Assembly: GCF_000430705.1 (NCBI RefSeq)
Contig: NZ_AUMN01000010.1
Span: forward strand, 62,001-126,000
Reading direction: 5' to 3'
Length of the DNA: 64,000 nucleotides
Source: Arthrobacter castelli DSM 16402
Lineage (GTDB): Bacteria > Actinomycetota > Actinomycetes > Actinomycetales > Micrococcaceae
The position numbers were made by a program, and so were the translations under genes. Position 1 is the stretch's first letter, and each line of letters begins with the position of its first letter. The notes below the pieces were generated by a model. The model ran no database searches. It was not told the origin of the DNA and was given only the letters and a program-made list of their open reading frames with translations. Of this stretch, positions 1 to 64,000 are shown one piece after another.

Positions 1-86
1 CATTTGACCGGCGGCGCCGCAGGTTGAATGTCCCATCAGGGAGCGTTTCCGCCCCGTCGTGCACTGCCCGGCCCGCCCGAAGTCAT

Positions 87-150
87 TCTGCTGCGTTTAG
101 GGATTCTGCATCCGGGGCGCCGTGGATGTGAAGTCCCCAAACGCAGCAGG
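87..150. repeat. Large imperfect inverted repeat (hairpin)
   Basis: Two arms of about 26 bases, beginning CTGCTGCGTTT on the left and ending AAACGCAGCAG on the right, pair with roughly five mismatches around a 10-base GC-rich loop. It lies in the otherwise geneless first 288 bases. There is no clear T-tract, so a classical terminator is not evident. It could be a terminator for the minus-strand MFS gene that ends at 289, or a repeated element. No gene is supported in 1-288. Confidence 0.5.
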
Positions 151-288
151 AAGGCAGTAGCTCGTGGCTGGAGCGACCCGGCGCGGCGGAAGCGACCGGG
201 GTTCAGCGGAAGCGACCCCGGTCGGCTGTGGGTCATTCGGCCGCCGGCATGATGTGAACCCGCGGTGTTGCGAGGCCGGGCCGTGGCG

Positions 289-1701
289 TTACGAGACCGG
301 GACCGCCGAGCGGTTCCGCGCGGCGGTCCAGACCAGGACGACCGCGACCAGGACCATCGCCGCCAGACCCAGTCCGCCGTAGCCGAGGGCGACCAGAGTA
401 GGCCCGGCCAGCGCCCCGCCGAGTGCCCCGGCCAGATTCATGGACATGTCCGAGACACCCTGCACGGCCGGGCGCTCGGGCACGGCGACGGACTCGGCAA
501 CGAGCGCGGATCCGGACACGATCGACGCGGACCATCCGAGGCCGAGCAGGATCAGGCTCACGCCGACCAGGACGGTGTTCCCGGCACCGAGGTAGGCCGC
601 CGCCAGCGCCGCGAGGAGCACGATCTGGCCGCTGACGATGACCGGTGTGCGTCCGTATCTGTCGGCGAGCCAGCCGAAGATGGGAGAGAGGGCGTACATC
701 CCGGCGATGTGCAGGCTGATGGTGAATCCGACGATCGACAGGGTGGCGCCGTGCTCATACAGGTGCACCGGGGTCATGGACATCACCGAGACCATGGTGG
801 CGTGGCTGAGGGCGACGACGGCGACAGCATAGCGGGCACCCGGGTTGGCGCGCAGGACCGCAAGTCCGCCGGAACGCTTGGATGGACCGGATGGAGCGGA
901 TGGAGCGGCCGGTGCGGATGGAGCGGGCGGTGCGGCCGGACCGGCTGTGCCGACTGGGCCGTCGTCGGCGGTTCCGGACGGCGGCGGGGTTGCCGCCGGT
1001 GATGGGACGGGTTGTGATTCGACGCGGTCGCGCTCCAATGCAGTGAGCAGCGGATCCGGGCGCAGCCCGACGACGAAGATCAGCGCCGCCCCAATCTGCG
1101 CGGCCACCGAAAAGGTGAAGGCCCCGGTCAGCGGCGGCAGGCCCAGGAAGGCGCCCACCACTTCGCCGGGTTCAAAAAGATTCGGGCCGAGCACCGCGCC
1201 GATCGTCGTCGACCACACCACCACGGCGAGGCTGCGTGCGCGGGAACGGTCGTCGGCCAGGTCGGTGGCGGCGAAGCGGGACTGGAAATTGACGGCGGCG
1301 CCGACCCCGAGCATCAGGATGCCCGCCAGCAGCAGTGCGAAGACGGAAAGGGCGGCAGCCGTGATCGCCAGCAACGCGCCGGCGGCCGCAACCAGGGCGC
1401 CGGTGGACAGCGAGATGCGGCGGCCCTTCGCCCGCGCCAGCCGCGCGAGCGGGACCGCACTCAGCGCCGCGCCCAGGGTGCTCATGGTGGCGGCCATGCC
1501 GGACCAGGCGTTGGAACCGGAGATCTCCGCCGCGAGCAAGGCACCCAGCGACAGGGTCGCGCCCAAGCCGATACCGCCGAGGATTTGGCCGGTGAACAGC
1601 ACCTTGACCACGCGGCGCTGCAGCCGGGCGGCGTCGTAGTCCGGTTCCCGGCGTTCGTCCCCGCCGTGGGTTTTCAGCACTCGTCCACCGGGGCGGCGCA
1701 T
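289..1701 (-). CDS. MFS transporter
   Basis: A 470-residue integral membrane protein with the alternating hydrophobic segments of a 12-helix major facilitator. The sequence GWLADRYGRTPVIV in the second half is the typical loop between helices 8 and 9 with a conserved Asp-Arg-Gly-Arg signature. The central cytoplasmic linker (about residues 230-275) is very rich in Pro, Ala and Ser, which is low-complexity but in frame. The ATG start is supported by an AAGGAAGG ribosome-binding site 5 bases upstream. It follows the FdhF-like gene on the same strand after 44 bases, so the two may be co-transcribed. The substrate is unknown; export of small molecules or drugs is only a family-level guess. Confidence 0.85.
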   Translation of the reverse strand: MRRPGGRVLKTHGGDERREPDYDAARLQRRVVKVLFTGQILGGIGLGATLSLGALLAAEISGSNAWSGMAATMSTLGAALSAVPLARLARAKGRRISLSTGALVAAAGALLAITAAALSVFALLLAGILMLGVGAAVNFQSRFAATDLADDRSRARSLAVVVWSTTIGAVLGPNLFEPGEVVGAFLGLPPLTGAFTFSVAAQIGAALIFVVGLRPDPLLTALERDRVESQPVPSPAATPPPSGTADDGPVGTAGPAAPPAPSAPAAPSAPSGPSKRSGGLAVLRANPGARYAVAVVALSHATMVSVMSMTPVHLYEHGATLSIVGFTISLHIAGMYALSPIFGWLADRYGRTPVIVSGQIVLLAALAAAYLGAGNTVLVGVSLILLGLGWSASIVSGSALVAESVAVPERPAVQGVSDMSMNLAGALGGALAGPTLVALGYGGLGLAAMVLVAVVLVWTAARNRSAVPVS

Positions 1702-1745
1702 CGCCTTCCTTTCTGTCGATGCGCCGTGTTCGTGCGCACCGGGTA

Positions 1746-4103
1746 TCAGGCGCCGGCGGCCACCCCGGCGCCTGCCGTCGTCGTGCTTTCCTCAGGTTCC
1801 GACGCCGGCTCCAGCCGGATGATGACCGCCTTGGAGACCGGGGTGTTGCTGCCCTCTGCGACGTGTCCGAGCGGTACCAGCACGTTGGCCTCAGGATAGT
1901 AGGCGGCCGCGCAACCTCGGGCCGTCGGATAGGAAACCACGCGGAACTGCCGCAGCACGCGCTCCTGGTCGTCGGTGTAGACGGTGTGCACGTCCACCAG
2001 CTGTCCGTCGTCGATGCCCAGCTCGGCCAGGTCCTCGGGGTTGACGAACACCACGTGCCGGCCCTTGCGGATACCGCGGTAGCGGTCGTTGTGCCCGTAG
2101 ATGGTGGTGTTGAACTGGTCGTGCGAGCGCAGGGTCTGCAGGATCAGCGTCCCGGCAGGACGCTCCACGTGCTCCAATTCGTTGACCGTGATCATGGCCT
2201 TGCCGGTGGGGGTGTTGAAGGTCCGGGTGTCACGCGGTCCGTGGGGCAGGACGAAGCCGCCGTCCTGGCGGATCTTCTCGTTGTAGCTCTCGCACCCGTC
2301 CACCACCCGGGAAATGTGGTCACGGATCACGTCGTAGTTCCGCTCGAAACCCGACCAATCGACGTCGACCTTGTCACCAAGCGTCTCCCGTGCGAGTCGG
2401 CTGATGATTGACACCTCGGACAGCAGCCCGGCCGCGACCGGTTCCACCTTGCCCCAGGACGGATGCACCGCGCAGACCGTGTCTTCGACCGAGACGAACT
2501 GCTCGCCGCTTGCCTGCCGGTCGATTTCGGTGCGGCCCTTGGTGGGCAGGATCAGGGCTTCGGCGCCGACGACGGCGTGTGACCGGTTGAGCTTGGTGGA
2601 CACCTGCACGGTCATCTCCGCGGACTGCATCGCATCCTCGGCCGCGGCGCTATCCGAGATCGCCGCGACGAGGTTGCCGCCGACCGCCATGAAGAACCTG
2701 ATGTCGCCGGCGCGCATCGCCTCAATCGTCTGGACCGAGTCCGCGCCGTGTTCCCGGGGCGGGTCGAAGCCGAATTCGGTCTGCAGGGCGTCGAGGAACT
2801 TCGGCGGCATCTGCTCCCAAATGCCCATGGTGCGGTCGCCCTGCACATTGCTGTGGCCGCGGATCGGGGAGGCCCCGGCGCCGGGTTTGCCGATGTTGCC
2901 GCGCAGCAGCAGCAGGTTGATGATCTCCTTGATGGTGGCGACGCCCTTCTTCTGCTGCGTCAGTCCCATCGCCCAGGTCACGATCACCTTCTTGGCGCGC
3001 ATGTACCGCTCCGCGAGCTCGTCGATTTCCTCGCTGCGCAGCCCGGTGGCCTCCAATACGGTGGCCTCGTCCAGATTGTCCAGGTGCGCCTTGAGTTCTT
3101 CGAGACCCTGGCAGTGCCGTTCGAGGAAGTCGTGGTCCAGCACCGTCCCCGGGTTCTTCGCCTCGGCGTCGAGCACCCGCTTGGTCACCGCCTGCATCAG
3201 CGCCATGTCCCCGCTGAGCCGCACCTGCAGGTACTGGTCCGCCATCTCCGTGCCGCTGCCCACGATGCCGCTGACCTTCTGCGGGTTCTTGTACCGCTTC
3301 AGGCCTGCTTCCGGCATCGGATTCACCGCCGCGATTTCCGCGCCGTTCTCCTTCGCCACTTCCAGGGCGGTCAGCATCCTGGGATGGTTGGTTCCCGGAT
3401 TCTGGCCCATGATGATGATCAGGTCGGCCTGCTCGTAGTCCTTGTAGGTCACGGTGGCCTTGCCGACGCCGATCGTCTGTCCCATCGCCCAGCCGGAGGA
3501 TTCGTGGCACATGTTGGAGCAGTCCGGCAGGTTGTTGGTGCCGTATCCGCGCACGAACAACTGGTAGGCGAAGGCGGCCTCATTGGAGGTGCGCCCGCTG
3601 GTGTAGAAGGCGGCTTCGTCCGGGGAGTCCAGGCTGTTCAGTTTCCTGCCGATGATGGAGAACGCCTCGGCCCAGGTCACCGGCTTGTAATGGTCTTCGC
3701 CGGCCGGCTTGTATACGGGCTCGGTCAGCCGCCCTTGCATCCCCAGCCAGTACTCGGAACGCTCGAGCAGGTCGGTGACGGAATGCTCGGACCAGAAATT
3801 GGAGCCGACGACGACGGGAGTCGCCTCCCAGGTGACGGCCTTGGCCCCGTTCTCGCAGAACTCGAACGTCTTGCGGTGGTCGGGATCCGGCCAGGCGCAG
3901 CTCATACAGTCGAAACCGTCCCGCTGGTTCATGGACAGCAGCGTCTTGGCGCTGATGACCGGCCCCATGTGCTTCACGGCCGGTTGCATGGCTTGGTAGA
4001 TCCCCGGAATTCCGGCGGCCCAGCCCTTCGGCGGGTTGACTTCGACGTCTTTCTCGTCAGTTTCGAGTACCGCTTCGTCCGGCTGGGTTTCATTGCGGGT
4101 CAT
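1746..4103 (-). CDS. FdhF/YdeP family molybdopterin oxidoreductase
   Basis: A 785-residue cytoplasmic molybdopterin-dependent oxidoreductase of the formate-dehydrogenase-like FdhF/YdeP family. Near the N-terminus DCMSCAWPDP (Cys66, Cys69) and Cys83 match the iron-sulfur region of the YdeP branch. The segment NMCHESSG puts a cysteine at about residue 199 where formate dehydrogenases carry the Mo-ligating Cys or Sec. The C-terminal part (from about 640) has the molybdopterin dinucleotide-binding fold, with RSHDQFNTTIYG. The length fits the family (about 760-790). An AAGGGG ribosome-binding site precedes the ATG. No small electron-transfer subunit or fdhD gene is next to it, so the electron acceptor and the true substrate (formate is not assured for YdeP members) stay open. 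Confidence 0.9.
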   Translation of the reverse strand: MTRNETQPDEAVLETDEKDVEVNPPKGWAAGIPGIYQAMQPAVKHMGPVISAKTLLSMNQRDGFDCMSCAWPDPDHRKTFEFCENGAKAVTWEATPVVVGSNFWSEHSVTDLLERSEYWLGMQGRLTEPVYKPAGEDHYKPVTWAEAFSIIGRKLNSLDSPDEAAFYTSGRTSNEAAFAYQLFVRGYGTNNLPDCSNMCHESSGWAMGQTIGVGKATVTYKDYEQADLIIIMGQNPGTNHPRMLTALEVAKENGAEIAAVNPMPEAGLKRYKNPQKVSGIVGSGTEMADQYLQVRLSGDMALMQAVTKRVLDAEAKNPGTVLDHDFLERHCQGLEELKAHLDNLDEATVLEATGLRSEEIDELAERYMRAKKVIVTWAMGLTQQKKGVATIKEIINLLLLRGNIGKPGAGASPIRGHSNVQGDRTMGIWEQMPPKFLDALQTEFGFDPPREHGADSVQTIEAMRAGDIRFFMAVGGNLVAAISDSAAAEDAMQSAEMTVQVSTKLNRSHAVVGAEALILPTKGRTEIDRQASGEQFVSVEDTVCAVHPSWGKVEPVAAGLLSEVSIISRLARETLGDKVDVDWSGFERNYDVIRDHISRVVDGCESYNEKIRQDGGFVLPHGPRDTRTFNTPTGKAMITVNELEHVERPAGTLILQTLRSHDQFNTTIYGHNDRYRGIRKGRHVVFVNPEDLAELGIDDGQLVDVHTVYTDDQERVLRQFRVVSYPTARGCAAAYYPEANVLVPLGHVAEGSNTPVSKAVIIRLEPASEPEESTTTAGAGVAAGA

Positions 4104-4246
4104 TGTGCTTCCCCTTTGCTCATCAGCGCCAATGTTGATGGCATGCTCGTATGGAACGAGGTGCTTCCTTAAGGCCTAGCAGTAAAGGGACGGCGCCGCA
4201 ATGGATGCCCGGCTTTTCAGGGGCAGTGCCCCGCCTGCGACTCGAA

Positions 4247-4273
4247 GACGACGGCAGGCGTCCCGCCGTCGTC
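4247..4273 (-). terminator. Possible terminator hairpin after the acetyltransferase
   Basis: A perfect 9-bp stem GACGACGGC/GCCGTCGTC with a 9-base loop lies about 50 bases downstream of the acetyltransferase stop on the minus strand. The T-tract is weak. It separates that gene from the FdhF-like gene downstream. Confidence 0.45.
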
Positions 4274-4325
4274 GTCCCCGTCCGGTGGCCCGTACCCTGA
4301 GCAGGCACCGCCCGGCCCGTCGTCG

Positions 4326-4907
4326 TTACGGTAAGTCCCTGATGATCCTGGCCGGGTTGCCGACCGCGACCACGTTGGCTGGCAGGTCTTTCGGCACCAC
4401 GGAACCGGCGCCGACGACGGTGTTTTCGCCGATGGAGACGCCGGGACAGATGATGACGCCGCCGCCGAGCCAGACATTGTCCCCGATGGTGATCGGCTCG
4501 CCCGCTTCCCACTTGTTGCGCCGTGGCTCTGCTTCGATGGGATGCGTGGGGGTCAGCAGCTGGACGTTGGGACCGATCTGCACGTCGTCGCCAATGCGGA
4601 TGCTCACGACGTCGGCGGCCATCAGACCCCAGTTGGCGAAGGATCGCGCGCCGATGCTCAGCTGCGTGCCGTAGTCGACGTGCAGCGGCGGGCGGATCTC
4701 CGTGTCCTCGCCGATGGAACCGAGCAGCTCCTCCAGCAGTTGGCGCCGCAGCGGTCCCTGGCGTGAGGTAGTGGCGTTGTAGGCCGCTGTCAGGTCCTCG
4801 GCGCGCATGCTGGCTTCGGCCAGTTCGGGGTCGTCTGCGATGTAAGGGTCGCCGGCGAGCATCCGCTCGCGCATGGTGCGGGGGTCGTCGTGGTTGATCT
4901 CTGCCAT
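4326..4907 (-). CDS. Maltose/galactoside O-acetyltransferase family protein
   Basis: A 193-residue left-handed beta-helix acetyltransferase of the Maa/LacA/NodL type. The N-terminal Mac domain (about residues 8-60, DPRTMRERMLAGDPYIADD) is followed by hexapeptide repeats such as IGDDVQIGPNVQLLTPTHPI and IGENTVVGAGSVVPKDLP. The His in TPTHP is the conserved catalytic histidine of the family. These enzymes transfer acetyl from acetyl-CoA to a sugar hydroxyl. The ATG at 4907 is preferred over an upstream in-frame start because homology begins at MAEIN and the upstream 60 residues are Pro/Thr-rich, non-homologous sequence overlapping a GC-rich direct repeat. Confidence 0.9.
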   Translation of the reverse strand: MAEINHDDPRTMRERMLAGDPYIADDPELAEASMRAEDLTAAYNATTSRQGPLRRQLLEELLGSIGEDTEIRPPLHVDYGTQLSIGARSFANWGLMAADVVSIRIGDDVQIGPNVQLLTPTHPIEAEPRRNKWEAGEPITIGDNVWLGGGVIICPGVSIGENTVVGAGSVVPKDLPANVVAVGNPARIIRDLP

Positions 4908-4920
4908 GGTTTCCAGCGTA

Positions 4921-4960
4921 CGGGGCGGGAACCGGGGATGGCACGGGGCGGGAACCGGGG
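4921..4960. repeat. GC-rich direct repeat
   Basis: CGGGGCGGGAACCGGGG occurs twice, at 4921-4937 and 4944-4960 (period 23), with a partial third copy near 4966. It lies just upstream of the acetyltransferase start. Confidence 0.6.
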
Positions 4961-5164
4961 CCGTGCGGGGCGTGCCTGGCCGGACCGGCGTGTGCGTCTG
5001 GGGAGTAGAAGACTTCGATTTCGGCCGCTTAGTACCTGGAAGCCGCAAAGTTACTCCCTGGCCGAACGCTTCGCCGCCCACGGCCACACCGGAGACCCGT
5101 TGTCGTGCCCGTCGGATCGAGAATCGGAAGTTTCGCGCCAGGAAGAATAGCGCCTTGGGAGCCC

Positions 5165-6265
5165 TCAGTCGTGGCCGAGGCGCGCTTCCGGCCGGAGCTG
5201 TTCGGGCAGCCCGTCGCCCGCGGCCGCTTGAGCCAGTGCTTCGCCGAGCGCCGGCGCCTGTTTGAACAGGTTATGTCCGACGACGGCGCTCACCCCGTTG
5301 GCGGACCAGACGCCGACACCGTCCTCACCCCACGGAAGCGTGGTCGCCCAGCAGTGCACGTAGTCCACCGGACGCGGCTCGAGTCCGGGCAGGGCCCGTT
5401 CCACGTACTCGGTGGTCCGGTCCGCTACTGCCGCGAGTTCTGCCGGGTCGGCGAGGCTGCCGTCGTCGGACACCTGGGCCGTGCCACTGAGACCCACCGA
5501 ATAGAACCGGTTGCCGGGGTACGGCGAGGCGTAGACGCCGGTTTCACCGAAGGCGCCGCTGCCGTCCTGGAACGTGGGCAGCCGCTCGGGGGCGTCGCCG
5601 CGGACGGGGAAGGTGAGCCTCACGTGCGCGGCGACCTCCACCGGGATCGCCATTCCGGCACCACGGGCGAGGGTCGCAGTGCCGCGGCCGGCGCACACCA
5701 CGACGTGCTCGAAGTCGTCGCATCGAGTGCCGGTGCGCACCTCAGCCTGTCCGTCGGAAACCGGTCGGACGGACAGCACATGATCGGCGACGAGTTCGTC
5801 CTGCAGCCGATCTGCCAGCGCACCGATGGCTGAGAGCGCACGGATGGCTCCGCCGTCGACGTCGAGCATTGCCGGTTGCTCACAGGGCGCCAGGATCGGC
5901 AGCCTCTGACGAAGCTCCGGTGGGTCCAGGGTGCGCACCGGGATGTCGTTGAAAGGGTCGAGTGTCTTCCGTTTCCGATCGATGGCCGGACCGATGGCGA
6001 CCGACCCGCCGTCGGAGATCAGCTCAACGCCCCAATCTGATTCCCATTGCCGCCAGAGTGCACGGCTGTGCCGGACGAAGTCGACCAGCCGGGGGTCGTT
6101 GTGGGCGTGCCGGAAGAGCCGGGACTGACCGGCGGATTGGCCGCTGCCCGGGGGAGCGGGGTCGAACAACGTGACCTGTGCGCCGCGCTGCTTGAGGGCG
6201 AACGCCGTCGACAATCCGACGATCCCGGCGCCGACGACGGCGACGTCGGGACTCCCGTGGCTCAT
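5165..6265 (-). CDS. FAD-dependent oxidoreductase, DAO family (monomeric sarcosine oxidase-like)
   Basis: A 366-residue flavoprotein. It opens with a dinucleotide-binding fold VAVVGAGIVGLSTAFAL (about residues 7-23) and ends with GVSAVVGHNLFKQAPALGE, the FAD-contacting C-terminal motif of the D-amino acid/sarcosine oxidase superfamily. The middle has PVEVAAHVRLTF and RFYSVGLSG as in monomeric sarcosine or N-methyl amino acid oxidases. It probably oxidises an amine or amino acid with release of H2O2. The exact substrate cannot be read from the sequence. The ATG at 6265 has an AGGGG box 7 bases upstream and places the Rossmann motif at the usual distance. It is transcribed alone and divergently from the small membrane protein at 6476. 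Confidence 0.85.
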   Translation of the reverse strand: MSHGSPDVAVVGAGIVGLSTAFALKQRGAQVTLFDPAPPGSGQSAGQSRLFRHAHNDPRLVDFVRHSRALWRQWESDWGVELISDGGSVAIGPAIDRKRKTLDPFNDIPVRTLDPPELRQRLPILAPCEQPAMLDVDGGAIRALSAIGALADRLQDELVADHVLSVRPVSDGQAEVRTGTRCDDFEHVVVCAGRGTATLARGAGMAIPVEVAAHVRLTFPVRGDAPERLPTFQDGSGAFGETGVYASPYPGNRFYSVGLSGTAQVSDDGSLADPAELAAVADRTTEYVERALPGLEPRPVDYVHCWATTLPWGEDGVGVWSANGVSAVVGHNLFKQAPALGEALAQAAAGDGLPEQLRPEARLGHD

Positions 6266-6475
6266 CTGCAGGCCCCTGGCAGGACGGCAAACCGACAGTC
6301 GGGATGGTGGATGGTAAGCATGCTTCATGGTAGGAAGCTGGCCGACGGGGGTGCAAGCGGGTTCCGCGGCGGGTGGGCGATTGCGGGTACCCATGGCTTT
6401 GGCAAAGTTCTCTGGCTACGCTTGAAGCATCCCACCGGCGGCGCGACCGTACGCTGGTTTCTGGAAGGAACTTTG

Positions 6476-6694
6476 ATGGCCAAACGCAAGTCCTGGACGG
6501 ATTTGTCCGAAGAACAACGGCGCGGCGTGTCCGGAGCCGTCGCCATGCAGCTGATACTTCTGGCCGCCGCGCTGATCGATATCGCCCGGCGGCCGCAGAG
6601 CAGGATCAGGGGAAGCAAGCTCGCCTGGGCGGTGGCTTCGTTGGTGAACATCGCCGGGCCGATCTGCTACTTCATCTTTGGCCGGAAGCGGTAG
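6476..6694 (+). CDS. Small membrane protein with PLDc_N-like domain
   Basis: A 72-residue protein with two hydrophobic helices (about 20-38 and 46-65). It has the pattern of the short PLDc_N domain found alone in many actinobacteria: a WDLS start, a hydrophobic helix, an IARRP linker, LAWAVASLVNIAGPICYFIFGRKR-like second helix, and a basic tail. The function is unknown. An AAGGA box 6 bases before the ATG supports the start. The stop codon at 6692-6694 abuts the DHFR-like remnant. Confidence 0.85.
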   Translation: MAKRKSWTDLSEEQRRGVSGAVAMQLILLAAALIDIARRPQSRIRGSKLAWAVASLVNIAGPICYFIFGRKR

Positions 6695-6699
6695 GGGCG

Positions 6700-6945
6700 G
6701 CGGGCTCGTCCGTCGACGGCTTCTACGCCGCCGACGGCAATCCGCTGGTCCTCAACATGGATCCGGCGTTCGACGCTTACAACCGGGAGCGGATCGAGGC
6801 GGCCGACGTCGTACTGCTGGGCCGCGACTCCTTTGAAGGCTTCAGCTCGTATTGGCCGTACGTGGCCGACGCGCCCGAGCACCCGGACAACCGCGCGCTG
6901 AGCAGCCCTCGAGAACCGTCGCTCACAGAATCGGCCCTTACCTAA
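6700..6945 (+). pseudogene. Truncated dihydrofolate reductase-family remnant
   Basis: In frame from about 6703 the translation SVDGFYAADGNPLVLNMD followed by EAADVVLLGRDSFEGFSSYW matches the N-terminal third of the RibD_C/dihydrofolate-reductase-like family. No start codon remains: the homology begins just after the upstream gene's stop. The reading frame ends at 6943-6945 about 80 residues in, so roughly the last 110-120 residues of the family are missing. The break coincides with a strong hairpin. Best read as a gene fragment left by a deletion or rearrangement. Confidence 0.75.
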
Positions 6946-6984
6946 GGATCAGCCGGTTGCAACCGGCGTGTCCTTAGGCAAGGG
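6936..6984 (+). terminator. Long hairpin, probable terminator
   Basis: Arms of about 24-25 bases (CCCTT.CCTAAGGA...GCCGGTTG on the left with its complement on the right) pair with about four mismatches. The right arm is followed by TCGTTTGTTT on the plus strand. It lies between the DHFR-like remnant and the convergent end of tctA and may act in both directions. Confidence 0.65.
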
Positions 6985-7056
6985 CATCGTTTGTTTAGCG
7001 GACCGGCGAGGATTCAGGGAACCGGCGATTCTGGTGCGGGTGGAACCGGCCCGAGG

Positions 7057-8571
7057 TTACTCCGCCCCGACCCGGTCGACGTCGGCCCGTTTCCGCATCA
7101 GCTTCGGCAGCACGGACGGCAGCACCAGGATCAGCACCGCGACGATCAGGATCCCCACGGTCAGCGGCCGGGTGAAGAACACCGAGAAGTCGCCCTGGCT
7201 GATGGACAGCGCGCGGCGCAGCTGGGTTTCCATCATCGGGCCGAGGATCGAACCGAGGATGGCCGGGGCCACGGGGAAGTCGTAGACCCGCATGAAGAAC
7301 CCGGCGACGCCGATGATGCAGACGATCAGCACCTCGACCAGCGACCCGGAGATGGAATACACCCCGAGGATGCCGAACACCAGGATTCCGGTGTAGAGCA
7401 GGGTCTTCGGAATCGCGAGGATCTTGATCCACACCTTGACCAGCGGCAGATTAATCACCAGCAGCATCACGTTGCCGATGAACAGCGACGCGACCAACGT
7501 CCACACCAGGTCCGGCGAGGTTTCGAACAGCTGCGGACCGGGCTGGATGTTGTAGATCTGGAAGGCGTGCAGGATGATGGCTGCCGTGGCCGACGTCGGG
7601 ATCCCCAGAGTCAGCAGCGGCACCAGCACGCCGGAGAAGGAAGCGTTATTGGCAGCTTCGGGCCCGGCGATACCTTCGATGGCGCCCTTGCCGAACTCAT
7701 GCTTGTGCTTCGAAAGCCGCTTCTCCAGATTGTAGGAGAGGAAGGTCGGCACTTCGGAGCCGCCGGTGGGCATGGACCCGAAGGTGAATCCGAGCAGTCC
7801 GCCGCGGATCCACGGCTTCCACACGCGCTTGCGCTCGGCCTTGTTCAACCAGATCCGGCCGGAGAATTCGACCGTTTCCTCCTTGGTCAACTGCAGCTTG
7901 GCCAGTCCATAGAGGGCCTCGCCAATGGCGAAGAGGCCGATGACGATGATGATCACGTCGACCCCGCCCAGCAATTGCGGCGAACCAAAGGTGAAACGCT
8001 GCTGGCCGGTGAGGAAGTCCAGCCCGATCAGGCCGACGAACAGCCCCAGGAAGAGGCTGATCATGCCGCGGATCAACGAGGACCCGACCAGTGCGGTGAC
8101 TGACACAAACGCGAGCACCATCAGCGCGAAGTAGTCCGTGGCCTGGAAGGACGTGGCCAGGTTCGCCACCAGCGGCGCCAGGAACGTGAGCCCCAGCGTG
8201 GAGATGATCCCGGCGAAGAAGGAACCCATGACAGCCGTGGCCAAAGCGGGTCCGGCCCGTCCGTTCTTCGCCATCGGATGGCCGTCGATCGCCGTCGCCA
8301 CTGACCCCGCTTCCCCGGGCGTGTTCAGCAGGATCGAGGTGATCGCCCCTCCGTAGAGCGAGCCGTAATAAATCCCGGCGAAGATGATCAGCGCGCCGGT
8401 CGGGTCGAACCCGTAGGTCAGCGGCAGCAGCAGCGCCAGCGCCAAGGCAGGCCCGATACCGGGCATAACCCCGACGAAGGTGCCGATGGTGACGCCGACG
8501 GCGGCGTACAGCAGATACTGCAGCGAAAAGGCGTTGGCAAAGCCATTGGCCAGATCGACGAATACATCCAT
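7057..8571 (-). CDS. tctA: Tripartite tricarboxylate transporter permease, TctA family
   Basis: A 504-residue permease with about 10-12 hydrophobic helices. The conserved GxxxGxxPGxGP motif is visible as [20 protein letters not shown] (about residues 31-50), followed by [20 protein letters not shown], a hallmark of the TctA large subunit. A second copy of the motif, [19 protein letters not shown], starts the second half. TctA is the main channel subunit of secondary carriers that take up citrate or other carboxylates with help from a periplasmic-type binding protein. It starts 3 bases after the tctB stop, so the two are coupled, and it is the last gene of tctC-tctB-tctA. Confidence 0.95.
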
Positions 8572-8574
8572 AGG

Positions 8575-9084
8575 TTAAATCCCCAGTAATCCGGCGGGCA
8601 GGCGCACGCCGAGAAGTTCAGTGAAACCGAAGTAGACCGCGGTCGCGAACAGCACGGCCACGACGACGTCGCGCAGCCACTTGCGACTGCCGGCAACCCG
8701 GCTCATCGCGGCGAAGAACACCGTAGTGGCGATGATGTAGCCCAGCGGATCCATCAGGTAGGCGTAAGCCACCAGCCCGATGATTGCCGTCCACAATGTC
8801 CGCCAGCGCGTTCCGGCATGTTCTTCCTGCGCCTGCGCGCGCAGCGGCAGGTCCGGCATCGCGGTGGTGCGCAGCAGGAAGGCGATGCCGAACACGACAA
8901 GTCCGACCCCGACAATCAGCGGAAAGAATCCCGGCTGTGACGGGCCGAAGCCGCCTTCGGTGGCAATACGGATGGCATCGGCCAGGACCACCGCCGCCAC
9001 CATAAGGATGACGACGGCGGCGATCCTGGTGCCAAGCGTGCCCCGTGCGGGCCGCCCGGCGTCGATCTCTACTTCGGTTGTCAC
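8575..9084 (-). CDS. tctB: Tripartite tricarboxylate transporter small subunit, TctB family
   Basis: A 169-residue protein with four hydrophobic helices (about 20-38, 52-70, 92-110, 118-160), the usual length and topology of TctB. GPSQPGFFPLIVGVGLVVFG matches the family signature after helix 1. It starts with GTG overlapping the tctC stop (GTGA), so translation is coupled to tctC. It is the small membrane subunit that pairs with TctA. Family assignment is supported by both its sequence and its position. Confidence 0.93.
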   Translation of the reverse strand: MTTEVEIDAGRPARGTLGTRIAAVVILMVAAVVLADAIRIATEGGFGPSQPGFFPLIVGVGLVVFGIAFLLRTTAMPDLPLRAQAQEEHAGTRWRTLWTAIIGLVAYAYLMDPLGYIIATTVFFAAMSRVAGSRKWLRDVVVAVLFATAVYFGFTELLGVRLPAGLLGI

Positions 9085-10109
9085 TCGATGATCCCCAGGT
9101 CCTTCAAGGTCCCGGTGATGTCCTTATCCTCGGCCTTGATGTAGTCGGCGAATTTCTCCCCGGTCATCAGGTAGTCCTCCCAGTTGTTGGACTCGAGGGT
9201 CTGCTTCCATTCCTTGGTGCCATGCATCTTTTCGATCTTGGCCACGATGGCGTCGCGCTGGGCATCGGAGATTTCCGGCGGTGCCACAATGCCGCGCCAG
9301 TTTGCAATGGAGACGTCGTAGCCTGCTTCCTTGATGGTTGGCGCATCCACTCCATCGAGCGGCTTTTCACTGGAGACGGCCAGCAGCCGCATCTTGCCCG
9401 CGGCAACCTGGTCGGCGAATTCCGCCAGGCCGGACGCAGCCGCATCCACGTCGCCGGAAAGGATGGCCGGGGTGAGTTCCCCGCCGCCGGAGTAGGGGAT
9501 GTAGTTGATCTTGCCGGGCTTGACGCCGACGGCCTCGGCCAGCTTTGCGACCAGGATCTGGTCCACGCCGCCGACGGATCCGCCGCCCCAGGCGACGCTG
9601 CCGGGGTTCTTCTTGAAGTCCTTCATCAGGTCTTCGAGCGTCTTGTACTTGGAATCGGTCGGAACCGCAATCGCGTCATACTCGGCAGCCAGTCGGGCGA
9701 TCGGCGTCGTATTCTCCAGCGTGACTTGCGAGTCGGTCTGCTGGATCGCGCCGACGAGGATCTTGCCGACCACCATCAGCTGGTGCGGGTTGCCGGCGTT
9801 CTCGCTGACGAACTGCGTCAGGCCGGTCGTGCCGGAAGCGCCGGGGACGTTGTAGACCTTGGCTTCAGACTCGATGACGCCGCCTTTGGTCAACGACCGG
9901 GCGATGGAACGGGCGGTCATGTCATAACCGCCGCCGGGATCGGCCGGTGCCATGATCTCAACGGTTTCAGTGGGGTAGTCGGCGGCAGCTTCGCCGCCGC
10001 CACCGGAGCCGCTGCCGCCGCAGCCGGTCAGCACCAGCAGCCCTGCAGCCAACGGCGCGGCCCAGCGGACTGCCCGACGTTTCCTGGAAAGGATTCCGGG
10101 GGATTTCAT
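9081..10109 (-). CDS. tctC: Tripartite tricarboxylate transporter substrate-binding lipoprotein, TctC/Bug family
   Basis: A 342-residue secreted solute-binding protein. A basic N-terminus and hydrophobic core end in the lipobox LLVLTGCGG (Cys at about residue 29), so it is expected to be lipid-anchored at the outer face of the membrane. The mature protein starts with a Gly/Ser linker, then YPTETVEIMAPADPGGGYD, the family's first ligand-loop signature, and has VAWGGGSVGGVDQILVAKL in the middle. The ATG at 10109 is chosen because the GAGGAGG box is 11 bases upstream. The in-frame GTG at 10118 would be only 2 bases from it. First gene of the transporter operon, divergent from the sensor kinase. 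Confidence 0.93.
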   Translation of the reverse strand: MKSPGILSRKRRAVRWAAPLAAGLLVLTGCGGSGSGGGGEAAADYPTETVEIMAPADPGGGYDMTARSIARSLTKGGVIESEAKVYNVPGASGTTGLTQFVSENAGNPHQLMVVGKILVGAIQQTDSQVTLENTTPIARLAAEYDAIAVPTDSKYKTLEDLMKDFKKNPGSVAWGGGSVGGVDQILVAKLAEAVGVKPGKINYIPYSGGGELTPAILSGDVDAAASGLAEFADQVAAGKMRLLAVSSEKPLDGVDAPTIKEAGYDVSIANWRGIVAPPEISDAQRDAIVAKIEKMHGTKEWKQTLESNNWEDYLMTGEKFADYIKAEDKDITGTLKDLGIIE

Positions 10110-10147
10110 TCTTGGCACATCCTCCTCATTAAGGTGCGTATAGTGTT

Positions 10148-10185
10148 CAGCTCACAGTCGGCGTAATCCCCGCTGCTGTGAGCTG
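10148..10185. promoter_or_regulatory. Inverted repeat in the tctC/sensor-kinase intergenic region
   Basis: CAGCTCACAG and CTGTGAGCTG form a perfect 10-bp inverted repeat with an 18-base spacer, about 40 bases upstream of the tctC start and 150 bases upstream of the kinase gene. By position it is a candidate operator for the adjacent CitB-type response regulator, a regulator class that binds divergent regions like this one. This is an inference without footprint evidence. Confidence 0.5.
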
Positions 10186-10331
10186 CGCTATAGACGATAT
10201 AGTGGCCCGGATCACTGCTGGTGGTTTATCCCACTTTCAACGCATAGTGATTATTAAGTGGCTTTTGCGCATTGTGCTCAAGCGCCGGCAGCCGCCATCG
10301 GAATCGACATTCAACCCAGGACGGAGGGTGC

Positions 10332-12224
10332 GTGAGTCTTGCATCGGCCATACGCAAGCGACGGCTGAATTTCGCCGGACAAATCCTGCTGCTGCAGCTG
10401 GCCGTCGTCGTCCTGGTGGTGCTGGTGACGGCAGGGGTCCATGGCTGGCTGACGTATCAGCGCCTCGGGCTGGAGGCTGAAGAGCGGGCGCTATCCGTTG
10501 CCCGTACGCTGGCCACCACCGACCAGGTCCGGGCTGAGGCTGCCCGGCTCACGGCCGCCGATGCCGCGGCACTGCCCACCTCCCAGCTGCTGAATGATCC
10601 GCTGGTGCCGCTGGCCAGGGATGTGCGCACCCGCACCGGGGCCTTGTTCGTGGTGATTACCGACGATCAGGGCATCCGGCTGACCCACCCGAACCCCGAA
10701 CGGCTGGGGCACAGGGTGAGTACCGATCCGTCCAAACCGCTCGCAGGCGAGGAAGTCACCAATCAGGAAATCGGCACCCTGGGGCTGTCCGCCCGGGCGA
10801 AGGTCCCGATCTACGCGCCGGGCTCGCAGCAGATCGTGGTGGGCGAGGTCAGCGTCGGCTTTGCCATGTCGGATGTGCTGGAGAACGTCGCCGCTGACAT
10901 CCTGCCGGTCGCCATCACCGGCGTCGGGGCGCTGGGTCTGGGGCTGGTGGCGTCCTGGCTGCTGGTGCGCAGGCTGCGCCGGCTGACTCTGGGGCTGGAG
11001 CCCGAGGAAATCGCAGCGCTGGCGCAGGACCAGGAAGCAGTGCTGCGCGGCGTCGATGAAGGGGTGGTCGGCATCTCCGCCCAGGGCATCATCACCGTGG
11101 TCAATGCCGAGGCACGACGGCTGCTGGGGCTGCGGGACGGCGACGACGTCGTCGGGCAGCCACTGGCCGAAGCCGGCCTGCCCCCGTCGTTATCCCGGTT
11201 GGCCGATGGCGCCAACGCCGAGTCGCCGTCGACCGAAGAAGTGATCGGTTCCCGGGTGCTGATCCTCACCTCGCGCGCGGTGCGCACCGGCGGACGCCGC
11301 GGCGGTGCGGAGCAGGATCTGGGCACCGTGATTATGCTCCGCGACCGGACCCAGATGCAGTCGTTGACCCGGCAACTGCAGGCGGTCAGTTCGATGACGA
11401 CGGCGCTGCGGGCCCAGCGCCATGAGTTCGCCAACCGGCTGCACACTGTCGCGGGTCTGCTCGGCATTGGCAACAACCGCGAGGCTAAGGAATACGTCGG
11501 TTCGCTGCTCGCCACCGGACCGCTGAAGTTCCCGGTGGAGCAGGCCGAACAACTCGGTGACCCATACCTGCAGGCGTTCATCGGGGCCAAGAGCGTTGAA
11601 GCAGGGGAGCGCGGCGTGCACTTGCGGATCGGCGAGGAGACGCTGGTGCGCGGACGGGTCAGCGATCCGCACGACGTGACAACGGTGATCGGGAACCTGA
11701 TCGATAACGCTGTTCAAGCGGCGGTGCACGGCAGCAACCCGGACCGTTGGGTGGAGGTCGATTTGCTGGATGAACCGGACCCGGCGCCGGGCGTCGGGTC
11801 GGACGAGGCTCCGGGCGGAGGTGGGACGGGGCCGGGTTCGGGCGGAGACGGCGATGAACAGGACCGGGATCCCGGTGCCAACGGCCGCCCGCCGGGTACG
11901 CTGCATCTGGTGGTCGCGGACTCAGGCGACGGGGCAACGGATCCGGAACTGATTTTCGCCGACGGATATTCGACGGCGTCGGCCACGCCGCTCGACGCAC
12001 ATGGCCAGGGGCTGGGACTGTCGATGTGCCGGCAGATCGCCCGGGACCGCGCCGGAGACGTGTGGTTGGCCGACGGCGGACAGGTCGGCGGTCCGGGTGC
12101 GGTGTTCTGCGCCCGGCTGCCGGAGACGGTCGAACGGCGGGAACCGGCGGATCAACGGCGCGCAACGGAACGGGGGAAGCCTGATGACGCCGCACGTGCC
12201 GGGTTGGCGGGCGAGAGGACATGA
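10332..12224 (+). CDS. Sensor histidine kinase, CitA/DcuS type
   Basis: A 630-residue membrane sensor. Helix 1 is at about 17-37, an extracytoplasmic Cache/PAS-like domain at about 38-190 (LFVVITDDQGIRLTHPNPE is the carboxylate-sensor motif of CitA/DcuS), and helix 2 at about 193-215. A cytoplasmic PAS follows (about 230-300, VDEGVVGISAQGIITVVN). The dimerisation motif LRAQRHEFANRLHTVAGLLG has phosphoacceptor His364. The ATPase domain has GNLIDNAVQAA (N box) and a G box HGQGLGLSMC. A Gly/Pro/Asp-rich insert of about 45 residues interrupts the ATPase domain after the N box. The GTG start follows GGAGGG at a short distance. It probably senses a di- or tricarboxylate and controls the divergent tct operon. 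Confidence 0.92.
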   Translation: MSLASAIRKRRLNFAGQILLLQLAVVVLVVLVTAGVHGWLTYQRLGLEAEERALSVARTLATTDQVRAEAARLTAADAAALPTSQLLNDPLVPLARDVRTRTGALFVVITDDQGIRLTHPNPERLGHRVSTDPSKPLAGEEVTNQEIGTLGLSARAKVPIYAPGSQQIVVGEVSVGFAMSDVLENVAADILPVAITGVGALGLGLVASWLLVRRLRRLTLGLEPEEIAALAQDQEAVLRGVDEGVVGISAQGIITVVNAEARRLLGLRDGDDVVGQPLAEAGLPPSLSRLADGANAESPSTEEVIGSRVLILTSRAVRTGGRRGGAEQDLGTVIMLRDRTQMQSLTRQLQAVSSMTTALRAQRHEFANRLHTVAGLLGIGNNREAKEYVGSLLATGPLKFPVEQAEQLGDPYLQAFIGAKSVEAGERGVHLRIGEETLVRGRVSDPHDVTTVIGNLIDNAVQAAVHGSNPDRWVEVDLLDEPDPAPGVGSDEAPGGGGTGPGSGGDGDEQDRDPGANGRPPGTLHLVVADSGDGATDPELIFADGYSTASATPLDAHGQGLGLSMCRQIARDRAGDVWLADGGQVGGPGAVFCARLPETVERREPADQRRATERGKPDDAARAGLAGERT

Positions 12225-12883
12225 TGAGTGAGGAAATACACGTACTGATCGTCGACGACGATTTCCACGTGGCGAAGCTGCATGCGACGTATGTGGACTC
12301 CGTCCCGGGATTCAAGCCGCTGAACCCTGTGGGCAGCGCCGAACAAGCGTTGCGGGCGGCCAACACCCAGCACCCGGATCTGGTGCTGTTGGATGTCTAC
12401 CTGCCCGACGCCTTCGGCCTGGACCTGCTTCCGACCCTGGACACCGACGTGCTGATCCTCAGCGCTGCGGCCGAAGCGGCATCGGTACGGCAGGCGTTGC
12501 GCCGCGGCGCGATTGGGTACCTGATCAAGCCATTCACCGCCGAGGATCTGACCCAGCGGTTGCGGGCATACGCGCGGTATCGGCGGATGCTGCCGGGCCA
12601 GCAAACCGTGGATCAGGACACCATCGAGCGGGCAGTGCGGACGCTCAACCCTTCGCAGCCAGGGGGCACCAGCCGGGCGCGATCGGCCACGGAGACTGCG
12701 GTGCTGGAGGCGCTGCAACCCGGCGAGCAGTATTCAACGATGGCCGTGGCCCGGCACATCGGCGTCTCCCGGGCGACGGCGCAACGTTACCTGTCGGCGC
12801 TGGTGGACGACGGCGCAGTGGACATCCAGCTGCGGTACGGCAACACCGGCCGCCCCGAGCACCGTTACACGCTGGCGCAATAG
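12221..12883 (+). CDS. Response regulator, CitB/DcuR family
   Basis: A 220-residue two-domain regulator. The receiver (about 1-125) has the acidic pocket VDDD at 11-14, phosphoacceptor Asp58 in LVLLDVYLPD, and the conserved Lys in GYLIKPF. The C-terminal part has the helix-turn-helix STMAVARHIGVSRATAQRYL (about 165-185), followed by the YGNTGRPEHRY tail typical of the CitB/DpiA branch. The start overlaps the kinase stop by four bases, so the pair is translationally coupled. It most likely activates the tctCBA genes across the divergent promoter region; the inverted repeat at 10148-10185 is a candidate site. Confidence 0.93.
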   Translation: MMSEEIHVLIVDDDFHVAKLHATYVDSVPGFKPLNPVGSAEQALRAANTQHPDLVLLDVYLPDAFGLDLLPTLDTDVLILSAAAEAASVRQALRRGAIGYLIKPFTAEDLTQRLRAYARYRRMLPGQQTVDQDTIERAVRTLNPSQPGGTSRARSATETAVLEALQPGEQYSTMAVARHIGVSRATAQRYLSALVDDGAVDIQLRYGNTGRPEHRYTLAQ

Positions 12884-12972
12884 GCTACGCGTACTGCCAC
12901 GGCGAGGCCCGCTGGCTTGACCGGCTTCACGTTGGCATGAGCGGCTGGTCTGAGAACCGCCTGGGGCCGCAT

Positions 12973-13014
12973 AAAAAGTGGCACCCGCCCCAGAGGAGGG
13001 GGAGCGGGTGCCAC
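12973..13014 (-). terminator. Rho-independent terminator
   Basis: An 11-bp perfect stem GTGGCACCCGC/GCGGGTGCCAC with a 15-base loop is followed on the minus strand by TTTTT. It ends the secreted-protein gene at 13054-13458 and may also serve the convergent response-regulator gene. Confidence 0.85.
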
Positions 13015-13053
13015 ATGTGCAGTCCTGCCGGGCTGCTGTCTTCTTGCGGGTGC

Positions 13054-13458
13054 TTAGAGCAGTCCGCCCAGCAGGGACTCGTTGTTCTCGCCGCGGTCAG
13101 TGCTGCTCTGTGACGAGCTGTCGGCGTCGACGGTGGAGTCCACATCGGGGTTGGCGTTCACCTCAGTGTCATTGCCACTGAGGATGCCGTCCAGATTGTC
13201 GGTCACGGACGTGCCGATGCCGCTGAGCACGTTGTTGCCGCTGGCGACATCACCGACGTCGACTGCATCGTTGAGGATGTTGTCCAGCGAGACGTTGCCG
13301 CTGTCAGCGATGCGGTTGTCGTTGACCTGGTTCGTGGTCTCGTTCATGGTCGACTCGACACTGTCACCGGAATCGGCGCTGGCCATTCCGGCTCCGCCGA
13401 CCAATGCCACACCTGTGACCGCGCTGACTGCCAGAGACTTCGTGAAAAAGTTCCGCAT
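13054..13458 (-). CDS. Small secreted protein of unknown function
   Basis: A 134-residue protein with a clear signal peptide: MRNFFTKSLAVSAVTG, a hydrophobic core, and a likely cleavage after ASA (about residue 28). The mature part is very acidic and rich in Asn, Asp, Ser and Val, with no Cys. It carries spaced SGN/SGI repeats (DSGNVSLDNIL, VASGNNVLSGI, ILSGNDTEVN). I do not recognise a family. The ATG at 13458 is set by a GGAGG box 8 bases upstream. It sits in a surface-protein neighbourhood with a sortase and a CHRD protein, but it has no sorting signal of its own. Confidence 0.75.
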   Translation of the reverse strand: MRNFFTKSLAVSAVTGVALVGGAGMASADSGDSVESTMNETTNQVNDNRIADSGNVSLDNILNDAVDVGDVASGNNVLSGIGTSVTDNLDGILSGNDTEVNANPDVDSTVDADSSSQSSTDRGENNESLLGGLL

Positions 13459-13585
13459 TGTTATTGCCTCCATGATTTTCCTATCGGTGTTTGAAGGACA
13501 TCAGGGGTTCGGTGCGATCCTGTTACCGGATTGGTATGAACCGAAAATTCTTCACCGGGCAAGTGGGCGGGACTGCGAGACAGAG

Positions 13586-14158
13586 TTATGCGGTGTCGAC
13601 CAGCTTGGCGTAGATGACCAGATTCTTCACGAAGTCTCCGGAGGATGCGGTGAATCCGTCGCAGGTGATCAGCCGCAATTCGGCCCCTGGTGTGGGGGAG
13701 TAGACGGCCTTCGTGGGAAAGTCGTTTTTCGGGTAGAGCTCGCTCTTGTATACCTCGAAAATGGCCCGGGTGCCATCTGTGCGGGTGACGCTGATCTGAT
13801 CGCCCTGTTCGAGGGCGTCGAGGTTGTAGAAGACGCCGCTGTCATCGGCGGTGGAGTTGACGTGTCCGAGCAACACCGCCGGGCCCCTCTGGCCTGGGGT
13901 GGGGGAGCCGGTGAACCAGCTGGCCGGGGCTCCCTCGTGCTCGGGTGGAACCTCAAGCGTCCGATCGTCACGCAGGCCGGTTTCGATGATCTTAGAGGTG
14001 CGGTCCAGTGCCCCGATGGTGAGGCTGACCGGTCGGGAGGCGTCCATCGCCGTGCCTGTCGGTTGGCCGGTGCCTTGGCGGTTGAAGCCGGGCTCGGGCG
14101 GCCATCGGGATGGTTGCCGTTTCCTTGATCGGTGGGTCCGCAGCCGGCCAGCAGGCAT
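13586..14158 (-). CDS. Class F sortase, N-terminus probably frameshifted
   Basis: The C-terminal 150 residues are a sortase domain: SRPVSLTIGALD at its start, the catalytic His in VLLGHVNS, and the catalytic Cys in RLITCDG, followed by NLVIYAKL. These enzymes cleave a sorting motif and join surface proteins to the envelope. The N-terminus in this frame (about residues 1-37) is Arg/Pro-rich and unlike a sortase. The overlapping minus-strand frame opening with GTG at 14217 encodes a convincing lipoprotein-type signal (TVLLCLLAGCG) that should precede the domain. A net -1 shift between about 14110 and 14047 would join them. It is therefore a recent pseudogene, a sequencing error, or a gene starting at an internal ATG (14047 or 14158). 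The 5' border is uncertain. Confidence 0.7.
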   Translation of the reverse strand: MPAGRLRTHRSRKRQPSRWPPEPGFNRQGTGQPTGTAMDASRPVSLTIGALDRTSKIIETGLRDDRTLEVPPEHEGAPASWFTGSPTPGQRGPAVLLGHVNSTADDSGVFYNLDALEQGDQISVTRTDGTRAIFEVYKSELYPKNDFPTKAVYSPTPGAELRLITCDGFTASSGDFVKNLVIYAKLVDTA

Positions 14159-14205
14159 AAGAGGACCGTCGCCCCCGCTTGGAAGCGGAGGCGACGGTCG
14201 CTCTT
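14159..14205 (-). terminator. Strong hairpin after the CHRD gene
   Basis: AAGAG, ACCGTCGCC and CCGCTT pair with their complements (AAGCGG, GGCGACGGT, CTCTT) around a two-base loop, giving a stem of about 20 bp with few mismatches. It begins 39 bases after the CHRD stop codon, the expected place for that gene's terminator. It also lies inside the reading frame that supplies the sortase signal sequence. Confidence 0.7.
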
Positions 14206-14243
14206 AGGCTCGATCACTGTGGATCTGTTGCCGGGGCCGTGCC

Positions 14244-15020
14244 TTACCGGGCGGCGACCTTGGAGCGGCGGATGGCGTAGCCCGCGCCGGCTGCGGCGAT
14301 CAGACCGCCACCGAGGGCGTACATCCCCATCTCATTGGCACCGCCCTGCTCGGTCGGAGTGACACCGGTGTCAGCGCCGCCAGCGGGCATCATCTGCAGC
14401 GGACCACACAGTGCCGGAGCCGTGGCAGCCAACGGCAGCTTCGCGGCGCCGGGCAGGCCACTCATGGTTTCCGTGGCCGCGGCGGGCTGGTTGGCCGGGT
14501 TCAGACCATGGACCACGGCCACCGCGGTGCCGTTGGCCAGCGCATCCTGGGTCTTCTCGTTCAGCTCGAACGTCTCCTTATAGGTGTAGGAGCTGCCCGA
14601 GGGGGCAACGGTGACGTCCGTGGCCGTCGAAGCGTCCTTGGCCGCGCTTCCGACCGACAGGGTGGTGCCGATCGCGCCGTAGGCCGGCTTGCCCTCGACC
14701 GTGCTGATCACACCGTCACCGTTGGCGTCATCGGCCATCGTCGGGCAGGTGCCCTGCGCGCCGATGTGGATGTGCTGCACGTGCGGGTAAGCGGCATCCT
14801 TGAACGTTTCGGCCAGCCCGGACGTCTCAATGGTCACCGTGGCCTGGCTGCCTTCGACAGTGACCCAGGCTTCACCGGAGGCGCCGCTGCTGTTGACCTG
14901 ATTCAACATGGTCGAGTAGGAGCCCTCGGCATGATCGGCCATCGCCGGGGCCGCTCCCATGGCGGTCAGGCCCAGCGCAACAGCCGGTGCCAGCAGCATT
15001 GTCTTCTTCATCAGTTTCAT
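14244..15020 (-). CDS. CHRD domain-containing surface protein
   Basis: A 258-residue secreted protein. A signal peptide (MKLMKKTMLLAPAVALGLTA..., cleavage near AMA at about 28) is followed by a CHRD domain at about 40-200, with SSGASGEAWVTVEGSQATVT and a histidine-containing core HVQHIHIGAQGTCP. The C-terminus has a hydrophobic helix (GMYALGGGLIAAAGAGYAI) and a basic tail RRSKVAAR, as in sortase substrates, but no LPxTG-type motif is visible before it. The role of CHRD domains in bacteria is not established. The start at 15020 has a GAGGAG box 7 bases upstream. The neighbouring class F sortase is a possible partner. Confidence 0.88.
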   Translation of the reverse strand: MKLMKKTMLLAPAVALGLTAMGAAPAMADHAEGSYSTMLNQVNSSGASGEAWVTVEGSQATVTIETSGLAETFKDAAYPHVQHIHIGAQGTCPTMADDANGDGVISTVEGKPAYGAIGTTLSVGSAAKDASTATDVTVAPSGSSYTYKETFELNEKTQDALANGTAVAVVHGLNPANQPAAATETMSGLPGAAKLPLAATAPALCGPLQMMPAGGADTGVTPTEQGGANEMGMYALGGGLIAAAGAGYAIRRSKVAAR

Positions 15021-15388
15021 CGTCGATCTCCTCATGAGGGATACGTACGAACCCAAATCCTGGGCACGCTACCAGTGCTTCGTCGTGAACCCCGTCACGG
15101 ATGGGTCAGAAAACCAAAAACTTCCGTCACTTTGAGTATCACCGGTCACGACCCTGCCACAGGCAGGGCGCCAGCGGAACACCAAGCCCACTGATTGTTA
15201 TTCGCCTGTGATACCTGCCGGATAGTCCGTGAGGTTGTTGAGCCCGCCGAAACCACTGATGTTCGGGTGGGCAAGGCCGGATCACAACAATTCAATCTGC
15301 ATTGTCCGGCTTATGGAACAAGCCTGGGGTGTCGTCGGAACGGCCAGCGTCTACTGTGCCGGTGAATGGTTCCTGTCATGATGAGTCC
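15021..15388. other. Intergenic region between divergent genes
   Basis: A 368-base geneless stretch between the CHRD gene (minus) and the SRPBCC-epimerase gene (plus). It should hold both promoters. I see no convincing ORF, RNA gene or strong hairpin in it. Confidence 0.6.
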
Positions 15389-16915
15389 ATGGCTGTCTTC
15401 GAGTACCGCACGAGCCTCCCGCATCCGCGGGCGGATGTCTTTGCCTGGTTTGCGCGTCCGGGGGCGCTGCAACGGCTCAGCCCGCCGTTCTCGGGCAGCG
15501 TGCGTCGCGAGCCCGACGCCGGGATCGAGGCAGGGTCGACGGCGCAGATCAGTGTCGGCGCGCCCGGGAAGCTGGGGCTTGGCCTGTCGGGGGTCGCAGG
15601 AACCATCGCGTCGGCGGTGGGCAGGCCAGGCGTCGTCCGCCCCGAACTGCCTTGGACGGCCCGGCATGTCGACCACGATCCGGGCCGGTCTTTCACCGAC
15701 GTCATGGCCGTTGGACCCCTGCGTCGATGGAAGCACGTCCACATCTTCGACGACCATGAACTGAGGTCCGGCGAGACCGGCACCGTCATGACCGACAGGG
15801 TCGATTATGAGCTGCCGTTGGTCTCGCGGCTACGCGAGTCCGGAGTGGGACGGCGGCTGAGCGGGTGGATACGGGACAGGTTCGCCGACGAGATGGACAG
15901 GATCTTCCGCTACCGCGAACGGCAGCTGCTCGGCGACCTGCACTTTCACGCCGCCCATCCCGGTCCGGCGCTCACCGTCGCCGTCGCCGGTGCTTCGGGC
16001 GCCGTCGGCACGCAAGTGTGTGCGCTGTTGGCCGGCGGTGGACACCATGTGATCCGACTCGTGCGACGGCCTGCACGGTCCGACGATGAGGTCGAATGGG
16101 ATCCTGCCTCCGGGTGGCTGGATCCATCACAGCTGGCGGCCTGTGACACCGTCGTCAACGTCTCCGGCTCGCCGTTGGGCCGGTTCACCGAGACCAATAA
16201 GAAGCGCATGTATGCCAGCCGCGTGACGGGAACGGCCCTGCTCGTCGATGCTCTTGCGGCGCTCTCGGCAGACGGACGCGAACGCACGCTCGTGAACGCC
16301 TCCGCCATCGGCTACTACGGCGCCGACCCGCATGCGGCAGGACCGTTATCCGGGCCGCAGTCGAGGGCCGAGCCGCTGAGCGAGGACGCGCCGGCCGGGG
16401 ATGACTTCATGGCCCGGCTCTGCCGAGACTGGGAAGCCGCCTGCGCGCCGGCCGAACGGGCCGGTGTGCGGGTGGTCAAAGTGCGCACGGGGATCAGCCA
16501 GTGCCCGGGCGGGATGATGCTGCAGCGATTCCTGCCGCTGTATGTGGCCGGGGTGGGAGGCCCGCTCGGAGCCGGCCAGTGGCACAGCTGGATCAGCCTC
16601 GACGACCTGGCCGGGATTTACGCTCATTCCGTGCTCGATGCGCGGGTGTCGGGATCAGTCAACGCCGTCGCCCCGGTGCCGGTCACCGCCAGGGAATACG
16701 CGAACACGCTGGGCCGGGTGTTGAACCGGCCCTCAGCCGTTCCGGTTCCGGGTGTGGGCCCGAAGTTGCTGCTTGGGCCCGAGGGCGCCCGCGAGCTGGC
16801 GGCCGCGGACCAGCGGGTCTCGTCGGCGAAAATCGAGGCGGCTGGCTACGAATTCCGCCACCGCAGCCTCGAGCCTGCCCTGCGCCACGTTCTCGGACGC
16901 AGCCCACAAGATTAG
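15389..16915 (+). CDS. TIGR01777-family epimerase with N-terminal SRPBCC domain
   Basis: A 508-residue fusion. Residues 1-150 are a SRPBCC/START-like ligand-binding domain (FEYRTSLPHPRADVFAWF; TDRVDYELPL). Residues 190-500 are an extended SDR of the YfcH/TIGR01777 type, with cofactor loop VAVAGASGAVGTQV, VNASAIGYYG around the active-site Tyr, and a C-terminal DUF1731 segment (SSAKIEAAGYEFRHRSLEPAL). Fusions in this order are common in actinobacteria. The cofactor is probably NADP(H) and the substrate is unknown. The ATG at 15389 is preferred because the domain starts there. A CATGAT hexamer 6 bases upstream could be a -10 box of a leaderless transcript. Confidence 0.9.
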   Translation: MAVFEYRTSLPHPRADVFAWFARPGALQRLSPPFSGSVRREPDAGIEAGSTAQISVGAPGKLGLGLSGVAGTIASAVGRPGVVRPELPWTARHVDHDPGRSFTDVMAVGPLRRWKHVHIFDDHELRSGETGTVMTDRVDYELPLVSRLRESGVGRRLSGWIRDRFADEMDRIFRYRERQLLGDLHFHAAHPGPALTVAVAGASGAVGTQVCALLAGGGHHVIRLVRRPARSDDEVEWDPASGWLDPSQLAACDTVVNVSGSPLGRFTETNKKRMYASRVTGTALLVDALAALSADGRERTLVNASAIGYYGADPHAAGPLSGPQSRAEPLSEDAPAGDDFMARLCRDWEAACAPAERAGVRVVKVRTGISQCPGGMMLQRFLPLYVAGVGGPLGAGQWHSWISLDDLAGIYAHSVLDARVSGSVNAVAPVPVTAREYANTLGRVLNRPSAVPVPGVGPKLLLGPEGARELAAADQRVSSAKIEAAGYEFRHRSLEPALRHVLGRSPQD

Positions 16916-16938
16916 TTGACCACTAACGGGTGTCCCGG

Positions 16939-17787
16939 TCAGGGATGCCGGACGCCATCGGTCGACAGAATCGCGCGGTAGCCGTGCCGGTACGTCGGAT
17001 ACCGGAGAGCGAAGCCGGTGCCTGTTAAGCGCCGGTTGCTCACCCGCTTGCCTGACGGGGCGTTGAGGTCACCACTGTCGGCTGCCGGCAGCAGTGTGGC
17101 GCCGATTTCATCGGCCAGAAAACGCATGACGTCGGCTCGCGGGCAGGGCTCGTCGTCGGCGCCCAGGTAGACGGAGGCCGGATCAGATACAGCTGTTGCC
17201 AGGTGCACGATGGCCGCGGCGGCATCGTCGCGGTGGATGCGGTTGGTGTACCGCTTGGTCGACGGAAGCTGCGCCGTGCCGGTGCGGACCCGATCGATGA
17301 GCCGGGTTCGTCCCGGCCCGTAGAGGCCGGCCAACCGCAGGATGGTCGCTTGAGGCAACCGTGCGTGCAGCAGCCTCTCGGTCTCGGCCAGAACTGCGGC
17401 TGTGGCGGTGGATGCCTCGGTGGCCGAGTCTTCGGTGATCCAGCCGCCGTCGTTAGTGTCATGCACGGCCGTCGACGAGACCAGGATCATTCGCTCCACT
17501 GTGGTGTCAGCCGCGTCCAGCCCGTCGAGCAGATGCTCGAGTGATCGAAGGTAGGCCGCACGATACGCGTCTTCGGTTCGCGCGTCGGGCGAGGTGGCCA
17601 TCACCACGATCTTCGTTTCGGTCGGCACCGGCGGACGTTGGGTTGCCAGGTCGCAGCGAAGGCCGGTGATGGGGTCCGGCAGTACCTCGGGTGAGCGACG
17701 GATGCCGGCTACCTGGTAGCCGGCATCGGCGAAGCGCAGGCCGATCTCGGTACCGAGGTCGCCGCATCCGGCAATGAGCACACTCAC
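16939..17787 (-). CDS. NAD-dependent epimerase/dehydratase family protein (YeeZ-like)
   Basis: A 282-residue SDR-type protein with the nucleotide-binding motif LIAGCGDLGTEIGLRFADAG (residues 4-23), MILVSSTAVHD in the active-site strand, and LRLAGLYGPGR. The GCG.LG form and a length near 280 match the YeeZ-like branch. The function is unknown. The GTG start is fixed by a strong GAGGAGGTGA ribosome-binding site. It is convergent with the TIGR01777 gene (23 bases apart) and apparently monocistronic. Confidence 0.85.
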   Translation of the reverse strand: MSVLIAGCGDLGTEIGLRFADAGYQVAGIRRSPEVLPDPITGLRCDLATQRPPVPTETKIVVMATSPDARTEDAYRAAYLRSLEHLLDGLDAADTTVERMILVSSTAVHDTNDGGWITEDSATEASTATAAVLAETERLLHARLPQATILRLAGLYGPGRTRLIDRVRTGTAQLPSTKRYTNRIHRDDAAAAIVHLATAVSDPASVYLGADDEPCPRADVMRFLADEIGATLLPAADSGDLNAPSGKRVSNRRLTGTGFALRYPTYRHGYRAILSTDGVRHP

Positions 17788-18210
17788 GACTTCACCTCCT
17801 CGTTGGCAGTGGCTGCGGATCGTTCGGTGCTTATCTCGCCCCTGAATGCAGGAGTTCCTGCCTGTTATCTTCGCTTACTGATGCTATGGCACGCCACTCG
17901 GCCGGATGTTGTCGACAGTCTCGCTGCCGCGTTCCGGGATACATCGGGCCCTCGGTGTGCTGAGACCACAAAGAGGAACGGTCCGGCCATTCCGCAGGAA
18001 GATCTCGAATCTTCACTGGACAACCTCGCCGCTATGGTCTCCCGGAACCAACCGGCAAACACGCGCGCATAGCTTTTCGGCGGGAGAGTTGCGCGGAGCG
18101 CGGGGCGTGGCCAACTAGCTGGCTCGGGGTTTCGGTCGCGCCACCAGCACTTTGCACCGCCGCAGGCTGTCTTCTCATGCTGGAGGAGCTTTGCCCGGGG
18201 GAGCACTCAG
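17788..18210. other. Geneless stretch
   Basis: A stretch of 423 bases between two minus-strand genes. Short open frames exist (for example 17803-18072 on plus), but none has a ribosome-binding site with family-like sequence. I see no RNA gene or repeat. The left end should carry the promoter of the epimerase gene. Confidence 0.55.
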
Positions 18211-18696
18211 CTAGGCATCGTCGTCCCGGGCGGCAATCGTGGCCCCAATAGCCTCACCCACGAAGCGTTCGATGAGCGCTCGTTCTTCTTCGGAGTAGCC
18301 GACTATGACCTCGCCGATGTGTCGGGAAAGCGGGGCGAACATTTCCTTACCTGTCCTGGCTGCAAGGTCGGTGATGGACAAGTGCACTTGGCGGCGGTCC
18401 TGCTCACTGCGCTCACGGTTGATGTGGCCGGCACGGTTGAGCCGGTCGAGCAGTGCCGTCGTCGCGGGTGAGCTTAGATTGAGGCTTTCGCCCAGCCGTC
18501 CGGGTGTTGCATCTTCGCCCCGCTGCACGAAGGCAATGATTGCTGCCAGCGCATTCAAATCGGTGCGGTGCAGGTGGTGTTTGCCGCTAAGCTGGTCGAC
18601 AAACCGGTTGCTCTCCACGGTGAATTGCTGCAGCAACAGCAATAGCGGCCGGGCGTTATCCGGGATCCCGGCGTCGTCGCGCTCGTTGTTGGTCAT
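18211..18696 (-). CDS. MarR family transcriptional regulator (CrtR-like by context)
   Basis: A 161-residue winged-helix protein. The DNA-binding part is at about 45-110, with TPGRLGESLNLSSPATTALLDRL as the recognition helix-turn-helix and RSEQDRRQVHLSIT as the wing, whose DRR is a MarR hallmark. A GAGGTG box precedes the ATG. The gene is divergent from an MMPL transporter, with a TATCTC-N7-GAGACA site between them that overlaps both promoter regions, so it probably represses itself and the transporter. The same half-site pair occurs between crtE and idi 12 kb away. In Corynebacterium glutamicum the MarR protein CrtR controls a crt operon containing an MMPL gene. Control of carotenoid genes by this protein is therefore a well-motivated inference. 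Confidence 0.88.
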   Translation of the reverse strand: MTNNERDDAGIPDNARPLLLLLQQFTVESNRFVDQLSGKHHLHRTDLNALAAIIAFVQRGEDATPGRLGESLNLSSPATTALLDRLNRAGHINRERSEQDRRQVHLSITDLAARTGKEMFAPLSRHIGEVIVGYSEEERALIERFVGEAIGATIAARDDDA

Positions 18697-18715
18697 GCAT
18701 TCACCTCGTTGCTAG

Positions 18716-18734
18716 TATCTCCATGATGGAGACA
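18716..18734. promoter_or_regulatory. Probable MarR operator, TATCTC-N7-GAGACA
   Basis: Inside it TCTCCAT-G-ATGGAGA (18718-18732) is a perfect 7-bp palindrome. The site lies 20 bases from the MarR start and 33 bases from the MMPL GTG. The same spaced half-sites recur at 31084-31102. Confidence 0.75.
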
Positions 18735-18766
18735 CTTTTGGATCATACCTTCCGGCCGGTCGTCCG

Positions 18767-21061
18767 GTGAAGGCCGCGAAGCATCGTAGCGGCGGCAGCG
18801 TCGCTCCCCGGTGGCTCCGTGTATCGTTGCCCGCCGTCCTTATCATCATATGGCTGGTTGCAGCAGCCGTCGGCGGTCCGACGTTCGGCAAGCTCTCGTC
18901 GGTGTCCACCAATGACCAGGCGGCGTTCCTTCCAGCCAATGCCGAAGCGACCCAGGTCTCGGAATGGCAAAGCGAATTCCGGGAATCGGATTCGATACCG
19001 GCAATCGTTGTACTCGAATCCGAAGACCCTATCAGCCCGCAGGAATTGCCGCAGTATGCGGAGCTCGCCGATGACATCTCCGGCGTCGATGGGGTGCAGA
19101 GCGACATCGTTGCCGGGCCTATCCCCTCCGAAGACGGTGTGGCGGTCCAGTACATTGTTCCCATTGCCGATTCCGAGCAACTTCAGGAAACTGTCGCCGC
19201 TCTCACCGAGGTGGTCGCCGCCAACGCCCCGGACGGGACGACGTCGTACGTTACCGGTCCGGCCGGGCTGACAGCGGATCTGGCCAACGCTTTTGGCGGC
19301 ATCGACGGCATCCTGCTGGGCGTGGCACTGGCAGCTGTCTTCATCATTCTGCTGGTGGTTTACCGTGCGGTGTTGTTGCCATTTCTGGTGCTGGCCACTT
19401 CCGTCTTTGCACTCTGCGCTTCCATCCTGGTGATCTACCTGCTGGCGCGCGAGGGAGTGATCTCGCTGAGCGGGCAAAGCCAGGGGATACTTTCCATCCT
19501 GGTGATTGGTGCTGCCACGGACTATTCCTTGCTGCTGGTGGCGCGCTACCGCGAATCACTGCTGCAGTATCAATCCAGATGGACAGCCATGGTCAAGGCG
19601 CTGCGCGGTTCGTCCGCGCCGATCGTGGCGTCCGGGGCGACAGTGATCATCGCGTTGCTGTGCCTGTTGTTCTCCCAACTGAAGTCGAATCAAAGTCTTG
19701 GTCCGATCGCTGCGACCGGCATCGTATTCTCCCTGCTTGCGGCGCTTACGTTCCTGCCCGCTGTGCTGCTTGCGACCGGGCGGCTGGCTTTCTGGCCGTT
19801 CCGCCCCCGGGCAGGAACTGCACCCGCCGCAGAATCGGCTTCGGGAACGGCGGCCGGGCTGGAAGGCGCCCGCGGCCTCTGGAAGCGGGTGGGTGGTCTC
19901 GTTGCCCGCCGCCCGAGAGTCACGTGGATCAGTTCGTTGGTGTTACTGATAGCCGCAGCGGCAGGAGTCACCCAGCTGCAGGCAGCCGGTGTGCCGCAGT
20001 CCGACTTCATTCTGGCTGAATCGGACGCGGTCAAAGGCCAGCAAGTGCAGGCAGAACATTTCGACGCCGGCAGTGGCAGCCCCGTCATCATCATCGCCGG
20101 CGCTGACGACCGGCAAGAGGTGCTGGCCGAGGTTAAACAGACGCCCGGCGTGACGCAGGCTTCCTTCTTCACGGGATCGAGCCCGCAAAACGCACCCTCC
20201 GGTCCGCCGTCGGGCCAGCCTTCCGGCCAGCCTTCCAGCGCATCGCCGAACGCACCCTCCGGCCCACCGTCCGGTGCCGAGGCGCAGTCTGCCCCCGTGG
20301 TCAGGGACGGGCGGGTGATGATCAATGCCATCACGGATAAGCCGGCGCAGTCGGAAGCGGCCGAAGATGTGATCCGCGAGCTGAGGCAAATTGCTCCTGA
20401 GGCGAACCCGGAGGTGCTGGTGGGGGGAACCACGGCCGTGGCCCTCGATACCAATGTTGCGGCGCAATCGGACCTGCGGACCATCATCCCGCTGGTGCTG
20501 ATAGTCATCCTGGCCATCCTGATGGTGCTGCTGCGTTCAGTGCTGGCACCCGTGCTGTTGATCGCCAGCGTGGTGCTGTCCTATTTGTCCGCTTTGGGAG
20601 TTTCGGCGCTGGTGTTCAACCATGTGTTCGACTTCCCCGGAGCGGATGCCTCCGTGCCGCTGTTTGGATTCGTCTTCCTGGTGGCGCTCGGAGTGGACTA
20701 CAACATCTTCCTGATGACCCGGGTAAGGGAGGAGTCCGTCGAATTGGGCACCCGTCCCGGAATCTTGAAGGGGCTGGTGAAGACCGGCGGCGTGATCACA
20801 TCCGCAGGTATTGTGCTGGCCGCGACCTTCGCTGCCCTCGGAGTGATCCCGATCCTGTTCCTGGTGCAGATCGCCTTCATCGTGTCGTTCGGCGTACTGC
20901 TCGATACGGTGGTTGTCCGGTCCCTGCTGGTGCCGGCGCTGTCCTACGACATAGGTCCGCGGATTTGGTGGCCGGGCAGGCTGTCGAAGGAACCCGCACG
21001 CCTGCCTCTTGAACCGGACCGTTCACTCGGGAAAGCTGCATCTCAGAGGGCTTCGCGCTAG
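18767..21061 (+). CDS. MMPL family transporter
   Basis: A 764-residue RND-type transporter with two MMPL repeats. Each has one anchor helix, an external domain and five helices. The conserved intramembrane Asp-Tyr motifs are AATDYSLLLVARYRE (about 246-260) and GVDYNIFLMTRVREE (about 644-658). The second external domain contains a Pro/Gly/Ser/Gln repeat (PSGPPSGQPSGQPSSASPNA, about 480-500). Mycobacterial MMPL proteins export lipids; the cargo here is unknown. An MMPL gene sits inside the C. glutamicum crt operon, so a lipid or isoprenoid cargo is possible. The GTG start lacks a strong ribosome-binding site. Its stop shares the CTAG at 21058-21061 with the convergent photolyase gene. Confidence 0.92.
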   Translation: MKAAKHRSGGSVAPRWLRVSLPAVLIIIWLVAAAVGGPTFGKLSSVSTNDQAAFLPANAEATQVSEWQSEFRESDSIPAIVVLESEDPISPQELPQYAELADDISGVDGVQSDIVAGPIPSEDGVAVQYIVPIADSEQLQETVAALTEVVAANAPDGTTSYVTGPAGLTADLANAFGGIDGILLGVALAAVFIILLVVYRAVLLPFLVLATSVFALCASILVIYLLAREGVISLSGQSQGILSILVIGAATDYSLLLVARYRESLLQYQSRWTAMVKALRGSSAPIVASGATVIIALLCLLFSQLKSNQSLGPIAATGIVFSLLAALTFLPAVLLATGRLAFWPFRPRAGTAPAAESASGTAAGLEGARGLWKRVGGLVARRPRVTWISSLVLLIAAAAGVTQLQAAGVPQSDFILAESDAVKGQQVQAEHFDAGSGSPVIIIAGADDRQEVLAEVKQTPGVTQASFFTGSSPQNAPSGPPSGQPSGQPSSASPNAPSGPPSGAEAQSAPVVRDGRVMINAITDKPAQSEAAEDVIRELRQIAPEANPEVLVGGTTAVALDTNVAAQSDLRTIIPLVLIVILAILMVLLRSVLAPVLLIASVVLSYLSALGVSALVFNHVFDFPGADASVPLFGFVFLVALGVDYNIFLMTRVREESVELGTRPGILKGLVKTGGVITSAGIVLAATFAALGVIPILFLVQIAFIVSFGVLLDTVVVRSLLVPALSYDIGPRIWWPGRLSKEPARLPLEPDRSLGKAASQRASR

Positions 21062-22479
21062 CGGTTCTTGACCTCCGCATACGCGTCCAACGCGCGCTGC
21101 CGGGTTTCCTGCAGGTCGACGATGGACTCGGGATAGTCCGGCGCGTCTCCGGGGTGCTTCCAAGGCCGGTGGATCGCCTTGTCGTCCAATTCAGCCAGTT
21201 CGGGCAGGAAACGGCGCAGGTAGGCGCCGGATGGATCGAACTTGGTGCTCTGGGTGACCGGATTGAAGATCCGGAAATACGGTGCCGCATCGGCACCGGA
21301 TCCGGCCACCCACTGCCAATTGGCGGGATTGTTGGCGGCGTCGGCGTCGACCAGGGTGTCCCAGAACCACTGTTCTCCGATGCGCCAATCGACCAGCAGG
21401 TTCTTGATCAGGAAGGATGCGGTAATCATCCGCACCCGGTTATGCATCCAACCGGTTTCCCAGAGTTGCCGCATTCCAGCATCGACCATGGGGTATCCCG
21501 TGCGGCCCTGCCGCCAGGCGCGGACCTCGTTGGCAGTGTCAGGTTCCCAAGCGAACGCGTCGTACTCGCGACGATAGTTCTCCGTGGCCAGATCCGGGTT
21601 GTGGTACAGCAGTTGCCAGCAGAATTCGCGCCATCCGATCTCAGAGCCGAACGTCTGGATCTCATGGTCGACCCCGGCGCCGCGGTCTGCCTTGGCGGCA
21701 TGCCAGATCTGAAACGGGCTGATTTCGCCAAACCGCAGATGGGGCGACAGCCTGCTGGTGGATTCCTGGCCTGGCCGTTCGCGGCCGCCGCTGTAGTCGT
21801 CGACCCGCTCGTCGAAGAATTCGGAAAGCCGGCGCCCCGCACCTGGCTCACCCGGTGTCCACTCGTCGCGCAGGCCACCGGCCCAGTCCGGTGCGGTCGG
21901 CAGTAAGGCCCAGTCGTCGAGTTCCTCGGAGGCCGGGTTTCGGTTGGTGCGGCGGATTTTGGCCGCTTTTATCGATGACGGCGCAGGCAACGGCTCCCGC
22001 GGTTCCGGTTGTGCCAGGCACGCACGCCAAAAAGGGGTGAAGACCTTGTAATTCTCCCCTTGGCCCGTCTGCACCTGCCACGGCTCGAACAGCAAGTTCG
22101 CCTGGAAGCTCTGCGCGTCGACACCGTTGTCCCGGGCCCACTCCTTCAGCCCGGCATCGATATCCCGTTCCGGCCGTCCGTAGCGCCGGTTCCACAACAC
22201 TGCTTCGGCGCCGACGTCGGCAATCAGTTGCTTGACGACGTCGGCCGCCTTGCCCCGGCGCAGGATCAGCCTGCCGCCCACCTTCCGCAACTGTTCGTCC
22301 AAAGAGCGCAGTGAATAGTGCAGCCACCACCGTGCCGCTCCACCCAGGGGACGGACGCCGGGGGACTCGTCGAGCACGTACAGCACCGCTGTTTGGCCGC
22401 CGCGCTGTGCCGCCTCATGCAGTGCCGGATTGTCCGCCAGCCGCAGGTCATCGCGCAGCCACACTACCGTTGTACTCAT
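21058..22479 (-). CDS. phrB: Deoxyribodipyrimidine photolyase (class I)
   Basis: A 473-residue cryptochrome/photolyase. The N-terminal antenna domain starts at VVWLRDDLRLADNPALHEA. The C-terminal FAD domain has the family signature from WRIGEQWFWDTLVDAD through NNPANWQWVAGSG and FNPVTQSTKFDPSGAYLRRF. It repairs UV-induced pyrimidine dimers using blue light. I prefer the ATG at 22479 over 22485: a TAGATT hexamer at 22491-22486 would be a -10 box 6 bases before 22479, giving a leaderless transcript, and MSTTVVWLRDDLR matches family starts. Photolyase next to pigment genes is a common photoprotection grouping. No operator of the MarR type is seen at this promoter. Confidence 0.95.
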   Translation of the reverse strand: MSTTVVWLRDDLRLADNPALHEAAQRGGQTAVLYVLDESPGVRPLGGAARWWLHYSLRSLDEQLRKVGGRLILRRGKAADVVKQLIADVGAEAVLWNRRYGRPERDIDAGLKEWARDNGVDAQSFQANLLFEPWQVQTGQGENYKVFTPFWRACLAQPEPREPLPAPSSIKAAKIRRTNRNPASEELDDWALLPTAPDWAGGLRDEWTPGEPGAGRRLSEFFDERVDDYSGGRERPGQESTSRLSPHLRFGEISPFQIWHAAKADRGAGVDHEIQTFGSEIGWREFCWQLLYHNPDLATENYRREYDAFAWEPDTANEVRAWRQGRTGYPMVDAGMRQLWETGWMHNRVRMITASFLIKNLLVDWRIGEQWFWDTLVDADAANNPANWQWVAGSGADAAPYFRIFNPVTQSTKFDPSGAYLRRFLPELAELDDKAIHRPWKHPGDAPDYPESIVDLQETRQRALDAYAEVKNR

Positions 22480-22560
22480 GGGCATAATCTACAGGTCCAC
22501 GCGTCCCGTGCGTGGTGGGTGGGACAGACGGGATCGCGCAGTGAGACCCAAGGACACGCC

Positions 22561-23379
22561 GTGACTGGCGAGCCGCTGCTCGGACCTGCGCACGTGCCCC
22601 AGCTGCACGTGATGACCCTCAATGTGCGGCACCCGACGCCCCACCTGCGGCGGAACCATCCGGACCGGTGGAAGCTGCGCGAACCGGCGGTGAGCGGCCT
22701 GCTAAGGCTCGAACGTCCCACCGTACTTGGGCTCCAGGAGGCCTTGCCCATGCACTTGGCGACGGTCGAATCCGCGCTGGACAACGGCTACCGGCGGATT
22801 GGAACCGGCAGGAGGAACGGCCGGGTGGGCGAGCATTGCGCCATCTGCTTTGACGAGGCCCGGCTCGAGTTGCTCGATTGGCGGCAGCAGGCGCTGTCGG
22901 ACACGCCGGATATCAGCGGATCCACCGGCTGGGGCAACTTGATCCCGCGCATTCTGGTCAGCGCGCTGTTCCGCGACAGATTCACCGGCCGCCGCTTCAT
23001 GGTGTTCAATACGCATTTGGACCATCTTTCGGCCAGATCCAGGATGCGCTCAGCGGAAGCGATCGTTGACATGCTGCCCAAGGATGTCCCAGCGTTCGTG
23101 ACGGGAGACTTCAACGCAGGCCATCGTTCAAGCGTGCACCGGGTGTTCACCGGCGAGGGGGTCCTGCGGGACTCATGGGACGCGGCCGGGCAGCAGCTGA
23201 CTGAACCATGGGGGACCTTTCCCGGCTACCGGCCGCCGAAGAACAACGGACGCCGGATCGACTGGATCCTGACAACCCCCTCAATCACAGTTCGGCAGGC
23301 AGTGGTCAACACGGGCAAGTACGACGGCGGGTGGCCCTCCGACCACGCGCCCGTGCAGCTGATGGCGGAGTTGGAGTAG
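22561..23379 (+). CDS. Endonuclease/exonuclease/phosphatase (EEP) family protein
   Basis: A 272-residue EEP-fold hydrolase with the metal-site motifs in order: MTLNVRH, VLGLQEAL (metal-binding Glu), VFNTHLDHLSARSR, FVTGDFNAG and the final SDHAPV. The family includes sphingomyelinases, phosphodiesterases and nucleases, so the substrate cannot be set. No signal peptide is seen, suggesting a cytoplasmic enzyme. The GTG at 22561 has AAGGA 6 bases upstream. Longer in-frame starts would run into the photolyase promoter region. Confidence 0.88.
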   Translation: MTGEPLLGPAHVPQLHVMTLNVRHPTPHLRRNHPDRWKLREPAVSGLLRLERPTVLGLQEALPMHLATVESALDNGYRRIGTGRRNGRVGEHCAICFDEARLELLDWRQQALSDTPDISGSTGWGNLIPRILVSALFRDRFTGRRFMVFNTHLDHLSARSRMRSAEAIVDMLPKDVPAFVTGDFNAGHRSSVHRVFTGEGVLRDSWDAAGQQLTEPWGTFPGYRPPKNNGRRIDWILTTPSITVRQAVVNTGKYDGGWPSDHAPVQLMAELE

Positions 23380-23387
23380 GCTGTCAG

Positions 23388-23403
23388 TTATCAGATATGA
23401 TAA
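23388..23403. promoter_or_regulatory. Palindrome before the nucleotidyltransferase/XRE pair
   Basis: TTATCA-GATA-TGATAA is a perfect 6-bp inverted repeat about 32 bases upstream of the first gene's GTG. It is a plausible autoregulatory operator for the XRE-type protein encoded second in the operon. Confidence 0.5.
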
Positions 23404-23434
23404 TTGAACAGGGTGCGTCCAGGGAGGCCGAATC

Positions 23435-24112
23435 GTGGACGATGTGCTCGCGGACGTTCTTGAATCCGCAGCCAGACTGCAACAACTTGTGCCCGATGCT
23501 GTGCTCGTGGGCGACGGCGCCGCAGCGATGTTTGCCGGGCACCGGCTCTCATTCGAGAGCGACCACGTGCTGACCAATCTGCAGGAGCACTTTGATGTGG
23601 TCCTCGAAGCTCTGGAAAGTGAGAACAGCTGGGCCACCAACAGAACGACCTACGGAAAAATCATCCCGGAGGAGTTGGGCGGCATTGAGACGGGACTGCG
23701 GCAGCTGATTCGCCTGCATCCTTTGGAAGTGGATCAGGTGGTCCTGCCCTCTGGAAAATCCGTCAGAGTTCCAACGCCGGACGAGACTTTGAGAATCAAA
23801 GCTTTCCTCATCGCGCGCCGGAATCAGACCAGGGATTATCTCGACGTGGCGGCACTGGCTGAGAAAGCCGGCCTGGAGCATGCCGCGTCGGTCCTTTCGG
23901 CCATGGATATCTACTACGCAGACCAAAACCGGGACGGCACCGCCGTCACTTCCCAGCTAATCCGTCAACTGTCCAACCCGCAATCAAAAGATTCCCGCAC
24001 CACCACACAGCTGGAGGATTACAAAGGGTTGAAAAATAAGTGGCGCGACTGGGTCACCACTGTTGAAGTGTGCCGGAAACTTGCGCTTCTTATAATCCAG
24101 CAGGACGGGTAG
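23435..24112 (+). CDS. Nucleotidyltransferase-like protein, possible AbiEii-type toxin
   Basis: A 225-residue soluble protein. VLVGDGAAAMFAGHRLSFES (about residues 22-41) resembles the GGxAxxxxxxxR-S motif that opens minimal nucleotidyltransferase/AbiEii-type domains, and LEVDQVVLPSGKSVRVPTPDETLRIKA plus ARRNQTRDYLDVAALAEKAG matches the later part of that superfamily. The usual second Gly is Asp and the metal-binding DxD is not obvious (ESD), so activity is uncertain. A GGGAGG box lies 7 bases before the GTG. The XRE-domain gene starts 2 bases after its stop, so the two are coupled. A toxin-antitoxin or abortive-infection role is a family-level inference. Confidence 0.7.
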   Translation: MDDVLADVLESAARLQQLVPDAVLVGDGAAAMFAGHRLSFESDHVLTNLQEHFDVVLEALESENSWATNRTTYGKIIPEELGGIETGLRQLIRLHPLEVDQVVLPSGKSVRVPTPDETLRIKAFLIARRNQTRDYLDVAALAEKAGLEHAASVLSAMDIYYADQNRDGTAVTSQLIRQLSNPQSKDSRTTTQLEDYKGLKNKWRDWVTTVEVCRKLALLIIQQDG

Positions 24113-24114
24113 CT

Positions 24115-24561
24115 ATGTCTCTTGTCTTTCGGAATCTGGACGTTTCTGTCGAGGATCCCGTCGAGAGGTGGGGCGTCGAAGGCATACTCACCGCCCTCGA
24201 GCGCGGCAATGTGGAGCATTGGCGAAAGGTTGCACGGGCTGTGGCCAATGATCCGCGCGGCAAAGTGGCTGGCGAACTGGCCGAGGCCGTGACAATGATG
24301 GAACACGAAGGCATGGCGTCCTTGTTTGAAAGGATGTTGAGACAGGCCAGTGAGCGGCAGGAACGCTGTGAACGGCACCAAGTGGTCCAACAGCTTGGTC
24401 AAGCCCTGCAAACAAGTGGCTTAACCCGTGCGGAATTCGCCGCATACCTTGGTACTTCCACGTCCAGGCTGTCCACTTATCTGACGGGCAAAGTCGTGCC
24501 GTCCGCCGTCATTATGATCAGGGCACGGGCGGTCGCGGAGCGTTTCGGGACAAAGCGATAA
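24115..24561 (+). CDS. XRE-like helix-turn-helix protein, possible antitoxin/regulator
   Basis: A 148-residue protein. The C-terminal third carries a Cro/CI-type helix-turn-helix (LTRAEFAAYLGTSTSRLSTYLTGKVVPS, about 105-132). The N-terminal 95 residues are charged and helical with no recognised domain; this part is longer than in a simple antitoxin. It is coupled to the nucleotidyltransferase-like gene, with a 2-base gap and an AGGACGGG box inside the upstream ORF's end. Its 3' end overlaps the convergent membrane-protein gene by 44 bases. It probably represses the pair through the palindrome at 23388-23403 and may neutralise its partner. Confidence 0.7.
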   Translation: MSLVFRNLDVSVEDPVERWGVEGILTALERGNVEHWRKVARAVANDPRGKVAGELAEAVTMMEHEGMASLFERMLRQASERQERCERHQVVQQLGQALQTSGLTRAEFAAYLGTSTSRLSTYLTGKVVPSAVIMIRARAVAERFGTKR

Positions 24562-25126
24562 GCACGCCGGTCACCAGGGACCCTGAGACCCCTGCGGCCA
24601 AGTCACTGATGGTGTCCCGATACCCCACGTTGATCGCCGGGTCGATGTAGCTGTGCCCCCACCACTCTCCGAATTCCCAGAAGATACTCAAGGCGGCGCC
24701 GCAGGCGAGCACCAGGAACACCGTGGCCGCTTTGTATGGTGCCGCGGGGTTTCGCGTACCTGCAGCCGTTGGGGGAGGGGCCGCAAATGCGGCGCCGCGC
24801 GCGACGAGCTGATAGCACATGCCGGCCAGCGCCCCGGAGGCAGCGGCGTGCATGACGAAGTCCCACCAGCCGATGCGCGCATAAATACCGAGGACACTGC
24901 TCCATGCTGCGACCAACAGCATCAGTGCAGTCGCCAGGTCGACGGCGGCAGCCAAGGCCAAAGCCCGCGCGATCAGGCAGCCAAGCAGCACCAGGGCGAA
25001 CAGAGCCACGTCGACAGGACTGAAGAAGAGCAACGCGGCGAGTATGCTTCCCGCCACCAGGACCCGGACGACGTCGGCCGCATACTCCGTCGTCGATGCG
25101 GGCCGGCGGATCATCGAATCGATCAT
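24518..25126 (-). CDS. Integral membrane protein of unknown function
   Basis: A 202-residue protein with about six hydrophobic helices. Conserved-looking polar motifs are WWDFVMHAAASGALAG (about 88-103), IFWEFGEWWGH (about 148-158), and RDTISDLAAGVSGSLV (about 168-183). The His, Glu-Trp and Asp-Thr-Asp pattern recalls DUF2238/YjdF-like membrane proteins, but I cannot confirm the family. The ATG at 25126 is 32 bases from the divergent glycosyltransferase start. A TACGGT hexamer 6 bases upstream may be a leaderless -10 box. An alternative start is the ATG at 25114. Confidence 0.7.
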   Translation of the reverse strand: MIDSMIRRPASTTEYAADVVRVLVAGSILAALLFFSPVDVALFALVLLGCLIARALALAAAVDLATALMLLVAAWSSVLGIYARIGWWDFVMHAAASGALAGMCYQLVARGAAFAAPPPTAAGTRNPAAPYKAATVFLVLACGAALSIFWEFGEWWGHSYIDPAINVGYRDTISDLAAGVSGSLVTGVLIALSRNAPRPPVP

Positions 25127-25158
25127 CGCGCTACCGTATCCGGCGTAAAGTGAGGCAC

Positions 25159-25887
25159 ATGCTGCCGGTCTCCGTGGTGATTCCCTGTCTCGATGATGCG
25201 GCGGCACTGCAGGTGTGCCTGCGCTCGCTGATGGAGCAGACCGTGGCCCCTGCAGAAATCATTGTGGTGGACAATGGCAGCCGGGACAACACTGTCCGCG
25301 TTGCCACCGGGTTTGGTGCTGTGGTGGTACATGAGCCGGCACCGGGAATTCCGGCCGCTGCCGCTGCTGGATACGACCGGGCGGACGGGGGCATTATTGC
25401 CCGGTGCGACACCGACTCTGTTCTGCCTGCCAACTGGATCGAGCAGATCACCGCGGTTTTCGACGACGACCCCGCCCTGGCGGGGTTGACCGGTCCGGGA
25501 CAGTTCTATGGCGTTGGCCCATGGAGAGGCGGGGCGCTGAATGTGCTGTATATGTATGGCTACTTCCTGGCGGTAGGCTTTTCGCTGGCCAGTGTGCCCT
25601 TGTTCGGCTCCAACTTCGCCATGCGCCGCAGCTGTTGGGAAGCAGTGCGGGACGAGGTCCACCGTCACGACCAGTTGATGCACGACGATATATGTTTGAG
25701 CATGCATGTCGGCTTGCGGTTCCGCATCCGCTTCTGCCGTTCGTTGCAGGTGGGGATATCGCCGCGTGCAGTGGCGGACAGCAGGAATGTGCGCCTGCGT
25801 TTCCGCCGGGCTTTTCATACATTGGGGTCGCACGGCCGCGCCAACCTGCCGTGGAACCGCTGGCGGCGCCGGTCCCAGCAATCCTGA
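25159..25887 (+). CDS. Glycosyltransferase family 2
   Basis: A 242-residue GT-A fold enzyme. PVSVVIPCLDDAAALQVCL opens the nucleotide-sugar domain. IIVVDNGSRDNT follows, the DxD-like metal motif is ARCDTDSVLP (about 92-101), and the acceptor-side HDQLMHDDICLS includes the ED/DD catalytic region. No transmembrane anchor is clear apart from a hydrophobic stretch near 150-170. It is convergent with crtEb (22 bases apart). Glycosylation of a C50 carotenoid or another lipid is possible from the neighbourhood but unproven. The start has a GAGG box, and TAAAGT lies 7 bases before the ATG. Confidence 0.88.
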   Translation: MLPVSVVIPCLDDAAALQVCLRSLMEQTVAPAEIIVVDNGSRDNTVRVATGFGAVVVHEPAPGIPAAAAAGYDRADGGIIARCDTDSVLPANWIEQITAVFDDDPALAGLTGPGQFYGVGPWRGGALNVLYMYGYFLAVGFSLASVPLFGSNFAMRRSCWEAVRDEVHRHDQLMHDDICLSMHVGLRFRIRFCRSLQVGISPRAVADSRNVRLRFRRAFHTLGSHGRANLPWNRWRRRSQQS

Positions 25888-25909
25888 TCCCATCCTGCCG
25901 GCGTCCGGA

Positions 25910-26785
25910 TTACCGTTGGCTGGCATAGAAAATCAGCAGCATGGTGACGAGGAAACCGGTCACATAGTTCAGCCAGAGAAACCGTTGCCACCCGGTGTGC
26001 GCAGCGGCAGAACCTGAATCCGGCAACGAATGGAAGGGCCATACATTGGCCATATACGGCAGGGCCAGCACCGCACCGAGCGCACCGGGAAAACCAGCGG
26101 GAAGCATCAACAAACCGGCCAACGTGTAAGCTCCAAAGGACAACCGGACAGTTGTCGCCGCGCCGAGTACGGTTCCCACCGAACCCACGTTGCCGCTGCG
26201 GTCCGAAATGATGTCCTGCACGGAGCCGAAGGCGTGACTGGCCGTTCCCCAGAGGAAGAACGCGGCCAGGATGGACCACAGGACAGGTGTGAAACTGGCT
26301 TCAGCAAGAGCCAGTCCGAACAGCGCGGGGCTGACAAAGTGGAAGCTCGAGGTCAGCGAGTCCACGAACGGCCGCTCTTTGAACCTCAGCCCGGGAGCGC
26401 TGTAGGCAACCACTGCGAAGATGCTCGCGGCAAGCACCAGGGACGAAACCACCGTCCCGGCAAGGATCAGGTAGAGCAGGAACGGAACGTTGGTCACGAA
26501 GACGGCGGCCAGCGTGGTGCGGTGCATCGGCCTGGCCAGCACAGCCCCTTCCGTCCCGCCCTTCCTCGGATTGAGGACATCGCTTTCATAGTCGAACACG
26601 TCGTTGATTCCGTACATTGCAAGGTTGTATGGAATCAGGAAGTACAGCGTGCCCAGGATGAACCGCAGGTCGATGTCCCCCGTGGCCAGCAGGTACGCGG
26701 CACCGAACGGGAACGCCGTATTGACCCAGGACACCGGCCGCGAGGCGATGAACAGGTTGCGCAGCACGCTGGCCGCCTTACCCAT
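25910..26785 (-). CDS. crtEb: UbiA-type prenyltransferase, probable lycopene elongase CrtEb
   Basis: A 291-residue membrane prenyltransferase with about 8 helices. The first Asp-rich motif is MYGINDVFDYESD (NDxxDxxxD) at about residues 57-69, and the second is VQDIISDRSGN at about 195-205. In actinobacterial crt clusters this enzyme adds C5 units to both ends of lycopene to make the C50 precursor. The ATG overlaps the crtYf end by 8 bases. It is the last gene of the crtE-B-I-Ye-Yf-Eb operon. An in-frame upstream extension of 21 Cys/Arg-rich residues lies wholly inside crtYf and is rejected. Confidence 0.93.
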   Translation of the reverse strand: MGKAASVLRNLFIASRPVSWVNTAFPFGAAYLLATGDIDLRFILGTLYFLIPYNLAMYGINDVFDYESDVLNPRKGGTEGAVLARPMHRTTLAAVFVTNVPFLLYLILAGTVVSSLVLAASIFAVVAYSAPGLRFKERPFVDSLTSSFHFVSPALFGLALAEASFTPVLWSILAAFFLWGTASHAFGSVQDIISDRSGNVGSVGTVLGAATTVRLSFGAYTLAGLLMLPAGFPGALGAVLALPYMANVWPFHSLPDSGSAAAHTGWQRFLWLNYVTGFLVTMLLIFYASQR

Positions 26786-27101
26786 GCCGGTCCCGCTTTC
26801 CACCCGGAAGCAGTTGCCACAGCGCCGGCAACAGCAGCGCTGCGGCAATAACGTAGGCGAAGTCCTCCACCGGTGCCGCTCCTATTGTTAATCCGGAAGT
26901 TTGGGAGCCATGGTATTCAAACAGTCCGGCGGCAATCATCAGGTTGTCGAAGACGGCCGTCAGCACGCACAGCACCGCCGCTGTCAGCGCAACGGCAGCA
27001 TAACGACGACGGCGGCCACCCGGCGTCGTGCGTAAGGCAGCGATGAGGGCAACTGCTGCCGCGACCAGCAGGAAACATAAGTTGAGCAGCCAGTAGGTCA
27101 T
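26778..27101 (-). CDS. crtYf: C50 carotenoid epsilon/beta-cyclase subunit CrtYf/CrtYd
   Basis: A 107-residue protein with three hydrophobic helices, the length of the small heterodimeric lycopene-cyclase subunits. The signature GLTIGAAPVEDFAYVI (about 70-85), with Pro-Val-Glu-Asp, is conserved in CrtYd/CrtYf. It cyclises the C50 chain ends together with the CrtYe subunit encoded just upstream (4-base overlap). Whether the ring formed is epsilon, beta or gamma cannot be decided from the sequence. Confidence 0.92.
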   Translation of the reverse strand: MTYWLLNLCFLLVAAAVALIAALRTTPGGRRRRYAAVALTAAVLCVLTAVFDNLMIAAGLFEYHGSQTSGLTIGAAPVEDFAYVIAAALLLPALWQLLPGGKRDRHG

Positions 27102-27457
27102 GAAACGGCATTTCCCTCTGTGGATGCATCAGCTGGGAGGAACGTTCCGGTGCGCAGCCGCCGGTCCATCAACTGGTACACGTTCATCGTCAGGTAGCTC
27201 AGGAAGCCGAGGAAAAACAGTTCCTCCACCGGCAATTCGGGGGCGACCAGCAGCCCAGTCATGTACTGGGTGTCGCCGCGCGAGAAGATTCCCAGCGAGA
27301 TGCCCATCAGGTCCCAGGCGGTGAAGAACACCAGCCCCGTCAGCGTCACCACCGACGCCCGGACGGGGTCAGCCCGGAAGAACAACGACAGGCGGTAGTC
27401 CAGGATCACCATTCCGGCCAGCGAGAACAGCAAAACCGCCAGGTACGCCACGCTCAT
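27098..27457 (-). CDS. crtYe: C50 carotenoid cyclase subunit CrtYe/CrtYc
   Basis: A 119-residue protein with three hydrophobic helices and the motif LLVAPELPVEELFFLGFLSY (about 69-88), where Pro-Val-Glu-Glu-Leu marks CrtYc/CrtYe subunits. It pairs with the CrtYf subunit. Both ends overlap neighbours by 4 bases (ATGA type), so it is tightly coupled within the operon. Confidence 0.92.
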   Translation of the reverse strand: MSVAYLAVLLFSLAGMVILDYRLSLFFRADPVRASVVTLTGLVFFTAWDLMGISLGIFSRGDTQYMTGLLVAPELPVEELFFLGFLSYLTMNVYQLMDRRLRTGTFLPADASTEGNAVS

Positions 27458-29097
27458 CCGGGCAGGTCCGCCTTTCGTCCAGGTTCCGGTGCCCGTTCCA
27501 GGGGTTCCGGCAGTGGCGTGCCGGTGGTATCACCGTTCAGCCGTTTCAGCAGATTCTCCGCGCTGATCAGGCACATTGGCAGCCCGACGCCGGGAACCGT
27601 TGATCCTCCGCAATAGTACAAGTTGTCCACCTTGCGGCTTTGATTCCGTCCACGAAGGAAGGCGCTCTGCTTCAGGATGTGCGCCGGCCCCAAGGCGGTT
27701 CCCTTCCAGGAGTTGAAGTCGTGGGCGAAGTCGGCCGGACCGACCGTCCTGCGCACCGTGATGCGTTGCGGCAGATCGTCGACGCCGGACCAGGCGCCAA
27801 GCTGGTCGATCACCGCGTCGGCAATATTTTCCAAACGTTCATCGCCGCCACCATCGACGCCCCCTGATCCCAGAGCAGGATCAGCGGGCAGCGGAACGAG
27901 GACAAACACGTTTTCGTGCCCGGGTGGCGCCGCGTCCGCGTCGGTGGCGCTCGGTTTACAAACATAGACCGACGGCGGCTCGGGGACTGTGGGCGTCTTG
28001 CCGAAGATCGCCTCGAAGTTCGCTTTCCAATCCGCTGAGAACAGCAGGTTATGGTGCAGCAGCCCGGGCAACTGGCCACGCACGCCGAGCATAATGAGCA
28101 AGGCACCGGGCCCGGCCACCCGATTGTTCCAGTAGCGGGCGGGGTAGCTTTGCAGCCGTCGTGGCAGCAGGGCGGTCTCGGTGTGGTGCAGATCGGCCGC
28201 GGAGACCACGATGTCGGCATCCAGTTCCGCGGTCCTGCCCCCGCCGTCGCGGTAGCGTACGCCGGTGGCCGTGCTGCCTCGCGCGCCCTGGCCCGACCCT
28301 CGGCCCGGGTTGGTTAGAATGGCGCTGACCTCGGTGTCGTAAATGAACCTGGCGCCGTTTTCCGCAGCCAGTTTCTTCAGCGCCTCAACGAAGCGGACGA
28401 AACCGCCTCGCGGATAAAGCACGGCATCGTCCAGGTCGAAATGGCTCATCAGGTGATACATGCTGGGCGCCATCGAGGGTGCGGAGCCGAGGAAGACCGC
28501 AGGGTAACCCAGGATCTTCTGCAGCCGGTCATCCTTCACATAGCGGGCGGCGAACTTGTCCAGCGGCTGCAGCAGCAGGCGCGCGAGGCGTGGCAAGTTC
28601 TTCGCGACTTCCGCCGTGGCCAGGGCGCGGAACGAGGAGAAGGTGTTGTACAGGAAGTACTTCATCGCCAATCGGTACGTCTCAGCTGCCGAATCCAAGT
28701 ACGCAGCCAGTCTGTTCCCTGCGCCTGTCTCCAGGGACTCGAAAACTTCCCTATTCGATGCTCTGCCGTGATAGAGGTCCACCGGCTGAGCGTGGTTCTC
28801 GAAATAGACGCGGTACGCCGGATCGAGGACGCTCAGATCCAACTGCGCTTCGGCTGAGGTGCCCATTAGCCGGAAAAAATGGTCGAAGACTTCCGGCATC
28901 AGGTACCAGGACGGTCCGGTATCGAAGCGGAAGCCGTCGGATTCCCAACAACCTGCCCTGCCGCCGTCGTTGGAGTTTTTCTCCACCACCGTGACGTCAT
29001 ATCCGGAGCGGGAGAGCAATGCTGCACTCGCCAGCCCCGCCACTCCTGCTCCGATGATTACCGCGTGCTGACGCGGTCCGGCGCTTGGAGCGCTCAT
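27454..29097 (-). CDS. crtI: Phytoene desaturase
   Basis: A 547-residue FAD enzyme. The N-terminal AVIIGAGVAGLASAALLSRSG (about 11-31) is the dinucleotide-binding fold. RFDTGPSWYLMPEVF follows at about residue 55, and the C-terminal carotenoid-desaturase signature YYCGGSTVPGVGLPMCLISA is complete. It converts phytoene to lycopene through successive desaturations at the membrane. A Gly/Ser/Arg-rich insertion lies near 270. It overlaps crtB by 4 bases and crtYe by 4 bases. Confidence 0.96.
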   Translation of the reverse strand: MSAPSAGPRQHAVIIGAGVAGLASAALLSRSGYDVTVVEKNSNDGGRAGCWESDGFRFDTGPSWYLMPEVFDHFFRLMGTSAEAQLDLSVLDPAYRVYFENHAQPVDLYHGRASNREVFESLETGAGNRLAAYLDSAAETYRLAMKYFLYNTFSSFRALATAEVAKNLPRLARLLLQPLDKFAARYVKDDRLQKILGYPAVFLGSAPSMAPSMYHLMSHFDLDDAVLYPRGGFVRFVEALKKLAAENGARFIYDTEVSAILTNPGRGSGQGARGSTATGVRYRDGGGRTAELDADIVVSAADLHHTETALLPRRLQSYPARYWNNRVAGPGALLIMLGVRGQLPGLLHHNLLFSADWKANFEAIFGKTPTVPEPPSVYVCKPSATDADAAPPGHENVFVLVPLPADPALGSGGVDGGGDERLENIADAVIDQLGAWSGVDDLPQRITVRRTVGPADFAHDFNSWKGTALGPAHILKQSAFLRGRNQSRKVDNLYYCGGSTVPGVGLPMCLISAENLLKRLNGDTTGTPLPEPLERAPEPGRKADLPG

Positions 29098-29999
29098 GCC
29101 GGTTGCCGTTCGGCACGCCGCAGCAACCCCGTTTGCCGGTAACAGGTGACCGCTGCAAGCCTGGCCTTCGTATGGTTGGGCACGCGGATTCGTCTCTCCG
29201 CCAGCTCCGCGACCGGTGCCCGTTCGAGACGTGCGGCCAATTCCGCGAACAGCGCGTGAGCCACGGCGACGGCGTTGCGGCTGCTGGACGGCAGCATCCC
29301 GATGGTGGATCCGGCCACGGCCAGGTCCGCAGCGATGTCGGCAAGGACTTCTTCTTTCGCCGCCTCGTTGAGCCGTTCAAGGCTCAGGCCCGGAATATAT
29401 TGACGCCCGAGCGCCTCCCCGTCCTGAGCCAAATCGCGCAGGAAATTGACCTTTTGGAAGGCAGCGCCCAAACGGCGGGCGCCCTCCGTCAACAGTCTCC
29501 GGTCGTCAATGCTGACGGAGTGACCCAGCAAGAATGCCTGCAGGCACATCAGCCCGACCACCTCGGCCGAACCATAGATATACTCGTCCAGGCTCTGCCC
29601 GGAGTGGGCCTCCCGGGTCAGGTCGATCCGCATGGAGGCGAAAAATGGCCGGGTCAATTCGGTGGTGATGCCGACCCGCCGGGCAGTAAGCGCGAATGCG
29701 TGGATGACCAGATTAGCGCTGTAGCCACTAATCATGGCTGCTTCAGTGTCACGTTCAAACTCATCCAAACAAGCCCGCACCCTGGCTGCTTCCGCTCCGG
29801 AACCTGAGCCGGCGCCGTCGACAATTTCGTCCGCGATCCTGACCAGCGCGTAGATGTTCTGCACATCGCGGCGCACGGGCCTGGCCAGTAGCCGGCAGGC
29901 CAGGGTGAATGACGTCGAGTAGCGGTTCATCACCATTCGGGCGGTGGAATCGGCGACGCGGGCATACAGTCGTGCCTGAGGCGTTGTGCCAGTGTTCAT
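29094..29999 (-). CDS. crtB: Phytoene synthase
   Basis: A 301-residue squalene/phytoene synthase. It has the substrate-Mg motifs VRIADEIVDG (about 50-59) and FLRDLAQDGEALGRQYIP (about 184-201), and SFTLACRLLARPVRRDVQNIYA near the N-terminus. It condenses two geranylgeranyl diphosphates to phytoene. Its ATG overlaps the crtE stop as TGATG, so translation is coupled. Confidence 0.96.
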   Translation of the reverse strand: MNTGTTPQARLYARVADSTARMVMNRYSTSFTLACRLLARPVRRDVQNIYALVRIADEIVDGAGSGSGAEAARVRACLDEFERDTEAAMISGYSANLVIHAFALTARRVGITTELTRPFFASMRIDLTREAHSGQSLDEYIYGSAEVVGLMCLQAFLLGHSVSIDDRRLLTEGARRLGAAFQKVNFLRDLAQDGEALGRQYIPGLSLERLNEAAKEEVLADIAADLAVAGSTIGMLPSSSRNAVAVAHALFAELAARLERAPVAELAERRIRVPNHTKARLAAVTCYRQTGLLRRAERQPA

Positions 30000-31066
30000 C
30001 AGCTGCTCCGTCCCACACTCTGATCGACGATGGCGGACAGGTCCAGCGCGAGCGGTTCCGGCAGCGTTGCACTGGCGAGAACGTCACGGGCGGACTTGGC
30101 GCACTCTTCCGCTTGGGCTTCGACGTACTCGCGGGAGCCGCAGGTATCGAGCAGGTGGCGGACTTGATCCGCCTGATCGGCCGACAAAGTCCGCCGTCCC
30201 AGCAGAGCAGAGATCTGTTCCCATTCCTTAGTATTTGAGGCGTAGGACATCAGCAAAGTGTATTTCCCTTCCACAAGGTCGCCAATAGTGGACTTGCCGG
30301 TCACGACCCCATCACCGAACACCCCCAGCACATCGTCGACGAGCTGATAGGCAGTCCCCGCCAGTCGTCCGACGGTGCCAAGGCATTGCACGACGTCGTC
30401 GTCGGCCTCCGCAAGCAGGCCGCCGGCCATGAGTGGAGCCTCGAAGGAATAGACCGCGGTCTTCCACCGCGACATATTCATCACCTCCAGCGGAGAAGGG
30501 GCGGCTCCGGGGGTGGTGAAATCGACGTCCAGGACTTCTCCTCCAGCGGAAGCGAATACGGCCTCATCGAGCACCTCGAAAATCCTGTCCCGCACCCAGG
30601 AAGGCATAGCAGCACTGTTGGCGAGCCGGAATGTGCTGGTTAGTGCCAGGTCGCCCGCGATGATGGCGGCTGAGCTTCCGCGGTGCAGGGAATCCGCCTG
30701 GGTGAAACCCGCACTCAACGCCTGATTACGGTAGGTGCCGGCAATATTGGCCGCCCCGCGTCGCTCGACGTCATGGTCGATCACGTCGTCGTGAATGATC
30801 AGGGCCGTGTGCAGCATCTCGAATGCGGCCGCGATGGTGGCTGCGCCGGTGATATTGGTTCCGGCCAGTCCATCGAAGGCTGTCATCACCAACCGCGGAC
30901 GCAGGCGTTTGCCGCCGCGGGTGCTGTCTTCGAGGGCATGCCACAGGCGCTGGTAGGCAGGGCCCATCCGGCCGGCGCGTTGTTCAGCCGAAGCGAAGAA
31001 CTCGGTCAGTACGCTTTCCACGCGGTCCAACGCAGCGGCGTTAGGGGCGGAAACACCGAGAGTCAT
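29999..31066 (-). CDS. crtE: Geranylgeranyl diphosphate synthase
   Basis: A 355-residue trans-isoprenyl diphosphate synthase. The first Asp-rich motif is LIIHDDVIDHDVERRG (about 86-101), GGKRLRPRLVM precedes it, and the second Asp-rich motif is YQLVDDVLGVFGD. It supplies GGPP to CrtB and is the first gene of the crt operon. The ATG at 31066 is preferred: TAGAAT lies exactly 7 bases upstream (31079-31074) and there is no ribosome-binding site, which suggests a leaderless mRNA. An extra 17 residues from an upstream start would be read through the operator palindrome and are not family-like. Confidence 0.95.
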   Translation of the reverse strand: MTLGVSAPNAAALDRVESVLTEFFASAEQRAGRMGPAYQRLWHALEDSTRGGKRLRPRLVMTAFDGLAGTNITGAATIAAAFEMLHTALIIHDDVIDHDVERRGAANIAGTYRNQALSAGFTQADSLHRGSSAAIIAGDLALTSTFRLANSAAMPSWVRDRIFEVLDEAVFASAGGEVLDVDFTTPGAAPSPLEVMNMSRWKTAVYSFEAPLMAGGLLAEADDDVVQCLGTVGRLAGTAYQLVDDVLGVFGDGVVTGKSTIGDLVEGKYTLLMSYASNTKEWEQISALLGRRTLSADQADQVRHLLDTCGSREYVEAQAEECAKSARDVLASATLPEPLALDLSAIVDQSVGRSS

Positions 31067-31077
31067 GAGGATTATTC

Positions 31078-31108
31078 TACAGATACCTCGACTATGGAGA
31101 TATCTGTA
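31078..31108. promoter_or_regulatory. 31-bp operator palindrome between crtE and idi
   Basis: TACAGATACCTC-N7-GAGATATCTGTA, 12-bp arms with one mismatch. Its inner half-sites (TACCTC 31084-31089 and GAGATA 31097-31102) match the site at the MarR/MMPL promoter in sequence and spacing. They fall exactly 17 bases from the putative -10 boxes of idi (TAGACT, 31107-31112) and crtE (TAGAAT, 31079-31074, minus strand). Confidence 0.8.
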
Positions 31109-31119
31109 GACTGTCAATT

Positions 31120-31698
31120 ATGAAGACCGGTGTTCCAGAGACAACCCATGAACTGGTGGTATTGGCCGACGACGACGGAAATCCCATTGGAACAGCCGCG
31201 AAGTCTTCGGTGCATACGGACCAAACCTCGTTACACCTGGCCGTCTCGTGCTACGTGTTCGATGAGGACGGCAGGTTACTGGTCACCCGCCGGGCACTCG
31301 GCAAGAAGACCTGGCCTGGAGTATGGACGAATTCCTTTTGCGGCCATCCCCTTCCGGAAGAAGCAGCCGCCGACGCCGTGCACCGACGTGCCTTCGAAGA
31401 GTTGGGCATCAGCGTGCAGCAGTTGGAGCTGGTATTGCCGGATTTCCGTTATCGGGCCATCGACGCATCCGGAGTGGTGGAGAACGAGTTGTGCACTGTA
31501 TATACGGCGCAGACGACCAACGAACCGGTGGCCAACACAGACGAAGTTGCCGAATGGCGATGGGTCGACCCGGTGGGCTTTATCCGCGCCACGGAGGATG
31601 CTCCCTGGGCGTTCAGTCCATGGTCAGTGTGGCAACTGGAGCAGCTCAAGGAAGTCATCGGCTCCCCGTCTGGGAATGGATGGATTGGAACCCGTTAG
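31120..31698 (+). CDS. idi: Isopentenyl-diphosphate delta-isomerase, type 1
   Basis: A 192-residue Nudix-fold enzyme. It has the active-site Cys in NSFCGHP (about 68-74), the catalytic Glu in VENELCTVY (about 119-127), and the Nudix-like box PEEAAADAVHRRAFEELGI. It interconverts IPP and DMAPP, the C5 units that CrtE and CrtEb need. The ATG has no ribosome-binding site. TAGACT lies 7 bases upstream, so the transcript is probably leaderless and shares the palindromic operator with crtE. Confidence 0.95.
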   Translation: MKTGVPETTHELVVLADDDGNPIGTAAKSSVHTDQTSLHLAVSCYVFDEDGRLLVTRRALGKKTWPGVWTNSFCGHPLPEEAAADAVHRRAFEELGISVQQLELVLPDFRYRAIDASGVVENELCTVYTAQTTNEPVANTDEVAEWRWVDPVGFIRATEDAPWAFSPWSVWQLEQLKEVIGSPSGNGWIGTR

Positions 31699-31745
31699 CG
31701 CAAGCAGCACAACCCGTGCACCGGGTATACAGATCATGGAGAAGA

Positions 31746-32606
31746 ATGAACGCATACGCAGCACCCGCAGGTGGATCGGTCACGGCCAGTGGCAAACCCA
31801 TGGACAGGGTGCGCCAACTTGTCGTTTCCGTCAGCCTGCTGGTCTGCATCATAGGTTCGATGATTGGCGTTGGCGTATTCGGCGGAACGCCCATAGCGCA
31901 GGCGGCCGGCGGAGCGTTGAGTTCCAGCGCGACCTTGCTTGCCCCGGCAAGCCCGGCGTTCAATATTTGGACGGTGATCTACGCCGGGCTGGTGGCGTAC
32001 GCCGTCTGGCAGTGGCTGCCGGCGCAGCGCCGCAGGGCGCGGCATCGCTCGCTGGGATGGCTGGTTGCCGCGTCCATGCTGCTGAATGCGGGATGGATTC
32101 TCTCCATCCAAGCCGGTTGGCTCAATTTCAGCGTGCTGGTGATCGCCGTTCTGCTGGGGGTGCTGGCGATGGTTTTCACACGGTATGTGCGGCGTCCTGC
32201 TGACGGGTGGATGGACCGGCTCGTTGTCGACGGCACGCTCGGTTTGTACCTCGGCTGGGTCTGCGTGGCGGTATGCGCCAACATCGCAGCGGCGCTCTCC
32301 GCCGCCGGATTCACCGGGTTCGGGATTCCGGCCGGGGTATGGGCCTCGAGTGTGCTCGCCGTCGTGGCAGTTGTCGGCGGGGGACTGGCGGCAGCCGGCC
32401 GGGGCCGGTGGGCGGTGGCAGCCGCCATCGTCTGGGGGCTGGGCTGGATGGCCGCGGCGCGGGTCACCGGAGAACTCGAATCGACGACGACGGCCGTGGC
32501 TGCAGGTGTTGCGGCAGGTGTAGTACTGGGCGCCACCGTCGTCGTCCGCCTGTCCAGCGCCACAAGACGGGAACGCATGACCACCAACAGCGAAAGTGCA
32601 GGTTGA
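31746..32606 (+). CDS. TspO/MBR-like membrane protein (tryptophan-rich sensory protein family)
   Basis: A 286-residue protein with about 8 hydrophobic helices. The N-terminal half has the TspO-like stretch SPAFNIWTVIYAGLVAYAVWQW (about 70-91), then LLNAGWILSIQAGWLNFSV. TspO proteins bind porphyrins and are linked to light and oxygen control of pigments; the role here is inferred from that and from position. The start has GGAG 4 bases upstream, 47 bases after idi, so idi-tspO-32610 may form one operon under the crt operator. It is longer than the minimal 160-residue TspO, with three extra C-terminal helices. Confidence 0.8.
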   Translation: MNAYAAPAGGSVTASGKPMDRVRQLVVSVSLLVCIIGSMIGVGVFGGTPIAQAAGGALSSSATLLAPASPAFNIWTVIYAGLVAYAVWQWLPAQRRRARHRSLGWLVAASMLLNAGWILSIQAGWLNFSVLVIAVLLGVLAMVFTRYVRRPADGWMDRLVVDGTLGLYLGWVCVAVCANIAAALSAAGFTGFGIPAGVWASSVLAVVAVVGGGLAAAGRGRWAVAAAIVWGLGWMAAARVTGELESTTTAVAAGVAAGVVLGATVVVRLSSATRRERMTTNSESAG

Positions 32607-32609
32607 ACG

Positions 32610-34094
32610 ATGGAAAAAGATGACGATGTCGTTCTGGTCACCGGCGCGACCGGCTATATCGGTGGCCGGTTGGTGCCCCGTCTGCTGGATGCCGGGCACC
32701 GGGTAAGGGTGCTGGTGCGTTCTCCGGAAAAGCTTCGGGACGTGCCGTGGGCTCAAGACGTGGAAATTGTCCAGGGAGACCTGACCGATCAAGACAGTAC
32801 GGCTGCTGCCTGCCAGTCTGTGTCCACGCTCTACTATCTGGTCCACGCCATGGGTTCCGGCAGCGGGTTTGAGCAGCGTGAGGCAGAGACTGCCCGGACC
32901 GTTGCCCGCGCTGCAGAGCAGAGTTCGGTACGGCAGATCGTTTACCTGGGAGGATTGCATCCTGCCTCCGGCCAGCTCTCGGAACATCTGCGTTCCCGTA
33001 AAGCTGTGGGAGACGTACTGCTGGACTCCACAGTGCCCACGGTGGTTTTCCAAGCCGGGGTGGTGATCGGTTCCGGGTCGGCCTCGTTTGAGATGATCCG
33101 GCACCTGAGCGATGTGTTGCCGGTGATGCCGGCCCCACGGTGGGTGAAGAACAGGATTGAGCCGATCTCCGTGCGGGATGTGCTGCACTATCTGGTCGGC
33201 GCTTTGTCATTGCCCCCGGGTGTAAACAGGGCCTTCGATATCGGTTCTAAAGACGTGCTGACCTATGCGGCGATGATGAATCAGTATGCTTTGATCTCGG
33301 GGCTGCCCTCCCGCAAAGTGCTCGCACTGCCGGTGCTGACGCCGCGTTTAGCCGGCCATTGGGTCAATCTGGTCACTCCGATTCCGAGGAAAATGGCTAT
33401 GCCATTGATCGAGTCGCTGCAGTATGACGCTGTGACGAAAGAAAGCGACATCGACCGCTACATCGAGCGTCCGTCCGACGGGCTGAGCAGCTACCACGAG
33501 GCGGTAAATCTGGCCCTGGGCAAAATGCGTGAGGGGCAGGTCGAAACCCGCTGGGCCGCCGCCAGCCAGGGAACTCCTGCGTCGGATCCGTTGCCCACCG
33601 ATCCGCAGTGGGCCGGACACACCGTCTTTCTCGACCATCGGCAACGCCATTGCACTGCCAGTGCTGCCCAGCTGTGGGACGTGGTCGAGGGGATTGGCGG
33701 CCGCAACGGCTGGTACTCTTGGCCGGTCGCCTGGGCCGCCCGCGGCTGGTTGGACAAGCTGGCCGGAGGCGTGGGTCTGCGCCGTGGCCGGCGCGACCCG
33801 GACCGGCTGAGGACGGGAGAGTCGCTGGATTTCTGGCGGGTTGAGGAAGTTGTCCGTGGTGAGCGGCTGCGGTTGCGGGCCGAAATGCGGCTCCCCGGCA
33901 AGGCGTGGCTGGAACTTGGTGTCGATGAAGCCGACGGCGGCAGCCAGTACACCCAACGTGCCATTTTCTTTCCTCGTGGGCTCCCGGGTCGGTTGTACTG
34001 GCTGTCGGTGCTGCCTTTCCACGGCCCGATATTCGCTTCAATGGCCCGCAATATCGTCCACACCGCCGAGTGGCACGCGGAGAGTGCCGCATAG
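32610..34094 (+). CDS. NAD(P)-binding protein with C-terminal SRPBCC/DUF2867 domain
   Basis: A 494-residue fusion. Residues 1-300 are an atypical SDR with VLVTGATGYIGGRLVPRLLD (8-27) and VYLGGLHPASG. Residues 330-490 are a SRPBCC-like DUF2867 domain (HTVFLDHRQRHCTASAAQLWDVV; NGWYSWPVAWAARGWLDKL; FFPRGLPGRLYWLSVLPFH). This protein is often found near carotenoid and photolyase genes in actinobacteria, so a role in pigment or quinone chemistry is conceivable. It starts 3 bases after the tspO stop. The domain order is the reverse of the fusion at 15389-16915. Confidence 0.88.
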   Translation: MEKDDDVVLVTGATGYIGGRLVPRLLDAGHRVRVLVRSPEKLRDVPWAQDVEIVQGDLTDQDSTAAACQSVSTLYYLVHAMGSGSGFEQREAETARTVARAAEQSSVRQIVYLGGLHPASGQLSEHLRSRKAVGDVLLDSTVPTVVFQAGVVIGSGSASFEMIRHLSDVLPVMPAPRWVKNRIEPISVRDVLHYLVGALSLPPGVNRAFDIGSKDVLTYAAMMNQYALISGLPSRKVLALPVLTPRLAGHWVNLVTPIPRKMAMPLIESLQYDAVTKESDIDRYIERPSDGLSSYHEAVNLALGKMREGQVETRWAAASQGTPASDPLPTDPQWAGHTVFLDHRQRHCTASAAQLWDVVEGIGGRNGWYSWPVAWAARGWLDKLAGGVGLRRGRRDPDRLRTGESLDFWRVEEVVRGERLRLRAEMRLPGKAWLELGVDEADGGSQYTQRAIFFPRGLPGRLYWLSVLPFHGPIFASMARNIVHTAEWHAESAA

Positions 34095-34237
34095 CCTCGG
34101 GTTGCTGCATCGAGGTCGGCGCTTCCCTCACAGTTGCAATAGCAATTGGGCGCGTTCGACAATAAGCGGGCCCTCGGGAAGCTGCATGCGGCCCGGGCGC
34201 TACCGACTGACCATGGAAATAGGAGGCCATAAGCCAC

Positions 34238-35332
34238 TTGCACAAGATCACCCTGGGTCTGGTGACCGATCCCGGTCTGCCGACCGATATCGCCGAGGAG
34301 ATCGCCGATGGACTGCCAGCTGTTCTGAAAGAGAGAGTAAGCGACCAAGTTCAATGGACAATCGATCTTCACTCTGAAGCCCTGCCGTTGGACGACAAAG
34401 GACGCCTGCTGATCTGGAAGCACAGCGACCGGCTCAAGCGCGAAAATGACTGGGATTTGCTGATTTGTATCACCGAATTGAGCCGGCGCATCGACAACGA
34501 GCTGGTCATCAGTGAGGCAAACCTCGATTACGAAGCAGGCATGGTGGCTCTGCCCACCCTCGGACCGGTCCGGCTTCGCCACCATGTCCGGACCGCCATA
34601 GTCCGTGTGGCCCGCGTGTTGCTGTCCGACGATCTGCAACCGGAACGCAGCGAAGCCGACAGTAAGCGGCCGCTGAAGAAGCTCGGGGCCGGAACCACTT
34701 CGCCCAGACGTGACACCAGCACCGATCCGGAGGCGGGAAAAACGTCGTCGTTACGGCTGCGGGGAACTGCAGGCACGATTCGCATGCTGCTGGGAATGAT
34801 CCGGATCAACCGCCCCTGGCGCCTGGTCCCCAGCCTCTCCAGCGCCTTTGCCGCAGCCGCAGCCACCTCCGCCTTCGGCATCTTCTACTCAAGCATTTGG
34901 TCCATGGCGAACTCGCTCACCCCGATGCGGCAATCTTGGATAACGCTAATCGCCATCACCGCCATGATTATCTGGTTGATCGTCTACAACCACATGTGGG
35001 AAACGCCGAAGAACGCGGCGTGGAAGCGTGACGCCCGTATGTACAACACCGCCACGATACTGTCGGTCGGAGTGGGGGTCGCCTTCTTTTACATACTGCT
35101 GTTTGCCCTGTCGCTGTTGGCGGGCCTGGCCATCATTCCGCCCAGCTACTTCGAAACCACTCTCGGCCAAACTGTGGGTCTGTTCAGCTACATTTCGCTG
35201 GCCTGGCTTTCGACGTCGATGGGCACGATTGCCGGAGCCCTCGGCTCCAGTTTCGAAGATGACAGCGCTATCAGACAGGCCACCTATGGCCGCCGGGAGA
35301 TCGAGCGGTACGAGGCACGGCAGGACGACTAA
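34238..35332 (+). CDS. Membrane protein with N-terminal soluble domain, unknown function
   Basis: A 364-residue protein. The first 135 residues are soluble, with alpha/beta character (ITLGLVTDPGLPTDIAEEIAD; WDLLICITELSRR; LPTLGPVRLRHHVRTAIVRVARVL). A charged linker follows at about 136-175, then four hydrophobic helices (about 200-225, 234-252, 272-297, 308-335) and a charged tail. I do not recognise a named family. The TTG start is supported by AGGAGG 11 bases upstream. It looks monocistronic, downstream of the Rossmann-SRPBCC gene by 143 bases. Confidence 0.75.
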   Translation: MHKITLGLVTDPGLPTDIAEEIADGLPAVLKERVSDQVQWTIDLHSEALPLDDKGRLLIWKHSDRLKRENDWDLLICITELSRRIDNELVISEANLDYEAGMVALPTLGPVRLRHHVRTAIVRVARVLLSDDLQPERSEADSKRPLKKLGAGTTSPRRDTSTDPEAGKTSSLRLRGTAGTIRMLLGMIRINRPWRLVPSLSSAFAAAAATSAFGIFYSSIWSMANSLTPMRQSWITLIAITAMIIWLIVYNHMWETPKNAAWKRDARMYNTATILSVGVGVAFFYILLFALSLLAGLAIIPPSYFETTLGQTVGLFSYISLAWLSTSMGTIAGALGSSFEDDSAIRQATYGRREIERYEARQDD

Positions 35333-35434
35333 GTACAACACCGATCACCTGTCCAGGGAACTTTGGAGCTCCCTGCGGAAATTGTGGTACCAGGAGGATG
35401 GCAACGGGAAGTGCCCTGTGCGCCGGGTCAGTAG

Positions 35435-35719
35435 TTAGCCAGGCCGGGAATCATCCGTTAGTTCTTCGCCTTGATCGTCAGCCAGGGGGGACTGAATCAC
35501 GTCTTCCGGCGGCAGATTCGCTGCCTTGGCCACGTCGTCCACCGGCTCGCCGTGCTCAACCGCCGTCGACACGGCCTCCTCCAGATCCATGGCCGCATGA
35601 TCGCGTTCGAATTCGATTGACTCGAGATCCGCGGCCGCCACGTGGACCTGTCTGATGTCCTTCTCGTTCAAAACTGCACCCGCCTTAATGTGCCGTACAT
35701 GGTCAGGAGAAGCTGTCAT
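35435..35719 (-). CDS. Small acidic protein of unknown function
   Basis: A 94-residue protein with high Asp/Glu content. Residues 1-35 (HIKAGAVLNEKDIRQVHVAA) are followed by an amphipathic helix pattern with VDDVAKAANLPPEDVIQSP, which resembles a helix-turn-helix-like segment without a clear family. No signal peptide or Cys is present. The start is uncertain: the ATG at 35719 lacks a good ribosome-binding site, and TATAGC 6 bases upstream would fit a leaderless transcript. Moderate support only. Confidence 0.55.
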   Translation of the reverse strand: MTASPDHVRHIKAGAVLNEKDIRQVHVAAADLESIEFERDHAAMDLEEAVSTAVEHGEPVDDVAKAANLPPEDVIQSPLADDQGEELTDDSRPG

Positions 35720-35808
35720 AGACGAGCTATACCTTCCCACAGCATACGATGCATGTGGCGCCCATGGGGCAGGCGGAGGAAATTAGGCAGCTCGCCCGCC
35801 AGGTGCAG

Positions 35809-36984
35809 TCAGGTCCGCCCCCGCCGCAGCCCCAGCCAGGATGCGACGGACACGACTGCCAAGGCTCCCGCCGTCGTGCCGAAAACCCCTGCAACACCCG
35901 CAGCCGCAGCGACGAAACCTACGGCTGCCGGGATGCCGGACTGCCCAAAGCGGTTGGCACTGAGCCGTAATGCCAGCCAGGTTCCACTCGTGCCCGACGG
36001 GGCGGCCAGCGATATGACGGTCATCGTCAGCGGCTGCCCGATGCCCAGCGCGATCCCGGCGACCACCAGCACCGCACCCATCGCGACCACCGGCAGCGGC
36101 GCGGCCAAGGCGCCCAAGGCCAGCGCGGACAAAGCCGTTGATGCGGCGATCAGTTCGGACCGGTCAACGCGGGCCACCAGCCGTCCCAAGTAGAGCCGCG
36201 AGGCCATGGTGGCCAGCGCGCGCACGGTCAGCAGTATTCCGATGGCGGCGGCCGGGATCCCGCGTTCGACGCCGAGCGCCGGCAGGTAGACGGCGATCAG
36301 GTCGACGGCTGCCAGCACCATCATGGACACCGCCATGGCACCGAACAGCTGCCGGCGGGTCTGCGGGGTGGTCTCCACGAAGGCGCTCTTGAGTTTCTTG
36401 GGCGGGGGAGTGGACTTCGGTCCGACCCCGGGCCGCCGCCGGACCAGGAAGACGGTCAGGGACATCATCAGCGCGCAGGAGACCGTGTAGGCGGTGAACA
36501 AGGCCGTGGTGTTGGGAACCACCTGGCCGCCGCCGAAGAGGACGATCAACAACGGACCGATGGCCTGTCCGGCGGACCCGGCGAAGGTATACAGGCCGAA
36601 TTGCGTGTCCAGCTTCCTGGCATTGCCCCGGGCGATCCTGCTCTGCTGGCCGATCACGCTCATCAGGTGGCCGAGCCCCAGCACCACGTTCCACAGCAGC
36701 AGCAACCAGAGCGAGGAGGACCACAGGATCAGCCCGGCCCCGGCGGCGACCATGAGCAGCGCCCCAATGCCGAGCACCGCCGGATCCTTGCCGGCGTCGG
36801 TGGCCCGTCCCACCAACACCGCGACAAAGAGGGGGACGACGGCGAAACTTGCGGCAATGAGGCCCAGATAGGCAGGGTCGACGCCCAATTCCAGCGCCCG
36901 GTAGGCCGCTGCCGGCCGAACGATGTAGGCCGCGAGTTGAAGAAACAGCGCGTGGAACAGCAGGATCCACGGCCAATTCTTCAT
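35809..36984 (-). CDS. MFS transporter
   Basis: A 391-residue 12-helix transporter with VGRATDAGKDPAVLGIG in the 2-3 loop and YLGRLVARVDRSELI in the 8-9 loop. A central linker rich in Pro and Lys (GPKSTPPPKKLK) separates the halves. The substrate is unknown. The ATG has TAGATT 6 bases upstream and no ribosome-binding site, so the mRNA is probably leaderless. It is followed by no close partner gene. Confidence 0.85.
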   Translation of the reverse strand: MKNWPWILLFHALFLQLAAYIVRPAAAYRALELGVDPAYLGLIAASFAVVPLFVAVLVGRATDAGKDPAVLGIGALLMVAAGAGLILWSSSLWLLLLWNVVLGLGHLMSVIGQQSRIARGNARKLDTQFGLYTFAGSAGQAIGPLLIVLFGGGQVVPNTTALFTAYTVSCALMMSLTVFLVRRRPGVGPKSTPPPKKLKSAFVETTPQTRRQLFGAMAVSMMVLAAVDLIAVYLPALGVERGIPAAAIGILLTVRALATMASRLYLGRLVARVDRSELIAASTALSALALGALAAPLPVVAMGAVLVVAGIALGIGQPLTMTVISLAAPSGTSGTWLALRLSANRFGQSGIPAAVGFVAAAAGVAGVFGTTAGALAVVSVASWLGLRRGRT

Positions 36985-37042
36985 GTTCGTAATCTAACCC
37001 GTGACACCTGCCAGGGGCTAAACCGTTACTGTCGCCGGCGGG

Positions 37043-37543
37043 TTACCGCCGTTCAGTGGGGTCGGCGACCTTTGGGGCGGCCGGGTCGGGGTCCTGTTTG
37101 CCGCGGAATCTGCGGATGCTGTAAATGATCAGCGCGAACGCGATGATCCCGGAGCCGATCATGGTACTGCCCGTGCCCCAGCCGCCGGGCAGCCACCAAG
37201 TGTCGCTGAGCGGCCACCAGTCGGGCACCGGCGGATGCAGGCCCCAGAAGATACCCAGGCCGGTAATCCAGACAACCCCCAGGAACCCGATGGCGATCCT
37301 CGGCCACGTCTGGACCCCCTCGTGTGCGGCTCTGTACGCAATGACCTTAATGGGGTGCAGTTTCCGCTCCGCCCAGACGTATTGCTGGGACAGCACTGCC
37401 AGACCGGCCACCACGGTCAGCAGGCCCGGGCCGGGCAGCACCAGGGCGGCCAGCCCGAGCACGACGAGCGTCCACCCGAGGGTTTCAAGGCCGATCCGGC
37501 GCAACCATCCAGCGGGGTGCGATTTGCGCATGCCTCTAGCCAT
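37043..37543 (-). CDS. TIGR02611-family membrane protein
   Basis: A 166-residue protein with the motif ALVLPGPGLLTVVAGLAVLS (about 32-51), typical of actinobacterial TIGR02611/PGPGW proteins. It has three to four hydrophobic helices, a Trp-rich loop (PDWWPLSDTWWLPGGWG) and a basic tail. The function is unknown. GGGAG lies just before the ATG at 37543. Confidence 0.85.
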   Translation of the reverse strand: MARGMRKSHPAGWLRRIGLETLGWTLVVLGLAALVLPGPGLLTVVAGLAVLSQQYVWAERKLHPIKVIAYRAAHEGVQTWPRIAIGFLGVVWITGLGIFWGLHPPVPDWWPLSDTWWLPGGWGTGSTMIGSGIIAFALIIYSIRRFRGKQDPDPAAPKVADPTERR

Positions 37544-37646
37544 GGCTCCCTTTGGGCGTAATCAGCATGGGTTAAGTCTAGGGGGAGGTCGGTTGCGGGC
37601 ACGACCGGGAAGAATCCGGCCGGCTCCATGATCCGGCTGCCGGCGT

Positions 37647-37706
37647 CATGACGGCGTCCTCCATGACGGTCCGCTTCATGACGGCCCGCTCCATGACGGA
37701 ACTGTT
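37647..37706. repeat. Tandem repeat, 15-bp unit, four copies
   Basis: CATGACGG followed by seven variable bases occurs four times in register (37647, 37662, 37677, 37692), and a fifth partial CATG starts at 37707. It ends at the stop codon of the TetR gene. It is readable on both strands without stops, but no gene uses it convincingly. Confidence 0.75.
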
Positions 37707-38344
37707 CATGCTGGAGTATCCAGGGCCGGGTCGAGCATGCGGCGTATCGTTCCGGCGGCGGCGCGGATATAGCACGCCGATTCGGCCACCGGCATCGTCG
37801 ATGCCCTTCCGGCGACCCACTGGTCCAAGGTCCGCAGCACCGCGAAGACCAGGCGGCTTTGCAGCTCGAAGGGCAGGTCGTCCCTCACGGCCCCGCGGGA
37901 CCGTCCGGTCAGCAGCACCTGTTGCAACCAGGTTCCGATCGTTGCAAGGGCCTCGCTGACGGCGTCGGGCATTTGGCCCGCGGTGTCTGACAAGTAGAAG
38001 ATGCCGCCAAGGGCCGCAAACGCCTCGTTCCTGGCCGACGCATCGGCCAGGGTATCCATCAACCGGTCGACATGGCTCCAAAAGTCCGCATTGGAGAATT
38101 CCTCCGGCGCCGGGATGCGGACATCCTCCAGCACCGACGCGACCAAGTCGCGCACCACCAGGTCGAACAGCTCGGTCTTGGATGAGATGACATGGTAAAA
38201 GGAGCTCTTGCTGAGGCGGCATTCACGGATAATCCGGTTCAGCGAGGCATGTGCGTAGCCGGCCGCGGCAAACTCTGCCGCTGCGGTCCGGACCAGTCGA
38301 CGACGTCGTTCGGGCGGCATGCGTTCGAAATCTCCAGCTGGCAT
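37706..38344 (-). CDS. TetR/AcrR family transcriptional regulator
   Basis: A 212-residue regulator. The N-terminal helix-turn-helix spans about 12-55 (RLVRTAAAEFAAAGYAHASL... IIRECRLSKSSFYHVISSKTELFD). The C-terminal ligand domain (about 60-205) is variable, as usual. It is divergent from an FAD monooxygenase. The shared intergenic region has two TGGACC-N4-GGTCCA palindromes, one 22 bases upstream of this start, so autorepression and control of the monooxygenase are likely. The ATG at 38344 is chosen because homology starts at MPAGDFERM and a longer frame would read through the first operator. Confidence 0.9.
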   Translation of the reverse strand: MPAGDFERMPPERRRRLVRTAAAEFAAAGYAHASLNRIIRECRLSKSSFYHVISSKTELFDLVVRDLVASVLEDVRIPAPEEFSNADFWSHVDRLMDTLADASARNEAFAALGGIFYLSDTAGQMPDAVSEALATIGTWLQQVLLTGRSRGAVRDDLPFELQSRLVFAVLRTLDQWVAGRASTMPVAESACYIRAAAGTIRRMLDPALDTPA

Positions 38345-38365
38345 GGAAGCCAGCCTACCAATCTC

Positions 38366-38381
38366 TGGACCAGGTGGTCCA
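38366..38381. promoter_or_regulatory. TetR operator 1
   Basis: TGGACCA-GG-TGGTCCA, a perfect 16-bp palindrome near the TetR gene start. It is a probable binding site of the adjacent TetR protein. Confidence 0.75.
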
Positions 38382-38407
38382 ATGAGTGCTATTGTCTGAA
38401 TTATTCG

Positions 38408-38425
38408 TTGGACCGCCTGGTCCAA
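38408..38425. promoter_or_regulatory. TetR operator 2
   Basis: TTGGACC-GCCT-GGTCCAA, a palindrome with the same TGGACC-N4-GGTCCA core, centred 43 bases (about four helical turns) from operator 1 and 51 bases upstream of the monooxygenase start. Confidence 0.75.
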
Positions 38426-38459
38426 TTCGGAGTCAATCAGACTTTCGGAGTCAATCAGA
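38426..38459 (+). repeat. Tandem direct repeat before the monooxygenase
   Basis: TTCGGAGTCAATCAGA occurs at 38426-38441 and again at 38444-38459 (period 18), directly after operator 2 and 16 bases before the start codon. Confidence 0.8.
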
Positions 38460-38475
38460 ATAAGGGGAAACGGTC

Positions 38476-39729
38476 ATGTTGAACTCCACCTCCGTCAGCG
38501 AACAATACGAACAGGCCGGAAAGAGCGGCTTGCGGGTGCTGGTGACCGGGGCCGGCATGGCCGGACTCACTGTGGCCCAATTGCTCCGCGGTCAGGGCGT
38601 GCATCCGGTCCTCATCGAACGGCACGGTAATGAGGGGATTGGCGGCTATATGCTGGCGTTGATGCCCATGGTGGACCGCGCGCTGGATGAGCTCCGCGTG
38701 CGCGGGCATTATCGGGAGAATAGTGAGCCGCTGGCGCGATACCGCGTCTACTCACATGCCGGGCGGGAGCTGCGCGAAGATCCAATGGCGGGCATCCTCG
38801 GCCGGTACGGCGATTACCGTGGCATTAGCCGAGGCGAACTCGTCGAGACGCTCACTGCCACGGGATGCCATGCCGCATTCGGGACGACCGTTGCAGGTAT
38901 CAGGGAAACGGATGCCGCCGTCGAAGTGACGCTCAATGAAGGCGGGGCAATGGCTACGTTGGAGTTCGACGTCGTCATTGTCGCCGAAGGCATTGGCTCC
39001 TCCACCCGCGACCTGCTGCTGCCTGCCGGCAAGGTGGGGGCGGTCGACACCGGCTGGGGAGGATGGGTGGTGTGGGCCGATCAGGACCATGACACCGATC
39101 TGGGTGATGAGCTCTGGGGCGCGGGCTTCTTTCTGGGCGTGTACCCGGTGAAGGGGCAGCTCGGCGTCTTCCTGGGAGGCGCCAGGGAGGACACCGCCGC
39201 CGGGCCGGCGGATTTTGTGGCCCGGGTGCGGAATAAGTTGCCGTCTATGAGCGCGAGGGCCGACCGTGTGCTCAGCGCTGTTGCGGACGAGCCGGATCCC
39301 TTCTACTGGCCGTTGAAGGACTGCCGCGCGGAACGGTGGGCGTTCGGCCGGACCGTGCTGCTCGGCGATGCCGCCGCCGGATTCCTTCCCACGGCCGGTA
39401 TTGGCGCCGGAATGGCGATCGAATCGGCATGGGTGCTGGCCCGCATCCTCGGCCACGCCGACCGTCATAACGTGCCCACCTTGTTGCAGGCTTACGAGCA
39501 GGCACAGCGGCCCCGCGTTGAGGCCGCGCAGAACAATTCGCGGCAGCTGGCATCACTCATGTTCCGCCAGAGCAAACTCCTCGCCATCGTCCGCGATTTC
39601 ATCGTGCGGGTGATGAGCGTGGAAATGGCCGTGAAGTCGATCCAGCGGCTGCTGGTCGACGAACCGGATCCGGATGCCGTTGCCAGGGCGGCGCTAAAGG
39701 CGGCGCAGTCCGACGCAGTCCGGTCCTGA
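38476..39729 (+). CDS. FAD-dependent monooxygenase (TetX/PHBH-like)
   Basis: A 417-residue class A flavin monooxygenase. It has the FAD-binding fold RVLVTGAGMAGLTVAQLL (about 20-37), the DG-type motif VVIVAEGIGSSTRDLLL (about 164-180), and RTVLLGDAAAGFLPTAGIGAGMAIESA (GD motif, about 294-320). Such enzymes hydroxylate aromatic or drug-like molecules using NAD(P)H and O2. TetR-linked members often act in resistance or aromatic degradation; the substrate here is unknown. An AAGGGG box precedes the ATG. Divergent from, and probably repressed by, the TetR protein. Confidence 0.92.
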   Translation: MLNSTSVSEQYEQAGKSGLRVLVTGAGMAGLTVAQLLRGQGVHPVLIERHGNEGIGGYMLALMPMVDRALDELRVRGHYRENSEPLARYRVYSHAGRELREDPMAGILGRYGDYRGISRGELVETLTATGCHAAFGTTVAGIRETDAAVEVTLNEGGAMATLEFDVVIVAEGIGSSTRDLLLPAGKVGAVDTGWGGWVVWADQDHDTDLGDELWGAGFFLGVYPVKGQLGVFLGGAREDTAAGPADFVARVRNKLPSMSARADRVLSAVADEPDPFYWPLKDCRAERWAFGRTVLLGDAAAGFLPTAGIGAGMAIESAWVLARILGHADRHNVPTLLQAYEQAQRPRVEAAQNNSRQLASLMFRQSKLLAIVRDFIVRVMSVEMAVKSIQRLLVDEPDPDAVARAALKAAQSDAVRS

Positions 39730-39777
39730 CCTCTCCTGACACGACCTGACCTGCCTGAGTGGGCCTGCCCTGCCCCT

Positions 39778-40323
39778 CTACTGTCCGGGGTCTTCAGCGT
39801 CGTGGCTGCCCAGTGAGCGGCCGCCCGAATGCGCCGGGTCATCGCTGGCGTCAGCCTCGTCATCGTCCATCGTGTCGCCGAAATCGACGTCGCCGGACGC
39901 TTCGCCAATCGTCGGTTCCGCGGGCGGCACCTGATCGTCGCCGGTGCGGTACCGCTCCTCGGCCGTCTCATCCCGCAGTGACTGGTCGGACATCCCGTCC
40001 GCGTCGCCCGCATCGTTGAGCGCAGTGTCGCTGGTGGCTCCGAACTCGGTCACGCCATCGGCGGTGGCGGTAACACTTCCGGCAGCTTCGTCGCTGGTGA
40101 CGTCTTCTTGTTCGCCTTGGTCGATCAGCGGATCCTGCTGCCAATGGGAAGGGTCATTCTCCGCGGCAGCGGGGTAGCTGTCCGGCTGTACCTCTTCGCT
40201 TTCGGGGGTATCTTCCTCGCTCTCGACCATTTCCGGCGGGACGGCGTCAATATTCTCATCCGGAATCGACGGTTCATTGTCTCCGACAATTGTCAGATCG
40301 TCTTCGGGCTTTTCCTCGGTCAT
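39778..40323 (-). CDS. Highly acidic hypothetical protein (DUF5709-like)
   Basis: A 181-residue soluble protein of strongly acidic, disordered composition. The middle shows ATADGVTEFGATSDTALND, and RDETAEERYRTGDDQVPPAEP lies at about 120-140, resembling actinobacterial DUF5709 proteins. No domain of known function is present. AAAGGGGA lies 5 bases before the ATG. It is divergent from the lipoprotein at 40438. Confidence 0.75.
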   Translation of the reverse strand: MTEEKPEDDLTIVGDNEPSIPDENIDAVPPEMVESEEDTPESEEVQPDSYPAAAENDPSHWQQDPLIDQGEQEDVTSDEAAGSVTATADGVTEFGATSDTALNDAGDADGMSDQSLRDETAEERYRTGDDQVPPAEPTIGEASGDVDFGDTMDDDEADASDDPAHSGGRSLGSHDAEDPGQ

Positions 40324-40437
40324 GACGTCCCCTTTCGATCCTTCGAGCGAATGCAGCTGTGGCTGTGCAGCGTCACTGCTAAGTATACTGACCAATGTCG
40401 GGTGGATGCACGACTTGGTTGTAGTCTTAATGATGTG

Positions 40438-40827
40438 ATGAAACGCTATGCAGCCTTGATTGTGCTCCCGCTCGCTCTGGTTGTCACCGGATGCAGCCAG
40501 GTTGAGGAAGCTGCCACCGACGCCGCCAATGACGCGGTCTCCGATGCCTCCAGTGCCGCCGAAGACGCCGTGAACGACGCCGCCTCCGACTTGGCCACGG
40601 CCGCTGTGGGCGAGGTGGTCCAGCGCATCTGCGAGCCGCTGCAGGACGGCACAGTCAGCGCCGAAGATCAGCAGTTCCTGGGCGGCCTGGTATCGGCCGC
40701 GGAATCTGCAGGTGTTTCCAACGAGATCATCGCCCCGATGGAAGAGATCGCCCAGGCCGGTGACAACGTGCCCGCCGAGTCCGTGGAAGCGCTGCAACAG
40801 AGCTGCGACGCCAAGACAGGCAAATAA
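40438..40827 (+). CDS. Small lipoprotein
   Basis: A 129-residue protein with a type II signal, MKRYAALIVLPLALVVTGCS (lipobox VTGC, Cys19). The mature N-terminal part is a long Ala/Asp/Ser-rich helix (EEAATDAANDAVSDASSAAE), followed by a compact domain with two Cys (about 63 and 122) that could form a disulfide. It is expected at the outer membrane-facing surface. The function is unknown. No ribosome-binding site is seen. Confidence 0.8.
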   Translation: MKRYAALIVLPLALVVTGCSQVEEAATDAANDAVSDASSAAEDAVNDAASDLATAAVGEVVQRICEPLQDGTVSAEDQQFLGGLVSAAESAGVSNEIIAPMEEIAQAGDNVPAESVEALQQSCDAKTGK

Positions 40828-40834
40828 CCGTTCC

Positions 40835-40859
40835 CTGGCCGGTTGCGCGTTCCGGCCAG
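40835..40859 (+). terminator. Terminator hairpin, possibly bidirectional
   Basis: CTGGCCGG-N9-CCGGCCAG, a perfect 8-bp stem 8 bases after the lipoprotein stop. A second repeat TTCACCG/CGGTGAA (40860-40896) follows, toward the convergent dehydrogenase gene. Confidence 0.6.
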
Positions 40860-40912
40860 TTCACCGCTGTCCGCCAGGGCGACAATCAACGGTGAAGGTT
40901 TCAACTGGGGGC

Positions 40913-42010
40913 TTAGACGGCGGCAAGTGAGTTACTCAAAACCCTGACGACCGCTTCGGTAACCTGCTCGGTGCTGGCTGTGCCGCCGACGTCGCGCGTG
41001 AGGTGGCCGGAGGCGGTCGCCGACTCAATTGCCGACTCGACTCGTCGTGCCTCGTTGTGCAGGCCAAAGTGATCGAGCATCAGAGCGGCACTGGCGATGG
41101 CTCCGGTGGGATTGCTGATTCCTTTACCAGCGATGTCTGGGGCGGAACCGTGAACTGGTTCGAACATCGAGGGGAAATGGTGGTCCGGGTTGAGATTCGC
41201 ACTGGCGGCCAAGCCGAGGCTGCCTGCCATTGCGGATCCGAGGTCCGAGAGGATGTCTGCGTTGAGGTTGGAGGCCACAACTACCGAGAGATCGTCGGGG
41301 TGGAGTACGAACTTGGCGCTCATAGCATCGACAAGCACGCTTTCCGTTTGTACGTCAGGGTAGTCCGAGGCCACCCTGGCGAAGACTTCATCCCACAACA
41401 CCATGCCGTACTGCTGGGCGTTGGACTTGGTGACGCTGGAAACCTTCTTCACGGTCCGGGTGCGCGCAAGGTCAAAGGCGAAACGGATGATACGTTCGCA
41501 GCCTTTTTCGGTGAAGAGCGAGGATTGGATGGCAACTTCGTTGCCTGGACCGCGGCCGGAGAGGTTTCGTCCGCCGAGGCCCGCGTACTCGCCTTCGCTG
41601 TTCTCGCGGACCACAACCCAGTCGAGCTCCGTCTGGTCTGCTTTACGCAGTGGAGACTCCACGCCCGGCAGGAACTTCACCGGCCGGATATTTGCCCACT
41701 GATCGAAGTTCTGGGTGATATTCAGGCGCAGGCCCCAAAGGCTGATGTGATCGGGAACGTTCTCCCATCCGACCGCACCGAAATAGATGGCGTCGAACGA
41801 CTTCAAGGCCTCCAAGCCATCGGGGGCCATCATGACGCCATGCTCGGTGTAATACTGCGAACCCCATGGAAACTCTGTCCAGTCGAAGGAGAACTTGCCT
41901 GCGGACTGTTCGGCCACCACGTCCATAACCCGGCGGCCTGCTGCGATGACTTCCTTGCCCACGCCATCGGCGGGAATTGAAGCGATTCTGAAAACCTGGT
42001 GCTCACCCAT
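40913..42010 (-). CDS. Tartrate/D-malate dehydrogenase family protein
   Basis: A 365-residue beta-decarboxylating dehydrogenase of the isocitrate/isopropylmalate superfamily. VVRENSEGEYAGLGGR (about 135-150) and EPVHGSAPDIAGKGISNPTG (about 283-302) match the TtuC/DmlA branch, as does SLWGLRLNITQNFDQWANIRP. It oxidises tartrate or D-malate with NAD and Mn2+. The two substrates are not separable by sequence alone. The ATG at 42010 has AAGGAGAG 7 bases upstream. It lies next to a LysR regulator and near a GntP permease, a pattern like dmlR-dmlA or tartrate loci. Confidence 0.9.
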   Translation of the reverse strand: MGEHQVFRIASIPADGVGKEVIAAGRRVMDVVAEQSAGKFSFDWTEFPWGSQYYTEHGVMMAPDGLEALKSFDAIYFGAVGWENVPDHISLWGLRLNITQNFDQWANIRPVKFLPGVESPLRKADQTELDWVVVRENSEGEYAGLGGRNLSGRGPGNEVAIQSSLFTEKGCERIIRFAFDLARTRTVKKVSSVTKSNAQQYGMVLWDEVFARVASDYPDVQTESVLVDAMSAKFVLHPDDLSVVVASNLNADILSDLGSAMAGSLGLAASANLNPDHHFPSMFEPVHGSAPDIAGKGISNPTGAIASAALMLDHFGLHNEARRVESAIESATASGHLTRDVGGTASTEQVTEAVVRVLSNSLAAV

Positions 42011-42127
42011 TGTGGCGCTCTCCTTTCTACCCGGTGCCCGCATCGGATTGCGGTGTCTTGTTCCAGTAGAGCGTCTATCCATCCATAAGGTCCAAGACCG
42101 GAATCATATTCGGAACATAGGTATTGC

Positions 42128-43030
42128 CTATGAAGGCCGAGTCCATGCTGCTGTACTTCCGGCAGACGCTTCCAGAAAAGCGCGGGCCGCCGGCGTGAGG
42201 TGGGTGGGCCGGCTGAGAAGTGCTATATGCAGCACGGTCACTGGCTCGATGCGCGCTACGCGCAGCCCCATTTGCCGGGCCAGCGGGGACCACGACGACG
42301 GCAGAACCGCATGGCCGACTCCAGCAAGTACCAGCGGAAGCACTGAGGTTCGGTGCGCGACCTCCGCGGCGATCTCGACCTGCACACCATTTGCCAGCGT
42401 GTCGTCAATCAGCCATCGCATCAGCGAACCCCGCTGAGAGACCACGACGCGGTGTTCCTCAAGGTCTTCCCGCCGAACAGACTCACCGGCACGGAAGGTG
42501 TCCGCCATCGGATTGACGACCAATACCAAGGGCTGTTCCTCGAGGTGCATTACATCAACTTCGGCGGACCGGAAAGGGCGGTCGGAACCCAAGATCCCAA
42601 TTTCGGTACTTCCGGAACGCACAGCTTCAGTCACCTCATCGGTCGTGAACGCCGCTTCAACGTTGACGGTCACTGAGGGGTGCGTTTTCGCGTACGTGGC
42701 AATCATTGACGTCAATGGTTCGATTCCAGGCGACGGCATTGCGACCACGTCCAACCGTCCACTGCGAACTCCGCGTAGCTCATCAACGGCTGTCCTCGCC
42801 GTGTCGAGGTCGCGAATGAGAACACGAGCCGGCCCCACGAGCTTTTGGCCAGCTTCACTGAGGACCACTTGACGGCCAATGCGGTGGAACAGGGGGATCT
42901 TGAGGTCGCGCTCAAGTCCCTTGATGGTTTGCGACAGCGAGGGCTGTGCAACGAGCAGATGTTCCGCAGCACGGGTGAATCCGCCATGATCGACCACTGC
43001 TAGGAAATATTTCAGCTGCCGTATATCCAC
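42128..43030 (-). CDS. LysR family transcriptional regulator
   Basis: A 300-residue regulator. The N-terminal winged helix (1-60) carries LKYFLAVVDHGGFTRAAEHLLVAQPSLSQTIKGLE-type LysR sequence, with the recognition helix around 30-48. The effector domain (about 90-290) has RSGRLDVVAMPSPGIEPL. It lies upstream of the dehydrogenase on the same strand and is divergent from the leader ORF/GntP unit, so it probably responds to the transported hydroxy acid. The GTG start is used; a GGGAT box lies 7 bases upstream. Confidence 0.92.
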   Translation of the reverse strand: MDIRQLKYFLAVVDHGGFTRAAEHLLVAQPSLSQTIKGLERDLKIPLFHRIGRQVVLSEAGQKLVGPARVLIRDLDTARTAVDELRGVRSGRLDVVAMPSPGIEPLTSMIATYAKTHPSVTVNVEAAFTTDEVTEAVRSGSTEIGILGSDRPFRSAEVDVMHLEEQPLVLVVNPMADTFRAGESVRREDLEEHRVVVSQRGSLMRWLIDDTLANGVQVEIAAEVAHRTSVLPLVLAGVGHAVLPSSWSPLARQMGLRVARIEPVTVLHIALLSRPTHLTPAARAFLEASAGSTAAWTRPS

Positions 43031-43278
43031 GATTGCTATCCCGTCTTACGAATCAGACATAGTTTGAGGCGCCAACAGCACGGCTGCTTTAGTCACCGTG
43101 GGACCTCGAAGTCGGGCCTGCCCCGGGGCAAACAGGGCCACAGCACAGTGTCTTCCTCCTGCTGCGTCCGAACAGACCCATTGATTTTGCCTATGCGAGT
43201 AGTAGATAACAAGCCTTGGACATGATGCAAATCACCAATGCATTGTTGGTTGAACCCGACAACGAAAGGACCAGGAGT

Positions 43279-43365
43279 ATGCAAACCCAGCAAGCCACCC
43301 GCACTGGCCACCGACGTACCCGGTTGCACATCGACGCGGGTATCCACCTCTCAGGCGGTGCCTGA
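43279..43365 (+). CDS. 28-residue leader ORF upstream of the GntP permease
   Basis: An ATG with AAAGGA 8 bases upstream opens a 28-codon frame, MQTQQATRTGHRRTRLHIDA and eight more residues. Its stop TGA (43363-43365) overlaps the permease ATG as TGATG. The permease itself has no good ribosome-binding site, so its translation probably depends on ribosomes finishing this ORF. The peptide is basic (five Arg, three His) with no hydrophobic segment, so it is not a signal or membrane peptide. It may be purely a coupling device, or a regulatory leader. Confidence 0.6.
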   Translation: MQTQQATRTGHRRTRLHIDAGIHLSGGA

Positions 43366-44861
43366 TGGGATGGGATCTGAGTGACTTTGGTGTCATAGCG
43401 TCAGCCGTTTTAACGATCCTTGGAATCGTCTTCCTGATTCTTAGATTGAAGGTCGATCCCGTCATAGCCCTCGTCGTAGGGTCGCTGGCACTTGTGCTGG
43501 TCAATGGGCTTGGGCCCGAAGCGGCTATTGAAGCCGTCATCACCGGTTTCGGCGACCTAATGCTTGAAATTGGCCTCGTTATTGGGTTCGGCGTTCTAAC
43601 CGGCACGCTCCTGTCATATATGGGTGCTATTCAAAAGCTCGGAGCCTTGCTCCTGAGGAAATTTGGCCCACGTGCTATGCCGTACGCCTTCGGCGTCACG
43701 ATCGGCACTGTCCTGGCGTCGCTGTTTATCGACGTTTGTCTAGTCATGACCGCGCCGCTCGCCAAAGCAACTTCCTCAAAAATTGGTAAGGACGGGCTCG
43801 CTCGAATGGCCGCGGCGGTCATGATCGGTCTTGAAGTCGCCCTGACCATGACGATACCGGGCGTGGTGGCGTTGGCGCTGTCGGGAATTCTGGATGTTCC
43901 AGTAGGCATCATGCTGATATTTGGGGTGCCGACGGCCGTTCTTACAATCGTTTCCTCCATCTTCATCATGAACGTGCTGTTCCGGATGGGCTTTTGGAAA
44001 CCAGAGCTGGATGAGTCTGCAGCCGTCGCTAAAGTGCAGGCGGCCGAGCAACGTGCAGATCAGCTGGATCCAGTGGAACGCTCTGTCGAAATCGAGGCCT
44101 CCTCCGAAGCAGGTGCAGGAGACAGGGGAGAGTTCGCGGGCAGCGCGCATATGACCGCTACAGCCACCGAGGCGCCTGAAGGTGGTGGCACCGCGATCAC
44201 CTTGGATGAAGCACGGCAGCCTGGACTGATCGTGGCGTTCGCTCCGTTGATAGTGGCGCTTCTCCTTATATCCGGCGGCGCAATCGCTGACGTTGCGGGG
44301 GTCGAATCACCTGTTCTGACTTTGTTTAGCAATCCCACAGTTGCCTTGCTTGTTGCCCTGATTGGTGCCTGGATTGTTTGCCGCTTCCACGCCGGGCACG
44401 TCGCAACAGGTCAGGCTCTGTCTCGTGGCTTTCAGGAAAGCGGCCAGATTCTGCTGATCACCGGCGTCGGAGGTTGTCTCGCCGCTGCGGTCGAGACCAT
44501 CGGTATAGGCGATATCCTCACCCAATACTTTGAGCCGGGGAGCTTTGCCCCCTTGATCCTGGTCTGGATTATCGCGGCGATTCTACATATCGCCATCGGG
44601 TCCGTGACCACAGCCGCAATCACAGCCGCAGGAATACTTGCGCCCTTCGCCGATTCGCTCGATGCCAATCCGGTTCTCATCGCCTTGGCAGCTGCCTCCG
44701 GCGGCATGTTCATTATCCATGTCACCAGCAATACCTTCTGGCTGATGAAAACACTGTTTGGTCTCAGTACCCGAGGCGCTTTCAAGACGGATACCGTAGC
44801 CGTCTCTATCGCCTCCGTGATGGGGCTCGTCTGGGTGCTGGTTCTGAGCCTGTTCATCTAG
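43365..44861 (+). CDS. GntP family permease
   Basis: A 498-residue transporter with about 12-13 helices. GFGVLTGTLLSYMGAIQKLG and IGSVTTAAITAAGILAPF match GntP-type gluconate/hydroxy-acid:H+ symporters. A hydrophilic acidic linker (about 215-285) splits the two halves and contains an in-frame EQRADQLDPVERSVEIEAS stretch. The neighbouring dehydrogenase points to tartrate or D-malate rather than gluconate. Start by TGATG overlap with the leader ORF. Base use here is less GC-rich than in flanking genes, suggesting possible acquisition of this island. Confidence 0.9.
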   Translation: MGWDLSDFGVIASAVLTILGIVFLILRLKVDPVIALVVGSLALVLVNGLGPEAAIEAVITGFGDLMLEIGLVIGFGVLTGTLLSYMGAIQKLGALLLRKFGPRAMPYAFGVTIGTVLASLFIDVCLVMTAPLAKATSSKIGKDGLARMAAAVMIGLEVALTMTIPGVVALALSGILDVPVGIMLIFGVPTAVLTIVSSIFIMNVLFRMGFWKPELDESAAVAKVQAAEQRADQLDPVERSVEIEASSEAGAGDRGEFAGSAHMTATATEAPEGGGTAITLDEARQPGLIVAFAPLIVALLLISGGAIADVAGVESPVLTLFSNPTVALLVALIGAWIVCRFHAGHVATGQALSRGFQESGQILLITGVGGCLAAAVETIGIGDILTQYFEPGSFAPLILVWIIAAILHIAIGSVTTAAITAAGILAPFADSLDANPVLIALAAASGGMFIIHVTSNTFWLMKTLFGLSTRGAFKTDTVAVSIASVMGLVWVLVLSLFI

Positions 44862-44882
44862 CGCCGTGTTCTGGACCGGGGG

Positions 44883-44918
44883 CCCCTTCTGGTGGAGCAA
44901 GGTTTCCACCCGAAGGGG
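44883..44918 (+). terminator. Terminator after the GntP gene
   Basis: CCCCTTC-TG-GTGG pairs with CCAC-CC-GAAGGGG around a short loop, 22 bases after the stop codon, followed by GTTTCGG. A moderate T-tract. Confidence 0.6.
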
Positions 44919-44955
44919 GTTTCGGCGCTAAGCAGAACCTCGACGCGATGGACCA

Positions 44956-45828
44956 TCATTTCCGATGCCTGGTCCGGCGTCGTGCGCGGCCGGCGTCCCG
45001 GCGGGCATCCTTGGCGCCGTGAAGAGCTTCATCCTGGTCGCGCTCGAGGCGGTCCACCTCCGCGTCGACGTCCTTGCGCTCCCGCTCGAGCCTGTGCAGC
45101 CGGGTCTTTAACTCGTCGATTTCTGCGGCCAGTTTCTCCTGGCGCTGGTCGGCCTCTTCGAGCTGTTCTTCGACTTCCTGCTGCCGCGACTCGGCGTCCA
45201 GCACCCGTTGTTCCGCCTGTTCAAGGTCGGATTCGGCGTCTTTATCGGGTGCTTTCGACTCCTTGGCCTGGCCGCCTTGATTGCCCCGGGGAGCAACCTC
45301 TGCGGCTCTTTCCGTGCCCATGGGCTCCGGCACGGCGACGGCGTTTTCCAGATCCACCGGCTCAAACCCCGTCGATGACAAGGAACGGGTGAGCGTGCCG
45401 CTGGAGACGGCGGCGGCCGCATCGGCGTCGGCCATTGCGGCATGCAGGGTCTGTTCGACGTCGTCCGCCACCGGGTCGCTGACCTTCTGGTCCAGCTCGT
45501 CGGCCAGCGACCGGGCCTGCTCCACCAGCGCAGCCAGCAGCTCATGCCGTTGCCCGCCGAGTTCGCGCAGTTGTTGCTGGTCAAGATCCTCCTGAGCCTG
45601 CCGCAGCGATGCGCCCAACTCCAGGACGTTGCCGATCTCCTCCAAACGCCGGCGGACCAGCATGTTCACCAGCCACGCCGCCATCGACGGTTTCGGCAGG
45701 GCGCGGATCTGCTTGCCCAATTCCTTGTCCCCGGCCCGGTTCGCTTCCGTGGCCCGCGCATTCCGGGTGGCCGTGAAGTCGCCGGGCAGCAGGGAATAGA
45801 GTTCGTCCGCGGTTGTTTGCAGGTCCAT
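44956..45828 (-). CDS. Coiled-coil protein of unknown function
   Basis: A 290-residue protein. Residues 1-70 have ADELYSLLPGDFTATRNARA and KPSMAAWLVNMLVRR, a conserved actinobacterial N-terminus without known function. Residues 190-275 form a long coiled coil (EQAEQRVLDAESRQQEVEEQ and similar heptads). The C-terminus is Arg/Lys-rich. Nucleic-acid or envelope association is conceivable from the basic tail. It starts 4 bases after the MHS transporter stop and so shares its transcript. Confidence 0.78.
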   Translation of the reverse strand: MDLQTTADELYSLLPGDFTATRNARATEANRAGDKELGKQIRALPKPSMAAWLVNMLVRRRLEEIGNVLELGASLRQAQEDLDQQQLRELGGQRHELLAALVEQARSLADELDQKVSDPVADDVEQTLHAAMADADAAAAVSSGTLTRSLSSTGFEPVDLENAVAVPEPMGTERAAEVAPRGNQGGQAKESKAPDKDAESDLEQAEQRVLDAESRQQEVEEQLEEADQRQEKLAAEIDELKTRLHRLERERKDVDAEVDRLERDQDEALHGAKDARRDAGRARRRTRHRK

Positions 45829-45832
45829 GCGG

Positions 45833-47146
45833 TTACTCGCCGGCTGCCAGTTCCGGACGGCGGTTCAACGCGGCCCCTGCGAAGAAAGCGCCGACGGCGG
45901 CCATCAGCATAATGATTCCCAACAGGACTCCCAGGGCCCACACGGAACCGTTCAGGGAGGCGGCGAGGGCCAACGCGATCGAGGGGACGAAGCCGCCGAC
46001 CATCCCGGAGATGTTGTAGGAGACGGCCACGCCGGAGTACCGGTAGCGGGTGCCGAAGAGCTGGGACAGCAGGGTGCCCAGCGGCCCATACGGCACGCCC
46101 AGCATCCCGATGCCCAGGGCGATTCCGCAGACGGCGAGGACCGGATCGCCGGAGGCGAGCAACCAGACTACAACGAAGGTGAGCGCGAACGAGGCGACTC
46201 CGCTCCAGGCCACGACTTTCCACGGATGGAAGCGGTCGGCGAGGTTGCCGCCTATGTAGATGCCGGCGGCCTCCAAAACGGCTCCGATCATCGTGGCCAG
46301 CAGCAGCGTTGAGGCCGCGATGTTGAGCACGTTCTCGCCGTAATTCACGGCGTAGACGGTCATCAGGAAGAAGCCACCGGATGCGAACAGCGACATCACG
46401 ATGACGATCAGCACGCGAGTGCCGGAGTGCCGGAAAAGCTCGACCAGCGGGATCCGCTTGGCGGTATCGGTCTTGCTGGCCTGCCGGAAGACAGGGGTCT
46501 CTTCCACCCGCAACCGCAGGTACAGGGCGATGCCCAGCAGGATGAACGAGACGAGGAACGGCAGCCGCCACCCCCACGCCATGAACTGGTCATCGGGCAG
46601 CAGCGTGACCAGGGCGATGACGCCGGAGGAGGTCACCGTGCCGACCGGGGAGCCGTACTGCGGCATCGCGCCGTAGAACGAGCGCTGCTTCACCGGCGCG
46701 TGCTCAACGGCCATCAGCACGGCGCCGCCCCACTCACCTCCCAGGGACAGGCCTTGGATGAAACGCAGTGTGGCCAGCAGTATCGGTGCGGCCGCGCCGA
46801 TGACCGCGTACGTGGGGAGCAGGCCGATGAGCCCGGTGGACATGCCGATGACCAGGATGGTGATAATCAGCGTCTTCTTCCGGCCGATCCTGTCGCCGAG
46901 ATGGCCGAAGAGCACGGCGCCGATCGGCCGGGCGATGAAGCCGACGCCGAAGCTGAGGAAGGCCAGCATGGTGCCGGCCACCGGGTCGAAGGACGGGAAG
47001 AACAACTCGTTGAAGACCAGTGCCGCGAACAGCCCGTAGAGGAAGTAGTCGTACCACTCCATCGCCGTGCCGATCAGCGACGAGAATGCCACCCGTCGCA
47101 GTTGGCGCTTGGTGATCTGGTATTCGGGTTCGGCCTCGGTTGCCAT
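45833..47146 (-). CDS. MHS family MFS transporter (ProP/ShiA/KgtP-like)
   Basis: A 437-residue 12-helix H+ symporter of the metabolite:H+ symporter group: GTAMEWYDYFLYGLFAALVF in helix 1, GHLGDRIGRKKTL in loop 2-3, and RFIQGLSLGGEWGGAVLMAVEHAP in helix 4 are diagnostic. Members carry citrate, ketoglutarate, shikimate, proline or betaine; which one cannot be told here. AAGG precedes the ATG. The coiled-coil gene follows in the same operon, which is unusual. Confidence 0.93.
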   Translation of the reverse strand: MATEAEPEYQITKRQLRRVAFSSLIGTAMEWYDYFLYGLFAALVFNELFFPSFDPVAGTMLAFLSFGVGFIARPIGAVLFGHLGDRIGRKKTLIITILVIGMSTGLIGLLPTYAVIGAAAPILLATLRFIQGLSLGGEWGGAVLMAVEHAPVKQRSFYGAMPQYGSPVGTVTSSGVIALVTLLPDDQFMAWGWRLPFLVSFILLGIALYLRLRVEETPVFRQASKTDTAKRIPLVELFRHSGTRVLIVIVMSLFASGGFFLMTVYAVNYGENVLNIAASTLLLATMIGAVLEAAGIYIGGNLADRFHPWKVVAWSGVASFALTFVVVWLLASGDPVLAVCGIALGIGMLGVPYGPLGTLLSQLFGTRYRYSGVAVSYNISGMVGGFVPSIALALAASLNGSVWALGVLLGIIMLMAAVGAFFAGAALNRRPELAAGE

Positions 47147-47217
47147 GACGCTGCCTTCTGAGGGTGGACGTGTTCTCCGTCACAACTCTAGGCGTCGAAT
47201 GCGCCGTTCGGTGCCGA

Positions 47218-49029
47218 TCAGTCGCGGATTCTCACCGCCGTCTCCCGCATGTACTGGTCCACCCGGGTATAGGCATCCCGGGTCAGCGCCTTCCACAGGG
47301 CCACGGCCAGCCGTGGATGCTCCGACTCCAGCTGTTCGATCGCCTCGCCGCTGAGCACCTTCAGCCTCACCGGCCCGACGGCCTTGACCGTTGTCTCCTG
47401 CTTGTCATTGGTTCCGAGCGCGAGCTCGCCGAAGGTCATGCCGGCGCCCAGGGTACTGAGTTTGACCCTGCCTTCGGGGGCCGGGATGGTGCTGGTGACC
47501 TTGCCCGAAACGATGAAATGCACGCCGCCGAAACGCTGCCCGACGCGGCGGATGACGTCGCCGGCGTCGTACTCCCTGGCCTCCAACAGCGACTCAAGCT
47601 GCTCAATATCGGCGCCGTCCAGCGGTTCCAGCGCCGGGCTGTCAGCCACCGGCACGATCGAGGGCAGCGAGAGTTCCTCACCATAGCGGCCGATCAATTC
47701 GTTCTCCGCCCATTCGACGGCTGTGCTGCGGGTGACAAACGTTGGCACTTCACGGTCCAGATTGTGGAACGTCTCGGCCAGCGTCCCCTCTCCATCGATC
47801 AGTGCCAGCTGGTTGCCGGCATCCGAGAGCGTTTGGCGGACCTCACTGAGCATCCGCAGCGACACATCCGAAGTCTCATCCACCCGCCGCAGGTCCAGCA
47901 CCACAAGTTCGACGTCGTCAGCCAGGTTGCTGATCTCGCGCACCATGGATTCTGTGCCGGCAAAGAGCAGGTCGCCATGCAGCTCGATCACCGCCGCCCG
48001 GTGCCCGTGTTCCTCCAGGACGGCCGCGGCCTCATCGGTGCGGCGGATCCCGGAAGGAACGCGGTTGATGTCGTAGCGGGCCCGGATCACCGACCGGCCG
48101 GTACGCCCGGCCCGCACGAAGTGCAGTTCCATGTCCCGCGAGACCCGTTGGCAGGTGGCGATGCCGCGGACACTTGAGCCATGTTCATCCAGCGGCGGCG
48201 AGTAGACCGCCAGCCCGACCTGGCCCGGCAGCACGGCGAGCGTCCCGCCGCCGACGCCGCTCTTGGCGGGCATGCCGACGTTGGCAACCCAGGCGCCGGC
48301 GTCGTCGTACATGCCGCAGGTGGTCATCACCGAGAGGACACGTTCGACCTCGGAAATATCGAGCACCTGGTCGCCCGTGACCGGATTCCGTCCGCCGTTG
48401 GCCAGGGACGCGGCCATCATGGACAAGTCCTGGCAGTTGACGTTGACCGAGCACTGGCGGAAGTAATCCTCCACCACCGGATCCGGATCTTTCTCGATGA
48501 TGTTGAACGATCGCAGCAGGTACGACAGCGCGCGGTTGCGGTACCCGTGGTTGTACTCGGACTTGTAGACGCGCTCATCCACCGTGAGGTCGCGGCCGGC
48601 GAAAGACGAATGGATGTTGAGGATCCGCTTGAATCGCGAGTTGGGACCGGAGCTCTTCACCAGCGATGTGGCAGTGATCGCGCCGGCATTGATCATCGGG
48701 TTGGACGGCCGGCCGGTGCCTTCACCCAGGGAGATCTCGTTGAACGCATCGCCGGAGGGCTCGACGTCGATCTTCCGGTCGACCGCCTCCATCCCGCGGT
48801 CGGCCAGGGCCAGCCCATAGGTGAACGGCTTGGAGATCGACTGGATGGTGAACTCCTCGCGGGTGTCGCCCACTTCGTAGACGTAGCCATCGACCGTGGC
48901 GAGGCAGATCCCATAGTTGTCCGGATCGACGTGTGCCAGGGCCGGAATGGCGCTGGAGGGCTTACCGTCACGCAGCTGCTGTATTTCGGCGTGGATCTTC
49001 TCGAGGTAGCTCTGGATGGGCGATTCCAT
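47218..49029 (-). CDS. glsA: Glutaminase with C-terminal STAS and cyclic nucleotide-binding domains
   Basis: A 603-residue fusion. Residues 1-305 are a serine-dependent beta-lactamase-fold glutaminase: SISK holds catalytic Ser64 and Lys67, and YNHGYRNRALSYLLR, GGRNPVTGDQVL and KSGVGGGTLAVLPGQ are family motifs. It hydrolyses glutamine to glutamate and ammonia. Residues about 335-430 are a STAS domain (VIELHGDLLFAGTE; LVVLDLRRVDETSDVSL), and about 470-590 a cNMP-binding fold (DVIRRVGQRFGGVHFIVSGK; GAGMTFGELALG). Plain glutaminases are about 310 residues. The appended domains suggest allosteric or regulatory control. TAGTGT 7 bases before the ATG suggests a leaderless mRNA; an in-frame GTG at 49038 is an alternative start. 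Confidence 0.92.
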   Translation of the reverse strand: MESPIQSYLEKIHAEIQQLRDGKPSSAIPALAHVDPDNYGICLATVDGYVYEVGDTREEFTIQSISKPFTYGLALADRGMEAVDRKIDVEPSGDAFNEISLGEGTGRPSNPMINAGAITATSLVKSSGPNSRFKRILNIHSSFAGRDLTVDERVYKSEYNHGYRNRALSYLLRSFNIIEKDPDPVVEDYFRQCSVNVNCQDLSMMAASLANGGRNPVTGDQVLDISEVERVLSVMTTCGMYDDAGAWVANVGMPAKSGVGGGTLAVLPGQVGLAVYSPPLDEHGSSVRGIATCQRVSRDMELHFVRAGRTGRSVIRARYDINRVPSGIRRTDEAAAVLEEHGHRAAVIELHGDLLFAGTESMVREISNLADDVELVVLDLRRVDETSDVSLRMLSEVRQTLSDAGNQLALIDGEGTLAETFHNLDREVPTFVTRSTAVEWAENELIGRYGEELSLPSIVPVADSPALEPLDGADIEQLESLLEAREYDAGDVIRRVGQRFGGVHFIVSGKVTSTIPAPEGRVKLSTLGAGMTFGELALGTNDKQETTVKAVGPVRLKVLSGEAIEQLESEHPRLAVALWKALTRDAYTRVDQYMRETAVRIRD

Positions 49030-49097
49030 GGAAGCCACACTAGATGGAATGCGCCCCGAAGTGATCCAGGTGGCGCCCGGCGTCGTCCTGTCGCCCG

Positions 49098-50264
49098 TTA
49101 GTGCCGATAGGCAGGGTGGTGCTCCCAGCGATGTTCGCCGCCGGGGGTGGCCTTCACCAGGGACTCCTGCAGCGCATAATAGGCCGGCTTGCGGGTGTAG
49201 TCATTCCACATCACCGTCGCGGCGCCTTGCCCCTCAAAGAAGACCGGCACCCACGAGTACTTGTCCACGAATCCCCAGATGGTGAAGGAATTACAGTCTT
49301 CGACGCCGAGGCAAGCGTCCAGCGCCCGCTGGTAGTAGCTGGCCTGCTTTTCCAGCTGCGCGGCAGTTGGTTCGGCCCCATTGGGCAGATCCATCCGCAC
49401 GTCGATTTCGGTGACGGCGGTTTCCAGTCCGAGGTCGTCGAAACGCTGCAGGTTCGCTTCCATCCCCGCAGGGAAGCCGTAACGGATGCTCAGGTGGCCC
49501 TGCACCGCAAACCCGTGGACCGGAACGCCCTTGGCGAGGTAGTCCTTGATGAGTTCGTAGTAGGCGTCGCTCTTGGCGTTGTTGGCCTCGACGCCGTAGT
49601 CGTTGAAGAACAGCTTTGCCTCGGGGTCGGCCTGGTGCGCCCAGCGGAAGGCGTCGGCGACGATACCCGGGCCGAGTTCCCGGATCCAGATGTTTTCCTC
49701 GGTGCGCAGGTTGCCTTCGCTGTCGAAAATCTCGTTGGCGACGTCCCACTGCTGGATCTGACCGGCGTAGCGGCCGACCACTGTCATGATGTGATCCTTC
49801 AAGATGGTCCGCAGCTCCTGGTCGCTGAAGTCGCCCTCTTCCAGCCATTCCGGATTCTGCGAGTGCCACAGCAAGGTGTGACCGCGCACCACCTGGCCAT
49901 GCTTTTGGGCGAATTCGACGATGGCATCCATTTCGGCGAACCGGTACCGGTTCCGCTCTGGATGGATGAACTCCCATTTCATTTGGTTCTCGGCAGAAAC
50001 CGAGCTGAATTCGCTGCCCAGCACCTCCCGGTACTGCTGATCGTTGAAGAAGGGAGCGGGATATGGCTGGGAGGTATGGTGCCCGCCGCCCGCGACGGCG
50101 GTCCCGATCCGGAAATCCTTCGGCGTCGACCATCGCAGGGTGTCCTGCTTGGCCAGTCCCGGCGGCTCGGGTCTGTCACTTGGCGAAGCTGCAGAGGGGA
50201 GGGCAGCCGGCAGCGTAATGGCCGTGGCCAGCATGGCAGCGGCGGCAAGACGAGATGCTTTCAT
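49098..50264 (-). CDS. Endo-1,4-beta-xylanase, GH10
   Basis: A 388-residue secreted GH10 enzyme. A signal peptide with a probable cleavage after SAASA-like sequence at about residue 26 precedes the catalytic barrel. The acid/base is Glu178 in WDVANEIFD and the nucleophile Glu286 in TEIDVRM. VRGHTLLWHSQNPEWL is the GH10 substrate-binding segment. It cuts internal xylan bonds outside the cell, giving oligosaccharides for the nearby ABC transporter. AAGGAG lies 9 bases before the ATG. It sits downstream of lacI on the same strand, 123 bases away. Confidence 0.95.
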   Translation of the reverse strand: MKASRLAAAAMLATAITLPAALPSAASPSDRPEPPGLAKQDTLRWSTPKDFRIGTAVAGGGHHTSQPYPAPFFNDQQYREVLGSEFSSVSAENQMKWEFIHPERNRYRFAEMDAIVEFAQKHGQVVRGHTLLWHSQNPEWLEEGDFSDQELRTILKDHIMTVVGRYAGQIQQWDVANEIFDSEGNLRTEENIWIRELGPGIVADAFRWAHQADPEAKLFFNDYGVEANNAKSDAYYELIKDYLAKGVPVHGFAVQGHLSIRYGFPAGMEANLQRFDDLGLETAVTEIDVRMDLPNGAEPTAAQLEKQASYYQRALDACLGVEDCNSFTIWGFVDKYSWVPVFFEGQGAATVMWNDYTRKPAYYALQESLVKATPGGEHRWEHHPAYRH

Positions 50265-50323
50265 TCTCAGTTCTCCTTCGAACGTGATTCTCTCCGAGCA
50301 GCGCTGCCCCATGACCAGTTTGA

Positions 50324-50358
50324 GTGAATGCTGCGACAGCACTTGTCCCAGCATTCAC
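50324..50358. promoter_or_regulatory. Inverted repeat between lacI and the xylanase gene
   Basis: GTGAATGCTG-N15-CAGCATTCAC, a perfect 10-bp inverted repeat about 60 bases upstream of the xylanase start and 30 bases after the lacI stop. It could be a weak terminator of lacI or an operator; no T-tract follows it. Confidence 0.5.
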
Positions 50359-50387
50359 CAAGTAACCGCGTTTGTATAGGGCGTGAA

Positions 50388-51437
50388 CTAAATAGTTTTG
50401 ACCGGCTCGAGCGGCGCGGTGGATTCGCGCACATGCAAGGACGTCGCCAGTTCCACGCGGCGGGAGCCCACCGAGTCGCCGTTGATTCGCCTCAACAGTG
50501 ACCGCAGCGCCGAGGCCCCCATTTCCTGCAGGGGCTGGGACACTGACGTCAGTTTTGGCACCGCTTGTTCGGCGAGGTAGGTGTCGTCGAATCCGACCAG
50601 GCTCAGGTCGGTGGGTACATGCAGTCCCTGGCGGCGGGCCTCGCCCAGAATGCCGATGGCGATCGCGTCGCTGGCGGCGAAAATGGCGCTTGGCAGCTGC
50701 TCGAGGTCGAACAACTGCCGGGCGGTGGCGGTGCCGTGCTCCGGCTTGAACTGGCCGTGCGCCACGTAGTCCGGGTTCATCTCGATCCCCTCGGTCAACA
50801 AGGTCGACATGTAACCGTGGAGGCGGGCCTGGTTGCACTCCGATTTCTCGACGCCGCCCACGTAGGCGATGCGGCGGTGGCCCAGGTCCACCAGGTGCTG
50901 GGTGGCCGATTTTCCGCCGGCCCAGTTGGTCGCCCCCACGCTGATCACCTTCGAGCCGGGCGGGTTCATCGGGTCGATGACGACCACGGGAAGGTTGCGG
51001 CGCTGGAAGGCCCGAAGCTGTGCTTCCCGAAAGGCCGAAGTGACAACCACCATGCCGCTGCGGCCGTGGTCGATCATGCGTTGGGCGTGTTCTTCGGGGC
51101 TGACCTTGGCAGGCATGTCGGCGCCGGTGCTGCTGACGACGACGTCGACGCCGGCCTCGGAGGCGTACTTCAGCACGCCGTTGAGGATCTCGGTGCAGTA
51201 GGCGGAAGTGACGGAATCAAGGACCAGTTCGACGGTGAGGTTGCCGGGTACGGCGCGCCGCTGGCTGGGGGAGCGGTAATTCAGTTCCTTGGACACCGTC
51301 AGGACTCGTTCCCGCGTGTCCTCGGCAACATCGCTGCGGCCGTTAAGAACCTTGGACACGGTCGGAGCGGATACTCCTGCGAGCCGGGCGATGTTGTCCA
51401 GCGTCGGCTTCGGCGGTGCTGAGGGCTCGGCTGTCAT
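50388..51437 (-). CDS. LacI family transcriptional regulator
   Basis: A 349-residue repressor. The DNA-binding headpiece is LDNIARLAGVSAPTVSKVLNGRSDVAEDTRERV-type sequence at about 13-45, followed by the hinge helix and a periplasmic-binding-protein-like effector domain ending in VGFDDTYLAEQAVPKLTSVSQP. Its start at 51437 has an AAGG box. It is divergent from the sugar ABC operon. Three CGAAA/TTTCG palindromes lie between them, so it most likely represses that operon and itself, with a xylo-oligosaccharide or related sugar as inducer. Confidence 0.93.
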   Translation of the reverse strand: MTAEPSAPPKPTLDNIARLAGVSAPTVSKVLNGRSDVAEDTRERVLTVSKELNYRSPSQRRAVPGNLTVELVLDSVTSAYCTEILNGVLKYASEAGVDVVVSSTGADMPAKVSPEEHAQRMIDHGRSGMVVVTSAFREAQLRAFQRRNLPVVVIDPMNPPGSKVISVGATNWAGGKSATQHLVDLGHRRIAYVGGVEKSECNQARLHGYMSTLLTEGIEMNPDYVAHGQFKPEHGTATARQLFDLEQLPSAIFAASDAIAIGILGEARRQGLHVPTDLSLVGFDDTYLAEQAVPKLTSVSQPLQEMGASALRSLLRRINGDSVGSRRVELATSLHVRESTAPLEPVKTI

Positions 51438-51453
51438 GGCACCTTCTCGCTTT

Positions 51454-51465
51454 CGAAAGATTTCG
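51454..51465. promoter_or_regulatory. LacI-type operator 1
   Basis: CGAAAGATTTCG, a 12-base palindrome (CGAAA-N2-TTTCG) 16 bases upstream of the lacI start. Confidence 0.65.
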
Positions 51466-51498
51466 GATGAGTCTATCGTCCCATACGACCACACAGCG

Positions 51499-51511
51499 CG
51501 AAACAATTTCG
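51499..51511. promoter_or_regulatory. LacI-type operator 2
   Basis: CGAAACAATTTCG, the same half-sites with a 3-base spacer, in the middle of the divergent region. Confidence 0.6.
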
Positions 51512-51596
51512 TAAAGGTTTTGAACTTTTTCGGTTCATCCCCTTGACCGGCATGGTTGAGGGCGATTAGGTTGTCAGTGATCTGCTTCACTCGGCA

Positions 51597-51608
51597 CGAA
51601 ATATTTCG
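51597..51608. promoter_or_regulatory. LacI-type operator 3
   Basis: CGAAATATTTCG, a perfect 12-base palindrome 72 bases upstream of the binding-protein start. Confidence 0.65.
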
Positions 51609-51680
51609 TTGCGATTCAGTCCTTTCGGGGCACCGGGGCGTAAGTGGAGCGAATGTCAGACGACATGGAACGGATATGAC

Positions 51681-53021
51681 ATGAAGACACCAAAGATGCG
51701 GGCGATGGCGATGGCCATCGCCGCGGGGACATTGTCCATCAGCTTGGCTGCCTGTGGTTCGAGCGGCCCAAGCGACACCGGAGGCGGTGGCGGCGGTGGA
51801 GAAACGACCACGATGTGGTCGCTGACCGGCGGACCGCAGCCGGTCTATCAGGCATCGGTCGATCGCTGGAACGAAAACAACTCGGACCAGCCTCTTAGTA
51901 TCAACTTCTTTGCCAACGACGCCTACAAGAATAAGATCCGCACTGCCCTCGGCGCCGGTGAAGCACCCAGCTTCATCTTCGGCTGGGGCGGCGGAACGCT
52001 CGAATCCTATGTGGAGACCGACAAGGTCATGGACCTGACCGGGTTCCTGAACAACAACCCTGAGGTCAAGAACCGCTTCCTGCCCTCCGTGCTGGAAAAC
52101 GGGGTGGTTGACGGCAAGAACTACGCCGTGCCGAACAACAGCATCCAGCCAAAGGTTCTCTACTACAACAAGGAACTGTTCAAGCAGGTCGGCGTCGAGC
52201 CGCCTCAGACCTGGTCCGACCTGATGGCCCTGGTTCCGAAATTCCGGGAGGCCGGAATCGCCCCGATCTCACTTGGCGGGCAGTCCAAATGGACCAACTT
52301 GATGTGGCTCGAGTACTTGGTGACCCGGATCGGCGGGAGCGAGGTCTTTGACAAGATCGTCTCCAACGAGCCCGACGCCTGGTCTGATCCGGCTGTGCAC
52401 GAAGCACTGACCAAGATCCAGAAGCTGGTCGATGCCGGCGGCTTCATCGACGGGTTCTCGTCAATCGCCGCCGACAGCGGTGCCGACGTCGCCCCGCTCT
52501 ACACCGGCAAGGCGGCCATGCTGCTGCAGGGATCATGGGTCTACACGGACATGAAGACGGCCGCTCCGAAGTTTGTCGAAAGCGGCAAGCTGGGCTGGAT
52601 GGAATTCCCGGCAGTCGCCGGCGGCGAAGGGGACCCCGACAGCATCGTCGGCAATCCCTCCAACTTCTGGTCCATCAACTCCGACGCCACCAAGGCACAG
52701 CAGAAGACGGCCAAGGAATACATCAAGAACACGCTGTTCGACGATGAATACATCAAGGGCATCGTCGATACCGGCGCCGTTCCGCCGGTCACCGGCGTCG
52801 AAGATGAGTTGAAGGAGTCGCCGGACAGCGACTTCCTGACCTTCGTCTACGAAATGGCCAAGGATGCTCCCAGCTTCCAACTGTCATGGGACCAGGCACT
52901 GGCACCGGGACAAGCGGACAAGATGCTGACCAATCTGGACCTGATTTTCCTGGGCAAGATCACCCCGGATCAGTTCGTCAAGCGGATGAACGCAACGATC
53001 AAATCCGGAGCCGATCAGTAG
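51681..53021 (+). CDS. ABC transporter sugar-binding lipoprotein
   Basis: A 446-residue extracellular solute-binding protein, family 1 type. The signal ends in ISLAACGSS (lipobox LAAC). A Gly-rich linker is followed by the mature domain with TTMWSLTGGPQPVYQASVDRWN and later YTGKAAMLLQGSWVYTDM, the typical sugar-binding-protein motif. It delivers oligosaccharides to the permeases at 53022 and 53922. The ATG at 51681 is chosen because the signal peptide starts there; upstream codons lie in the operator region. Confidence 0.93.
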   Translation: MKTPKMRAMAMAIAAGTLSISLAACGSSGPSDTGGGGGGGETTTMWSLTGGPQPVYQASVDRWNENNSDQPLSINFFANDAYKNKIRTALGAGEAPSFIFGWGGGTLESYVETDKVMDLTGFLNNNPEVKNRFLPSVLENGVVDGKNYAVPNNSIQPKVLYYNKELFKQVGVEPPQTWSDLMALVPKFREAGIAPISLGGQSKWTNLMWLEYLVTRIGGSEVFDKIVSNEPDAWSDPAVHEALTKIQKLVDAGGFIDGFSSIAADSGADVAPLYTGKAAMLLQGSWVYTDMKTAAPKFVESGKLGWMEFPAVAGGEGDPDSIVGNPSNFWSINSDATKAQQKTAKEYIKNTLFDDEYIKGIVDTGAVPPVTGVEDELKESPDSDFLTFVYEMAKDAPSFQLSWDQALAPGQADKMLTNLDLIFLGKITPDQFVKRMNATIKSGADQ

Positions 53022-53921
53022 ATGAGTACACACACCAGTTCCCGAAGGACCCGCACCGCGGGCCCTTCGGGGTGGATGGCAGCTCCTGCCCTGCTGTTCT
53101 TCCTGGTCTTCGCGATCATTCCGCTCGGCGGGGTGGTGGTGCTGAGTTTCTCCAATTGGAACGGGCTCGGCGCCATCACCTGGGCCGGACTGAGCAGCTG
53201 GACGGAAGTTCTGACCTCGTCCGTGACGATCAATGCATTGGTGGTTACCGCCAAGGTGATCATCTATTCGTTCGTGGTGCAGACGCCCATCAGCCTGCTG
53301 CTCGGAGTCTTCATCGCCGGGAACCAGAAGTACAGGGCCCTGCTGGCCGTGCTCTATTTCGTCCCGTTGCTGCTCTCTTCCGCAGCGGTGGCCATTGCCT
53401 ATAAGGCATTGCTCGACCCGAACTTCGGGCTGGCTGCCGGCTTGAACATTCCGGCGTTGGCGCAGAATTGGCTGGGCAATCCCGAGTTGGCCCTCTTCGT
53501 GGTCATCTTCGTCATCGCCTGGCAGTTCGTCCCGTTCCACACGCTGATTTACCAAGGCGGCGTGCGGCAGATCCCGGCGTCGCTGTATGAGGCGGCCGAG
53601 ATCGATGGTGCGGGGAGGATCAAGCAGTTCTTCCACATCACGGTGCCGCAACTGAAATACACCATCATCACCTCCTCCACGCTGATGGTCGTCGGTTCGC
53701 TGGCCTACTTCGACCTGGTGTTCGTGCTCACCGGCGGCGGTCCCGGATACAGCACCCGGATCCTTCCACTGCACATGTACCTGACGGGCTTTCAAGCCAA
53801 CGATATGGGTGCCGCCGCCGCGCTGGGCGTGATTCTGGTGGTCATCGGACTCGGCCTGGCACTGACCCTGCAGCGGCTCGGCGGCAAGGACCGTTCGGCC
53901 AGCCAATTGGAAGGACTGTAA
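53022..53921 (+). CDS. ABC transporter permease (MalF/UgpA type)
   Basis: A 299-residue permease with six helices. The EAA motif is LYEAAEIDGAGRIKQFFHITVPQLK (about 188-212), which contacts the ATPase. The start codon directly follows the binding-protein stop with no gap. It forms a heterodimer with the next gene product. Confidence 0.93.
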   Translation: MSTHTSSRRTRTAGPSGWMAAPALLFFLVFAIIPLGGVVVLSFSNWNGLGAITWAGLSSWTEVLTSSVTINALVVTAKVIIYSFVVQTPISLLLGVFIAGNQKYRALLAVLYFVPLLLSSAAVAIAYKALLDPNFGLAAGLNIPALAQNWLGNPELALFVVIFVIAWQFVPFHTLIYQGGVRQIPASLYEAAEIDGAGRIKQFFHITVPQLKYTIITSSTLMVVGSLAYFDLVFVLTGGGPGYSTRILPLHMYLTGFQANDMGAAAALGVILVVIGLGLALTLQRLGGKDRSASQLEGL

Positions 53922-54827
53922 ATGGCTGTGACAAGTCCGACGAAGTCAAGGCGCCACCACCAAACGCGGGAGCCGGATATGCCAACGCCGAAGCCGGCGC
54001 GGACCATTGGCGGCCGCCGGCTGCCCAATCTGCCCGGCAGCCTGGGAGCGTGGCTGTGGCTGGCGGTGATCATCCTTCCGATTTACTACGTCATCATCAC
54101 CAGCTTCAAGCCCCGCGCCGGCTTCTTCAGGACCAATCCACTCTGGGTGCCTGACCCGACACTGGAGAACTACGCGCTGGTGCTCCAGAACGACTTCCTG
54201 CGCTATTTCGCCAATAGCCTCATCGTGACTGTCGGCAGCGTGCTGCCCGCACTGCTCGTGTCCTTCATGGCCACCTACGCGATTGTGCGGGGCAAGACCA
54301 AGTTCCTGGGCATGGCCAACCGATTGTTCCTGCTCGGGCTGGCCATTCCCCTGCACGCGACGATCATTCCGATCTATTACATGGTCGGCAAAATGCATCT
54401 CTACGACACGCTGCTGGCCTTGATCCTGCCCTCGATCGCCTTCGCCATCCCGATTTCGGTGCTGATCCTGTCCAGTTCCATGCGGAATGTGCCCAACGAG
54501 TTGTTCGAGTCAATGCGGCTGGACGGGTGTTCGGACTGGACGATGATGTGGCGGCTCGCGCTGCCGATGACCCGGCCGGCGGTAGTCACCGTGGGCATCT
54601 ACAACGCCCTGCAGGTATGGAACGGTTTCCTGTTCCCGCTGGTGCTGACACAGAGCCCGGAGCTGCGGGTGCTTCCGCTGTCCCTGTGGGCTTACCAGGG
54701 GCAGTTCGGGTCGAACATTCCAGCCGTGCTTGCCGCCGTCGTGCTCGCAACCTTGCCTCTGGTGGTGCTTTATGTCGTGGCACGCCGCCAGCTGGTGGGC
54801 GGACTGGCCGCCGGATTCAGCAAATAA
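53922..54827 (+). CDS. ABC transporter permease (MalG/UgpE type)
   Basis: A 301-residue permease with six helices and the EAA motif FESMRLDGCSDWTMMWRLALPMTRPA (about 189-214). It starts immediately after the previous stop. No ATPase gene is in the operon, so a shared MsmK/MsiK-type ATPase encoded elsewhere is expected, as in many actinobacteria. The first 25 residues are polar; an internal ATG at about residue 20 is a possible start. Confidence 0.93.
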   Translation: MAVTSPTKSRRHHQTREPDMPTPKPARTIGGRRLPNLPGSLGAWLWLAVIILPIYYVIITSFKPRAGFFRTNPLWVPDPTLENYALVLQNDFLRYFANSLIVTVGSVLPALLVSFMATYAIVRGKTKFLGMANRLFLLGLAIPLHATIIPIYYMVGKMHLYDTLLALILPSIAFAIPISVLILSSSMRNVPNELFESMRLDGCSDWTMMWRLALPMTRPAVVTVGIYNALQVWNGFLFPLVLTQSPELRVLPLSLWAYQGQFGSNIPAVLAAVVLATLPLVVLYVVARRQLVGGLAAGFSK

Positions 54828-54858
54828 GAACCACTTCAACCAATTAGAGGGTAAATCT

Positions 54859-57357
54859 ATGACCACTGATGCCAAGGCGACCGACGTCGACCATATCTGG
54901 CTCGACCCGTCCCTGCCGGCCGGACAGCGCGTGGAATCGCTTGTCACCCAAATGACACTGCACGAGAAAGTCGCGCAGTTGTATGGACTGTGGCTGGCGC
55001 CGCCCACCGAAGGTGGAGACGTCGCCCCGCATATGAGCGACCTGTCCGGACATGTCGATATCGAGGCCCTCGTGCCCCACGGCGTCGGACAGCTCACCCG
55101 GCATTTCGGTTCCGCGCCGGTCGACCCGGCCGAGGGGGCCGCCTCGCTGGCACGGCTGCAACAGCGGATTGCCGCCGGAAACCGGTTTGGCATTCCCGCC
55201 GTGGCGCATGAGGAATGCCTGGCCGGGTTCACCGCATGGGGCGCGACCGCGTATCCGGTGCCGTTGTCGTGGGGCGCCACCTTTAACCCGGAGCTTGTGG
55301 AGGAGATGTCGTCGCGGATCGCCGCCGGGATGAAGAGTGTCGGTGTGCACCAGGGGCTGGCCCCGGTGCTGGACGTGGCCCGGGACCTGCGCTGGGGACG
55401 GGTCGAAGAGACGATCGGCGAAGACCCGCTGCTGGTGGGCACCATCGCCACCGCCTACGTGCGCGGCCTGGAAGCCAACGGAATTGTGGCAACGCTGAAA
55501 CACTTTATCGGCTATTCCGCCTCCAAGGCCGGACGGAATCTCGCCCCGGTGTCCATGGGGCCGCGGGAGTTCAACGACGTCATGGTTCCGCCGTTCGAAA
55601 TGGCGGTGCGGGACAGCGGCGTGCGGTCGGTGATGCATTCGTATACCGACATCGACGGCGTGCCATCAGTGGCGGACGAAGGCCTGCTGACCGGACTGTT
55701 GCGCCAGACGTGGGACTTTGACGGGACCGTCGTGGCCGACTACTTCGGCGTTTCGTTCCTGAAAACACTGCACGGGGTCGCCGGCACGTGGGGCGAGGCC
55801 GCCTCCCAGGCACTGCGGGCCGGGCTCGACGTCGAACTGCCCACCATGAAGGCGTTCGCCGAGCCGCTGATCGCCGAGATTGAAGAGGGCCGGCTGGACG
55901 AGGCGTATGTGGATCGGGCGCTGCGGCGGGTGCTGCACCAGAAGCTTCAACTCGGTCTGCTCGACCCCGACTGGACCCCGGAACCTGACGGATGGACCGT
56001 CGGGAACACAAACGACGACGGCGAGCCCAACAGCACCGAGGGCGCCGACCATGCCCACGACGCCGCAGACGACGGCGTCGAACGCATCGCCGGCACGATC
56101 GACCTGGACCCGGAGTCCGACCGGCGCATCGCCGGCCAACTGGCCGAACAGGCCGTCGTGCTGGTGGCCAACAACGGCATCCTGCCCGCCGTGCCGGCGG
56201 CACCGGCAGCCCCGTCATCGGCGTCGGCGCACGCACCGGCAGCGGCGCCGGCGGCACAGACCCGCATCGCCGTCGTCGGGCCCAATGCCGACGACGCCCT
56301 CAATCTGCTGGGCTGCTACTCCTTTCCCGGGCACGTGGGGCCCGCCTATCCGGACGCCGGGCTCGGGATCGAAATCCCGACCGTGCTGGACGCCCTTCGG
56401 GACGAATACCCCGACGCCGACATCGAATTCGTGCCTGGAGTTTCAGTCGATGGCGGCAGCACGGAGGGGATTTCCGACGCCACCGCCGCCGCGGAGCGGG
56501 CGGACCTGGTCATTGCCGTGCTGGGTGACCGGCCGGGGCTGTTCGGCCGCGGCACCTCAGGAGAGGGATGCGACGCCGAATCGCTGGAACTGCCGGGACA
56601 CCAGTGGGCGCTGCTCGATGCAGTGCTCGACGCCGGCACGCCGGTGGTCACTGCGCTGGTGGCCGGCCGGACATATTACCTGCACGACGCCCCCGAACGC
56701 TCGGCCGCCATCGTGCAGACCTTCTTCCCCGGAGAGGAAGGCGCCGGTGCGCTCGCAGGCGTGCTCAGCGGCCGGATCAATCCCTCGGGCCGGTTGCCGG
56801 TAAGTATTCCGGGACAAAGCGGCGGCCAGCCGGCAACCTACCTGGCCGCCCCGCTGGCCGGGCCGAGCCAGGTGTCCAACACCGACCCATCGGCCCGGTT
56901 CGGATTCGGTCACGGGCTGGGCTATTCGGACTTCGGCTGGAGCGCACCGACGATTGCTGATCCCACCGTGGCCACCGACGGCGCGACGAACGTCCGGATC
57001 ACGGTGACCAACCACGGCGCCCGGGACGGGGCCGACGTCGTCCAGCTGTACCTGCACGATCCGGTGGCCAGCGTGGTCCGGCCCGTGAACCGGCTCATCG
57101 GGTACCAGAGGGTGGAGCTGGCGGCGGGGGAGTCCGCGCAGGTGGAGTTCGAAGTGCCCGCGGACCTGGCCGCCTTCACCGGCAGGGACTACCAGCGCAT
57201 CGTGGAACCCGGCGTCGTCGAGTTCCGGCTGGGGCGCTCCAGTGCCGACGTCGTCCACTCACTGGAATGCACGCTGACCGGGGACACCCGGGTGGTCGAT
57301 CACACCCGCGCCCTCGAGGCTGATTCGACCATTCGCATTGGAGCAGATGTGTCCTAG
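54859..57357 (+). CDS. Glycoside hydrolase family 3, probable beta-xylosidase
   Basis: An 832-residue three-domain enzyme. The N-terminal barrel (about 1-360) has LAPVLDVARDLRWGRVEETIGEDP and the nucleophile Asp in TVVADYFGVS (about residue 296). The alpha/beta domain (about 400-640) follows a poorly conserved Ala/Pro/Ser-rich insert (about 450-470). The C-terminal fibronectin-III-like domain covers about 700-820. No signal peptide is present, so it acts inside the cell on imported oligosaccharides. The xylan context favours beta-xylosidase, but GH3 also includes glucosidases and arabinofuranosidases. GAGGG lies 8 bases before the ATG, and it follows the permeases by 31 bases in the same operon. 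Confidence 0.93.
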   Translation: MTTDAKATDVDHIWLDPSLPAGQRVESLVTQMTLHEKVAQLYGLWLAPPTEGGDVAPHMSDLSGHVDIEALVPHGVGQLTRHFGSAPVDPAEGAASLARLQQRIAAGNRFGIPAVAHEECLAGFTAWGATAYPVPLSWGATFNPELVEEMSSRIAAGMKSVGVHQGLAPVLDVARDLRWGRVEETIGEDPLLVGTIATAYVRGLEANGIVATLKHFIGYSASKAGRNLAPVSMGPREFNDVMVPPFEMAVRDSGVRSVMHSYTDIDGVPSVADEGLLTGLLRQTWDFDGTVVADYFGVSFLKTLHGVAGTWGEAASQALRAGLDVELPTMKAFAEPLIAEIEEGRLDEAYVDRALRRVLHQKLQLGLLDPDWTPEPDGWTVGNTNDDGEPNSTEGADHAHDAADDGVERIAGTIDLDPESDRRIAGQLAEQAVVLVANNGILPAVPAAPAAPSSASAHAPAAAPAAQTRIAVVGPNADDALNLLGCYSFPGHVGPAYPDAGLGIEIPTVLDALRDEYPDADIEFVPGVSVDGGSTEGISDATAAAERADLVIAVLGDRPGLFGRGTSGEGCDAESLELPGHQWALLDAVLDAGTPVVTALVAGRTYYLHDAPERSAAIVQTFFPGEEGAGALAGVLSGRINPSGRLPVSIPGQSGGQPATYLAAPLAGPSQVSNTDPSARFGFGHGLGYSDFGWSAPTIADPTVATDGATNVRITVTNHGARDGADVVQLYLHDPVASVVRPVNRLIGYQRVELAAGESAQVEFEVPADLAAFTGRDYQRIVEPGVVEFRLGRSSADVVHSLECTLTGDTRVVDHTRALEADSTIRIGADVS

Positions 57358-57368
57358 ACTTATGGACC

Positions 57369-58376
57369 ATGGGACTGGAACCGGCACTGCTGGACTGGTT
57401 GCTCGACTCCGATCCGGCGCTGCGCTGGCAGGTTGAGCGGGACCTTGCCCGCGCCCCGGAGCGGCAATGGGCCGCGACCAAGGCCCGGGTCGCCACGGAG
57501 GGCTTTGGCGCGCGGCTGCTCGGCCTGCAGGACCCTGATGGGCAATGGGCCCGCGGAGCGTACTTCCCCGGCCAGGGTTTCGACACGGCAGGAACCACCG
57601 GGGATGCTGACGGTCAACCCTGGGTCGCAACGACCTGGTCATTGAATTCGCTGCGGGAGTGGGGCCTCGACGCTGCGGAGCTGCCCGGCACGGCGGAATT
57701 GCTCGCCGCCAACAGCCGATGGGAGTATGACGACCTGCCGTACTGGGGCGGCGAAGTCGACTGCTGCATCAACGCCTTCACCCTCGCCAATGGCGCCTGG
57801 CTGGGAGTGGACGTTTCCGACCTCGGGCAGTGGTTTATCGAGCACCGCCTGGACGACGGCGGCTGGAACTGTGAGTGGGAGGAAGGCTCGACCCGGTCCT
57901 CCTTCCACTCGACGCTGAATTCACTCAAGGGGCTGCTGTACTACGAACAGGGGACCGGAAGCTCCGACGGGCTCCGCGAGGCACGCAAAGCTGGCGAAGA
58001 ATACCTGCTGGAGCGTCGGCTGCTCTACACCCTCTCAACGGGACAACTGGTGGGCCCATGGGCGACACGGTTCGCCTACCCGTTCCGCTGGTACTACAGC
58101 GTGCTCAACGCGCTGGATTACTTCCGGTCCGCGGCAATCCATGATGATGTCGGTCCCGACCCCCGGCTGGCGGAGGCCATCGAGGCGATCCGTAGTGCAC
58201 GCGAACCGGACGGGACGTGGCTGCAGGAACGCCGCCATCCGGGTCTGACGTGGTTCGAAGTCGATGCACCGGTGAGCGAGTCGTCCAAGTGGCTCACCTT
58301 CTACGGCTCCCGCGCTCTTGAGTGGTGGGGCCAGCATCCGAAGGCCGACCATAAGAAGAAGCGGCAGACCGAATGA
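57369..58376 (+). CDS. Squalene-cyclase/prenyltransferase-fold protein of unknown function
   Basis: A 335-residue soluble protein with repeated QDPDGQW, LDDGGWNC and REPDGTW segments, the QW-like repeats of alpha/alpha-barrel terpene-cyclase folds. LPYWGGEVDCCINAFTLANGAWLG holds two adjacent Cys. The catalytic DxDD of squalene-hopene cyclase is not seen, so cyclase activity is unlikely. It begins 11 bases after the GH3 stop and appears to belong to the sugar operon. It may bind or process a saccharide or glycolipid, but this is unproven. Confidence 0.8.
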   Translation: MGLEPALLDWLLDSDPALRWQVERDLARAPERQWAATKARVATEGFGARLLGLQDPDGQWARGAYFPGQGFDTAGTTGDADGQPWVATTWSLNSLREWGLDAAELPGTAELLAANSRWEYDDLPYWGGEVDCCINAFTLANGAWLGVDVSDLGQWFIEHRLDDGGWNCEWEEGSTRSSFHSTLNSLKGLLYYEQGTGSSDGLREARKAGEEYLLERRLLYTLSTGQLVGPWATRFAYPFRWYYSVLNALDYFRSAAIHDDVGPDPRLAEAIEAIRSAREPDGTWLQERRHPGLTWFEVDAPVSESSKWLTFYGSRALEWWGQHPKADHKKKRQTE

Positions 58377-58389
58377 CTCGGTCTGCCGC
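58361..58389. terminator. Bidirectional terminator
   Basis: GCGGCAGACCGA-N5-TCGGTCTGCCGC, a perfect 12-bp stem overlapping the stop codon of the upstream plus-strand gene. On the minus strand it is followed by TTCTTCTTAT, so it also ends the convergent gene at 58405. Confidence 0.8.
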
Positions 58390-58404
58390 TCCGTCTTCGC
58401 CGCT

Positions 58405-58686
58405 CTACTGCTTATTCGTAGAAGCCATACGTTCTATGAGCAGGAATAAGAGACTGGCTACAAACGCGCCGAGCAGGAACGGTGAAAACTTCCAAAACGG
58501 GTCACTGTGCATCCCGCTTAGCATGGCGAAATATGCAGCCGCGCCGCAGGCTATGCCAATAGCCAGTGTCACCAATGCCGTAACGATCCTGGAGCGTGTA
58601 GTCATTCCTGCCTCCCGCGGCGGCTCAGCTTTGCCGCTTTGTGCCATCGGCTGAGTTTTCAGTCCTGGAAATTGTGTCATGTCCAT
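58405..58686 (-). CDS. Small two-helix membrane protein
   Basis: A 93-residue protein with a polar N-terminus (about 1-32) and two hydrophobic helices (about 33-55 and 67-87), ending in a short charged tail. No family is recognised. The ATG at 58686 or 58680 could be used. It lies between the sugar operon and the MazF-type pair. Coding potential is moderate. Confidence 0.6.
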   Translation of the reverse strand: MDMTQFPGLKTQPMAQSGKAEPPREAGMTTRSRIVTALVTLAIGIACGAAAYFAMLSGMHSDPFWKFSPFLLGAFVASLLFLLIERMASTNKQ

Positions 58687-58745
58687 TCAGCCATAAATTT
58701 CGCTCGATGACAGTGCCCGCGTCCAGTTAGAGTAACCCCGCACCG

Positions 58746-59117
58746 CTACACGGTTAGCATCCGGGCGAGCATCTGTCGCACCTCGGTCAACTCGTTCACA
58801 GACAGGGCGATCTCCGGGGCATGCCGACGAAACCGATGGACGGAGACGGTTCGAATTTGTTCGGTGATGACCCATCCGCTACCTGAGGCCACCTGAATTC
58901 GGTGCTTCCAGCCACGACGTTCGACAGTGGTCAAGGGCAGCACGCTGGCCAGTTGGCCCAGGGTGACGTCAAGGTGGAAGCGTGATGAGACTACCAATGC
59001 CGGCCGGTCCTTAGCTTGCTCTCGGCCTTGTGCCGGATCGAAGTCGACGAACCACACCTGCCCAGGCTCGATTGGTGGACGAGGTGCTGGCGGGTTCAAC
59101 CGCCGGTCTCCGTCCAC
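58746..59117 (-). CDS. MazF/PemK-type toxin
   Basis: A 123-residue endoribonuclease-fold toxin. PGQVWFVDFDPAQGREQAKDRPALVVSS (about 18-45) is the PemK/MazF signature, with conserved Gly-Arg-Glu-Gln and Arg-Pro. MazF proteins cut mRNA at short motifs. The GTG start lies inside the antitoxin gene (22-base overlap), the usual coupled arrangement. Confidence 0.88.
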   Translation of the reverse strand: MDGDRRLNPPAPRPPIEPGQVWFVDFDPAQGREQAKDRPALVVSSRFHLDVTLGQLASVLPLTTVERRGWKHRIQVASGSGWVITEQIRTVSVHRFRRHAPEIALSVNELTEVRQMLARMLTV

Positions 59118-59344
59118 TCATCGCTGACCGGGGCGTCGGCACTCGACCATTCCTCGGCCTCAGCAAGGTAATCAGACCACCCCTCCGGGTTTGCTTCGCG
59201 GTAACGGTGCACTGCCGCGATAGCGGTAGTTTGCCAATGTTCATCGATGAGCCGCCGGACCGTCTCATCAGCTGACGCACCGTCAAACTCGTCCCGTCCG
59301 ATGCGCAACACCTGCTCGCGGGTTTCGTCTCTAACTCGTAACAT
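59096..59344 (-). CDS. Antitoxin of the MazF-type pair
   Basis: An 82-residue protein. The N-terminal half (VRDETREQVLRIGRDEFDGASADETVRRLIDEHW) looks like a helical DNA-binding antitoxin domain. The acidic C-terminus (LAEAEEWSSADAPVSDEW) fits the disordered tail that neutralises MazF. The order antitoxin-toxin with overlap supports the assignment. Its start codon is only 5 bases from the beginning of the GH3 remnant. Confidence 0.8.
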   Translation of the reverse strand: MLRVRDETREQVLRIGRDEFDGASADETVRRLIDEHWQTTAIAAVHRYREANPEGWSDYLAEAEEWSSADAPVSDEWTETGG

Positions 59345-59349
59345 GAAGC

Positions 59350-59570
59350 GGGCCGAGCCAAGTGTTCAACACCGCCCCATCGGCCCGGTTCGGATTCGGC
59401 CACGGGCTGGGGTGTTCGGACTTCGACTGGAGCGCACTAGAGATTTCGGATATCCGTCGAGTTCCGGCTGACTCGGTCCAGTGCAGACGTCGTCCACTCG
59501 CTGGAATGTACCCTGGACCGGACAGACTCGAGGCCGACCACACCCGCGCTCTGCAGACACAATCGGCTGT
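59350..59570 (+). pseudogene. GH3 3'-end remnant with internal deletion
   Basis: Translation NTAPSARFGFGHGLGCSDFD closely matches the segment NTDPSARFGFGHGLGYSDFG of the intact GH3 gene (DNA around 56878-56943). The match then jumps, after about 20 bases of divergent sequence, to DNA matching about 57219-57335 (the C-terminal GRSSADVVHSLECTLT region), with frame changes. About 270 bases are missing and there is no start or stop in frame. It is a decayed partial duplicate of GH3. Confidence 0.8.
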
Positions 59571-59847
59571 CCGTCACGTCCCAATCAGGGGTGAGCGCCG
59601 CGAGTCTGCCTTAGTTCGTCAATCTGCAGGCGATTGGCGTGCTGATTGGTCACTTTCTCCCGGATCCGCGAGGCGTGGACAATATCTGCCGTTTGACCCG
59701 CCCCATTCCGGTACTTGGTGTCCTCTCGTGCCTTGCGGACGATGCCGGCAGCATCCTGGTTGGGGTTGAGGGTGCGGGGATCGCTGCCGCCAATGCAAGC
59801 AGATTCGCAGGCATCGATACTCAGCAGCACGCAAGTATACGAACGAG
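59571..59847. other. No supported gene
   Basis: Between the GH3 remnant and the xylA terminator. An 81-codon minus-strand frame (59585-59830) exists but has no recognised family, no ribosome-binding site I trust, and lies in decayed sequence. Nothing else is seen. Confidence 0.5.
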
Positions 59848-59882
59848 AACCGCCGGCACCCCAATGCGGGACGCCGGCGGTT
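59848..59882 (-). terminator. Terminator after xylA
   Basis: AACCGCCGGC/GCCGGCGGTT, a perfect 10-bp stem with a 15-base loop, 27 bases downstream of the xylA stop on the minus strand, followed by CTCGTTCGTAT. Confidence 0.7.
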
Positions 59883-59909
59883 CACGCGCTGGTGATGATC
59901 TGATGCGGT

Positions 59910-61097
59910 TCAGCGTGCGTTCATCAGGTGCTCCAGGGCCAGCTGGTTGAGCTGCACGAAGGCGAAAGAACGCTCGGCCGTTGCGTCGGCGTCGAACTTT
60001 TCGAAGGTCGTTTCGTCGCGGAGCAGGTCCTCGGTTGTCTCGCCGGCGCTAAAGGTCGGTTCGGAGAGGTTGAGGATGCCGGAATCGGCCATAGCGCTCT
60101 GGACTTCCGGATCCTCACGGAAGGCGCGGGCCCGTTCTTTGAGCATCAGGTATGTGGACATGTTGGCCTTGGCCGAGTTCCACACGCCGTCGTAGCCGTC
60201 GGTGCGGGAGGGCTTGTAGTCGAAATGCCGGGGTCCGTCGTAGCGGGGACCGCCGCCGGGGAAGCCATTCTCGAGCAGGTCTACGGTGAAGAAGGCGCTG
60301 GTGAGGTCGCCGTGTCCAAAGACGAGGTCCTGGTCGTATTTGATGGAACGCTGGCCGTTCAGGTCGATGTGGAACAGCTTGCCGGACCAGAGGGCCTGGG
60401 CGATGCTGTGGGTGAAGTTGAGTCCGGCCATCTGCTCGTGGCCGGTTTCCGGGTTCACGCCCACGATGTCGCCGTGTTCGAGTTCGTTGATCAGGGCCAG
60501 GGCGCTGCCAACGGTCGGCAGCAGGATGTCCCCGCGCGGTTCGTTCGGCTTGGGCTCGATGGCGATCCGGAGATCGTACTTCTTCTCCTTAATGTAGGCC
60601 GCGACCGTGTCAATGCCTTCCTTCATCCGGTCGAATGCCGCCGACAGGTCCTTGGACCCGTCATATTCACTGCCTTCGCGCCCTCCCCACATGACGAATG
60701 TTTTGGCACCCATTTCTGCGGCCAGGTCAACGTTGCGCAGCACCTTCCGCAGGGCAAAACGGCGAACGTTGCGGTCGTTGGAGGTGAAGCCGCCGTCCTT
60801 GAAGACCGGGTGGGAGAAGAGGTTGGTCGTCACCATCGGGACCTGGAGCCCGGTTTCATCCAAGGCACCCTTGAATTTCTTCAGGATGGCTTCGCGCTCG
60901 TTGGCATCTGCGTCGAATGGGATCAGGTCGTCGTCGTGGAAGGTGATTCCGTAGGCGCCCATGTCGCTGAGGCGCTGCACCGCTTCCACCGGATCGACCG
61001 GTTTGCGCGATGGCGGGCCGAACGGGTCCTGCCCGGTCCAGCCCACGGTCCACAGTCCAAAGGAGAACCTGTCGTCACGGGTCGGCTGTACAGTCAT
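59910..61097 (-). CDS. xylA: Xylose isomerase
   Basis: A 395-residue TIM-barrel enzyme of the shorter, Streptomyces-type class. Metal and sugar ligands are recognisable in FHDDDLIPF (His/Asp near 55), [23 protein letters not shown] (Glu, metal) and [12 protein letters not shown] (Glu/His), with [16 protein letters not shown]. It converts D-xylose to D-xylulose. The ATG at 61097 has GAGGTG 7 bases upstream; the two codons before it are not family-like. No xylulokinase gene is in the window. Divergent from the ROK regulator, with an operator-like site between. Confidence 0.96.
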
Positions 61098-61127
61098 TGG
61101 AAACACCTCACGTAGTATTGCGCAGAA

Positions 61128-61148
61128 TTAGTTTTCAACATGAACTAT
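61128..61148. promoter_or_regulatory. ROK-type operator between xylA and its regulator
   Basis: TTAGTT-N9-AACTAT, an interrupted palindrome of the kind bound by ROK regulators, overlapped by CAAC (61136-61139) and GTTG (61152-61155). It lies 31 bases upstream of xylA and 54 bases before the regulator gene. Confidence 0.6.
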
Positions 61149-61201
61149 ATGGTTGTTGAGGCGGCGGGTCAATAGGTTTTGCAAGGATTGGAAGGAGAAC
61201 G

Positions 61202-62434
61202 GTGAGCACAGGCGTAGAGGCATCGAGGCGTGCGACGGCGCCGACCTCACCCGGACGGGTGGGGGACGTACGACGGCGGAACCTGTCCTTGATCCTGCAT
61301 CAACTCGGGCTCTCCGGCCAGACGACGCGGGCGCGGCTGGCCGCCGACACCGGATTGACCAAGGCGTCTGTATCCAGCCTGGTCGCCGATCTGGTCTCCG
61401 CCGGGCTGGTGATGGAAGTGGGATTGAACCGGGCGGCCGAGCGTGGCCGGCCGGGACTGGGGGTCGCGCTGAATACGGCGGCCGCGGCGCTGGGCCTGGA
61501 AATCAATGTCGACTACATGGCCGCCGGCGTGCTGAACCTGGCCGGCGACCTTCAATTCCATCAGGTCGTCGAGCAGCACAACGCCGGCAAGGACCCTGAG
61601 GAGGTGTTGGGCAGGCTGACGGAGCTGGCCGGCCAGGCGCTGCAGCAGGCCGAAGCCGCCGGGCTGACGGTCCACGCCGGGGGACTGGCGGTTCCAGGTC
61701 TGGTCGATACGGCCTCAGGCAGAGTGCTCAACGCTCCCAATATCGGGTGGCGGAACGTCGATATCGCCGAATGGGCTGCGTCTCTGGTCCCCGAGGGAAT
61801 CCTTGGCACCGCGGTCTTCAATGAGGCCAACAGTGCTGCCCTGGCCGAACTCTGGTATGGCCACGGTCGCGGCATGGGCAATTACCTGTTCATCTCCGGA
61901 GAGGTCGGCATTGGCGGCGGCATTATCATCGACTCCGGCCTGTTTGCCGGCCCGGGCGGCAACGCCGGGGAAATCGGCCATATCGTCGTCGACCCCGAGG
62001 GTCCCGAGTGCTCCTGCGGCGGCTCCGGGTGCCTGGAACGATATGCGGGCCAGGACGCCGTGTTCGTCCGGGCCGGAATCGAGGGAGGCAACGATGCCGA
62101 ACGGATGGCAGCGTTGCTCGAAGCGTTGGAGGACGGCGACGAGCAGGCGCTTGCCGCCGTTCGGCGCGCCGGGCATTACCTGGGGGTGGCGGCGTCGTCG
62201 ACCTTCCGGCTGCTGGATATCGACGCCGCTGTGCTGGGGGGCAACTTCGCAACCCTCGAGCGTTGGATAACGCCGGCATTCCACGCCAGTGTGGAGGAGC
62301 ACGCGCCGGCTGTGCTGGCGGCCGACGACGTCGTCGTGTCCGGACTTGGGCGGCAGGCGGCCCTGATGGGGGCCGCTGGCAGTCGTATCCGCACGGTGAT
62401 TGAGCACCCCCACCTGCTGCTGAAGCAGCACTGA
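61202..62434 (+). CDS. xylR: ROK family transcriptional regulator (XylR-like)
   Basis: A 410-residue protein. The N-terminal winged helix (about 20-80) has TRARLAADTGLTKASVSSLVADL as helix-turn-helix. The ROK/sugar-kinase fold follows with GLAVPGLVD, GEVGIGGGIIIDSGLFAGPGG and the zinc cluster ECSCGGSGCLERYAG (ROK signature). It is divergent from xylA, so it is expected to repress xylA until xylose or another effector binds. The GTG has AAGGAG 4 bases upstream. Confidence 0.92.
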   Translation: MSTGVEASRRATAPTSPGRVGDVRRRNLSLILHQLGLSGQTTRARLAADTGLTKASVSSLVADLVSAGLVMEVGLNRAAERGRPGLGVALNTAAAALGLEINVDYMAAGVLNLAGDLQFHQVVEQHNAGKDPEEVLGRLTELAGQALQQAEAAGLTVHAGGLAVPGLVDTASGRVLNAPNIGWRNVDIAEWAASLVPEGILGTAVFNEANSAALAELWYGHGRGMGNYLFISGEVGIGGGIIIDSGLFAGPGGNAGEIGHIVVDPEGPECSCGGSGCLERYAGQDAVFVRAGIEGGNDAERMAALLEALEDGDEQALAAVRRAGHYLGVAASSTFRLLDIDAAVLGGNFATLERWITPAFHASVEEHAPAVLAADDVVVSGLGRQAALMGAAGSRIRTVIEHPHLLLKQH

Positions 62435-62512
62435 GTCGCACCGGCGCACCGGACCGGGCGTGTTGAGTCGTACCGACCGTTCCGGAACAGGCCGAGGATC
62501 CTATAGCAAATA

Positions 62513-62541
62513 TTGTGACAGGAGTTACTCGTGGGTAGACT
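62513..62541 (+). promoter_or_regulatory. Promoter of the GntR gene (leaderless type)
   Basis: TTGTGA (62513-62518), a 17-base spacer, then TAGACT (62536-62541), with the start codon ATG only 6 bases downstream. The mRNA would start at or next to the A of ATG. Confidence 0.6.
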
Positions 62542-62547
62542 CTGCTC

Positions 62548-63273
62548 ATGAGCCCCGCCAACGCGGCCAGTGGATCCGCAAAACTCAAACGTCAGGTGCT
62601 GCGGGACGACGTGTGCGAGGCGCTGCTCGACATGATTCTCGAGGAGGAGCTGAAGCCCGGCGCAACGATCAGCATTGACGGGTTAGCCAAGGAGTTGGGT
62701 ATTTCCCCGACGCCGATGCGCGAGGCGCTTGCCTACCTCGAACACACAGGGCTGGTTGCCCGCGCGGCCTTGAAAGGGTACACGGTCGCTCCGCGGCTTT
62801 CACCGGAGCAGATGGCCGATCTGATCGACGCGCGGGCCATCATCGAACTGGCCGCTGTCTCCCAGGCGGCGCAACACCCGTCTGCGCTGCTTGAGAGGCT
62901 GCGGGCAGCGCACCGAAACCACCGCGAGGCGGCCGCGGAGGTGACGGCCGGCGACAGCGCAGTTCCCTCGGCCCGGGCAATGCGCGAGTACTTCAATGCG
63001 GACTGGGCGTTCCATCTGGTGCTCGTCGAAGCCAGCGGGAACCAGTTCCTGCACGGCATGCTGGAGGGACTGGGCGCGCACTTGCACCGCATGGTGCAAT
63101 CGGCCGGACGCGGGGTGTTCGACGCCGACATCGCGCTGACCGAACATGGCCAGGTGCTGGCCGCCATCGAAGCCGGCGACCGCGACCGGGCGGTCGGGGC
63201 AATGCGCACGCACCTGGCCAACACGCAGACGAGGGCGCTGGCCGACGCGGCGGCTGGTCGAGACGACATCTGA
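62548..63273 (+). CDS. GntR family regulator with FCD domain
   Basis: A 241-residue regulator. The winged helix (about 15-80) has SIDGLAKELGISPTPMREALAYLE, with the PTPMREAL motif of the FadR subfamily. The FCD effector domain (about 90-225) has the metal-binding pattern Asp...His (YFNADWAFHLVLVEASGN, EHGQVLAAIEAGD). It is expected to respond to a small carboxylate. The neighbouring alcohol dehydrogenase is convergent, so a direct link is unproven. Confidence 0.9.
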   Translation: MSPANAASGSAKLKRQVLRDDVCEALLDMILEEELKPGATISIDGLAKELGISPTPMREALAYLEHTGLVARAALKGYTVAPRLSPEQMADLIDARAIIELAAVSQAAQHPSALLERLRAAHRNHREAAAEVTAGDSAVPSARAMREYFNADWAFHLVLVEASGNQFLHGMLEGLGAHLHRMVQSAGRGVFDADIALTEHGQVLAAIEAGDRDRAVGAMRTHLANTQTRALADAAAGRDDI

Positions 63274-63348
63274 ATCCCCTCCGGTGGCGCCTGAATCCTG
63301 TCCGCGCAGGGCATCGTCTGCCAGGCACCGCCCGAACGCGCGCCAGCG

Positions 63349-64000
63349 CTAGTCGAACACGATAATCTGCCGAACCGCATTGCCATCGGCGAGGTCATCC
63401 AGCGCCTGGTTGATGTCCTCCAGGCGAATGGTCGCCGACGCCAGTTCCTCAACCGGCAGCCGGCCTTCCCGCCACATCTTCGCGTAGACCGGAATGTCAT
63501 GTTCGGGCACGGCTGAGCCGAGGTAGGAGCCAATGATCGTCCGGGCTTCAGCGGTAATACCCAGCGGGGCTATCGAGGAGCGGGCGTCAGGAGAAGGCAA
63601 GCCCACGGTAACCGTCGTTCCGCCAACGGCAGTCGCGGCCACCGCCGTCTCGAACGCCTTCGGATGCCCGGCAGCTTCAATCACCACCGGTGCCTTGATT
63701 CCCAGCTCTGCTGCCTCCGCTGGCGAATAGACGGAAGTGGCACCCAGCTCGCGTGCCCGCTCGAGCTTATCGGGATTAGCATCGACGCCGATGATCCGCC
63801 CGGGTGCCTCGCTCGCTGCCGCCAGGGACACAGCAGTCAACAGCGCCGCCATGCCGACTCCGCCGAGGCCGACAATCATCACGTCCTGGCCCTTGGCCGG
63901 CTTGCCGGAGTTCAATACAGCACCGCCGCCGGTCAGCACTGCACAGCCCAGCACGGCGGCGGCAGCTGGTGGAATGTCGTTGTCCACCGGAACCACAGAG
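63349..64000 (-). CDS. Zinc-type alcohol dehydrogenase, partial (5' end beyond window)
   Basis: At least 217 codons of the C-terminal two-thirds of a medium-chain dehydrogenase. DVMIVGLGGVGMAALLTAVSL is the NAD(P)-binding motif, and VIEAAGHPKAFETAV and VTVGLPSPDARSSI follow. The C-terminus EDINQALDDLADGNAVRQIIVF matches the AdhE3-like/MSCR group. The frame stays open to the end of the window, so the catalytic zinc domain lies outside it. Confidence 0.88.
   Translation of the reverse strand, partial: SVVPVDNDIPPAAAAVLGCAVLTGGGAVLNSGKPAKGQDVMIVGLGGVGMAALLTAVSLAAASEAPGRIIGVDANPDKLERARELGATSVYSPAEAAELGIKAPVVIEAAGHPKAFETAVAATAVGGTTVTVGLPSPDARSSIAPLGITAEARTIIGSYLGSAVPEHDIPVYAKMWREGRLPVEELASATIRLEDINQALDDLADGNAVRQIIVFD

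Follow-up and report, generated by a model that had tools for sequence, protein, structure and literature searches.

How does a permease gene come to lie behind a short open reading frame that ends on the permease start codon itself, and does that frame serve the translation of the permease? The question is raised by a 64,000-nucleotide stretch of Arthrobacter castelli DSM 16402 DNA (the window, to which coordinates refer unless a locus is named), in which a 28-codon leader ORF on the forward strand, MQTQQATRTGHRRTRLHIDAGIHLSGGA, runs from an ATG at 43279 to a TGA at 43363-43365 and there overlaps the ATG of a gene encoding a GntP-family permease. The features of the locus are collected in Table 1.

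Table 1. Features of the leader-permease locus, in window coordinates
Feature	Position	Strand	Basis
Tartrate dehydrogenase-family gene (TDH)	40913..42010	-	TIGR02089, 506.9 bits against a cut-off of 470.4
LysR-type regulator gene, divergent from the permease	42128..43030	-	PF00126 and PF03466
Regulatory block, apparently inherited from DASS; putative promoter/operator	43176..43262	+	DNA homology from 43176
Leader ribosome-binding site, apparently inherited from DASS	43264..43277	+	AAGGACCAGGA common to G227, G309, G182, G244 and G123; -9.5 kcal/mol
28-codon leader ORF, almost certainly a remnant of DASS codons 1-28	43279..43365	+	Aligns with DASS N-termini without gaps
Hairpin predicted to cover the start codon and SD (43353-43358) of GntP	43345..43372	+	-13.2 kcal/mol
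TGATG stop/start overlap of leader TGA and GntP ATG	43363..43367	+	
GntP-family permease gene, the putative replacing gene	43365..44861	+	PF02447, 200.4 bits; 64% identical to G163
CTG codon at the usual GntP homolog start	43377..43379	+	ATG or GTG in 33/34 anchored homologs

Upstream of the leader ATG lies GAAAGGACCAGGAGT, with a computed anti-SD duplex energy of -9.5 kcal/mol, and the leader start is predicted in its wider context to be accessible (opening cost 8.4 kcal/mol, 16th percentile among genes). The first-pass annotation had described a 28-codon ORF with a well-placed ribosome-binding site and a TGA overlapping the permease ATG, and in both respects its description was borne out. 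The hexamer coding score of the leader is 2.0, an ambiguous value that is at least reached by the first 28 codons of 84% of genes and by 14% of open intergenic windows beginning with a start codon. The layout of ORF and overlapping stop is not in itself informative. From a crude set of 782 genes, drawn from 864 kb of the 4.59-Mb genome (64% G+C in this sample), we took the 387 genes whose upstream DNA is free for 100 nt or more and counted ATG upstream ORFs of at least 20 codons that have an SD of -9.5 or stronger and whose stop overlaps the start of the gene; one was observed, and the mean of 60 dinucleotide-shuffle rounds was 0.98. The stop/start layout by itself thus occurs at chance frequency, about one being expected per such sample, and a chance ORF is excluded only by the homology described below. 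Unrelated ATG frames also overlap candidate starts at some GntP loci (for instance 24 codons in L005 and 12 in L033), a further sign that little can be read from the layout by itself. Two overlapping frames were noted in passing on the minus strand of L093 (G000:C5): in the region of about 12672-14153, a gene of 494 residues has its start overlapped by a 22-codon GTG frame (VCVAVIWLYLIDPENKRKGDDS), whose product presumably resembles small transporter subunits; in the region of about 14501-15967, an 11-codon ATG frame, MANGELEGRRA, has a strong SD (-10.7) and overlaps a gene start.

The origin of the leader was traced through its DNA. Searching 395 family genomes with 43200-43400 (E <= 0.01) gave matches in 13 non-self genomes, five of which were inspected (G227, G309, G123, G182 and L116), the remaining matches, eight in number and about 22-43 nt long, being taken as chance uninspected. 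The best matches, in G227 (78%) and G309 (75%), and the weaker ones in G123 and G182 all fall at the 5' end of a gene for a DASS permease; the match in L116 lies in an unrelated gene. The G227 protein is a sodium-coupled anion symporter of the DASS family (TIGR00785, 265.5 bits against 198.6; PF00939). At the DNA level the window matches these loci across TDH and LysR (about 40946 to 43044, 73-77% identity). A second stretch of similarity opens at about 43176, and from there to 43315 the window is 72-77% identical to the sequence upstream of DASS, to its ribosome-binding site and to its initial codons; this second stretch extends to 43315 in G309, 43296 in G227 and 43276 in G123, and the window sequence ATGCAAACCCAGCAA corresponds to GTGCAAACCCAGCAA in both G227 and G309.

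Farther into the leader the correspondence is kept codon by codon. No gap is needed to align the peptide with residues 1-28 of DASS, and 11 of the 28 leader residues are identical to those of G309 (MQTQQPVSTGPDSAPGRTDVRAALLGGK), the GTG start being counted as Met. Over codons 6-27, in register, 35 of 66 bases match G309 and 33 of 66 match G227, against a shuffle mean of about 20.5; no shuffle in 5000 reached the former value and two in 5000 the latter, and other registers gave at most 31 (G309) and 28 (G227) bases. Past the GntP junction the match falls to 18 and 19 of 60 bases, and there the homology stops; these junction statistics come from G227 and G309, two of the eight aligned DASS loci. 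Of RTDVRAALLGGK, which hardly varies among the eight aligned DASS proteins, the leader retains just D, L and GG; part of the likeness of the eight in this stretch is, however, a product of the method, since their N-termini were located by a pattern that takes RTDV and ALLGG as given. A start region that is kept while the peptide drifts is what would be expected if ribosome loading alone matters.

The leader therefore has homologous upstream DNA, a ribosome-binding site and a start at an orthologous locus, and colinear in-frame codons up to the junction. This homology, together with the gapless alignment and its end at the junction, makes it almost certain that the leader is what survives, as a fossil or stump, of the 5' end of a displaced DASS permease gene. 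A 3' remnant of DASS downstream of GntP was not found in the window by tblastn or blastn; displacement does not require one, though its presence would have confirmed displacement. No close DASS relative was found in the source genome or in its congener G001, the best being 33% and 32% identical respectively. What the first-pass annotation called a small gene of the kind missed in annotation is present as an ORF, but the label of gene fits it less well than that of a stump left by another gene.

The neighbouring genes, which are concerned with organic acids, were compared with those of relatives. TDH (its 42010 start being the choice of a crude gene finder) is 83-88% identical, and LysR 68-80% identical, in G227, G309 and G123, and the same TDH-LysR pair stands beside a divergent DASS gene in these three and in four further genomes (7 loci). 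In a LysR survey, 34 of 265 family genomes gave hits at E <= 1e-80, and 30 loci, the window included, could be classified by what lies within 1.5 kb beyond LysR, a distance past which a DASS gene would escape. TDH adjoins LysR in 28 of the 30. Beyond LysR there is a divergent DASS gene in 6, a same-strand DASS gene in 1, GntP in 1 (the window) and neither within 1.5 kb in 22; G309, from the other sample, raises the divergent DASS loci to 7. The exchange of DASS for GntP is thus seen in one genome only, that of the window. G182 (L120, 6376-9083, + strand) carries another arrangement of the same functions, in which LysR is absent and the gene after DASS, on its strand, is a TDH only 52% identical to that of the window. 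Elsewhere in the window, at 47218-49038 on the minus strand, glutaminase, STAS and cyclic-nucleotide-binding domains are fused in one 606-residue ORF.

The DNA ahead of the leader appears to have come down from the DASS locus as well. The pattern CATTG.TTT..CCTAT, which was written from the same alignments on which it was counted, is present at all 7 of the 30 classified loci that have either a divergent DASS gene or the window GntP gene, and at none of the remaining 23. Promoter activity would reside in this inherited block. A promoter scan of the locus found no consensus sigma-70 promoter, and the sole TANNNT in 43031-43364, at 43060, lies outside the block. A palindrome is present at 43230-43251, within the coordinates of the block.

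GntP relatives, by comparison, lack the leader. It is absent from all 52 GntP-family loci that could be inspected (59 were given and 7 skipped, the aligned part beginning too late), and at E <= 0.01 its DNA matched GntP loci over 21 nt in L037 and 15 nt in L045, with no others. A search of 59 genomes with the leader peptide gave a best non-self E of 0.03, and peptide-pattern scans of named genomes found no relative. The codon-level conservation across orthologous permease loci to which the first-pass annotation had looked is accordingly missing; what the leader matches is the 5' end of another permease gene, that of DASS. Among the relatives compared, the closest GntP (G163, 64% identical) comes after a TDH and a LysR that are only 51% and 39% identical to those of the window, which marks a different type of locus. 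Motifs like CATTATGAG and CATAATATGGG recur upstream of many family GntP homologs (L003, L005 and L034-L056, in other genomes), and the SDs of the MSD-x-x-LINTAV group of homologs are weak, with duplex energies of about -4.5 to -6.2.

Where the window GntP gene starts is constrained by its own sequence. The ATG at 43365 is the first ATG, GTG or TTG of the permease frame, with none farther upstream. Thirty-seven GntP loci were given for comparison of starts, of which 35 could be anchored; excluding the window leaves 34, and the position at which they begin corresponds to codon 5 of the window GntP, a CTG, the sole exception being L007, which starts four codons later. Lacking the usual start codon, the window gene must use ATG 43365 or the CTG. 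The ATG is preceded by the SD-like sequence AGGCGGTG, in which AGGCGG ends 6 nt before it. The hairpin predicted here has a core, UCAGGC-GGU-GCCUGA at 43351-43365, with additional outer pairs, that would cover the SD and the A of the GntP ATG. Over 31 nt it folds at -13.2 kcal/mol, an energy equalled by 11 of 200 shuffles, and a 141-nt fold does not differ from its shuffles (z 0.00). The predicted hairpin would sequester the downstream SD in the manner of ORF27-iraD (see below), and less strongly in the wider context.

We propose that, at a conserved tartrate/malate-type locus comprising TDH, LysR and a divergent permease, the DASS gene was replaced by GntP with a junction near 43358-43368, and that what was left of DASS is its regulatory block, its ribosome-binding site, its start codon and its first 28 codons, still in frame. 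Ribosomes would load at the inherited DASS start, translate the 28 codons and stop at the TGA within TGATG; the leader ribosome would open the hairpin that buries the GntP SD and ATG, and would either re-initiate at ATG 43365 or let another ribosome start there. The inherited start signals of the leader probably still bring ribosomes to GntP, and the leader peptide itself probably has no function. Given the origin of the leader as a DASS stump, coupling is quite likely the mode of GntP translation; the whole explanation, in which DASS was displaced and its remnant start region feeds GntP by coupling, we regard as likely. Coupling was one of the two actions that the first-pass annotation allowed the leader, and it draws support from sequence features: the inherited start signals, the stop/start overlap and an SD within a predicted hairpin.

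The DASS fossil could instead be idle, GntP initiating directly at ATG 43365 by means of AGGCGGTG and any translation of the leader being incidental. The permease had been said to lack a good ribosome-binding site of its own, a statement that does not hold: at -9.5 its SD equals that of the leader and ranks in the strongest third of genes (31% reach that energy), though it lies within the predicted hairpin. In the wider context, moreover, opening the GntP start would cost 18.2 kcal/mol, a value reached by 100 of 780 genes, which places it in the upper 13% and is not extreme. Against an idle leader, a local structure as strong as that over the GntP SD and start codon is predicted for only 10 of 778 genes, GntP itself among them, and the frame has stayed open for 28 codons to end exactly at the GntP start codon. 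We consider an idle fossil unlikely.

It is decidedly improbable that GntP starts at CTG 43377, the leader and TGATG then being incidental. This is the homologous position, where 33 of the 34 anchored homologs begin, and the bases before it give a duplex energy of -7.8, but an in-frame ATG lies four codons upstream and CTG start codons are rare.

Still less probable is the other action allowed by the first-pass annotation, attenuation, in which ribosomes stalling at Arg, His or Thr codons of the leader would control GntP. It shares with coupling the stop/start layout in its favour, but no residue of the peptide occurs more than twice in succession, there is no codon run for a sensed amino acid, and the four Arg codons (CGC, CGA, CGT and CGG) all differ. 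The terminator scan found no terminator-like site and Rfam gave no match at the leader region; the neighbouring genes point to an organic-acid pathway, and the peptide body, derived from DASS, has diverged from its ancestor where the start region is conserved. That an assembly chimera fused a DASS start to GntP is scarcely credible, since, for all that the genome is a draft of 49 contigs and the junction is known from the assembly alone, the remnant already differs from DASS at about half of the bases of codons 6-27 and the source genome holds no close DASS gene from which it could have come.

Translational coupling through a displaced stump, the explanation that we prefer, has relatives among described systems. 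In Escherichia coli, a 27-residue ORF27 with its own SD is reported to have a stop overlapping the start of iraD, whose SD is sequestered by RNA structure, and loss of the ORF27 start lowers iraD expression (PMC5574718). The leader resembles ORF27, as described there, in being a short ORF with its own SD and a stop/start overlap, the structure over the downstream SD being predicted in the present case. It differs in that ORF27 is controlled by CsrA, no such regulator being known for the leader, whose coupling to GntP is a proposal and which appears to be the stump of another gene. Expression of Mycobacterium tuberculosis PPE2 likewise is reported to depend on uPPE2, an upstream ORF whose stop overlaps the downstream gene start, mainly by termination-reinitiation (PMC11260477); the overlap given for that pair is AUGA rather than TGATG, and uPPE2 is tied to a B12 riboswitch, whereas no Rfam element is found at the leader. 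According to a review, MIRU elements create coupled short ORFs in mycobacteria, and models of RNA unfolding, of reinitiation and of ribosome-delivering short ORFs have been described (PMC12548453). MIRU is a mobile repeat that inserts at a start codon, whereas in the window a resident gene would have been displaced and its start retained. Strict coupling was reported for 13 of 14 overlapping pairs tested (PMC6728339). By analogy with such systems, each step of the proposed mechanism has precedents.

Gene displacement in situ is reportedly known from operons, where a conserved cluster exchanges one of its genes for another of similar role and keeps the neighbours. The present locus would conform to this in that DASS gave way to GntP while TDH and LysR stayed, and would depart from it in that the start region of the displaced gene has stayed and apparently serves the incoming gene. 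The class of mechanism is therefore known, and what is new is an upstream ORF whose origin can be traced to a displaced gene; among the literature titles and abstract openings consulted, no description of a leader ORF arising in this way was found.

Bacterial leader ORFs have been found in large numbers and their origin is seldom traceable; here it can be followed base by base. Tentatively, and with somewhat less than even confidence, we suggest a route by which upstream ORFs arise, in which the stump of a displaced gene serves as a translated landing strip and a newcomer without a start of its own depends wholly on re-initiation. If this is true, other coupled leader ORFs may also be stumps of displaced genes, an idea that can be tested at scale by comparing leader ORFs with gene N-termini at orthologous loci. 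The case also cautions against assuming a functional peptide wherever a leader ORF has a good start, and it would show how an incoming gene can come under an existing regulator and an existing translation start.
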